NCBI GenBank assembly: GCA_018700525.1
Contig: JABITN010000260.1
Location: 1-32,374, forward strand
Direction of reading: 5' to 3'
Length of the DNA stretch: 32,374 nt
Source of the DNA: Opitutales bacterium
Lineage (GTDB): Bacteria; Verrucomicrobiota; Verrucomicrobiia; Opitutales; Opitutaceae
The translations under genes were made by a program, and so were the position numbers. How positions within the stretch are numbered: position 1 is the stretch's first letter; the number at the start of each line of letters is the position of its first letter. The notes below the pieces were generated by a model. That model was not told the DNA's origin and did no database searches. It worked only from the letters and a program-made list of their open reading frames with translations. Positions 1-32,374 of the stretch are shown here, piece after piece.

Positions 1-151
<151 letters not shown>

Positions 152-166
152 GACCTACTAGCTTTT

Positions 167-204
167 AAGCCGACGTTTGCCTTCGGGTGGGCGTCGGCTT
201 TTTT
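167..204 (+). terminator. Rho-independent terminator of glmS
   Basis: A 15-bp stem with a UUCG tetraloop. The left arm starts AAGCCGACG and the right arm ends CGTCGGCTT, with G-U wobbles in the inner part, and the stem runs straight into a T tract. It sits just after the glmS stop codon. Confidence 0.93.
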
Positions 205-325
205 ATGCCCTTAAATGGCGCTCCTTCCTCTTTGGCTTAGGCAAAGACCCTGTCTAGCCTCCAAGCACAAAAAAAGCCCCCCCTCAAAGGACGACTATTA
301 AACTGCAATTATTTGGAAAGCGAAT

Positions 326-580
326 CTAAGCCTTTATAGAAAGATGCTGCCCGATCGTTCCCGAATCACCAAGCGCCCCAAAGCGATTGTAGCCAACCTT
401 ACCAGCAACCACACTCGCTAGCTTTCGCTTAGCAACTCGCTCCATGGTTTCCGGAGAAATATTAACCGATTGGCGAGCCGATGCTCTCAAACCCGACGCT
501 ACTCCATACCGACCAGCTTCGCCGAAAAGCGAATGCTTTTGAGCCTTGTGGTGAGTTGAAGTTGTGTCGGTGAATGTCAT
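326..580 (-). CDS. Small hypothetical protein (84 aa)
   Basis: I do not recognise this protein. It starts at an ATG with no Shine-Dalgarno-like sequence, as for most genes here. It is basic at the centre (ERVAKRKLASVVAGK) and glycine-rich at the end, without signal peptide, membrane segment or cysteine motif. Its amino-acid composition looks protein-like, and no longer ORF overlaps it on either strand, which is the main reason to keep it. It lies between the glmS and rapA terminators, so it would be a single-gene transcript. It could also be a chance ORF. The bases between its stop and the glmS terminator hold only a G-rich then T-rich run on the minus strand (about 270-296), a possible weak terminator. 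Confidence 0.4.
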   Translation of the reverse strand: MTFTDTTSTHHKAQKHSLFGEAGRYGVASGLRASARQSVNISPETMERVAKRKLASVVAGKVGYNRFGALGDSGTIGQHLSIKA

Positions 581-630
581 TTACACAGTTTTAGCATATT
601 ATCGCGGAAACACAATAGAGCAAACTACTC

Positions 631-662
631 AAAATAGGCACTTTTTTGAATAAAAGTGCCTA
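631..662 (-). terminator. Rho-independent terminator of rapA
   Basis: Read on the minus strand this is a perfect 11-bp stem (TAGGCACTTTT pairing with AAAAGTGCCTA) with a 6-base loop, followed by TTTT. It lies about 70 bases after the rapA stop codon. Confidence 0.9.
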
Positions 663-734
663 AAAATCGATATTTCCGGCGCGAATACCACCTAATCCAA
701 TGCGTATGAGGGCTCAGACCGCAAAAGCCATTTC

Positions 735-3599
735 TCAAACTTTTAACGCTTCAACGGCCCCTTCGACGATTAATCTAACCGAATCCAGTCGAAGACGCGC
801 CGCATCAATTGCCTCGACGATCCCTTTGATTTCCGCTTTCGCCAAGTCCACTTCCTCTTTTCGAACGTTCTCGTTGAGTTTCCGCAAATCAACTAATCGC
901 TGCAATTCTCCCCCTAATGCTGCTTTCATCTCCAACTTCGCGGATTGCCTCATCTTATTAGACTCGGCCAAAGCGATCGCTTCCGCTCCATCTAGCATCG
1001 CTGCAAAGATATCCCGCGTGAAACCCGGATTTTCCAAAAAGCGATTCAAGGAGCCGTCTTCAAGTTCAGTCTGTTCCCAAGCAGGATCATGTTCGTGGGT
1101 AAGATCGTTGCCTCGAATATCCACCAAAGCCCTCAAGGGTGTAGGAGCCATAAAGCGATCCACATGCAAACTCGACTGCGCAACCGTCTCCATCACGAAA
1201 ATCGCCTCCAGCAGAATATTTTGTTCCTCCGCATCCTTAATACTGAAAGCCGACTTCCCGACTTCCGAGTTAACCAGAAAGGCCATCGATTCCAAAACCA
1301 ACGGATGATCCTGCGAAACGAAACCGATATCCTCTCGAGCAATTGCCCGCTCCCGATCGAAGGTCGCCAACATTCCTTCATGAGGAATATGCGGAAACGA
1401 TTCTACATAAGCATGGCGAGGATCCAAAAAGACATCGCCACCTTCATGTTCCTCTATTCGCACTCCATAGTGCTCCAGCAATCCAAATACCGATTTTCGG
1501 ATACTATCGTCTTTTTCAATATGCCGAATCCCCTGGACCACTTGATTCGCCACCTGTGCATCAAAAGAATTCAATTCTAGCAATCGATCACGGCCATGAC
1601 GCAATTTTTCCGTAAGCTTTTCCCGAAAACCGATCGTCTCTTCCACGAACACTTCGAGCGATTCCCGGCCATGCCCCTTCTCTCCCCGCCCATAGCCCAA
1701 TGCGGATTTCAACAAGCGATCCCCGAAGGCCTCCCGATATTCCACCGCTCCGTGAGCGCAGACTTCGAAAGCATCCAAGCCTTGATGGTACCAATCCGCC
1801 ACAAATTCCTGAGAACTACCCACCACGTAAGGCACATGCACCTGAACTGTAGCCGTTTGCCCAATACGATCCAAGCGGCCGATACGTTGCTCCAGGAGCC
1901 CCGGATTCGACGGCAGATCAAATAGAACTAAGTGGTGAGCAAACTGGAAATTACGCCCCTCACTCCCAATTTCCGAGCAAATCAAAATCCTAGCCCCCTC
2001 CGGCTCCGCGAACCAAGCCGCATTTCGATCCCGTTGCACCAACGGCAAATCTTCGTGAAAGAGACCAACCTTCACATTCATCTTTTCCTTCAAAGCCGAT
2101 TCGATCGCTAAAGCTTTGCGCTTCGACTTGCAGATCAAAAGCATTTTGGAATCCCGCTTGCCCTTCAGAAACGAAACAAGCCAATCCAAACGTGCGTCCT
2201 CTTTAAACGAATACCGAATATCGCTCTCTTCACCCCGATATTCCGCTTCGAACTCTCTTGCCAAACGATTGAGGAGAGCCTTCGAATCTTCCCCCGCATT
2301 CAAAGGAGCGGGACAATACATACGCTTGGGGAAACCCGTCATATTCGCCCTGGAGTTCCTGAAGACAACCCGTCCCGTCCCATGCTCATCCAAAAGTGCC
2401 CTTAGCAAAACGTCCTTCCCACCGCGTTTTCCCTTTTCAAAATCCGCCAATCGCTTTTCGAGCCCAGTCAAATCCTTATCGAAGATCAACTTCAACGCTT
2501 CGTGATCCGATGACGAGAGCCCCTCCTCATCGACGATTTTCCCAGCGATCCTAGCCACCGACTCGAAACCCTCCGACTCGGCTTGAAACCCTTCGAAATC
2601 GCTGTAGCGGTTCGGGTCGAGCAAGCGCAATCGAGCAAAGTGCCCCTCAAGTCCCAATTGCGTCGGTGTCGCCGTCAGTAAAAGCAATCCGGGACTCTTC
2701 TGCCCAAGGGCCTCCACCAATTCATACTCGGAACTCGATTTCTCAGGCGTCCATTCAAGGTGATGCGCCTCGTCCACCACGACCAAATCCCATCCCGCCT
2801 CGATCGCCTGTTCAGACCTGACTTCGCTGTTCGCCAGAAAATCGACACTGCACAAAATCATTTGCCCATCCAAAAATGGATTTTCGCCTGGGCTGCTCTT
2901 TTCCGCCGCCCGGCAACGCCCTTCGTCATAAATACTGAACCAAAGATTAAATCGGCGCAGCAGTTCCACGAACCATTGATGCACCAAGCTCTCCGGAACC
3001 AAAATCAAGATACGTTCCGCTTTCCCCACGGCCCTCAATCGCTGCAGAATCAAACACGCCTCGATTGTCTTGCCCAAGCCAACCTCATCCGAAAGCAACA
3101 CCCTGGGCGATTGCCGCGACGACACCTCATGCAAGATATACATCTGATGAGGAATCAAATCGACTCGTCCACCGGTGAAGCCCCTCATTGGGGATCGTCT
3201 CAATTCGCTTTGAGTCCTCAAGGTTTTGTAACGCAAATCGAATACCTCGCCTGGATCCGACCGTCCCCCCAGCAAGCGATCGTGCGGCGAGCTAAAGCTC
3301 GTCGAATCGGATAAAACATCTTCGCAAAAAGACAGGTCTTCGCCGCTGTAATACAACAGCCCCTCGCGCTCCTCGACTTGATCGACCTTGAACGATTCGC
3401 CTTCCCGATTGGATACTTTTTCGCCCACCCGAAAACGTGCCCGTTTCAAGACAATCGTATCCGAAGCGTATAGCCGCTCTTCGCCCGAAGCTAGAAATCG
3501 AATTCCAACCTGAAAACTTCCTACGCTTACAACCGTTCCCAAGCCCAACTCGGGCTCGGGTTCGCTAATATATCTTTGTCCCGCGACAAATCCTGCCAT
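735..3599 (-). CDS. rapA: RapA-type SWI2/SNF2 ATPase, RNA polymerase-associated
   Basis: RapA (HepA) is a Swi2/Snf2 ATPase that binds RNA polymerase and helps recycle it after transcription. The protein is 954 aa, against about 968 in E. coli. Its start GQRYISEPEPELGLGTV closely parallels the RapA N-terminal Tudor-like region, which supports this ATG. The helicase core begins near residue 150 (LIPHQMYILHEV) with Walker A DEVGLGKT near 175 and the DEAH box (VVVDEAHHLEW) near 275. The second RecA lobe carries LICSEIGSEGRNFQFAHHLV and the arginine-finger motif RIGRLDRIGQ. The C-terminal part is the long RapA-specific region. The start codon abuts the 3' end of a dead ECF sigma relic; no promoter is obvious. 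It is followed by its own terminator. The assignment is strong, and alternatives within SNF2 lack the N-terminal signature. Confidence 0.93.
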   Translation of the reverse strand: MAGFVAGQRYISEPEPELGLGTVVSVGSFQVGIRFLASGEERLYASDTIVLKRARFRVGEKVSNREGESFKVDQVEEREGLLYYSGEDLSFCEDVLSDSTSFSSPHDRLLGGRSDPGEVFDLRYKTLRTQSELRRSPMRGFTGGRVDLIPHQMYILHEVSSRQSPRVLLSDEVGLGKTIEACLILQRLRAVGKAERILILVPESLVHQWFVELLRRFNLWFSIYDEGRCRAAEKSSPGENPFLDGQMILCSVDFLANSEVRSEQAIEAGWDLVVVDEAHHLEWTPEKSSSEYELVEALGQKSPGLLLLTATPTQLGLEGHFARLRLLDPNRYSDFEGFQAESEGFESVARIAGKIVDEEGLSSSDHEALKLIFDKDLTGLEKRLADFEKGKRGGKDVLLRALLDEHGTGRVVFRNSRANMTGFPKRMYCPAPLNAGEDSKALLNRLAREFEAEYRGEESDIRYSFKEDARLDWLVSFLKGKRDSKMLLICKSKRKALAIESALKEKMNVKVGLFHEDLPLVQRDRNAAWFAEPEGARILICSEIGSEGRNFQFAHHLVLFDLPSNPGLLEQRIGRLDRIGQTATVQVHVPYVVGSSQEFVADWYHQGLDAFEVCAHGAVEYREAFGDRLLKSALGYGRGEKGHGRESLEVFVEETIGFREKLTEKLRHGRDRLLELNSFDAQVANQVVQGIRHIEKDDSIRKSVFGLLEHYGVRIEEHEGGDVFLDPRHAYVESFPHIPHEGMLATFDRERAIAREDIGFVSQDHPLVLESMAFLVNSEVGKSAFSIKDAEEQNILLEAIFVMETVAQSSLHVDRFMAPTPLRALVDIRGNDLTHEHDPAWEQTELEDGSLNRFLENPGFTRDIFAAMLDGAEAIALAESNKMRQSAKLEMKAALGGELQRLVDLRKLNENVRKEEVDLAKAEIKGIVEAIDAARLRLDSVRLIVEGAVEALKV

Positions 3600-3655
3600 A
3601 AATCACGCAAAAAACACAGAATCCGCCAAGAACCAATTAAAAAATCGATCCCCAG

Positions 3656-3895
3656 CCGCCAACGTCTACGGTGGCGAGTCAAGTGGTTCAGGCATAGATT
3701 ACGCGTGACGGTCTTAAGCCAACCGCCAACCCGAGGGTTTCCGCCTATCTCGCTATACCGATCATACGCCTTCAAAAAGACCTCTTGGGAAATATCCTGC
3801 ACTTCCGCGTGATTCGCCAATAGTCGATATGCCGTTGAAAATACCATGTTCTAATAGCTTTGCATGAAGGATTCGAAGCTTTGGGATTCTGTCAT
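3656..3895 (-). pseudogene. ECF-type sigma factor relic, amber stop at codon 15 and region 4 missing
   Basis: Read from an ATG at 3895 the frame gives MTESQSFESFMQSY, then a TAG at 3851-3853, then NMVFSTAYRLLANHAEVQD followed by ISQEVFLKAYDRYSEIG and WLKTVTRNLCLNHLTRHRRR. This is the sigma-70 region 2 of an ECF sigma factor: DISQEVF is the core-binding segment and WLKTVTRNLCLNHL is region 2.4. The amber replaces what should be a glutamine or similar residue (one base from CAG). After about residue 80 the homology stops, and region 4 is absent because the rapA gene begins there. A shorter ORF could initiate at the ATG of MVFSTAY, but it would encode a sigma factor lacking its N-terminus and the -35-binding domain. 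I read it as a decayed gene. Confidence 0.8.
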
Positions 3896-4023
3896 TTGCG
3901 ATTGCAACCGTTATGGCCGGGCTTCCGTCTAACCACAGAACACAAGTCCGCGTGATAAAGTCGCACAAAATCTACAAATCGTTTCAAAAGCTGCCCGAAA
4001 CTCAGCTACTTTTGGAAACGACC

Positions 4024-5019
4024 TCATAAAACAAAGGGGAATTTCGGTTCTGGAGTTAAGCGATCAGTCTGATAATTCCAAAACCACATGCGATTCTCAG
4101 TCAACTGAACGCCGCCAATCCAACGCTCTTGAAAACCGACCTGGCCCCAATGCCCCTCGGCTTTCAAAACCTGTTCTCCACAAAGCGTTAAAGCCAAAGC
4201 CTGCTCCTCAAACGCCTTCCATGCCAAATCTCTTGGCGGACATAGGAAAGGTTCGCCGCTCACAGTTTCGATCAACGGAGATTTTCCCGAAGTTATCCGC
4301 TGCAAAACCGCCCAAAATTCCCAGTAGTTCAAAAAAGGAGCCGATTCGGTTTCCCGACAGCTCTCGAACAGTTCCCGCGGAGCTGTTACGCCCAGCGAAA
4401 TTGCATCGAGAATTTGGCATTCCGTTAGCGAAAGGCCATTCTCGGAACTTGGATACTCTCGCAAAAGGCGTCCCACAGCTGCCTTGAGGGAAACCGACTT
4501 GATAGTTTGAAAACTCGCTTCCAAATCAGTCGGATCGTCAGATACAAATGCCGTCCACATAGATTCATATTCGGCAAGGTTCGTCTCTCCTGCAGGTTCA
4601 GCGTGGTCGATTAATTCCCAAAGAGCATCGCTCGAATCATTAGGGATCATCTTATTTGATACCGAAACCTTGACGCAATTCAGTCGCTCGCTCGCCTGAT
4701 TCATCAACCACGCCGCCAATCGAGCCAGCGTTAGCTGATCCCGAATTCCAGCTCCGAAAAGCAAAACGACTTCCTCGCCATCTCCAAGCCCCCGGAGTAA
4801 TGCATCGTTTCGGGCCTTAAAATCTGCTTCCACCTCCTGGCATTCATCCCAGCCGTGATACTGAAAAACCAACGCCCGGTCCCGAGCGAACGTCGACAAA
4901 TCATAGGTCTTCCCTACCGGCCCAACATGCAAAGCCTCCGACCAAGCCCAAAGATCGAACTTACGGCCCGCTAATGCCAAAGCGTTTTCGGAAACTTCAT
5001 CATTAGTAATTAAAATCAT
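4024..5019 (-). CDS. DUF1835 domain-containing protein
   Basis: A cytoplasmic protein of unknown function, about 331 aa from the chosen start. The N-terminus MILITNDEVSENALALAGR, with WSEALHVGPVG and the later DQLTLARLAAWL, is the DUF1835 pattern (typically ITNGDSAA...W.D.LHEGPV...). The end RWIGGVQLTENRMWFWNYQ matches the companion C-terminal region seen in full-length members. An upstream in-frame ATG at 5151 would add 44 arginine- and serine-rich residues with no family resemblance, so I start at 5019. It is flanked by relic genes on both sides and may be the only intact gene in that stretch. The family has no established biochemical role. The bases between it and the HDOD relic (5020-5289) hold nothing I recognise. 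Confidence 0.72.
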   Translation of the reverse strand: MILITNDEVSENALALAGRKFDLWAWSEALHVGPVGKTYDLSTFARDRALVFQYHGWDECQEVEADFKARNDALLRGLGDGEEVVLLFGAGIRDQLTLARLAAWLMNQASERLNCVKVSVSNKMIPNDSSDALWELIDHAEPAGETNLAEYESMWTAFVSDDPTDLEASFQTIKSVSLKAAVGRLLREYPSSENGLSLTECQILDAISLGVTAPRELFESCRETESAPFLNYWEFWAVLQRITSGKSPLIETVSGEPFLCPPRDLAWKAFEEQALALTLCGEQVLKAEGHWGQVGFQERWIGGVQLTENRMWFWNYQTDRLTPEPKFPFVL

Positions 5020-5289
5020 CGGACATCGAATTCGTGCGCCAATCAATCGAGACGTCAAATCCGATCTGCAACCCCCTCGACTTCCCGCAGCTAGAAAAAA
5101 CAGGCGGAAACTCCGGGGGCTACTTACACTCACTGCATTAGAGCTCAACAAAGGTAGCGAAGATCGCTTAATTTGCCTCTTATAGTGTTGATAATACGAT
5201 TTCAGGTTCTCCTTAACTCGTGCTCGTTCTATTCGATTTTCACAATTTCAGAACTCGCTATTTCATATCAGACTTCCACCAGTCAATCT

Positions 5290-5745
5290 TTAGATCCCAA
5301 ACGAACCATCGCTGCCGAATTGCAAGAAGGGCTTGCAAGCTCGGAATTCGAACTTCCCGTACCGCTACGGTCGCCAGCAAAATATTCACGCTCACTAACA
5401 ATCCGAACGCCGAAGTTGGAGATCTTTCGCAATTAATCCATAGCGACCAATCGATGGCTTCCCACATAATGCGAATCGCCAATTCCGCAATCCATGGCGG
5501 CGGTGACCAAATCGTATCTCTTCAACAAGCTGTCGCCCGACTAGGTATGAACCTGCTAGGCGATATCCCTATAGCCCCCTCCCTCCAAGGGGACCTCTTC
5601 AAGGAGCCAGGCTAAGAAGCCCAAATCGCCCGAAAGCGTCGTCGCAATGTCGAAGGCCAATTTCTCTGCGGGCTACCTCATTCGGTAGTTAAACCCATCG
5701 CCCAAAAATTGATTGCTGGCATGGCTAACGAAAAAACCTGGATAT
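5290..5745 (+). pseudogene. HDOD-domain protein relic: start lost, frameshift, stop and internal deletion
   Basis: Remains of a single HDOD-domain signalling protein. The first frame reads LDPKRTIAAELQEGLASSEF then ELPV, beginning with TTA where an ATG would be expected. Near 5362-5367 the frame changes, and the second frame continues TVASKIFTLTNNPNAEVGDL, then SQLIHSDQSMASHIMRIANS and the typical VSLQQAVARLGMNLLGDI. A TAA at 5613 follows LFKEPG where the family usually has tyrosine. The same frame continues after it with QIARKRRRNVEGQFLCGLP, the helix that normally follows a Trp-Arg-His-Ser segment, which is missing here. Homology ends near MANEK at about 5735, where sthA-like sequence begins. 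The segments in order leave little doubt that this is a dead gene. Confidence 0.85.
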
Positions 5746-5749
5746 GTAA

Positions 5750-6346
5750 CTCGGGCGCAACGGGACGATTCCCGTAGACGAAAACTATCAAACTCCCGCA
5801 CCTGGTATCTATGGCCTAGGCGACGTGATTGGCCCTCCATCTCTCGCATCCGTATCCATAGAACAAGGGCGAAGTGCAATTTGCCATCCTCTTGACACCG
5901 ATACTGGTAGCAAATTCGAAATCGTGCCTATCGGCATCTATTCCGTTCCCGAACTTTCCAGCGTTGGGCTTTCCGAACAAGAAGCCCGCAAACAATATGG
6001 GGACGACACTATAATCGGCTGCACGAATTTCGACGAGGTCGCCAGAGACCAGATTGCTGGAATTAAAGACGGTCTTCTCAAGTTGATCTTCGATACCGAA
6101 GGCAAGAAAATCCTCGGCGTCCACATTGTCTCCGAAGGAGCCACTGACCTAATCCACGTCGGAGAAATGGCGATCATCCATAACAATGACGTTCGCGTCT
6201 TCCTCAAGAATGTGCAGAATTTCCCGACTCTCGGCGAAGCCTACAGAATCGCCGCTTTGAATATCGTTACCAAACTGGCAGACCGCGCTGCGAAAAAACC
6301 AATTTCCCGTATCCAAAGCCTCATCGAACAAACAGAACTGAACTAA
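5750..6346 (+). pseudogene. Soluble pyridine nucleotide transhydrogenase (SthA)-like 3' remnant
   Basis: The frame from 5750 gives GRNGTIPVDENYQTPAPGIY, then GLGDVIGPPSLASVSIEQGR, and ends with the dimerisation domain including GIYSVPELSSVGLSEQEA, KKILGVHIVSEGATDLIHVG and NFPTLGEAYRIAAL. This is the C-terminal ~200 residues of an SthA/dihydrolipoamide-dehydrogenase-type flavoprotein (usual length about 460). The FAD-binding N-terminus, redox-active region and NADH site are gone. The frame has a TAA at 5747 just before homology starts, and the sequence upstream is HDOD relic, so the two dead genes were joined by deletion. A GTG at 5825 could start a 173-residue peptide, but it would lack cofactor sites. 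The surviving part has no further lesion, so the truncation is probably recent, or the dimerisation domain alone is kept. Confidence 0.85.
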
Positions 6347-6418
6347 GTCTTACGGTTCGTGCCAGCTATTCGATTTCGATTGCAGGCTGCTCCATTCGAA
6401 TTTGAGATCAACCCTTTC

Positions 6419-6727
6419 ATGAGCGATCTCAAATCACCTAGAATCTCTATTCTCTATTGCCGGCAATGCCGTTGGATGATGCGAGCCGCATGGCTAGCCC
6501 AAGAACTTCTCACCACTTTCTCTGAAGAAATCGGCGAAGTCGCCCTCCAACCAGGAACAGGAGGAATCCTGGAAATCCGTGTCGACGAAAAGCTCGTCTT
6601 TTCACGCAAAGAAGTTGGCCGGTTTCCAGAAGCCAAAGAGGTCAAACAGTTGGTTCGCGACGCCATCGCTCCCGACCGAAACCTGGGGCACAGCGATCGA
6701 TCCGACGAAGAACGCCTAGAATCCTAG
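6419..6727 (+). CDS. SelT/SelW/SelH (Rdx) family thioredoxin-fold protein
   Basis: A small redox-type protein of 102 aa. After MSDLKSPRISILYCRQCRW comes the Rdx-family CxxC motif (YCRQC) at the end of the first beta strand, here with two cysteines rather than Cys-selenocysteine. The rest fits the bacterial family: GTGGILEIRVDEKLVFSRKE, then GRFPEAKEVKQLVRDAIAP and the terminal LGHSDR. An upstream ATG (6359) adds 20 non-homologous residues, so 6419 is chosen. The function of these proteins is thought to be thiol redox, with no defined substrate. The 3' end overlaps the convergent ArsC-like gene by 12 bases. Confidence 0.85.
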   Translation: MSDLKSPRISILYCRQCRWMMRAAWLAQELLTTFSEEIGEVALQPGTGGILEIRVDEKLVFSRKEVGRFPEAKEVKQLVRDAIAPDRNLGHSDRSDEERLES

Positions 6728-7069
6728 CGACTCCCAATCATCAGGTTTGAACCCGACCTCTGCGATTTTTCCGCCGATCACGAAAGGGCGTTTAATCAGA
6801 TTGCCATTGCTGTTCAGCAGATCGATTGCCTTCTCCTCGCTCATTTCTGGAAGCTTATCTTTCAATCCGAGAGAGCGATAATCCTGTCCCGATATATTGA
6901 ATAGCTTTTTGAGATTTCCTTCGTACCTCTCAAACACTGCCTTCAGTTCCCTTTTATTCGGCGGAGTTTCGCGGATCGCCAAGTTCTCGAATTCCACATC
7001 GCGATCCCGCAACCACTTAAGAGCCTTACGGCAGGAATCGCATCCTTTGTATGAATACACGCGTAACAT
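6716..7069 (-). CDS. ArsC/Spx/YffB-family thioredoxin-like protein
   Basis: A 117-aa member of the arsenate-reductase-like (ArsC/Spx/MgsR) superfamily. The N-terminus MLRVYSYKGCDSCRKALKWL shows a CxxC motif (CDSC) in the active-site position, followed by LRDRDVEFENLAIRETPP, and the C-terminal part includes LIKRPFVIGGKIAEVGFKPD, with the family's arginine-proline pair. Spx and MgsR are RNA-polymerase-binding regulators, while YffB-type proteins are glutathione- or thiol-linked reductases. The sequence does not decide between them. The assignment to the superfamily is firm. It converges on the SelW-like gene with a 12-base overlap. Confidence 0.87.
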   Translation of the reverse strand: MLRVYSYKGCDSCRKALKWLRDRDVEFENLAIRETPPNKRELKAVFERYEGNLKKLFNISGQDYRSLGLKDKLPEMSEEKAIDLLNSNGNLIKRPFVIGGKIAEVGFKPDDWESLGF

Positions 7070-7114
7070 ATATGCGTAGCCAAAACGCTCTATGCCCGCG
7101 TCGCAAGACTTGAA

Positions 7115-7765
7115 CTAAAAAATCGTTGCCGATTGCTGCTCAAAGGCGGCCAACCATTCTTTCCAATCAGCTGGAGGCTCAGACTCCAAGCGAATTTCGC
7201 CTCCTCCATTGGGATGAGGAAACGATAGGCTTCTCGCATGCAAGAGAAGCGGATTACTCGTATCATCAGAGTAAAATCGATCGCCCACGATCGGGCAACC
7301 CACGGCCAGGCAATGCAATCGGATTTGATGCGTGCGTCCAGTCTTCGGAAGGGCCTGCACCCAAGAAAGCGTCCCCGTCTTTCCTAAAACGCGAAAGGTC
7401 GTCACAGCCGCTTTCCCATCCGATTTCGAATTTTCCCACCGACCATTCTCTCGAGGGCTAATTCGCGTATCTACCTTATTGATACTCTTATTCCAATTTC
7501 CGCTAACGATCGCCCAATACTCCTTGCGAATTCGCTTCTTCTCGAACAATTCTGACAAGGCTCGATTCCATTTTGAATTCTTCGCGAACAAAACGACCCC
7601 CGTCGTATCTCGATCCAGCCGATGCAAAGCCCGAGCTCGCGCTCCCGCGTACCCTTTGACCTGGATCTCAAGCGAACGCTCATCGCCTTCGACGAGAAGC
7701 CCTCTCGGCTTATCGATCGCCAGCAAATCGGGATCTTCGAATACAATGTTTAGCGGACCGTTCAC
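7115..7765 (-). CDS. RluA-family RNA pseudouridine synthase
   Basis: A 216-aa pseudouridine synthase that isomerises uridine in rRNA or tRNA. It opens with NIVFEDPDLLAIDKPRGLLV, has the RluA active-site motif ALHRLDRDTTGVVLFAKN with the catalytic aspartate in HRLDRDT near residue 52, and later GRTHQIRLHCLAVGCPIVGD, the conserved RTHQIR segment. It lacks an S4 RNA-binding domain, like RluA, TruC and related short members. The target nucleotide cannot be deduced. It stands alone on the minus strand, 45 bases from the stop of the beta-propeller gene, with no hairpin between them, so some read-through is possible. Confidence 0.92.
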   Translation of the reverse strand: MNGPLNIVFEDPDLLAIDKPRGLLVEGDERSLEIQVKGYAGARARALHRLDRDTTGVVLFAKNSKWNRALSELFEKKRIRKEYWAIVSGNWNKSINKVDTRISPRENGRWENSKSDGKAAVTTFRVLGKTGTLSWVQALPKTGRTHQIRLHCLAVGCPIVGDRFYSDDTSNPLLLHARSLSFPHPNGGGEIRLESEPPADWKEWLAAFEQQSATIF

Positions 7766-7810
7766 AACGGAACGGAAGCTGGCGGATTAAGTCCACCCAG
7801 TCAACCTAAG

Positions 7811-9811
7811 CTATTTCCCCGTCAAATCGTAGATTTCCACCAGGGCAATTCCGGTACCATTATTATTACCCGAAACGATTGCAGTATAAAGCCCGGGCTC
7901 CAGCCAAACAAACAAAGCACTATCGCCGCTTCCTTCAACGAGATCAAACGCACCAGACGATTTCATGTAAGCCTCTAATTGCTCCCGTTCCAAATGAGTG
8001 TCCCAATCGTCATTCGAATCGATTACGTTCTGCCCACGATACAAACGTAAGGTCGGGTCCGTTAGAACCGCATTCACGTTCTTATCCAAAAGCCCTTGAC
8101 CGACTGCCCGAATCAATAAGCGTTTCGGCAACTTGCCATCAATTACAAAACCGACGATCAGAACCTCTTCTCCCAAGCCAGACCTGCCCCGTATCGAGAT
8201 ATTCAACAAACTCGTTTCGGGATTGCCAACGTCCGCATCATATACTTCCAACAACGCCACTCCGTCAGAGCCTTCGTCATTCGATACGATAACCGTATAA
8301 AGACCTTGCTCGAGCGATAGTATATCCGCACTGTCCTTCGAGTCCGCTTCAAGGGCAAAGCCTCCGACACGCTCCATTTCCGACGCCAAAATATTCGCCG
8401 ACGCACTGTCGCCCCAATCATCGTTTTCATCGAATTTTCCGGCTGCTCCATGAAACGTAATTTTGGGATCCTCCAAAAATCCAACTACATTTTGATTTCC
8501 TAGCCCAGGTCCAACCCCTCGAATTAAAAGATTCTTCTCTCCTATACCCGCAACGAAAAATCCAGCAAAAATATCTTCTTCTCCTCCCCTCGGAACTCCA
8601 CGCATTGAAATATTATAAAGACGTTCAAGTCCCGGACTCGGAGCAACGTACCGATTCAGTCCACCGCGAGACGCTAAACCCTGGCGGAATTTCGGCCAAA
8701 CTGAATTGGATAGCCGAGCCCCATTTTTAAAGGCATAGAACTTTCCGTCATACGTTCCCACATACAACGTTCCTTCTGGACTCAAAGACACAGACGAATC
8801 TATGATATCCGAAAAAGCCAATTGCTGTAAAATCGTGCCATCTGGGCTTAGAAGATTCAAATAGCTCAGCGTATCACTTACATAGGAGCTCACGTAAATT
8901 CTGCCGACCTCATCTACTAGGGCTGACGTGTAGAAATTCACTCCAATATCGGTTTTCCAAGCCAAGCCGCCATCCGTATTCACTGAATAAACGAACCCGT
9001 CGCGTGCAGACACTAGAATATTCCCATCTATGCTCATCGTTGGGGAAGCATCTATTTCACCCGCAGTCTCGAAACTCCACAACACCGATCCATCGTCCGT
9101 ATCCAAGGCATAAAGGAAATAGTTATTCGATCCCACATAGAGTTCACCAGTACCTGAAAGCATACAACTTGAAATTATTAACGTTTCCCTATCCGCCGCT
9201 CCAGGTTCTTCGGGTAAATCAAATGACCAGATTTCCTGACCGGAAGCATCGAATGAATAGACAATCCCTTCACTCGACGCCACGTACAATTCCCCGGAAA
9301 TTCCAATCGCTACTGACGAATCCAATTCCCCGCCGACAAACACCTCCCACTTCAACGTTCCATCCGAATTCAACCCATAAAGAAATCCATCTGCTCCCCC
9401 GAAGTATATGGCTCCATCATCCGCAACCGATGGCGACGCGGAAATCAGACTCCCGGTTTCAAATGTCCAAAAAATGCTGCCGTTTTCCGTATTAATAGCA
9501 TAAAGATTATTGTCCCAAGATCCTACATACACTACTTTTTCATCGAGACTTAACGCGGCACTCGACTGAATCCAATCCCCTGTTTCAAAAGACCACAACT
9601 CAACTCCGTCAGCATCGATACAGTATAATTTCTTATCCAAAGAGCCAATGTATACATTTCCCTCTCCATCTATGGTAGGCGAAGCGAAGATCGAATCTCC
9701 CGTAGAAAAGGCCCACAATTCGACACCGATTTCTGCATAACCGCGAATCGAAGTCGCAAAGAACATTAAAATCAAGAAGGAGAATACTATGAGTTTACTT
9801 CGAAATGTCAT
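7811..9811 (-). CDS. Secreted PQQ-like beta-propeller protein with two C-terminal repeat modules
   Basis: A 666-aa exported protein. The N-terminus (basic residues, then LIVFSFLILMFFATSIRGYAE) is a signal peptide. Residues about 28-390 contain about eight propeller blades of the PQQ/WD type with the recurrent pattern YVGS.D..LYA.DTDGS..WSFETG. These bind no visible cofactor and lack the quinoprotein catalytic residues, so it is probably a structural or binding propeller. The C-terminus holds two related modules of about 125 residues, each starting NIS.RG...GEE and containing LLIRGVGPGL or LLIRAVGQGL, then NDDW and a GLYT.IVS end. I know this module from verrucomicrobial secreted proteins but know no function for it. 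The gene follows the histidine kinase by 43 bases and may be read from the same transcript. Confidence 0.82.
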   Translation of the reverse strand: MTFRSKLIVFSFLILMFFATSIRGYAEIGVELWAFSTGDSIFASPTIDGEGNVYIGSLDKKLYCIDADGVELWSFETGDWIQSSAALSLDEKVVYVGSWDNNLYAINTENGSIFWTFETGSLISASPSVADDGAIYFGGADGFLYGLNSDGTLKWEVFVGGELDSSVAIGISGELYVASSEGIVYSFDASGQEIWSFDLPEEPGAADRETLIISSCMLSGTGELYVGSNNYFLYALDTDDGSVLWSFETAGEIDASPTMSIDGNILVSARDGFVYSVNTDGGLAWKTDIGVNFYTSALVDEVGRIYVSSYVSDTLSYLNLLSPDGTILQQLAFSDIIDSSVSLSPEGTLYVGTYDGKFYAFKNGARLSNSVWPKFRQGLASRGGLNRYVAPSPGLERLYNISMRGVPRGGEEDIFAGFFVAGIGEKNLLIRGVGPGLGNQNVVGFLEDPKITFHGAAGKFDENDDWGDSASANILASEMERVGGFALEADSKDSADILSLEQGLYTVIVSNDEGSDGVALLEVYDADVGNPETSLLNISIRGRSGLGEEVLIVGFVIDGKLPKRLLIRAVGQGLLDKNVNAVLTDPTLRLYRGQNVIDSNDDWDTHLEREQLEAYMKSSGAFDLVEGSGDSALFVWLEPGLYTAIVSGNNNGTGIALVEIYDLTGK

Positions 9812-9854
9812 TGAGATTTGGATTTCTACTGTTTAAATTTATGATTTTATCAAC

Positions 9855-11213
9855 TTACCTTGAAGGTACGCTTAACAACAGAACCGTTCCCGAGGAAGAA
9901 GACCGAACGAGTTCTAAATCAGCCCCAATGTGCCGAGCAAGTTGCTGACTTATGGCAAGCCCGATCCCAGCCCCCGATGTTTTGGCCGTCGTAACCGGGT
10001 TAAACAGATTCTTGCGAGCATTTTCCGAAAAACCAGATCCCGTATCCAGCACAGTAAAATCGAAACTCTCCTCAGCCGCCTCAATTCGCACTTCTATTTC
10101 GCCTCCATCAAGCGTCGCGTCCAACGCGTTTTCAATGAGATTCGATACAATCAATTTAGCGATATTCCCATCTCGAGCCGACAACCCGACCTCACCTCGA
10201 ATACTCAAGCCAAAGTCCAATCCATTACCCGCCGCTCGCTCGCTGTATTTTCGTTCCAAATACGCTCCAATTTCCCGCCCCGTTAAAGTTTCCAGTTCAT
10301 CTACCTCCTCATTTCTGAGAACGTCGACTACTTCATTGATCATAGATTGCATGCGTTTAGTCGCCAACCTTGCGTCATGCCAATCGTCGCTTTCCAACCC
10401 TTTTCCCTCCGATGCAACATGCTCTCGAATTCCAGCAAGAGGATTTCGCAGGCCGTGAATCAAATGTGACGCCACCGCGCCGATTGCCGAAGTCTTCGCG
10501 ACCATTGCCAACTCAGCATTCGCGCTTGCCAATCGCCGAACACGCAACTCGACCTCCTTGCGCGCCTGCCGCAGTTTCCAAAACGACCACAGGAATACCC
10601 CTGACACGAGCAACGTTCCCCCGAGAAAAGCTGATGAAGCTTGTTTGATCAATTTTTCGTCGATCGCTCCAAATTCTTCCAAGGCCAAATCGCCTTCCAT
10701 CAGATAGCGAACCACCACTCCGAAATCCTCACCGGCATCCGAGAAGATGGGCACGAACAACTCCAATTCCGACTGCTGCCGATCTGAGCTATTTCCTTCT
10801 GTAAGACGACCCCAAGGCTCGTGCGACCTCAATTGTCCAGATTCCTGCAAATCAAGATCCGCCTCGTCGATACCTGCTGGCACTCCCGCCAGATAGCGGC
10901 CTTGACTATCGAACACTTGAACGCCCAAAGCGCCATCGATGTCCTGACCCTCCATCAGAGAATAAACAATCGTGTCCTCCAGATTAAGAGTGCTCAGCAA
11001 CTCGTCATCCATCCCACGAGCAACTTGAAAGCGCGAGATAGGCCCCCAAATATCTGCATAGCGTTGCAACACGCGTTCCCTCAGATCCTTTCTCAGTTGA
11101 AAACTCGCGATGCCAACGATCCCCCCAAATACGAAAACGATCATCATCAAAGCCAAAGGAGCGACCATGGAGGGCCCTTTGCTTTGAGAGTTCACAGTTT
11201 GGCGATTAGTCAT
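9855..11213 (-). CDS. Membrane sensor histidine kinase
   Basis: A 452-aa two-component sensor. A first membrane helix (APLALMMIVFVFGGIVGIAS) is followed by about 150 extracytoplasmic residues and a second helix near residues 195-215 (FLGGTLLVSGVFLWSFW), giving a periplasmic sensing loop. The dimerisation domain has HLIHGLRNPLAGIREHV with the phospho-accepting histidine in HGLRNPL. The ATPase domain has the N box NLIENALDAT, G1 DTGSGF and G2 SGAGIGLAISQQLARHIGA. No HAMP or PAS domain is obvious. It is encoded downstream of, and in the same direction as, the sigma-54 response regulator at 13064-14488, with two envelope-protein genes between, so it is the likely cognate kinase. An internal ATG at 11168 is an alternative start. 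Confidence 0.9.
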   Translation of the reverse strand: MTNRQTVNSQSKGPSMVAPLALMMIVFVFGGIVGIASFQLRKDLRERVLQRYADIWGPISRFQVARGMDDELLSTLNLEDTIVYSLMEGQDIDGALGVQVFDSQGRYLAGVPAGIDEADLDLQESGQLRSHEPWGRLTEGNSSDRQQSELELFVPIFSDAGEDFGVVVRYLMEGDLALEEFGAIDEKLIKQASSAFLGGTLLVSGVFLWSFWKLRQARKEVELRVRRLASANAELAMVAKTSAIGAVASHLIHGLRNPLAGIREHVASEGKGLESDDWHDARLATKRMQSMINEVVDVLRNEEVDELETLTGREIGAYLERKYSERAAGNGLDFGLSIRGEVGLSARDGNIAKLIVSNLIENALDATLDGGEIEVRIEAAEESFDFTVLDTGSGFSENARKNLFNPVTTAKTSGAGIGLAISQQLARHIGADLELVRSSSSGTVLLLSVPSR

Positions 11214-11236
11214 ATGAATCAGTTAGAGATCGTCGA

Positions 11237-11258
11237 TTGGTCAGTCTCTATTGACCAA
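11237..11258. other. Inverted repeat between barrel gene and kinase gene
   Basis: TTGGTCA and TGACCAA are separated by 8 bases in the 51-base gap between the barrel stop and the kinase start. There is no T tract on either side, so it is not a standard terminator. It could be an mRNA processing or stabilising hairpin that changes the ratio of the two products. Confidence 0.45.
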
Positions 11259-11264
11259 AACAGC

Positions 11265-12368
11265 CTATCGATACCTCATGCCCAACAATATACTATTCGA
11301 CTCATAACTGAAAAAAGTTTCATTAGAAACAGAATTTTCCGCATCTGCTCTCAAAAAGACGCTCCATTTCTCGCCCATTTCCCGGGCCATTTCAAATCCC
11401 CAAACCCAATCCTTCGAACTCCGTAATTGGCCATCATCCGCCAACTGAGAAAGGTACTCGCTGTCAGCATGCGATGCATTGATCCCAAAGTCCCATTTCT
11501 CGCCCGCTAATCTCAGATCGATGCCGTATTTCAAACGATCACGATCATAGTAGCCAGTGTGCCGATCCCTTCGGGCGGAGAAATCCACTTCGAGCTCTAC
11601 CTCAGTAGCAAGCCCAAGGACCCTAAACGATTGCTCGAATCCGCCTTCAATGCCCTGCTCATCCGTGCCCAGGATAGTTTCTTCCAGGCGAAATCCATCA
11701 AGATCGCGAGCCACCCGAGCCGTATAATCGCGAATAAATCCGTTAGGAGCCAAAAAGAGTCGGCCGCCTTCATTCGTCATGTAATCGAATTCAAGCTCCC
11801 AATCGAGCGTCTCGTAGTCGTCCTTCGAATCAGCGAAATACATCCTCGAGGCACCTGCCTTGGCCGTATATTTAAACTGCCAAAGAAACGACGCCCATTC
11901 AAAATACAAACCCGGTTCCTCTGCGGTCAGGACAATCCGATTCTCGTCTAAAATGTCGAAACTCGCATCGAAAGCCTGATTGAGATACACGTACTGAAGA
12001 CTGGCGGCCAGTCGACCGTCAACGGTCACGTGCTTACCAAATTCCGACAAGAACATACCAAAAGTCTCATTAGGTAAATCATCGACCTGCCAATAATTCC
12101 GATTGTCCAATAAAAATATCGATACCCATTCCGCTCCCGAAGCAATGAACTCTTTTTGGACGGCCCCCTCCACACTCACGTAGTTGAACGCCGAATCCAC
12201 CGGCAGTATTTCGCTAAACAAGACATTCTTCTTGTAGCCAAAACCGGCACTCGCCGACCATTCGCCAATCCCAACATCGACTTCAGCCTCCCGGTCCTCA
12301 CCGGCCAAAGCCACTCCCCCCAGAAATAAGGCCCACAATCCTGGCCTAATTTTTCCCCTCATCTCCAT
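11265..12368 (-). CDS. Predicted outer-membrane beta-barrel protein
   Basis: I recognise no named family. It is 367 aa with a signal peptide (KIRPGLWALFLGGVALAGED) and then a series of alternating amphipathic strands rich in aromatic residues, such as WSASAGFGYKKNVLF, GRLAASLQYVYLNQAF and KWDFGINASHADSEY. It ends in RYR with an alternating strand (SNSILLGMRYR), in the style of outer-membrane barrels. It has no cysteines and no enzyme motif. It starts only a few bases after a strong terminator for the small secreted-protein gene, so its expression probably comes from read-through of that terminator. The next gene is the histidine kinase, which suggests an envelope-sensing locus. Confidence 0.65.
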   Translation of the reverse strand: MEMRGKIRPGLWALFLGGVALAGEDREAEVDVGIGEWSASAGFGYKKNVLFSEILPVDSAFNYVSVEGAVQKEFIASGAEWVSIFLLDNRNYWQVDDLPNETFGMFLSEFGKHVTVDGRLAASLQYVYLNQAFDASFDILDENRIVLTAEEPGLYFEWASFLWQFKYTAKAGASRMYFADSKDDYETLDWELEFDYMTNEGGRLFLAPNGFIRDYTARVARDLDGFRLEETILGTDEQGIEGGFEQSFRVLGLATEVELEVDFSARRDRHTGYYDRDRLKYGIDLRLAGEKWDFGINASHADSEYLSQLADDGQLRSSKDWVWGFEMAREMGEKWSVFLRADAENSVSNETFFSYESNSILLGMRYR

Positions 12369-12372
12369 TACC

Positions 12373-12412
12373 CAAAAAGCGAGCGTGCCTAGGTTCCCCC
12401 AAGCAGCTCGCT
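12373..12412 (-). terminator. Rho-independent terminator between small secreted-protein gene and barrel gene
   Basis: Read on the minus strand: AGCGAGC, TGCTT, a 10-base loop, AGGCA, one bulged base, GCTCGCT, then TTTTT. The T tract ends 4 to 5 bases before the barrel ATG. A partial terminator here would give high expression of the small protein and lower expression of barrel and kinase. Confidence 0.82.
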
Positions 12413-12440
12413 ATCTGGTTGATAAAAACGATTACGCGTT

Positions 12441-12845
12441 TTATTCGCCTTCTTTAGCTTCTTTGCCTGCTTTCTTGCGAAGGTGACGACGACGCTCGAA
12501 CTTATCTCTGCGAGTATTCTTCAAGCCATCCATGTTTTCCTTGAAACTCTCACGTACAACCACCATCGCATCTTGTCGTTGCTTTTTCGTGGCCTCATCG
12601 CCCAGCTCAGTCATCTTCGCTTTTACCGCAGCACGAAATTCGCTTTGAATTTCTAATACCGCCAAGCGACCCTCGAGATAAGCCTTCTTCCGATCCGAAA
12701 TATCCGCATCTTCAAGGATCCCCCCAATTCGCTCGATCTGATCCTGAAGCGTAGGTCTCTTGGGACGGTCCGGACGGTCCGGAGCTGCAAACGCTAAACT
12801 CGATGTTATCCCAACCGCTAGTAGTAATGTAATATATTTTTTCAT
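12441..12845 (-). CDS. Small secreted charged helical protein (134 aa), probable sigma-54-controlled target
   Basis: No named family recognised. A clear signal peptide (MKKYITLLLAVGITSSLAFA, cleavage after AFA) leads to a mature protein of about 113 residues starting APDRPDRPKRP. The rest is predicted helical and very charged: QDQIERIGGILEDADISDRK, an acidic and basic middle part with QSEFRAAVKAKM, and a basic end (RRDKFERRRHLRKK). It contains no cysteine and no tryptophan. Size, location and helical charge pattern recall periplasmic stress chaperones of the Spy/CpxP/ZraP kind, but I cannot see their LTxxQ motif. It follows a near-consensus sigma-54 promoter and is followed by a terminator, so it should be the most strongly expressed product of the locus when the adjacent activator is on. 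Confidence 0.72.
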   Translation of the reverse strand: MKKYITLLLAVGITSSLAFAAPDRPDRPKRPTLQDQIERIGGILEDADISDRKKAYLEGRLAVLEIQSEFRAAVKAKMTELGDEATKKQRQDAMVVVRESFKENMDGLKNTRRDKFERRRHLRKKAGKEAKEGE

Positions 12846-12913
12846 AATTGATTTTAGTTAAGTTTTACCGACACCCGAGGTCTTAGAAAAGCTTCTCCTG
12901 CCACGAACCCATC

Positions 12914-12929
12914 TGCAGGGCTCGTGCCA
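12914..12929 (-). promoter_or_regulatory. Sigma-54 (-24/-12) promoter
   Basis: On the minus strand the sequence is TGGCACG-AGCC-CTGCA, against the consensus TGGCACG-N4-TTGCA: one mismatch in the fixed positions, and the GG-to-GC distance is exact. It predicts transcription starting near 12902, about 57 bases before the ATG at 12845. Confidence 0.85.
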
Positions 12930-12958
12930 ATTGATCGAATTTTTAATTAAATTCTAAT

Positions 12959-12971
12959 AATCAACAACTTG
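12959..12971 (-). promoter_or_regulatory. Candidate IHF/HU bend site between enhancer and sigma-54 promoter
   Basis: The plus-strand bases AATCAACAACTTG fit the IHF consensus WATCAANNNNTTR exactly. It lies in an A/T-rich stretch between the paired dyads and the -24/-12 element, where IHF usually bends DNA so that the activator can touch sigma-54 polymerase. The match is short and could be chance; the position gives it weight. Confidence 0.5.
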
Positions 12972-13015
12972 CGAATCATCTATCAACGAAGAACCTTCGG
13001 TATGTTCACCCCAAT

Positions 13016-13071
13016 GGGAAATATTCCCCAATAAGTCTCCTCATCGAACATCCAACCTGGGAACTATTCCC
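13016..13071. promoter_or_regulatory. Paired dyads, predicted activator-binding sites (UAS)
   Basis: Two copies of TGGGAA[A/C]TATTCCCCAA at 13015-13031 and 13058-13074 differ at one base. Each contains a perfect dyad GGGAA-N3-TTCCC. The dyad centres are 43 bp apart, about four helical turns, and lie roughly 120 and 163 bp upstream of the predicted sigma-54 start site. The distal copy overlaps the stop codon of the sigma-54 activator gene. This is the typical layout of enhancer sites bound by an NtrC-family dimer. Confidence 0.75.
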
Positions 13072-14488
13072 CAAGCTCTTCGCTACGCTTCTTCTTGCGA
13101 TAGCGAATGTAGTCGCGCGGAACTCCAAGCAACCTGGACGCTTGGGAAACGTTTCTGTCCGCCTGATTGATCGCATGGTCAATCAATCGATCGATAGCGC
13201 TTTCCAAATCGAATCCGTCTTCCGGAAACCGCCAACGCGCATCCAACCAATCAGAACCATCACCCGACTCGCGCTCTAATTCGCCCGACACATTTGCTAG
13301 TGCTGGAAATGCCATTTTATCAGGATCGCCAAGAATAATTGCCCGTTCGATCTCATGCGACAGCTCACGAATATTGCCCGGCCAGTCATGAGCCAGCAAC
13401 TGAGCTTTTCCGTTTTCCGAAATAGTGAACGTATCCAATCTATAACGACGAGAAATCTCCACCCCCAAATATTGAGCCAAAGGCAGAATGTCGCCCCGCC
13501 GATCTCTCAGCGGCGGAATCGTAGCATGCAGCAAATTCAACCGGTGATACAGGTCTTCGCGAAATTCGCCGCTTTCAGAAAGCCCTTTTAAACCACGATT
13601 TGACGCTGCAATAACCCGAGCATCGACCAGAATTTCACTTACCCCTCCAACACGTCGAATCTTCCCTTCCTCGATTGCCACCAATACCTTCGCCTGCAAC
13701 GCCGACGACAAACTGGCGATTTCATCCAAAAACAAGGTTCCCCCATCCGCCGCTTCAAACAATCCAATACGTTTTTCCTTAGCATCTGTGAACGCGCCCT
13801 TCTCATGCCCGAACAACTCGGACTCCGCCAAGCTCTCCGGCAATGCCCCACAGTTAACCACCACCAATTCCTCCTTTTGCCGCGGCCCAGCCGCATGTAA
13901 CCAACGAGCGAAAGTCGACTTGCCCGTACCCGTTTCGCCTTCAAGTAATACCGGCGGCAATCGCTTTCCCAATCTGCGGTCCGCCACCAAAATACGTTCG
14001 AGCTGCTCTTTCAGCTCCAACAACGAATCCCCGAAATACAAAGAGTCGCCACCTTGTTCGGTTTTCGCCGCAGCCATTCGATGCTGCCTAGATCGATCAC
14101 TGCGTTTCGCGCTCGCGCAGCGCGCCAAAATCAAAGGAATTTCCTGAATCTCAAACGGCTTCGCCATGTAATCAGCCGCTCCTCGCTTCATCGCCTCAAC
14201 CGCAATCTCCCAACCACCGTCCGCCGTCATAATAACGCACGAAACGCCGTCCGCGAACTGCAGAAGATCGATCCCCAAACCGTCCGGCAGATGCACGTCC
14301 AACAACGCATAATCGAACGGCATCGACGACAATGCTCGCTTACCCTCCTCGAAATTCGAAACAGCGACGACATTCGCGCCTTCGGATTCCAAAAACCGAG
14401 CCAATCGCTTTCTCAACAAGGCTTCGTCATCGACCACTAAAATCTCTCTGCCCGATAAAACCGCGTTCTTCATAAACGAGCCAGTCAA
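13064..14488 (-). CDS. NtrC-family sigma-54-dependent response regulator
   Basis: A 474-aa transcriptional activator with three domains. The receiver (about 14-130) has ILVVDDE, the phospho-acceptor aspartate in ALLDVHLPDG (near 64) and the K of YMAKPFE. The AAA+ domain (about 150-390) has Walker A EGETGTGKS, the sigma-54 contact loop as GAFTDA instead of GAFTGA, Walker B GGTLFLDEI, and the motif LYHRLNLLHATIPPLRDR. A Fis-like helix-turn-helix closes the protein (NVSQASRLLGVPRDYIRYRK). The usual start would be 14488, with M6 at 14473 equally possible. It lies directly upstream of a sigma-54 promoter with paired dyads and in line with a histidine kinase, so it probably controls the small secreted protein and perhaps the whole locus. 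Confidence 0.93.
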   Translation of the reverse strand: MTGSFMKNAVLSGREILVVDDEALLRKRLARFLESEGANVVAVSNFEEGKRALSSMPFDYALLDVHLPDGLGIDLLQFADGVSCVIMTADGGWEIAVEAMKRGAADYMAKPFEIQEIPLILARCASAKRSDRSRQHRMAAAKTEQGGDSLYFGDSLLELKEQLERILVADRRLGKRLPPVLLEGETGTGKSTFARWLHAAGPRQKEELVVVNCGALPESLAESELFGHEKGAFTDAKEKRIGLFEAADGGTLFLDEIASLSSALQAKVLVAIEEGKIRRVGGVSEILVDARVIAASNRGLKGLSESGEFREDLYHRLNLLHATIPPLRDRRGDILPLAQYLGVEISRRYRLDTFTISENGKAQLLAHDWPGNIRELSHEIERAIILGDPDKMAFPALANVSGELERESGDGSDWLDARWRFPEDGFDLESAIDRLIDHAINQADRNVSQASRLLGVPRDYIRYRKKKRSEELGE

Positions 14489-14623
14489 TGCAAAAGAGCT
14501 ATACCTTTACAAGCCCCGAAAACGACCCCTAGCTGATAGACTCATACAGGAATCCCTGATCTTTAAAATAATTGTAAAATCTGCCTTGTTAAAAGCTGTC
14601 AAGTCTTTCAACCTAATCTAGGA

Positions 14624-14845
14624 ATGATCCGACCGATCCCAAACCATTCAGAATCCAATCCTTCTCCGCTTCGCAACGAATACGAAGATTCATTGAAGTG
14701 CCTCGAACTCATCGAGAAACGTCTTGGTACTGTCATGGAACGGGAAAACGATTTGAAGCTGGCGCAGGAAATAGCTCATCGATTATCCAATATTCAAATG
14801 CTGCTCGCCATCAGATCAGGGGGAATTTCTGACCCGACCCTTTAA
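14624..14845 (+). CDS. Small hypothetical protein (73 aa)
   Basis: Not recognised. It starts at ATG 14624 and ends before a promoter-like stretch. The second half, MERENDLKLAQEIAHRLSNI then QMLLAIRSGG, is a charged amphipathic helix. It faces away from the sigma-54 activator gene, with a 135-base divergent gap. It has no signal peptide or membrane segment. A weak likeness of AQEIAHRLSNIQMLLA to a kinase dimerisation helix was noted, without enough for an assignment. Confidence 0.5.
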   Translation: MIRPIPNHSESNPSPLRNEYEDSLKCLELIEKRLGTVMERENDLKLAQEIAHRLSNIQMLLAIRSGGISDPTL

Positions 14846-14956
14846 CGATTTAGGGTATCCTAGCCAAGGATTTGTTAACCTTGAGTAAACTTTTCAAAAA
14901 AGTTCATACACGGTGCTATTCTGGCGATTATTAATTTGCTAAAAACTGCTTCTACG

Positions 14957-15733
14957 ATGGAACGGAGCCCTGCAAACGCCGGTCGGAAATTGAAAAATAA
15001 CACCCGCGTTCGGACATATCTAGTGAAACCTTTAAACCCAGCCCATCACAGTCACTTCCACCCCCTTTTAGGGGTTACGGAACTAGTTGCGTTCGATCTG
15101 GAAACAACGGGTCTCCGGCCAAAGCTAGAAGAGATTACTCAAGTCGCGGCAATTCGAATGGGCGGAATGCGAATGGAAGCCGAAGACTCCTTCACTTCCT
15201 ACGTAAACCCAGGCAAGCCTATCCCGAAGCGAATCCAGAAATTGACTCGAGTGCGCGACCAACATGTCGCCAACGCCCCGTCTCCCGCTGAAGCCGTCCA
15301 AATGCTATCCGACTTCGCCGGGCAAGCGACTTTTTTCGGTCACGACGTCTATCGATTCGATTTCAAATTCATCGAGAAACACGTAAATAAAGAGCCAGGG
15401 CAATCACGCACGGTGCGTTTTATAGATACCATGGATATCTTTGAAATGCTCTGGCCCGACTTTTCACGATTGCGTAATTCCCTCGACGACATCGCCGAAC
15501 GCCTAACGGCCGGCCTTTCGTCAATACGTCGCCACGATGCGCTGGGTGACGCCATCTTACTCGCGAACGTTTTCCAGCGTATCCAAAATCACCCAGAGCT
15601 TGAGCGACTATGCTCATTGGTTCCTGTTCACGAAACCTTAATGCCGACCCTCTCGCCAATCGCCAAACGCGGAGCCCTGTTGAATGATCACAGCTTCCCA
15701 ATGGGCGCCATTCCCAGAAAAGCTTACGTTTGA
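14957..15733 (+). CDS. DnaQ-like DEDDh 3'-5' exonuclease domain protein
   Basis: A 258-aa protein with the DEDDh exonuclease fold found in DNA polymerase proofreading subunits and in RNase T. ExoI is VAFDLETTGLRP (D and E metal ligands), ExoII is FFGHDVYRFDFKFIEKH, and ExoIII is RRHDALGDAILLANVFQR, with the histidine and aspartate four residues apart. All four catalytic acids and the histidine are present. The first 35-40 residues are basic and poorly conserved in kind. I start at the ATG 14957; a TTG at 14936 is in frame and possible. It overlaps the next gene by 4 bases at TTGA, suggesting coupling. Whether it proofreads or trims RNA cannot be told. Confidence 0.85.
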   Translation: MERSPANAGRKLKNNTRVRTYLVKPLNPAHHSHFHPLLGVTELVAFDLETTGLRPKLEEITQVAAIRMGGMRMEAEDSFTSYVNPGKPIPKRIQKLTRVRDQHVANAPSPAEAVQMLSDFAGQATFFGHDVYRFDFKFIEKHVNKEPGQSRTVRFIDTMDIFEMLWPDFSRLRNSLDDIAERLTAGLSSIRRHDALGDAILLANVFQRIQNHPELERLCSLVPVHETLMPTLSPIAKRGALLNDHSFPMGAIPRKAYV

Positions 15734-16428
15734 GCCTCCTCCCTGAAACAGTGCTAGGCTTCATCTCCTATATAATCCCCACCTTAAACGAAGCGGAGAA
15801 CCTATTGGCAACCCTAGGCCGAGTTGCCGACCAAAACGGTGAAAAGGAAATCATCGTCGTCGATGGCGGAAGCTCCGACAATACCATCGAGATAGCCAAT
15901 CGACAAGGCTGCATCGTTTTGCAAAGCCTGCCAGGAAGAGGCGTTCAGATGAATTGCGGAGCCAAAGCTGCAATCGGAGATACGCTCCTCTTTCTGCACG
16001 GAGATACCCTCCTCCCCGAACACGCTTCCGAGGAGGTTGAATCGATTCTCGGGAAACCTAACGTTATAGCAGGTTCATTCCGACTCGACTTTAAAAATCC
16101 CTCTCGACTCTTACGCCTTTACTCCAAATGCAGTTCGATAAACGCCGCCTACTTTACGTACGGTGACCAAGGACTATTTTTGAAACGAAAAAAATTCGAG
16201 GATATGGAGGGGTTTAAAGCGTATCCATTTCTTGAGGATATTGAATTTCAACTGCGCCTCCGTCGGGCAGGGCGATTCATCAAATCATGCCATCCCGTCC
16301 AGACATCCGCCCGGCGCTTCGAACGCAACGGAATCATAAAACAGCAACTGCTCAATCTCGCAATCGTAGCCGCCTATCGGATTGGATTCAGCCCTCATCA
16401 ACTAAAACGCTTCTATTCGACTTTCTAA
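15730..16428 (+). CDS. GT2 glycosyltransferase, TIGR04283-like
   Basis: A 232-aa GT-A glycosyltransferase. It has SYIIPTLNEAENLLATLGRV, the nucleotide-binding VDGGSSDNTIEIANRQGC, and LFLHGDTLLPEH, where the DxD region reads HGD. Further on are GSFRLDFKNPS, YGDQGLFLKRKKFEDMEGF and LEDIEFQLRLRRAGR, with the catalytic ED. This set (PGRGVQMN, HGDT, GDQGLF) matches the TIGR04283 subgroup, which is often paired with a second transferase and a radical SAM gene; neither is visible here. Its substrate is unknown. It begins at TTG 15730, overlapping the exonuclease stop; a GTG at 15751 is an alternative start. Confidence 0.82.
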   Translation: MSLLPETVLGFISYIIPTLNEAENLLATLGRVADQNGEKEIIVVDGGSSDNTIEIANRQGCIVLQSLPGRGVQMNCGAKAAIGDTLLFLHGDTLLPEHASEEVESILGKPNVIAGSFRLDFKNPSRLLRLYSKCSSINAAYFTYGDQGLFLKRKKFEDMEGFKAYPFLEDIEFQLRLRRAGRFIKSCHPVQTSARRFERNGIIKQQLLNLAIVAAYRIGFSPHQLKRFYSTF

Positions 16429-16484
16429 TTATTCACGCACGCAATCAGTTTGACCCAAATCCTCCCATCTTCGAAAACCGAACT

Positions 16485-17204
16485 ATGAACGAGTCCGCCC
16501 AACTGATAAAAGCCGCCGAATCGCTAACGAAAATCGTCAACTGTCAAACATTCGCCAATCCCGTTTCATACGTCTACAACCCATTGCAATACGCTTGGAA
16601 ACCCCACCGACACTACTTGCACACCTACGGAAATTCACGCAAAAAGATTGTTTTCATGGGAATGAACCCTGGTCCCTGGGGAATGGCTCAAACCGGAGTA
16701 CCCTTTGGCGAAGTCTCCCTCGTTCGCGATTGGATGGGTATCGAAGAACCAGTCGACATCCCTTTTCTAGAACATCCTAAACGACCCGTTGTAGGATTCG
16801 CCTGCGAAAAATCCGAAGTTTCCGGGCGACGTCTTTGGGGGTTATTCTCTGAGCGCTTCGATAGCGCTGACGCCTTTTTCGCCGACCATTTCGTTCTCAA
16901 CTATTGCCCGCTCGTCTTCATGGAAGAAAGCGCTCGCAACCGGACCCCCGATAAACTGCCCGCCTCAGAGAAAGCCGCTCTTTTTACAGCATGCGACGAA
17001 CATCTTCGAACATGTATTCGAACCCTTGATCCCGAATGGATTGTCGGCGTCGGCGAGTTCGCCCAAAAACGAGCTCAAGAAGCCCTAGCTGGACTAGACA
17101 TTCGCCACGGAAAAGTCCTCCATCCGTCTCCCGCGAGCCCTGCAGCCAATCGCGGGTGGGCCGAAGCTGCAGTCAAGCAACTGGCCGAGCAAGGTATCTG
17201 GTAG
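16485..17204 (+). CDS. SMUG1-type uracil-DNA glycosylase
   Basis: A 239-aa base-excision-repair enzyme that removes uracil (and oxidised uracils) from DNA. Motif 1 is MGMNPGPWGMAQTGVPFGEV near residues 58-77, almost the exact SMUG1 form with the catalytic asparagine in MNPGP. Motif 2 is HPSPASPAANRGW near 215, where the intercalating loop follows the histidine. In between are ERFDSADAFFADHFVLNYCP and EWIVGVGEFAQKRAQ, as in the family. An upstream frame extension to 16287 lacks family resemblance, so the ATG at 16485 is used. It sits 56 bases after the glycosyltransferase. It converges with the lysine-rich gene, the stops being 14 bases apart. Confidence 0.93.
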   Translation: MNESAQLIKAAESLTKIVNCQTFANPVSYVYNPLQYAWKPHRHYLHTYGNSRKKIVFMGMNPGPWGMAQTGVPFGEVSLVRDWMGIEEPVDIPFLEHPKRPVVGFACEKSEVSGRRLWGLFSERFDSADAFFADHFVLNYCPLVFMEESARNRTPDKLPASEKAALFTACDEHLRTCIRTLDPEWIVGVGEFAQKRAQEALAGLDIRHGKVLHPSPASPAANRGWAEAAVKQLAEQGIW

Positions 17205-17218
17205 CTTCCCGAATGGAG

Positions 17219-17395
17219 CTACTTACTCCAATCGATCGAATCGAAATTGCTGCGAAACTCTTCCGAGAAAATGTTTCTCGGCCCGTCGCCTTTTCCGTTC
17301 TTTGCAACCGGGGTCGCATTCGCTTTAGGCGTCGATTTCTTCTCTGCGGTTTTCTTCTCTGGCTTCTTAGCTGCGGTTTTCTTTTCTTCTGCCAT
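17219..17395 (-). CDS. Small lysine/alanine-rich protein (58 aa)
   Basis: Starts MAEEKKTAAKKPEKKTAEKK and continues with more K, A, T and P before a distinct acidic-aromatic end, NIFSEEFRSNFDSIDWSK. The basic tail resembles the low-complexity tails of bacterial histone H1-like or AlgP-like proteins, so binding to nucleic acid or ribosome is plausible but inferred. An in-frame ATG at 17437 would add 14 residues (MPRTLFRAFKFVIP), less likely. The different composition of the last 18 residues argues that this is a translated gene and not a mere lysine-rich artefact. It converges on the SMUG1 gene. The 255 bases upstream of it contain only the hairpin at 17595-17625. Confidence 0.6.
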   Translation of the reverse strand: MAEEKKTAAKKPEKKTAEKKSTPKANATPVAKNGKGDGPRNIFSEEFRSNFDSIDWSK

Positions 17396-17594
17396 CGGTA
17401 TAACGAATTTGAACGCTCTAAAAAGGGTTCGAGGCAATTCTTGTCAATTACAATTTGCCCTCTTGAAACGGCCTCAAACCGCCTATTTCAACCGTCAATG
17501 TCTTCGTGCAAACTTTGCCTATCGGTATCCGCGTATTCGGTACTAAAAAAAATACTTAACCCTAACAACCCGATTAGGCAAATTAGTTTTCATT

Positions 17595-17625
17595 AAGGAC
17601 CTACTTATTTCGAGCAAAGGTCCTT
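17595..17625 (+). other. Hairpin upstream of the DUF3016 relic
   Basis: AAGGACCT pairs with AGGTCCTT across a 15-base loop. What follows is ATAAAAAAG on the plus strand and AATGAAAAC on the minus strand, so there is no T tract and it is not a normal terminator. It may be a 5' untranslated structure of the dead gene. Confidence 0.4.
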
Positions 17626-17650
17626 ATAAAAAAGGGAACAAAGGGAGAAG

Positions 17651-18190
17651 GTGAAAACAACTAAAGGCAGTAATTACTGGAATGCTGGCAGTGGCTCTCG
17701 CTCTCGCGAGTATCAATGCCTCACAGCGACATGACGTGACCGTCTCTATCGATTTCGGAAATCCAAGCGGATTCACCAATATTGAAATCGACGGTTTCTC
17801 AGGAGAGAAGGAGCAATCCATCATCTTCGATTTACTGCGCGAAGCATTCGAAGAAAATGCCAGTTCGTACCTTCCAGATGGATACATACTTAATATCTAA
17901 ATTCAGGATGTCGACCTAGCAGGATGTCGACCTAGCAGGATATCACGAACCGCTCTACCCTCGCTACGATGAAGTTAGAATTATGAAATCGGTCTATTCA
18001 CCACGATTGAAATTCAGACACCCCATTCTCGATGACGATCAACTAATCGTCGAAGAAGGTGTTTCCGCCCTCACTGATCTGAGCTACCTGCACGGCATCT
18101 CGCTTTCGTCGCGGCGAAACGAGCCCGCCTACTACGTCAGATCGCTCGTTAAAGATTGCGCGCGCCAAGATTTAGGATACAAACTGAAGT
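17651..18190 (+). pseudogene. DUF3016 secreted protein gene, recently inactivated
   Basis: Put back in one frame, the gene gives a signal peptide and then VTVSIDFGNPSGFTNIEID, LREAFEENASSYLPDGYIL, QDVDLAG, then MKSVYSPRLKFRHPILDDDQ and ISLSSRRNEPAYYVRSLVKD, matching the DUF3016 plan (signal, ASYLPxG, DVDLAG, R..PPR). Three faults are visible. A GTG start at 17651 behind a good GGGAG gives MKTTK, but the frame shifts within a few codons (one extra G). TAA at 17898-17900 replaces a Lys or Gln codon right before IQDVDLAG. A 16-bp tandem duplication at 17904-17935 shifts the frame by one. Protein similarity fades near 18190, just ahead of two hairpins. DUF3016 has no known role. Confidence 0.85.
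17904..17940 (+). repeat. 16-bp tandem duplication inside the DUF3016 gene
   Basis: CAGGATGTCGACCTAG is repeated twice head to tail (17904-17919 and 17920-17935), followed by a partial third unit CAGGA. Removing one copy restores the frame and gives QDVDLAGYHEPLYPRYDEV, the expected DUF3016 sequence. The copies are identical, which points to a recent slip. Confidence 0.92.
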
Positions 18191-18191
18191 G

Positions 18192-18260
18192 TTCCCTCCA
18201 GAGGAGGGAAAACTACCAAACTAGACAGCCCATTCGGCAACGAATGGGCTGATTTGTTTG
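18192..18260 (+). terminator. Two hairpins after the DUF3016 relic; the second is terminator-like
   Basis: The first hairpin is TTCCCTCC-AGA-GGAGGGAA at 18192-18210, followed by AAAC. The second is AGCCCATTCG-GCAA-CGAATGGGCT at 18227-18250, followed by GATTTGTTTG. The second is a perfect 10-bp stem with a GNRA loop and a T-rich run, a plausible rho-independent terminator. A recognisable downstream signal remaining behind a dead gene supports recent inactivation. Confidence 0.7.
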
Positions 18261-18303
18261 CAGAAACATCATTTGGTTTGAATTCGCGTTTACACTTTCG
18301 CAA

Positions 18304-18816
18304 ATGACGATAGCGTTTTCGTTTATGACTAAACGCGATGACTCAAATTTCGAAAACCAAGCTCCCGAAGAACCTAACGCCTGTGGACTGCCTTCCAAAG
18401 CCAAAATCGAGACGCTAACGAGTATAAACCGCAGCGACGAGGAATGGAAAAAAGCCCTCACTCCCGATCAATATCGCGTCCTACGCCAACAGGGAACCGA
18501 GCCTCCTTTTTCGAATACTTTCTGGGACAATAAAGCTCAAGGAACCTACAAATGCACGGGCTGCGGGACACCGCTTTTTTCTAGCGAAACGAAATTCGAT
18601 TCCGGAACCGGTTGGCCTAGTTTTTTCGATGCAGTCGACTTAAAACACGTCGGCACAACCGTCGATGCCAGTCATGGAATGACCCGCACGGAGGCCCATT
18701 GTAAAACTTGCGGCGGACACTTGGGGCACGTATTCCCAGATGGTCCCAAGCCTACCGGCCTGCGTTATTGCATCAATTCGGCATCGCTCGCCTTTACTCA
18801 AGAGCCAATCCAATAA
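18304..18816 (+). CDS. msrB: Peptide-methionine (R)-S-oxide reductase MsrB
   Basis: MsrB reduces methionine-R-sulfoxide in proteins. The protein is 170 aa. After a variable start it has [20 protein letters not shown] and [13 protein letters not shown], the two zinc-binding pairs as CTGCG and [31 protein letters not shown] and [11 protein letters not shown], with the catalytic cysteine in RYCINS near residue 156. It has no signal peptide, so it is probably cytoplasmic. The first 30-40 residues are extra compared with short MsrB proteins; M8 (18325) is an alternative start. It leads a plus-strand group with an unknown gene and aat, with no terminator between them. Confidence 0.95.
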
Positions 18817-18858
18817 GCGCTCGACTTGACTTACCCAGTCATAACACTCCCCGTCTCT

Positions 18859-19401
18859 ATGGATAGCCTGCAACAACTACTCGCCAAAAACTCATCTTCC
18901 ACTTCGGGTATACACGAAGCAATGGCTTCGCACGCGGAAGACGTATTCGAATCATTCAAAGGCATTCTTCCGATCTTTCTCGGTAAACGAGAGCTCGGTC
19001 CATTCGTCGCGCTCACTCTCCCGCGTGAGACGACTCAATCGCGGGTGAAGCTTCTCAGCGCCATTTCCGATCTCATCCTCGCTTACAACTTTCGGGTCGT
19101 CTCGTTCCTAAGTGCCATCCAAGCGCGAACTTGCGAAAACGATATACCCAAGCTTGGAGCGATCCTCATAACTGCCGACGCCGCTAAAACGCTCTTTCAA
19201 CTCCCATGGGACATGCAATTCGACAGGGAGTCCAACTTGACGGAATTCAAGCGAACCGAAGCCGATGGAGAAGTCATTCCTTCCGAATCATGGAACGCTT
19301 TTTTTCAAAGGGGAGGAGACACCAAGTCGCGACGAATGGGATACGATCGCCTCATCGCTCTATTCGAAGACAAAACCCAGCTACCCGCATTCGAAAAATA
19401 G
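18859..19401 (+). CDS. Hypothetical protein (180 aa)
   Basis: I do not recognise the family. The start is ATG 18859 (MDSLQQLLAKNSSSTSG); a TTG at 18826 is in frame. The protein has a helical start and then PIFLGKRELGPFVALTLPRE, with a central strand-helix section LLSAISDLILAYNFRVVSFL and a charged end. No signal peptide or membrane helix is seen, and only one cysteine. It lies between msrB and aat in the same direction, with 42 and 27 base gaps, so it is probably cotranscribed with them. Coding looks real: amino-acid use is normal and the frame is uninterrupted. Confidence 0.72.
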   Translation: MDSLQQLLAKNSSSTSGIHEAMASHAEDVFESFKGILPIFLGKRELGPFVALTLPRETTQSRVKLLSAISDLILAYNFRVVSFLSAIQARTCENDIPKLGAILITADAAKTLFQLPWDMQFDRESNLTEFKRTEADGEVIPSESWNAFFQRGGDTKSRRMGYDRLIALFEDKTQLPAFEK

Positions 19402-19428
19402 CCTCAATCAACTGCGGCGCCAAACGCC

Positions 19429-20118
19429 ATGAATCTTCACATCCTTTCCAAACGAATCGAGTTTCCCAACCCAGAACTCGCGGATGAAGACGGATTGCTC
19501 GCAATCGGCGGCGACCTCAGCCCCGAACGCCTGATAACAGCATACCAAAACGGGATCTTCCCCTGGTACTCCGAAGGACAACCCATTCTCTGGTTCTCAC
19601 CTGACCCGCGAATGATTCTCTATCCGAAAAACTTCAAACGCTCTAAAAGTCTAGGGCGCGTCCTTCGGTCCGATCGCTTCGAGCTTAGCATCGACACGGA
19701 TTTCGAAGCCGTAATAAGAGCTTGTTCCGGAACCCCGCGCCCTGGTCAAGACGGCACCTGGATCATTGAAGACATGATCCAAGCCTACCTTGAACTCAAC
19801 CGCCTCGGAATCGCCCATTCATTCGAAACCTATCGCGATGGCGACCTTGTAGGCGGGCTCTACGGGCTCTCGCTTGGAGCCGCTTTTTTCGGCGAGTCAA
19901 TGTTTCATCATTACCCCGACGCCTCAAAATTCGCCTTTGCAAACCTGGTCTCATTCGCCCAGAAAAATGACTTTCATTTCATCGACGCTCAAACGCCTAC
20001 CGATCACCTCCAAAGCCTCGGTGCGGAAGAGCTAAACCGAGAGCATTTCCTCCAACGCCTAGAACAAGCCCTCAAAGCGAACTCTCTCATTGGAAGCTGG
20101 ACTAATGTGCTTCCATAA
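19429..20118 (+). CDS. aat: Leucyl/phenylalanyl-tRNA--protein transferase
   Basis: Aat attaches Leu or Phe to proteins with N-terminal Arg or Lys, marking them for ClpS/ClpAP degradation. The 229-aa protein has the family start FPNPELADEDGLLAIGGDLS, then ERLITAYQNGIFPWYSEGQP, LWFSPDPRMIL, the acidic and GTWI section (CSGTPRPGQDGTWI), LNRLGIAHSFETYRDGDLVG and GGLYGLSLGAAFFGESMFH. The length is typical (about 230). No ribosome site is obvious. It is the last of three plus-strand genes and converges on bioC with 46 bases between the stops, containing no strong hairpin. Confidence 0.95.
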   Translation: MNLHILSKRIEFPNPELADEDGLLAIGGDLSPERLITAYQNGIFPWYSEGQPILWFSPDPRMILYPKNFKRSKSLGRVLRSDRFELSIDTDFEAVIRACSGTPRPGQDGTWIIEDMIQAYLELNRLGIAHSFETYRDGDLVGGLYGLSLGAAFFGESMFHHYPDASKFAFANLVSFAQKNDFHFIDAQTPTDHLQSLGAEELNREHFLQRLEQALKANSLIGSWTNVLP

Positions 20119-20164
20119 CAAAGCCGCCAAGAACCATTTTGCAGGGCCGACGCCAAAGTAAGCC

Positions 20165-20872
20165 CTATCGCTTCACGCATTCGATTCGCAGCGTTTTCCA
20201 GCTTAGTTCGAATCGATTTTTAAAACGCAGATCGCAGTCGTTCAAAAAACGCCTCAACTCGCCCGTGCTCATCCGCCGTTCCCCCACCGCCCCAACATCA
20301 TGAATCGCTCGCAACGCCTCTCGGGAGGAAGCGTATGAGATAATATCGTCTCGTGCTTCGTTTCTCGAAATTTCAAACCCCGCATCTCGAAAAAACCCAA
20401 GCCATTCCGCTTCGCTCCTCCATACAAGAGCCGAGAAATCAGGACGTTCCTTTACGAATTCACCCAGCGAACCCGCAACGAATAAACACACTAAAACACG
20501 CCCTTCAGGCTCCAACGCGTTCCTCCAATTTTCCAATATTGCTGCCGGATTAAGCGCCCACTGAAGCAAACTGCTCGCATATATCCTATCAACCAGAAAC
20601 GTTTCGCACCGCCAAGCATCCAGCACATGCCATTCCACCATCGGTAGACGTTTTTTCCCCTCTTCAAGCATACGCTTGGACTGATCCGTCGCCAGCAAAG
20701 ACTTGAAGCCTCTCAACGCCAAATGCTTGGTGAACAACCCCGTACCCGCTCCCAGCTCTAGAGCACGCAGACCGCCGCAATCGCACTCGATCCACTCCGA
20801 AGACCAATCAGCCACGACCTTCTGAATATCAGCTTTCTCATGATAAACTGACGCTTTTCGATTAAACCTCAT
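20165..20872 (-). CDS. bioC: Malonyl-ACP O-methyltransferase BioC
   Basis: BioC methylates malonyl-ACP so that fatty acid enzymes can build the pimeloyl moiety of biotin. The 235-aa protein opens with MRFNRKASVYHEKADIQK, as BioC proteins do, and has the SAM-binding LRALELGAGTGLFTKHLALR near residue 36, followed by a D at the end of the second strand. It also has YASSLLQWALNPAAILENWR with the LQW motif and LEPEGRVLVCLFVAGSL. It overlaps the esterase gene by 4 bases (ATGA) and is the last gene of the bio operon. The placement next to an esterase that frees the pimeloyl group strengthens the call. Confidence 0.92.
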   Translation of the reverse strand: MRFNRKASVYHEKADIQKVVADWSSEWIECDCGGLRALELGAGTGLFTKHLALRGFKSLLATDQSKRMLEEGKKRLPMVEWHVLDAWRCETFLVDRIYASSLLQWALNPAAILENWRNALEPEGRVLVCLFVAGSLGEFVKERPDFSALVWRSEAEWLGFFRDAGFEISRNEARDDIISYASSREALRAIHDVGAVGERRMSTGELRRFLNDCDLRFKNRFELSWKTLRIECVKR

Positions 20873-21474
20873 AGACTCGTTAATCCCCCCTCAAGCAATT
20901 CCCTCAAATCGTGCCCGGTTCCTTCGATGACACGAATACCTGGATACGTATTCTCAAAATAATACGTATCCAATAACGCATCCTCTGATCCGAAATAGCA
21001 TTCGAATCGTCCAGCAGTTCCCAGTTCCACCGATTCTGTCATCAAGTATTCAATACCCCATTTCAACTCAACCGCTGAAAACCTATAACACTCGCTCATC
21101 GTTTCAGAAATTCCCGCTCGTTCTCGAAAATCGGTAACTGCAGCACAGGAATCCCGATCCAACCATTTCAACAAGTACGAAAGTTGTCCTCTCTTCACCT
21201 TTCCGCCGCGATCCGATTCGCTTCGAAAATCTTCGAATGGCGCCAACAATATCGTTCGCTTGGCTTTGTCGCAAAGATCCAGTCGCCCCATCAGTAAAAA
21301 CGCACCCAGCGAATATCCAATCAAAACGTCGACCCCATCGATCTCTTCCAGAACTCGAGCCCAACCAGGAACGGAAGCCACCGCTAGATGCTCATGTTCC
21401 GGAAAACGCTTGGTCACCAAGGACAACAAAGGTCCTTCCTCTAAACTCCAACCATTGATCCACACCACTCGCAT
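20869..21474 (-). CDS. Alpha/beta hydrolase, predicted pimeloyl-ACP methyl ester esterase
   Basis: Predicted to remove the methyl group from pimeloyl-ACP methyl ester and end the BioC-initiated pathway. The 201-aa protein has an alpha/beta-hydrolase plan: WINGWSLEEGPLL at the start, the nucleophile elbow GYSLGA (Ser near 75), an acid in GSEDALLD and a histidine in GTGHDLRELL. It is shorter than E. coli BioH (about 256 aa), and the elbow is GYSLG, not GWSLGG. Bacteria use several unrelated esterases at this step (BioH, BioG, BioJ, BioK and others), so it could be BioG-like or a new type. Position between bioF and bioC is the main functional evidence. It overlaps bioC by 4 bases. Confidence 0.75.
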   Translation of the reverse strand: MRVVWINGWSLEEGPLLSLVTKRFPEHEHLAVASVPGWARVLEEIDGVDVLIGYSLGAFLLMGRLDLCDKAKRTILLAPFEDFRSESDRGGKVKRGQLSYLLKWLDRDSCAAVTDFRERAGISETMSECYRFSAVELKWGIEYLMTESVELGTAGRFECYFGSEDALLDTYYFENTYPGIRVIEGTGHDLRELLEGGLTSL

Positions 21475-21476
21475 CG

Positions 21477-22631
21477 CTACGTTCTCACTACGTCGAAAAG
21501 CGTATCCGCAACCCTCGCCAAATCTGCTTCCGAAAGATCCGCTTTAAGAGAAACGCGTAGCCGACTCGTTCCATCCGGTACTGTCGGTGGTCTCACCGCT
21601 CCAACCAAAATACCCAATTCTTCCAAAGTCTCAGCCGCTTGGATCGCGGCATCGGTTTCCCCCAAAGCAATCGACACAATCGGCGAGTCTCCCAACGAAA
21701 CGCTAAAGCCTTTTTCAATCAACTGCTTTCGAAAAGAGGCTGACAACAAGCTCAACGACTCTCGATTGAATTCCATATTTCGAATACACTCTATGGCCGC
21801 TGTTGCTGCCGAAGCTGCCGCCGGAGCCAGATAGGTCGAATAGATAAACTCGTCTGCAAAATTCGTCAAATACCGCTCCACCACTTCATCGCGAAACAAG
21901 GAGTAAGCTCCCATCGAGCCCAAGGCTTTGCCCAACGTTCCAACTAAAACGTCCACGGAATCCGCCGCGCCTAAACGCTCGACCAAGCCGCTACCCCGTT
22001 TTCCATACCAACCCAACGCGTGGGCCTCATCGACAACCCAAAAGAATCCGAGCCGTTCTTTGAGTTCAGCCATCTTTTTCAGATCAGGATAATCGCCATC
22101 CATACTGAATACAGATTCCGTCACCACAAATACTATACGATCGCCAGTCGCGTGCTTCTCTAACAACTCCTCCAAATGATCGATATCGCAATGCCGATAC
22201 CGCATTAACCGAGCTCCGCTCGAGAGAATCCCTGAGATCATACTCTTGTGGATGAGTCGATCCGCCAAAACTAAGTCTCCCTTACACGGCAAAGAACTCA
22301 GCAATGCTTGATTGGCAACGTATCCGGAATTCCAAATCATTCCGCTCTTGAAACCATGCCAATCCTTAAGCACCTCTAGCAACTCATGATGCGACGGGCC
22401 AAACCCTGTAATTAAAGGAGAAGCCGATGAAGAGCATCCATAGAATTCAATCGCACGTTTAGCCGCATCGATCACCTGCGGGTGATTCGAAAGGCTCAGA
22501 TAGTCATTATTTGCCAGGTTTAGCATTTCTTCATTGGTAGAAAAAACACGTAATTTTCGCGTCAAACCTGCATCCTGCCGTTTAAGAAGCGGTTTCGTCA
22601 ACCTATCCCGCAACGGAAACTTCATAGCCAA
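21477..22631 (-). CDS. bioF: 8-amino-7-oxononanoate synthase
   Basis: BioF condenses pimeloyl-ACP with alanine, a PLP-dependent step. The 384-aa protein has EMLNLANNDYLSLSNHPQVI, GCSSSASPLITGFGPSHHEL, VVTESVFSMDGDYPDLKK, VVDEAHALGWYGKRGSGLVE, and the PLP lysine in VGTLGKALGSMGAY. All standard BioF and AONS-family positions are present. It overlaps bioD by 10 bases and is followed by the esterase gene with 2 bases between. It could be confused with the related KBL or ALAS enzymes, but the operon settles it. Confidence 0.95.
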   Translation of the reverse strand: MAMKFPLRDRLTKPLLKRQDAGLTRKLRVFSTNEEMLNLANNDYLSLSNHPQVIDAAKRAIEFYGCSSSASPLITGFGPSHHELLEVLKDWHGFKSGMIWNSGYVANQALLSSLPCKGDLVLADRLIHKSMISGILSSGARLMRYRHCDIDHLEELLEKHATGDRIVFVVTESVFSMDGDYPDLKKMAELKERLGFFWVVDEAHALGWYGKRGSGLVERLGAADSVDVLVGTLGKALGSMGAYSLFRDEVVERYLTNFADEFIYSTYLAPAAASAATAAIECIRNMEFNRESLSLLSASFRKQLIEKGFSVSLGDSPIVSIALGETDAAIQAAETLEELGILVGAVRPPTVPDGTSRLRVSLKADLSEADLARVADTLFDVVRT

Positions 22632-23263
22632 AAATCCTCCAGCACTTCAGCCGAGCGGCTCCCGAAACGTTGAGTCGCCCACAATGGGATTCCACTCGAA
22701 CGTACACCATCATGCGTCGCATTCCTCGCAACCAAATCCTGTTCCCGGATCTCGTTGAGCCATACTCCGCAGCTCAATCCTTTCGCTCGGGCATAAGCGT
22801 AGAGCATTCGAGCCTGGCCAATCGCTCCAACACGATCTTCGACCACCAGTACCGTCCGCTCCACTTTCAGAGCTTCCGCAAAATCCCTCCAGTCCGCACC
22901 GTCACAATCGACTGGAGCCGCCAGCGAACCCGCTCCCTCGACGATTCTCCAATCAGTATCCGGCAAGGCATTTACCCGATCGACCATCGAAGCGAGATTC
23001 AATAATTCCCCTTCTTGTTCAGCAGCCGCAACAGGAGCGATCGGTAAAGGATAGGACGATAATGTGTATCCAGTAACTGAAGCATTCGAACAATTATTCA
23101 ATACGTTCTGAACATCCGAGTACACGGAATCCGACACGCCCGTTTCGACGGGCTTGACTACCTGGACGCTGCATCCCCTAGCAGCGAACAGGGCGGCAAG
23201 TGCCCCGACAACCCAAGTCTTGCCAACGTCCGTATCGCTTCCACTGACGAACAGCGTTTTCAT
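22622..23263 (-). CDS. bioD: Dethiobiotin synthetase
   Basis: BioD makes the ureido ring of dethiobiotin from DAPA, CO2 and ATP. The start is the ATG of MKTLFVSGSDTDVGKTWVVG, with the P-loop GSDTDVGKTW. An upstream ATG adds 20 arginine-rich residues that overlap bioB and precede the P-loop improbably, so 23263 is chosen. Further motifs are VQVVKPVETGV, YTLSSYPLPIAPVAAAEQEG and IVEGAGSLAAPVD, as in the family. It has 213 aa, against about 225 in E. coli. The bioB stop is 7 bases upstream and its end overlaps bioF by 10 bases. Confidence 0.93.
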   Translation of the reverse strand: MKTLFVSGSDTDVGKTWVVGALAALFAARGCSVQVVKPVETGVSDSVYSDVQNVLNNCSNASVTGYTLSSYPLPIAPVAAAEQEGELLNLASMVDRVNALPDTDWRIVEGAGSLAAPVDCDGADWRDFAEALKVERTVLVVEDRVGAIGQARMLYAYARAKGLSCGVWLNEIREQDLVARNATHDGVRSSGIPLWATQRFGSRSAEVLEDFWL

Positions 23264-23270
23264 TTCCGAA

Positions 23271-24263
23271 CTAAACCAACGACGCAACTTGCGCTTCCGC
23301 CTTAGCGTGAATCGCTCGCGCATCGTCAGGATCCAACGATTTTAAACCGAGTTTATTAATGAGCTCATAATCCGAACTTTCGCTTGGATTCGCAGTCGTC
23401 AAAAGCTTATCTCCTAGAAAAATGCTGTTCGCTCCAGCGAGAAAGCACAAAGCCTGCAGCTCGTCGTTCATCTCCGTCCGGCCCGCGGAAAGCCTTACCA
23501 TCGCTTTCGGCATCAAGATGCGCGCCGTCGCGACGATGCGCACGAACTCGAAACTATCGACGAACGACCTCCCTTCCAAAGGAGTCCCTTTACACGCAAT
23601 CAATGCATTAATCGGTACCGAATCCGGATAGGGATCGAGATTGGAAAGCTCTTGTAACATTTTTAAACGATCATCGATCGATTCTCCCATTCCGATAATG
23701 CCGCCACTGCAGACTTCCATTCCGGACACCCGTACTTTTCGAATATTCTCGAGACGTTCGTCGAAGGTGCGTGTCGTGATGATTTCGCTGTAGTATTCCC
23801 GCGACGTATCCAAGTTATGATTGTAGACATCGCAACCCGCTTCTCGTAACGAATTCGCTTGATCCTGCTCGAGCGATCCCAACGTACAGCACACTTCCAA
23901 ACCCATATCGCTGACGCCGCGAACCGTACTCAAAAGCGAATCGAATGCGTCGCCATAAGGTACGCGTTTCCAAGCAGCTCCCATGCAGAATCGTGTCGCC
24001 CCGCCTTCCTTAGCAGCCACCGCATCCTTCAATATAGTTTCCGTATCCAAAAGCGCCTCTTTTTCCAATCCCGTATCCGCGTGGGCTGACTGCGGACAGT
24101 ATTTGCAATCCTCGGGACACGCTCCCGTTTTAATGGATTTCAATGTGCACAACTGCACGCCCGATGGATCTTGATACTGATGGTGCGCTTCCTGCGCCCG
24201 GAAAATGAGCGTAGTAAATGGCAAGTGATAAATGTCACGAATTTCGTCTAGAGTGTATTGCAT
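23271..24263 (-). CDS. bioB: Biotin synthase
   Basis: BioB is the radical SAM enzyme that inserts sulfur into dethiobiotin. About 330 aa: DEIRDIYHLPFTTLIFRAQE at the start, then TGACPEDCKYCPQSAHADTG with the CxxxCxxC radical SAM cluster. Later come the [2Fe-2S]/SAM-site cysteines in RFCMGAAWK and EVCCTLGSLE, and YNHNLDTSREYYSEI and RLSAGRTEM, all diagnostic. The ATG at 24263 (MQYTLDEIRD) is preferred; a TTG two codons upstream (24269) would overlap bioA. It follows bioA by 2 bases. Confidence 0.97.
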   Translation of the reverse strand: MQYTLDEIRDIYHLPFTTLIFRAQEAHHQYQDPSGVQLCTLKSIKTGACPEDCKYCPQSAHADTGLEKEALLDTETILKDAVAAKEGGATRFCMGAAWKRVPYGDAFDSLLSTVRGVSDMGLEVCCTLGSLEQDQANSLREAGCDVYNHNLDTSREYYSEIITTRTFDERLENIRKVRVSGMEVCSGGIIGMGESIDDRLKMLQELSNLDPYPDSVPINALIACKGTPLEGRSFVDSFEFVRIVATARILMPKAMVRLSAGRTEMNDELQALCFLAGANSIFLGDKLLTTANPSESSDYELINKLGLKSLDPDDARAIHAKAEAQVASLV

Positions 24264-24265
24264 AA

Positions 24266-25654
24266 TCAATTACTAATTTTCTTCAATACCGCGGAGAGAG
24301 CGGTTTTTAGGTTTTCAAATAAAAAGTCTATTTCTTCAGAACTAATCACCAATGGAGGAACAATCAGAATGGAGTCCATCAATGGGCGTAAAAGCAATCC
24401 CTGTTTACGAGCTTCGACGCAAACCTGCATACCGACGCGTTCGTCAATCGGCCAGGCCTCTCGCCCTTCCCCTGGGCAAAGGTCAATCGCAGCCGCCAAT
24501 CCTCTTTGCCGCATCTCGTCAACATTCGGATGTCCGCGAAACGCCTCTTCGAAACGCTCGCCAAAATAGGCGATTGTTTCTTTCAAACGCTTCGAGTCTA
24601 TCAAACGCTCCAATTTCTCGATACTTTTTAACGCCACGCAAGCAGCCAACGGATTTCCCGTAAATGTGTGGCCATGGAAGAAACCTCTTCCCGATTCGAA
24701 GGAACCCAGAAAAGCTTGATACACGGACTCGCTCGTCAACGTCGCCGCCAACGGCAAGTAACCCGCGGTCAATCCTTTGGCCAAGCACAAGAAATCCGGT
24801 TCGATCGACTCCGTATCGCAAGCAAGCATTGAACCTGTTCGGCCACAACCGACGAAAACTTCATCCAATATCAAATGCACCTCGAAACGACGGCATAAAG
24901 CTTCGACCTCCTTCAAAAAACCTTTCGGCTGCAAACGCATCCCAGCCGGTCCCTGAATAGACGGCTCGAGGATCAATGCCGCAATGCACGTTCCTTCAGT
25001 TTCGAGCAAAATCTTCAATTCCGACAAGCTTTTCTCCGTATCCGCGCTAAACTCTTGGCCATTCACCTCGTCACAAGCTGGTGACGAAAAAACCCGAGAT
25101 TCAAACAACCAGGGATCGAAGCGTCCATGAAACCCTCCGCTATCCCCCGCCGCCATCGCTCCAAACGTGTCGCCATGATAGCCGTCTTGCATCCCAACAA
25201 CGAGACGCTTCTCGGGTTTTTCTCGCAACTGCCAATACTGAAAAGACAGCTTTAAAGCGATCTCCACCGCATTCGATCCGTTGTCGCTGAAAATCGCCCG
25301 GCTCAGAACGCCCGGCACCATATCTGCCAATTTTTTGCCCAATGCCGCCCCAAGAGGATGACTCAATCCCAAGTACGTTGAGTGAGCAATTTTATCGATC
25401 TGGACCTTCAACGCCGCATTAATCTCTGGGTCGTTATGCCCGTGAGCGTTCGTCCAAATCGAAGCATTCGCATCCAAGTAACGATTGCCCTCAGTATCCC
25501 AAACCCAGCACCCTTCTCCCCGCTCGACATGCAGTTGAGGCAAAGCAGCGTACTCCTTCATCTGAGTGAATGGGTGCCACGAATGCTTCCTATCCCACTG
25601 GTCCAAAGTGGTTTTCGAGTTTTCACATACAATATCTATCGAGGCAATCGCCAT
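24266..25654 (-). CDS. bioA: Adenosylmethionine--8-amino-7-oxononanoate aminotransferase
   Basis: BioA converts KAPA to DAPA using SAM as amino donor and PLP. The 462-aa protein has RKHSWHPFTQMKEYAALPQL, a BioA marker, YLDANASIWTNAHGHNDPEI, FSDNGSNAVEIALKLSFQYW, DGYHGDTFGAMAAGD, LILDEVFVGCGRTGSMLAC with the PLP-binding aspartate, and the PLP lysine in LCLAKGLTAGYLPLAATL. It is the first gene of a six-gene minus-strand operon with gaps of 2 to 7 bases or short overlaps. Its ATG has AAAGG at a fair distance and lies 10 bases from the BirA-type operator. Length and motifs are standard. Confidence 0.96.
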   Translation of the reverse strand: MAIASIDIVCENSKTTLDQWDRKHSWHPFTQMKEYAALPQLHVERGEGCWVWDTEGNRYLDANASIWTNAHGHNDPEINAALKVQIDKIAHSTYLGLSHPLGAALGKKLADMVPGVLSRAIFSDNGSNAVEIALKLSFQYWQLREKPEKRLVVGMQDGYHGDTFGAMAAGDSGGFHGRFDPWLFESRVFSSPACDEVNGQEFSADTEKSLSELKILLETEGTCIAALILEPSIQGPAGMRLQPKGFLKEVEALCRRFEVHLILDEVFVGCGRTGSMLACDTESIEPDFLCLAKGLTAGYLPLAATLTSESVYQAFLGSFESGRGFFHGHTFTGNPLAACVALKSIEKLERLIDSKRLKETIAYFGERFEEAFRGHPNVDEMRQRGLAAAIDLCPGEGREAWPIDERVGMQVCVEARKQGLLLRPLMDSILIVPPLVISSEEIDFLFENLKTALSAVLKKISN

Positions 25655-25663
25655 TTCTGGCCT

Positions 25664-25704
25664 TTGTTAAGGCATATTCCCGCCTCCTTAACAAGCTTGT
25701 TAAG
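25664..25704 (-). promoter_or_regulatory. BirA-type biotin operator, with an extra half site
   Basis: TTGTTAAG-N15-CTTAACAA at 25664-25694 has the arrangement of the known BirA operators (half sites of the TTGTTAAC/GTTAACAA kind with 14-16 bases between). The second half also forms a perfect 18-bp palindrome, CTTAACAAGCTTGTTAAG, at 25687-25704, so three half sites are present. A promoter overlapping it is likely, for example TTAACA then GAATAT on the minus strand 18 bases apart. It is 10 bases upstream of the bioA ATG. A BirA repressor with an N-terminal helix-turn-helix should be encoded elsewhere. Confidence 0.82.
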
Positions 25705-25760
25705 TACTCTCTCACACCGGAAAACAGGACCTGATCGTACTCTATGAAATCAATGACCGA

Positions 25761-26249
25761 TCAACGATCCGAATTCCAGAGCCCTTCAATCAGGCTCAGT
25801 AATTGCTCACCATGATTCGCCGGGTCCACTTTCTCGCAAATTGCCAATACGTTTCCATCTCTATCAATCGCATAAGCCGATCGGCTCGGGCCTACGTAGG
25901 CCCGTCCGTAAAGCTTTTTTTCGACTAGGGAGTCGGTCGCCCGAGCAAAGCCATAATCAGGATCCGATACTAGAGGAAATTCGATTTCATGCTTCGCCGC
26001 ATATTTCAGGTGGGAGCCAACCGTATCTCTGCTCACACCCAAAACGGCAAAATGTTTGGCCCGAATCGCATCGTAAGCAGTAACTAGGCTGATCATCTGC
26101 TTGTCGCAACTACTCGTATTATTGCGCATGTAGACGGATACGAGCGTCGGTCCCTCGATCAAGTCGTTAAAAACACGGGCCGTTTTCTTGCCATCAATTC
26201 CCACCTTCACTTCGAAATTCAAGTCTAGGCTATCTCCTAAGCAAATCAT
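25761..26249 (-). CDS. Peroxiredoxin (AhpC/TSA family, Bcp-like)
   Basis: A 162-aa thioredoxin-fold peroxidase. It has the first helix region VSVYMRNNTSSCDKQMISLV with the peroxidatic cysteine in the T-x-x-C form; the usual proline three residues ahead of the threonine is missing. Then come AVLGVSRDTVGSHLKYAAKH, FPLVSDPDYGFARATDSLV and AYAIDRDGNVLAICEKVDP. No resolving cysteine in the Bcp position is apparent; another cysteine occurs near the end (ICEK) and one near the start (MICLG). No signal peptide, so it is cytoplasmic. The start ATG overlaps the stop of the membrane-protein gene by 4 bases (ATGA), so translation is probably coupled. Confidence 0.83.
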   Translation of the reverse strand: MICLGDSLDLNFEVKVGIDGKKTARVFNDLIEGPTLVSVYMRNNTSSCDKQMISLVTAYDAIRAKHFAVLGVSRDTVGSHLKYAAKHEIEFPLVSDPDYGFARATDSLVEKKLYGRAYVGPSRSAYAIDRDGNVLAICEKVDPANHGEQLLSLIEGLWNSDR

Positions 26250-26677
26250 GATTCTCTCTTTCTATCGGCTTTACGTTCGCAAATTACCGCCACCCATAAT
26301 CCTCCCAACATCAATACATCCCGCGAAATCGGCCAAAGAAAACCCGTTTCCGAAGCTTTCGCCTCGGATCCAAAACAACCGCAATCCACATCAAGTCCCC
26401 TCAATGCCGCTTGAACCAATAGCATCAAAAACACTACGGTCATGCCACCGGCTAACCATCGAGCGCCGCCTCTCAAAAATCCCGTTACGAACGAAAATCC
26501 GACGCACAATTCCAGGTAAGGCACGAACAGAGACGCTGCAACTGCGAGCACATATCCGAAAACTTCATAGGTCAGGATCGATGATAAAAACGCAGACGGA
26601 TCGATCAGCTTGGCCACGCCAGCCCATCCAAACGTCACCCCTAAGGCGATGTACACGATTCTAGCGAGCATCTTCAT
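26246..26677 (-). CDS. DoxX/MauE-like four-helix membrane protein
   Basis: A 143-aa integral membrane protein. Helices lie at roughly 4-24 (ARIVYIALGVTFGWAGVAKL), 34-65 in two segments, 70-90 (WLAGGMTVVFLMLLVQAALR) and 112-132. Between the third and last helices is DVDCGCFGSEA, the cysteine motif of MauE/DoxX-type proteins, which are linked to thiol-disulfide handling in the membrane. MauE itself supports disulfide formation in methylamine dehydrogenase, but no mau genes are here. The start ATG at 26677 overlaps the rhodanese stop by 4 bases. A longer frame upstream has no family resemblance and overlaps the rhodanese gene. A redox carrier between rhodanese and peroxiredoxin is inferred. Confidence 0.78.
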   Translation of the reverse strand: MKMLARIVYIALGVTFGWAGVAKLIDPSAFLSSILTYEVFGYVLAVAASLFVPYLELCVGFSFVTGFLRGGARWLAGGMTVVFLMLLVQAALRGLDVDCGCFGSEAKASETGFLWPISRDVLMLGGLWVAVICERKADRKRES

Positions 26678-27120
26678 TCGTCTCCCTCCTTTGCTAATCC
26701 GGTTTCGAGAAGCGTTTCCCAACCTCCTTTGAGAGCGAATATATCTTCGACTCCAAGTTCCTCGCGTAGCCGTTTCGCCACTTCGTGCGACCGCATGCAC
26801 GATTGGCTTGAACAGTAAACCACGGTCGTCGCGCTGGGAGACCAACGATCTAGAAAATCAACCAGCAATTCCTCCCAACGTTCTTCGTTCAGCAAAATCG
26901 CTCCCTCAAAATGCCCTATAGCGAAGTCCTCGTCAGAACGAGCATCAATCCAAAACACTTCCGCTTCAGATTGAACCTCCTCGATGTTGATCGACAATTC
27001 GTCTATCCCAAACGATGGTGCCAGCGGGTGCGTAAAATAAGCTAATCCACCGCAAACCAACGCAATGAGGATCAATGCAAACGCCTCTTGAACCGATTTC
27101 ATAGCCGCGTCACTAGGCAA
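26674..27120 (-). CDS. Membrane-anchored rhodanese-domain protein
   Basis: A 148-aa protein with an N-terminal membrane anchor (AFALILIALVCGGLAYFTHP) followed by a single rhodanese domain: FWIDARSDEDFAIGHFEGAI, LLNEERW, and the active-site loop VVYCSSQSCMRS with the persulfide-forming cysteine, then AKRLREELGVEDIFALKGGW. The domain would face the periplasm. Rhodaneses carry sulfane sulfur or sense persulfides. It is the first of three translationally coupled genes (next: membrane protein with DCGCFG, then peroxiredoxin). M7 at 27102 is an alternative start. No promoter stands out; a minus-strand terminator of the Hpt gene lies ahead at 27173-27201. Confidence 0.87.
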   Translation of the reverse strand: MPSDAAMKSVQEAFALILIALVCGGLAYFTHPLAPSFGIDELSINIEEVQSEAEVFWIDARSDEDFAIGHFEGAILLNEERWEELLVDFLDRWSPSATTVVYCSSQSCMRSHEVAKRLREELGVEDIFALKGGWETLLETGLAKEGDE

Positions 27121-27172
27121 GTCCTAGAAACTTGCCAAGCCGCAATCCAAGATTGCACGCTAAAAGATCACT

Positions 27173-27201
27173 CAAAAACCGCCCTTATGTTTGGGCGGTT
27201 T
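27173..27201 (-). terminator. Rho-independent terminator of the HDOD-Hpt operon
   Basis: On the minus strand a 9-bp stem AAACCGCCC/GGGCGGTTT with an 8-base loop is followed by TTTTTGAG (one T pairs). It is 12 bases after the Hpt stop. Read on the plus strand the run after the stem is GTTTG, weaker. Confidence 0.85.
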
Positions 27202-27212
27202 GTTTGCGTTCC

Positions 27213-27581
27213 TTAGTTTCTCAAGCCGTCGTACTTCGCTTCCACTTCTTTAATCGAAGCGAAAAAGTCTACTTCAGCCTGAGTCAGAGACGTTTGATAC
27301 GCTTCTGGCGAGATCGTCTCGATATTATCTTCGATATTCGCCAGCGAAGTGGCGACCCGCGTAAATCCAAAGTTGCTCGAAGAGCCTTTTAAGCGATGCG
27401 ATTCCCGGGCAATCGTTTCCCGGTTAGAGTCGAAAACCGTACCCTTTAGCGTAACCAAGCGATCACGGCCGTCTTCGATGAACTCGCGAAACAAGTCTCC
27501 CATTTCTTCATCGAATTCCTCCTCTTCTTCGCCGAAGATCATTTCAAGTTGTTCCCAATCGATAAGTTCTGAGTCACGCAT
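27213..27581 (-). CDS. Histidine phosphotransfer (Hpt) domain protein
   Basis: A stand-alone Hpt protein of 122 aa that relays phosphate between histidine kinases and response regulators. After a very acidic stretch (EEEEEFDEEMGDLFREF) comes RESHRLKGSSSNFGFTRVAT with the phospho-accepting histidine at residue 62 and the family's HxLKG form. It is encoded 39 bases after the HDOD gene and should be cotranscribed. No hybrid kinase or partner regulator gene is next to it. The acidic insertion near the start is unusual but does not affect the active helix. Confidence 0.9.
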   Translation of the reverse strand: MRDSELIDWEQLEMIFGEEEEEFDEEMGDLFREFIEDGRDRLVTLKGTVFDSNRETIARESHRLKGSSSNFGFTRVATSLANIEDNIETISPEAYQTSLTQAEVDFFASIKEVEAKYDGLRN

Positions 27582-27620
27582 TTGTCAAATTGCTCCTGTT
27601 AGAATTAGTGTGAGTTAGAT

Positions 27621-28583
27621 TTAAGTTCGGATGGCGCTTTCGCCGTATCCAAGATTCGATGCGATAGCCTTTTTCAGCTTGTCCTTCACGACACCGCTTC
27701 CCGAAACCTCGATCGGTCGGTGAGCTGCCTTGCCAGTAACCAGGCTTTCCGCCTTTTCGAAATTCGCTCGTAGCTGATCGACAACCTTAAGGTATTCTTC
27801 CTTCGAAAGATGCAGCAAAGCGATGAGCAAAGGATCCGATCCTGGAGCAGCCACGGTATTTGCAGGATCGTTGATAATGGTGCTAATCATTCTCTTGGCG
27901 AATGAAACCAAACACGTCATGCGCTCATGCTTTCCGGCTTGCGAAGGTTCGAATTGGTTGAGGACAGGTACAACGACCTCGTCGGAGAATCCCCATTCGC
28001 GCATCATGGCAGCCCCAAATTTAGCATGGTTTATTCCGAAAATTTCCATCTCTTCTTTCTCCAAAGCCACGTCTTCCGGTAGCGAAGCATTGAAAGCGAT
28101 ATTCGGAGCGTCCTTGATCTCTCGTTCAAGAAAAACCATCCCGATCCCATGGAGCAACCCAACGGTATAGGCTACGCCAGGATCTTCGCTGTACTTTCGA
28201 GCCAAACGCTCCATCGCGAATGCGCAGGCAACCGAACGTTTCCAAAAATCGCCCGCACTGATCCCGTATGTCTTCAACGGCTCGGCAAAGAGCTCGGAGA
28301 ACGTCAGCATCGTAACGATCTGATACACGTCGCTGAAACCCAAATGCATAATGCCATCGTCAATGCTATCGATATGATAGCCCGGATTGAAATACGCACT
28401 GTTGGCCGTTTTAAGAATCATCGCGCTCAACGCCGGATCCATTCGAATCATATCCCGAATCTCGTCGGGGTTCGTATTGCAATCCGATATTAGCTTCTGG
28501 AGCTTCGGCAAAATTTGCGGAGAGACGGCAATGCCATCCAGTTCAGGTTGGATATCTTCGAGGTTGATTGGGTGAGAGATCAT
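27621..28583 (-). CDS. HDOD-domain signalling protein
   Basis: A 320-aa protein dominated by an HDOD domain (about 15-220), related to HD phosphohydrolases but lacking catalytic residues. The N-terminal IAVSPQILPKLQKLISDCN, then MIRMDPALSAMILKTANSAY, DGIMHLGFSDVYQIVTMLTF, FWKRSVACAFAMERLARKY and TVGLLHGIGMVFLEREI follow the family pattern, where the HD pair is replaced by LLHGIG. The C-terminal 100 residues are less conserved. HDOD proteins sit in signalling networks, often with phosphorelay partners, in agreement with the Hpt gene next door. A dead HDOD gene at 5290-5745 shows there was another copy type. Confidence 0.9.
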   Translation of the reverse strand: MISHPINLEDIQPELDGIAVSPQILPKLQKLISDCNTNPDEIRDMIRMDPALSAMILKTANSAYFNPGYHIDSIDDGIMHLGFSDVYQIVTMLTFSELFAEPLKTYGISAGDFWKRSVACAFAMERLARKYSEDPGVAYTVGLLHGIGMVFLEREIKDAPNIAFNASLPEDVALEKEEMEIFGINHAKFGAAMMREWGFSDEVVVPVLNQFEPSQAGKHERMTCLVSFAKRMISTIINDPANTVAAPGSDPLLIALLHLSKEEYLKVVDQLRANFEKAESLVTGKAAHRPIEVSGSGVVKDKLKKAIASNLGYGESAIRT

Positions 28584-28800
28584 AATCCTATTCTCTAGTA
28601 GCGAAAGTGCCTAATCGTCATTCCGTGTCGGGATTGAAGCCAATACTCGCTGCAAGCGTACAAAAGACAGGCTTAGAATCGGTTAACGTTTCTTTGACTT
28701 AAGGTATATCCGTTCAAAAACCCACACCATCGAGTAAAGGAGCTCAGACGAACCGAAAAAATGCCTAAAGCCGATTAGGGTTTTACCGATTAGCTAACTT

Positions 28801-28989
28801 ATGAATATAGAAGTACCCCTCAACGAAGAAGAATGGTCTCTGCTGAACGCCGCCGCCGACAGCATCGCATCCAGCCCAGAAGAGCTGGCCCGCGTATCGC
28901 TTATGCAGCGTTGCATGGTGATGTCTGAAGACAATGACGTCTGTACCCGCACTCGGGAAATGATCGGCCTATCCTTCGCAGGAGCCTAA
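28801..28989 (+). CDS. Small hypothetical protein (62 aa)
   Basis: Sequence MNIEVPLNEEEWSLLNAAAD then SIASSPEELARVSLMQRCMV resembles the strand-helix-helix arrangement of ribbon-helix-helix proteins, but no DNA-binding basic residues are visible in the strand. It is acidic with two cysteines. It is divergent from the HDOD gene across 217 bases and followed by a hairpin. No ribosome site is seen. The amino-acid pattern looks real. The 217 bases in front of it show no RNA motif I recognise. Confidence 0.5.
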   Translation: MNIEVPLNEEEWSLLNAAADSIASSPEELARVSLMQRCMVMSEDNDVCTRTREMIGLSFAGA

Positions 28990-29016
28990 TTCCGACCCTG
29001 CCTCAACAAGCCCCAA

Positions 29017-29062
29017 CGCTCTAATCTTTCGGCCGATATACCGAAAAATTAGGGCGTTTCCC
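29017..29062 (+). terminator. Hairpin overlapping the end of the M16-like gene
   Basis: A 16-position stem with one mismatch and one G-U pair: CGCTCTAATCTTTCGG with CCGAAAAATTAGGGCG, loop of 8 bases, followed by TTTCCC on the plus strand. It is 27 bases after the small ORF and covers the last codons and stop of the convergent peptidase gene, so it may terminate the plus-strand transcript. Confidence 0.6.
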
Positions 29063-30569
29063 TATGAGAAACCGAATCGCGCTCATCCTGCGTCTCCAAC
29101 TTCTCGTCGTAAATCCTTACCCCACCAAACCGCTCGAGCGACTCGCCCACTTCTTCGCGTTTACCGACAATGGCAACGAGACTTTTCCTCGGATGCAAAT
29201 ACTTGTTCGCCAACTCCAACGCTAACTCAGGCGTTACGGACATCAACTGCGCCACATAGGTTTGGTAATAATCAGGCGCTAAACCATAGACGTCTATTTC
29301 CTGAACATTCTGAGCAATCGTCATCGGACGCTCTAAGCTCAACATGTAATTGCCCGCCAAATACTTCTTGTGCATATCTAGCTCCGACTCCGGGATTGGC
29401 TCTTCTCGAATTCGATTCAACTCATTGAAGATCTCTCCAACCGCATCCGCAGTCACCTCGTTTCGAACGTCCGCATAGGAAACGATAGCCCCCATTTTGG
29501 CAGCGTTAGCCGTATAAGATCCTGCTCCATAAGTGTAGCCCTTGTCCTCACGAAGATTCTGAAACAATCGCCCCGAAAATCCACCGCCTAGAACTGACAT
29601 AACGACTTTCAATTCGGGCACATCCGGATTCGACCTAGGGACAGATTGCTGGGCAACTCTTACGGTCGATTGAACCGAACCCGAGCGATCCAACAAATGA
29701 ACGGAACGCTCGCCGATCGTCGGAAAATTCAATTCCGGTTGCTCAGGCGCAGATCCTTTTCGCCATCCCCTCAAACGATTCTCCACGAGCTTTACTCCCT
29801 CTTCCTGCCCAATCTGACCGACAACAGCCATCGAAGCATTGTTCGGAATGAAATGCTTCCTGTGAAAGGCAACCAGATCGTCGCGCGTGATCGATGCGAC
29901 GCTCTCTTCGCTCTGAAAGGCTCCGTAACCGCCTTCGCCATAGACTAATTTGCGACGTAGCTTTTCAATCAGAGCATCCGGCTCGCTACGCTCGGACATC
30001 AAATTCGATACTGTACGCTGCTTGAGCTTCTCCAGCTCTTCTTCCGGAAACGTAGGCGCTCTGACTACTGAATTCAATATACCGAGCAATTGCTCTTTGT
30101 ACTTGGAAAGCCCCGACACGGAAACCGCGATGAAATCCGAAGAAGCCGAAGCCGACAAGCTAGCCCCGATAAAATCGATTTCGCTAGCCAGTTCGAAGGC
30201 ACTCTTGCCTGCGACACCCTGATCCAGCATCGAAGCGACGAATTCAGCCAAGCCCGTCTTTTCCCCATCGAACAAGCCACCGGAACGGAACATCAATCGA
30301 TAGGTTATGGTCGGCTGACGGTTCGATTCGATAACGTAAAGCGTCAATCCTTCGGATGTCGTAATCGTGTCGTAGTCAGGAAACGATGAAGCCGGAGCGG
30401 GACCTGGATCAGGTCGCTTGGATCGATCCAACGGCTCCATAGCCGCGGATTTTCCGGAATCAACGCTACTTCCGCTTTTCGAATCGCAAGCTACGAACGC
30501 GAGCGGAAGGGCTAATAGAATAATAATTGAAATTGTTTTCATGCTTCTAGTTCCTCGTTTCGTATTCAT
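29049..30569 (-). CDS. M16-family zinc-peptidase-like lipoprotein, catalytic motif missing
   Basis: A 506-aa M16-fold lipoprotein. The signal MKTISIIILLALPLAFVACD ends in a lipobox (FVAC), using M10 at 30542; the first ATG at 30569 gives an ATGA overlap with the preceding gene. M16 homology starts around ITTSEGLTLYVIESNRQPT, but the HxxEH position reads GLAEFVASMLDQG, so zinc cannot be bound. The second half keeps the substrate-gripping FQNLREDKGYTYGAGSYTAN (arginine and tyrosine). This is the inactive B-type partner seen in paired M16 systems, with the active A-type subunit encoded upstream. Membrane anchoring as a lipoprotein suggests an inner or outer membrane heterodimer in the periplasm. 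Confidence 0.88.
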   Translation of the reverse strand: MNTKRGTRSMKTISIIILLALPLAFVACDSKSGSSVDSGKSAAMEPLDRSKRPDPGPAPASSFPDYDTITTSEGLTLYVIESNRQPTITYRLMFRSGGLFDGEKTGLAEFVASMLDQGVAGKSAFELASEIDFIGASLSASASSDFIAVSVSGLSKYKEQLLGILNSVVRAPTFPEEELEKLKQRTVSNLMSERSEPDALIEKLRRKLVYGEGGYGAFQSEESVASITRDDLVAFHRKHFIPNNASMAVVGQIGQEEGVKLVENRLRGWRKGSAPEQPELNFPTIGERSVHLLDRSGSVQSTVRVAQQSVPRSNPDVPELKVVMSVLGGGFSGRLFQNLREDKGYTYGAGSYTANAAKMGAIVSYADVRNEVTADAVGEIFNELNRIREEPIPESELDMHKKYLAGNYMLSLERPMTIAQNVQEIDVYGLAPDYYQTYVAQLMSVTPELALELANKYLHPRKSLVAIVGKREEVGESLERFGGVRIYDEKLETQDERDSVSHRETP

Positions 30570-31894
30570 TTACTAGGCACAGGGTAGTGCAGCGTGTTTC
30601 TGCGTTCTTTAAGCAAGTACTTCTTCGCTACGCGTTGCAGGTCCTCTCGTGTAACCTTCAAGTACGCTTCCAATTCGTTATTCGCACGGCCCGCATCCCC
30701 ATGCCACAAGTGGTAATAGGCAAGAGATTCAGCTCGGCTGCTCATAGTGCCGACCGAAGACGCGATCTCCGCCTCTTTCTGATTCAAGGCCTTTTGCAAT
30801 TCCTTGCTGGTGACGCCTTCGTCGACAAGCTTTTGCACTTCCTCTTCAACGAGCGCATCCAACTGCTCGATTGATACTCCGCGATTTCCGATCGCGTATG
30901 CCGCTACCAAGCCAGCTTTTTCCTGAAGCCAAGTGAAAGCCGCCGCGTTCACCGCTGCCCGCTCCGTATCGACCAGACGCCGATACAGTCTCGAGCTCTT
31001 GCCGATAGCCAAAATGTTTATCAGCAATTCAATGGCCTCGGCATCCTCATCCGTCAAAACCGGCGCTCTCCAAATATGAACGGTTGCCGGCAAAGGCGTC
31101 ATCGCTTCCTCGACCACCTTAGTCGTTACCGGCGCTTCAAGGTCCCAATCGATAGCCACACGCTCGGGGTCCGGTCCTCTCTGAATCTCGCCGAAATACC
31201 GCTCGACGAGTAACTTCGTTTCCTCGATGTCGATATCTCCCGCTATCGCCAAAGTCGCGTTGTTCGGCACATACCACTTTTTATAGAAATCTCGAAATTC
31301 CTCGATAGTCGCCGAATCGATGTATTGAGCCGACCCGATCGGCGTCCACTCGTAAGGCGTTCCGTCAAAAACCGCCTTCGCCATATTTTCCATAATCGAA
31401 CCGTAAGGCTGGTTCTCATAGCGACCGCGACGCTCTTCCTTGACCACTTCGCGCTGCGTTTCAACTCCATCGTTGTCAATCACCGCATGCATCAGCCGCT
31501 CCGACTCGATCCACAGCGCCAGCTCCAGTTCGTTGGCTGGCAAATTGATGTAATAATCCGTTCGGTCAAAAGACGTTGACGCATTCAGGTTCCCACCAGC
31601 TCCCGAGATGAGCTTATCGATTTGCTTCCGCTCGATATTCTCCGAGCCTTCGAACATCAAATGCTCGAAAAAATGAGCGAACCCAGTCCGATCAGAACGC
31701 TCGTCCTTGCTACCAACATGATAGAGCACATATGACGAAACAACCGGAGCGTCGCTATTTTGGTGAAGGATTACGTGCATGCCATTCGGCAAATCGTACT
31801 CCTCGAATTCGATATTCAGCGACGCCGCAAAAGCTCCCAATGGAGCGGCTAATCCGACACACGCTAAGAGTCGCGAGAAAGAGAGATATTTCAT
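30566..31894 (-). CDS. M16-family zinc peptidase, catalytic subunit
   Basis: A 442-aa secreted metallopeptidase. The signal peptide runs MKYLSFSRLLACVGLAAPLG to AFAAS, so I use the ATG at 31894 and not the 48-residue extension to 32038. The inverted zinc motif HxxEH is in RTGFAHFFEHLMFEG, near residue 75, and the third ligand glutamate in the downstream helix is in REVVKEERRGR. It has PNGMHVILHQNSDAPVVSSY at the first strand. It overlaps the inactive M16 gene by 4 bases (ATGA), so the two are probably made together and pair. Substrate: peptides in the periplasm, not identified. Confidence 0.92.
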   Translation of the reverse strand: MKYLSFSRLLACVGLAAPLGAFAASLNIEFEEYDLPNGMHVILHQNSDAPVVSSYVLYHVGSKDERSDRTGFAHFFEHLMFEGSENIERKQIDKLISGAGGNLNASTSFDRTDYYINLPANELELALWIESERLMHAVIDNDGVETQREVVKEERRGRYENQPYGSIMENMAKAVFDGTPYEWTPIGSAQYIDSATIEEFRDFYKKWYVPNNATLAIAGDIDIEETKLLVERYFGEIQRGPDPERVAIDWDLEAPVTTKVVEEAMTPLPATVHIWRAPVLTDEDAEAIELLINILAIGKSSRLYRRLVDTERAAVNAAAFTWLQEKAGLVAAYAIGNRGVSIEQLDALVEEEVQKLVDEGVTSKELQKALNQKEAEIASSVGTMSSRAESLAYYHLWHGDAGRANNELEAYLKVTREDLQRVAKKYLLKERRNTLHYPVPSK

Positions 31895-31933
31895 AAGAAT
31901 CTTAAGGCGAAAATCGGCTTGGATAAAATCTCC

Positions 31934-31989
31934 TGTGCTGATCGAGCACAAGCAGATAAAAACGGTCGGGCTCGATCGGCGATCGAGCC
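31934..31989. promoter_or_regulatory. Two palindromes in the divergent region of the M16 operon
   Basis: TGTGCT-GATCG-AGCACA at 31934-31950 and GGCTCGATCG-G-CGATCGAGCC at 31969-31989 lie 40-95 bases ahead of the M16 start and about 90-145 bases ahead of the secreted-protein start at 32080. The second has a one-base centre, so it is a DNA-level dyad and not an RNA hairpin. They share the core GATCGAGC. They might be operator sites, but could also be leftover palindromic repeats. Confidence 0.5.
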
Positions 31990-32079
31990 GCAAAAGATAG
32001 CTCCATTCTCCAGACGAATTGCAATTGCCAGATTCCAATATTCCGCATAGATTTTATTCACTTCCAACCCCCTCGCCCC

Positions 32080-32374
32080 ATGAAATTCATAGTTCCCTTC
32101 CTCGCGCTCGCCAGCACGCTTATCTGCCCAGCTCTACTTGCGGCTGAGTTCCTACCGGTCCACCAGGTGGAACAACAGCCCTTGGCCTCCGCGACCGAAC
32201 GTCTAATCGAGGCCCTTCGCTTCGCCGGAGCCCCTCTCGATCCCGCGGACGAAAACGCGATCAATGAATTGCTTAGGCAAACCGGAAACACCGAAGCCAT
32301 CCAGCAAGTGCAGACGATTCTCGATGCCTACTGCGTCGCTGGCGTCCACATCAACCCGGAAAGCCGCGTCAAAG
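32080..32374 (+). CDS. Secreted protein, 3' end outside window
   Basis: An ATG at 32080 starts a frame that runs to the end of the window. MKFIVPFLALASTLICPALLA then AEFLPV is a signal peptide with cleavage near the second alanine pair. The mature start VHQVEQQPLASATERLIEAL then RFAGAPLDPADENAINELLR ends in VAGVHINPESRVK. I recall the VHINPESRVKV segment from large secreted proteins of Planctomycetes and Verrucomicrobia without a function. The reverse strand here also has an 80-codon ORF (32058-32300), taken as a shadow. The remainder of the gene is needed for any further naming. Confidence 0.8.
   Translation, partial: MKFIVPFLALASTLICPALLAAEFLPVHQVEQQPLASATERLIEALRFAGAPLDPADENAINELLRQTGNTEAIQQVQTILDAYCVAGVHINPESRVK

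Follow-up and report, generated by a model that had tools for sequence, protein, structure and literature searches.

Three genes follow one another on the minus strand of the window (the whole stretch of 32,374 nucleotides of Opitutales DNA analysed here), transcribed in the order rhodanese, MauE-family membrane protein, peroxiredoxin, with a four-base overlap at both junctions (Table 1). The first-pass annotation had described such an overlapping set, made of a membrane-anchored periplasmic rhodanese with an active cysteine, a four-helix membrane protein with DCGCFG, and a peroxiredoxin lacking a clear resolving cysteine. This description of the parts was borne out, with the sides of the membrane resting on the anchor and on charge patterns. 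All three proteins exceed the curated Pfam cut-offs of their families, with 47.4 bits against 22.2 for the rhodanese (PF00581) and 77.7 bits against 27 for the membrane protein (PF07291). Identity to the nearest relative reaches 80% for the rhodanese, 85% for MauE and 83% for the peroxiredoxin, so that the trio consists of real protein genes. The closest named record, L003 from an Opitutaceae MAG, is 85% identical in MauE. Hydrophobic regions number one in the rhodanese (residues about 5-31), several in MauE and none in the peroxiredoxin. For the rhodanese, TTG 27120 and ATG 27102 are both possible start codons, no clear ribosome-binding site being visible at either, while the start of MauE, placed at 26845 by the open reading frame lister, is set by aligned relatives preferably at ATG 26677. 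The three genes are presumably transcribed together. No sigma-70-like promoter was found in 25500-27700. Upstream of the set, a hairpin followed on the minus strand by a short T-run is perhaps a terminator separating the trio from the Hpt gene; terminator-like sites are not in excess in the trio region (3, versus 2.2 in shuffles).

Table 1. Genes, gene junctions and upstream hairpin of the locus, in window coordinates.
Feature	Position	Strand	Basis
Anchored single-domain rhodanese	26674..27120	-	Pfam Rhodanese 2.7e-12; alignment A3; hydrophobic region
MauE-family four-helix membrane protein with DCGCFG	26246..26677	-	Pfam MauE 1.3e-21; alignment A2; helical model
Cytoplasmic PrxQ/BCP-fold peroxiredoxin	25761..26249	-	Pfam AhpC-TSA 1.7e-19; alignments; model
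ATGA overlap, rhodanese stop / MauE start	26674..26677	-	Sequence
ATGA overlap, MauE stop / peroxiredoxin start	26246..26249	-	Sequence
9-pair GC-rich hairpin between upstream Hpt gene and rhodanese	27176..27201		Scored on + strand

A profile scan of ten flanking genes identified Hpt and HDOD genes upstream of the trio, two M16 peptidases and six genes of a biotin region. The latter lie downstream, as Aminotran_3, radical SAM/BATS, AAA_26, class I/II aminotransferase, an unmatched protein and a methyltransferase, an order which we read as the bioA, bioB, bioD and bioF positions, the unmatched protein, then the bioC position. The protein between the bioF-like and bioC-like genes (20869-21474, 201 residues) has no Pfam match at E ≤1e-5, and the position of its gene suggests a pimeloyl-ACP esterase of unlisted type. 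The proximity of these genes raises the possibility that the rhodanese serves as sulfane sulfur donor for biotin synthase, whose gene lies a short way downstream: in the window and in 8 of the 9 genus stretches compared, the trio is followed on its own strand by bioA-like and bioB-like genes. Yet the rhodanese domain is predicted to lie outside the cytoplasm and biotin synthase inside, one genus stretch (L118) lacks bio genes, and only L123, among 11 family stretches outside the genus, has them beside the pair. This highly improbable role was rejected on that last account, bio genes being seldom found beside the pair once the genus is left. More generally, the flanking genes are syntenic across the genus and part of the family, an equal-length stretch from genome G193 (L113) having the same gene order as the window. 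Because the neighbourhood is largely syntenic within the family, co-location there adds little to the case for a functional association.

More telling is what happens at larger distances. A first survey used peptide patterns of the window MauE as its query, rhodanese neighbours not being selected for; its 112 loci and the window, minus five duplicates and one weak paralogue, make 107 sources. Judging by record titles, most of these belong to Opitutales, Aminicenantes/Acidobacteria or Desulfobacterota, other groups contributing single records. A rhodanese gene adjoins MauE on the same strand in 99 of these 107. Among the eight others, MauE sits at a contig start in L005, and the contig ends within about 165 bases in L036, L070 and L040 (in L040 the upstream side of MauE is visible, and carries no rhodanese), while in L034, L052, L069 and L109 the rhodanese is missing beside MauE as far as the data go. 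In Opitutales and Aminicenantes the rhodanese comes first, upstream of MauE, while in Desulfobacterota it mostly comes second; a pairing kept despite differing gene order and in distant phyla counts for the rhodanese-MauE pair. Closer to the window, a family survey matched MauE in 81 of 200 genomes, and at the best 30 of these 81 loci (10 from the genus and 20 further ones) a rhodanese adjoins MauE 29 times, L109 being the exception. In a class-level sample of 286 genomes, the MauE profile (A2, E ≤1e-6) matches 170 and the rhodanese profile (A3, E ≤1e-12) 202; for at least 92 of the 150 MauE matches listed, a rhodanese is also listed no more than 300 bases away, always upstream and in the same orientation, and 58 have no listed rhodanese neighbour. 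Within the window's own order, this neighbour is present for at least 28 of the 30 MauE matches listed and in 26 of the 26 genomes listed, G006 and G113 also having a MauE outside the matches listed. Twelve unpaired MauE loci, one of them repeating L159, showed no partner obvious by eye in their open reading frame listings.

Three unrelated genes might of course have come together by chance and been kept by local synteny, and the syntenic surroundings in the genus and part of the family, together with the separate occurrence of the peroxiredoxin, are what such a history would leave behind. We hold it to be quite improbable, as the adjacency of rhodanese and MauE holds in distant phyla where the other neighbours differ. 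Judged from these gene neighbourhoods, rhodanese and MauE are a real two-gene pair conserved across phyla, and the peroxiredoxin a lineage-specific third gene.

Several neighbourhoods display features of their own. In L073, MauE and rhodanese are apparently fused in one open frame of 340 codons (3411-4433). Nineteen loci from Desulfobacterota-type records have, next to the MauE-rhodanese pair, neighbours that fall into one cluster of 19, and the member that was scanned (L058 6162-6740) is a C_GCAxxG_C_C putative redox protein (PF09719); in its accessible part, a published account lists rhodanese and C_GCAxxG_C_C selenoproteins, and no MauE. Another cluster of MauE neighbours has five members, L103 (2333-3247), L104, L105 and L111 from the window's own family plus L079, the scanned one being a DUF1573 protein.

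The paired rhodanese is of an unusual kind. The catalytic loop of rhodaneses usually has six residues, in the form CxxGxR/S. This form is absent from the window protein, which has instead C103-SSQS-C108 (CX4C, within CSSQSCMRS), the second cysteine of which had gone unmentioned in the first-pass annotation. Residues D59, C103, C108, S111, A115 and G133 are invariant in the 15 rows of alignment A3. The residues between the two cysteines vary with lineage, CSSQSC being the version of the window, CEGGDC that of most Aminicenantes and CGFVKC that of most Desulfobacterota, and the spacing is kept. Of the 99 paired rhodaneses, L053 was left out of the count because its sequence ends before the loop, and CX4C is present in all 98 that can be read, in 95 by strict pattern and in three (L106, L048 and L049) by reading. 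Among 28 class-level loci (L133-L160, three of which repeat the first survey), 23 of 25 rhodanese frames have it, the two that break it being L153, with CX3C, and L146, with no cysteine in the loop. As a control, PF00581 matches were collected in six genomes (n=43), of which 30 loci were read, giving 33 aligned domains. The rhodanese profile A3, itself built from paired sequences, also aligned the unpaired ones. All five domains that neighbour a MauE gene carry CX4C, as against one of 28 unpaired ones (L199); four of the unpaired domains have CX5C (CTGGIRC) and the rest lack the second loop cysteine, some lacking the first too, while CxxGxR/S is seen in many control rows. A hydrophobic stretch precedes the rhodanese domain in 99 of 99 paired frames, a count in which a few over-long frames and the L073 fusion include upstream residues. 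This anchor, together with the charge pattern, predicts that the rhodanese domain lies outside the cytoplasm.

Its partner belongs to the MauE family, and no other Pfam family was found for this protein at E ≤0.1, DoxX, DsbB and VKOR all being absent. In the 15 rows of alignment A2, F16, K23, P27, F30, P53, E56, F83 and CGCFG are invariant. Over the 107 sources, the same positions are kept, in that order, in 103, 105, 100, 105, 100, 107, 107 and 107 sequences, the invariance of CGCFG being partly selected, as the first-survey query included DVDCGCFG. No cysteine beyond those of CGC is conserved in these 107 sequences, window C58 and C133 not being kept. The motif might have been a signature of pairing with rhodanese, an idea that was ruled out, for unpaired MauE proteins carry CGC too: CxC is present in 40 of 40 MauE loci checked, 14 distinct ones of which have no rhodanese frame found, and also in the eight first-survey loci without a paired rhodanese, though not in the weak paralogue L002. 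By these comparisons, CxC is a hallmark of the MauE family. The distribution of charges predicts that both termini and the loop between the second and third membrane segments (with R69 and R73) lie inside, which would place CGCFG outside, where the rhodanese domain is predicted too.

An AlphaFold model of MauE, with a mean pLDDT of 83.4, consists of four long helices and a short one, residues 103-111 after CGCFG being uncertain. A profile search of PDB sequences turned up no solved relative, and Foldseek no clear one (best E 0.21). In structural alignments, which covered the Foldseek candidates only, NACHO/TMEM35A stood first (VIA-align Z 13.7, rmsd 2.0 over 116 aligned residues, the next row at 10.1), a scale on which helical models reach 14 without a clear match; the likeness is suggestive only. 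It would presumably connect MauE to the DoxX-like family.

A helix bundle in the membrane carrying an outer pair of cysteines invites comparison with the enzymes that make disulfides. DsbB and VKOR are small helical membrane proteins with periplasmic cysteines, and MauE with its two-cysteine rhodanese could replace DsbB (or VKOR) and DsbA, as a quinone-linked oxidase forming periplasmic disulfides. In accord with this, the DsbB and VKOR profiles each match none of 11 genus genomes, all 11 of which match DsbD_TM, and in the class sample DsbB is found in 2 and VKOR in 39 of 286 genomes, two sets that do not overlap and leave 245 of 286 matching neither by the profiles used. We consider this oxidase unlikely nonetheless. 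Whereas DsbB has two cysteine pairs, MauE keeps one; when the MauE model is aligned, VKOR rows reach Z values of 5.5-6.3 only, among unrelated bundles; and MauE is present in 21 of 39 VKOR genomes as against 149 of 247 others (p 0.48). This lack of anticorrelation rules out MauE as a simple stand-in for VKOR. A broader version, where MauE and the two-cysteine rhodanese would be an unrecognised and widespread machine forming disulfides or persulfides in the envelope, rhodanese replacing the thioredoxin fold, in Verrucomicrobiota that match neither DsbB nor VKOR, strikes us as doubtful.

The third protein has the fold of PrxQ/BCP: its model (pLDDT 93.4) finds Xanthomonas PrxQ 5iow as its best PDB match (E 3.9e-14, TM 0.82/0.85), and it keeps T45, C48 and R123, the Thr, Cys and Arg being active-site residues of that family. 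It differs from it in having Met for the Pro of PxxxTxxC, and MxxxTxxC is found in 20 of 20 linked rows as well as in 16 of 16 unlinked members (L165-L180). One-cysteine PrxQ proteins exist. Here, Cys 48 is the sole cysteine common to all 20 aligned rows, the window included; position 77 or 85 is a cysteine in some relatives, and no resolving cysteine is conserved. The subfamily forms a clade with 100/100 support, on a long branch from ten ordinary PrxQ rows, and its linked members are compatible with a single origin of the linkage. Matches above 185 bits occur in 20 genomes of the class sample, all from the window's own order, the next match falling to 110.9 bits. As the window's own genome has 16 AhpC-TSA matches, the peroxiredoxin of the trio is not its sole peroxiredoxin-like protein.

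This peroxiredoxin bears on an earlier suggestion, made in the first-pass annotation, that the three proteins could act as one relay, moving thiol, disulfide or persulfide equivalents from one side of the membrane to the other, between the periplasmic rhodanese and the cytoplasmic peroxiredoxin. The overlap of the genes speaks for such a relay, as does a peroxiredoxin which, having no conserved resolving cysteine, needs an outside thiol, and the compatibility of linked peroxiredoxins with one origin of the linkage agrees with it. The trio is conserved outside this genome, the peroxiredoxin following MauE in 10 of 10 genus loci (the eleventh genus genome, G456, being left out of this count) and in 8 of 20 further family loci, among the best 30 of 81. 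The crossing of the membrane itself was not supported: MauE has no conserved cysteine besides CGC, hence none on the inner face to use. Only 4 of the 20 class-sample peroxiredoxins are linked to MauE, all in the window's genus; around the other 16, neither MauE nor rhodanese was found up to 1.5 kb away in either direction. MauE has no match in 9 of the 20 genomes and lies elsewhere in 7. The neighbours of these 16 form no cluster beyond 7 loci within 1.5 kb, except for the gene itself. Co-occurrence in 30 family genomes is weak (both genes in 10, MauE only in 5, peroxiredoxin only in 4, neither in 11; Fisher p 0.066). The relay, which we regard as unlikely, was dropped as the best reading for these reasons, with CGC alone conserved in MauE and the peroxiredoxin often elsewhere. 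Thus, of the proposal that the trio forms a unit, the rhodanese-MauE part stands across phyla, and the inclusion of the peroxiredoxin, mostly unlinked outside the genus in the class sample, does not. The peroxiredoxin is most likely a co-expressed peroxide scavenger, not a relay partner.

What remains at the core is a putative two-protein periplasmic couple, in which the CX4C of the rhodanese would exchange thiol or persulfide redox equivalents with the CGC of MauE, the latter passing electrons to or from the membrane, a scheme that we put at about even between right and wrong. The anchored rhodanese would take up or release sulfane sulfur, or a disulfide, at C103-X4-C108; the CGC of MauE, predicted to face the same side, would swap thiol, disulfide or persulfide with it; and MauE would hand electrons to, or receive them from, a partner in the membrane, perhaps a quinone. 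In the lineage of the window, a PrxQ-like one-cysteine peroxidase may then have joined the overlapping set. If the thiol/persulfide couple is real, the MauE family, on which few papers were found in the open-access literature and which sequence searching connected with no solved relative, gains a definite partner, and cysteines open to testing, in several phyla. The pair would also bear on the handling of disulfides outside the cytoplasm in Verrucomicrobiota, most of which, in the sample, have no DsbB or VKOR match. The peroxiredoxin adds a minor point, representing a PrxQ subfamily that was met only in the window's own order and that has lost the proline of the usual motif.

The first-pass annotation knew of no described system with this set. 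This stands for the pair itself, as no description of it was found in the open-access literature, judged mostly by title, so that a rhodanese-MauE thiol/persulfide redox pair is apparently undescribed there. It does not extend to the general arrangement: according to the accessible parts of the reports, DoxX, the rhodanese-type SseA and SodA of Mycobacterium tuberculosis form a membrane-associated oxidoreductase complex said to aid thiol homeostasis (PMC10943396, PMC9227533, PMC8638967). As far as those parts describe it, that complex likewise combines a small membrane protein, a rhodanese-type thiol enzyme and an enzyme removing reactive oxygen species. By contrast, the membrane protein here is MauE by Pfam, not DoxX, the rhodanese is an anchored single-domain protein with CX4C, and a peroxiredoxin takes the place of superoxide dismutase. 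The trio is moreover one overlapping gene set, whereas the mycobacterial sodA, doxX and sseA genes reportedly do not form one operon. Since the parts differ by family, the trio is not filed as a member of that system, which appears to be the closest described analogue, alike in its logic to a trio known here from its genes. A second comparison is with BT_3928-type proteins (NCBIfam NF045576): the window MauE aligns to positions 3-111 of the 358-position model, but scores 37.2 bits against a cut-off of 250 and lacks the C-terminal domain. Finally, the family takes its name from methylamine utilisation, in which the membrane protein MauE goes with MauD, a membrane-anchored periplasmic thiol protein. 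Neither MauD nor methylamine dehydrogenase genes are among the ten flanking genes scanned. The likeness lies in a MauE-family membrane protein adjoining a membrane-anchored thiol protein predicted to be periplasmic, and the difference in the partner, a rhodanese in place of a thioredoxin fold. We propose that the pair follows the MauD/MauE plan, with the thioredoxin-like partner swapped for a rhodanese.
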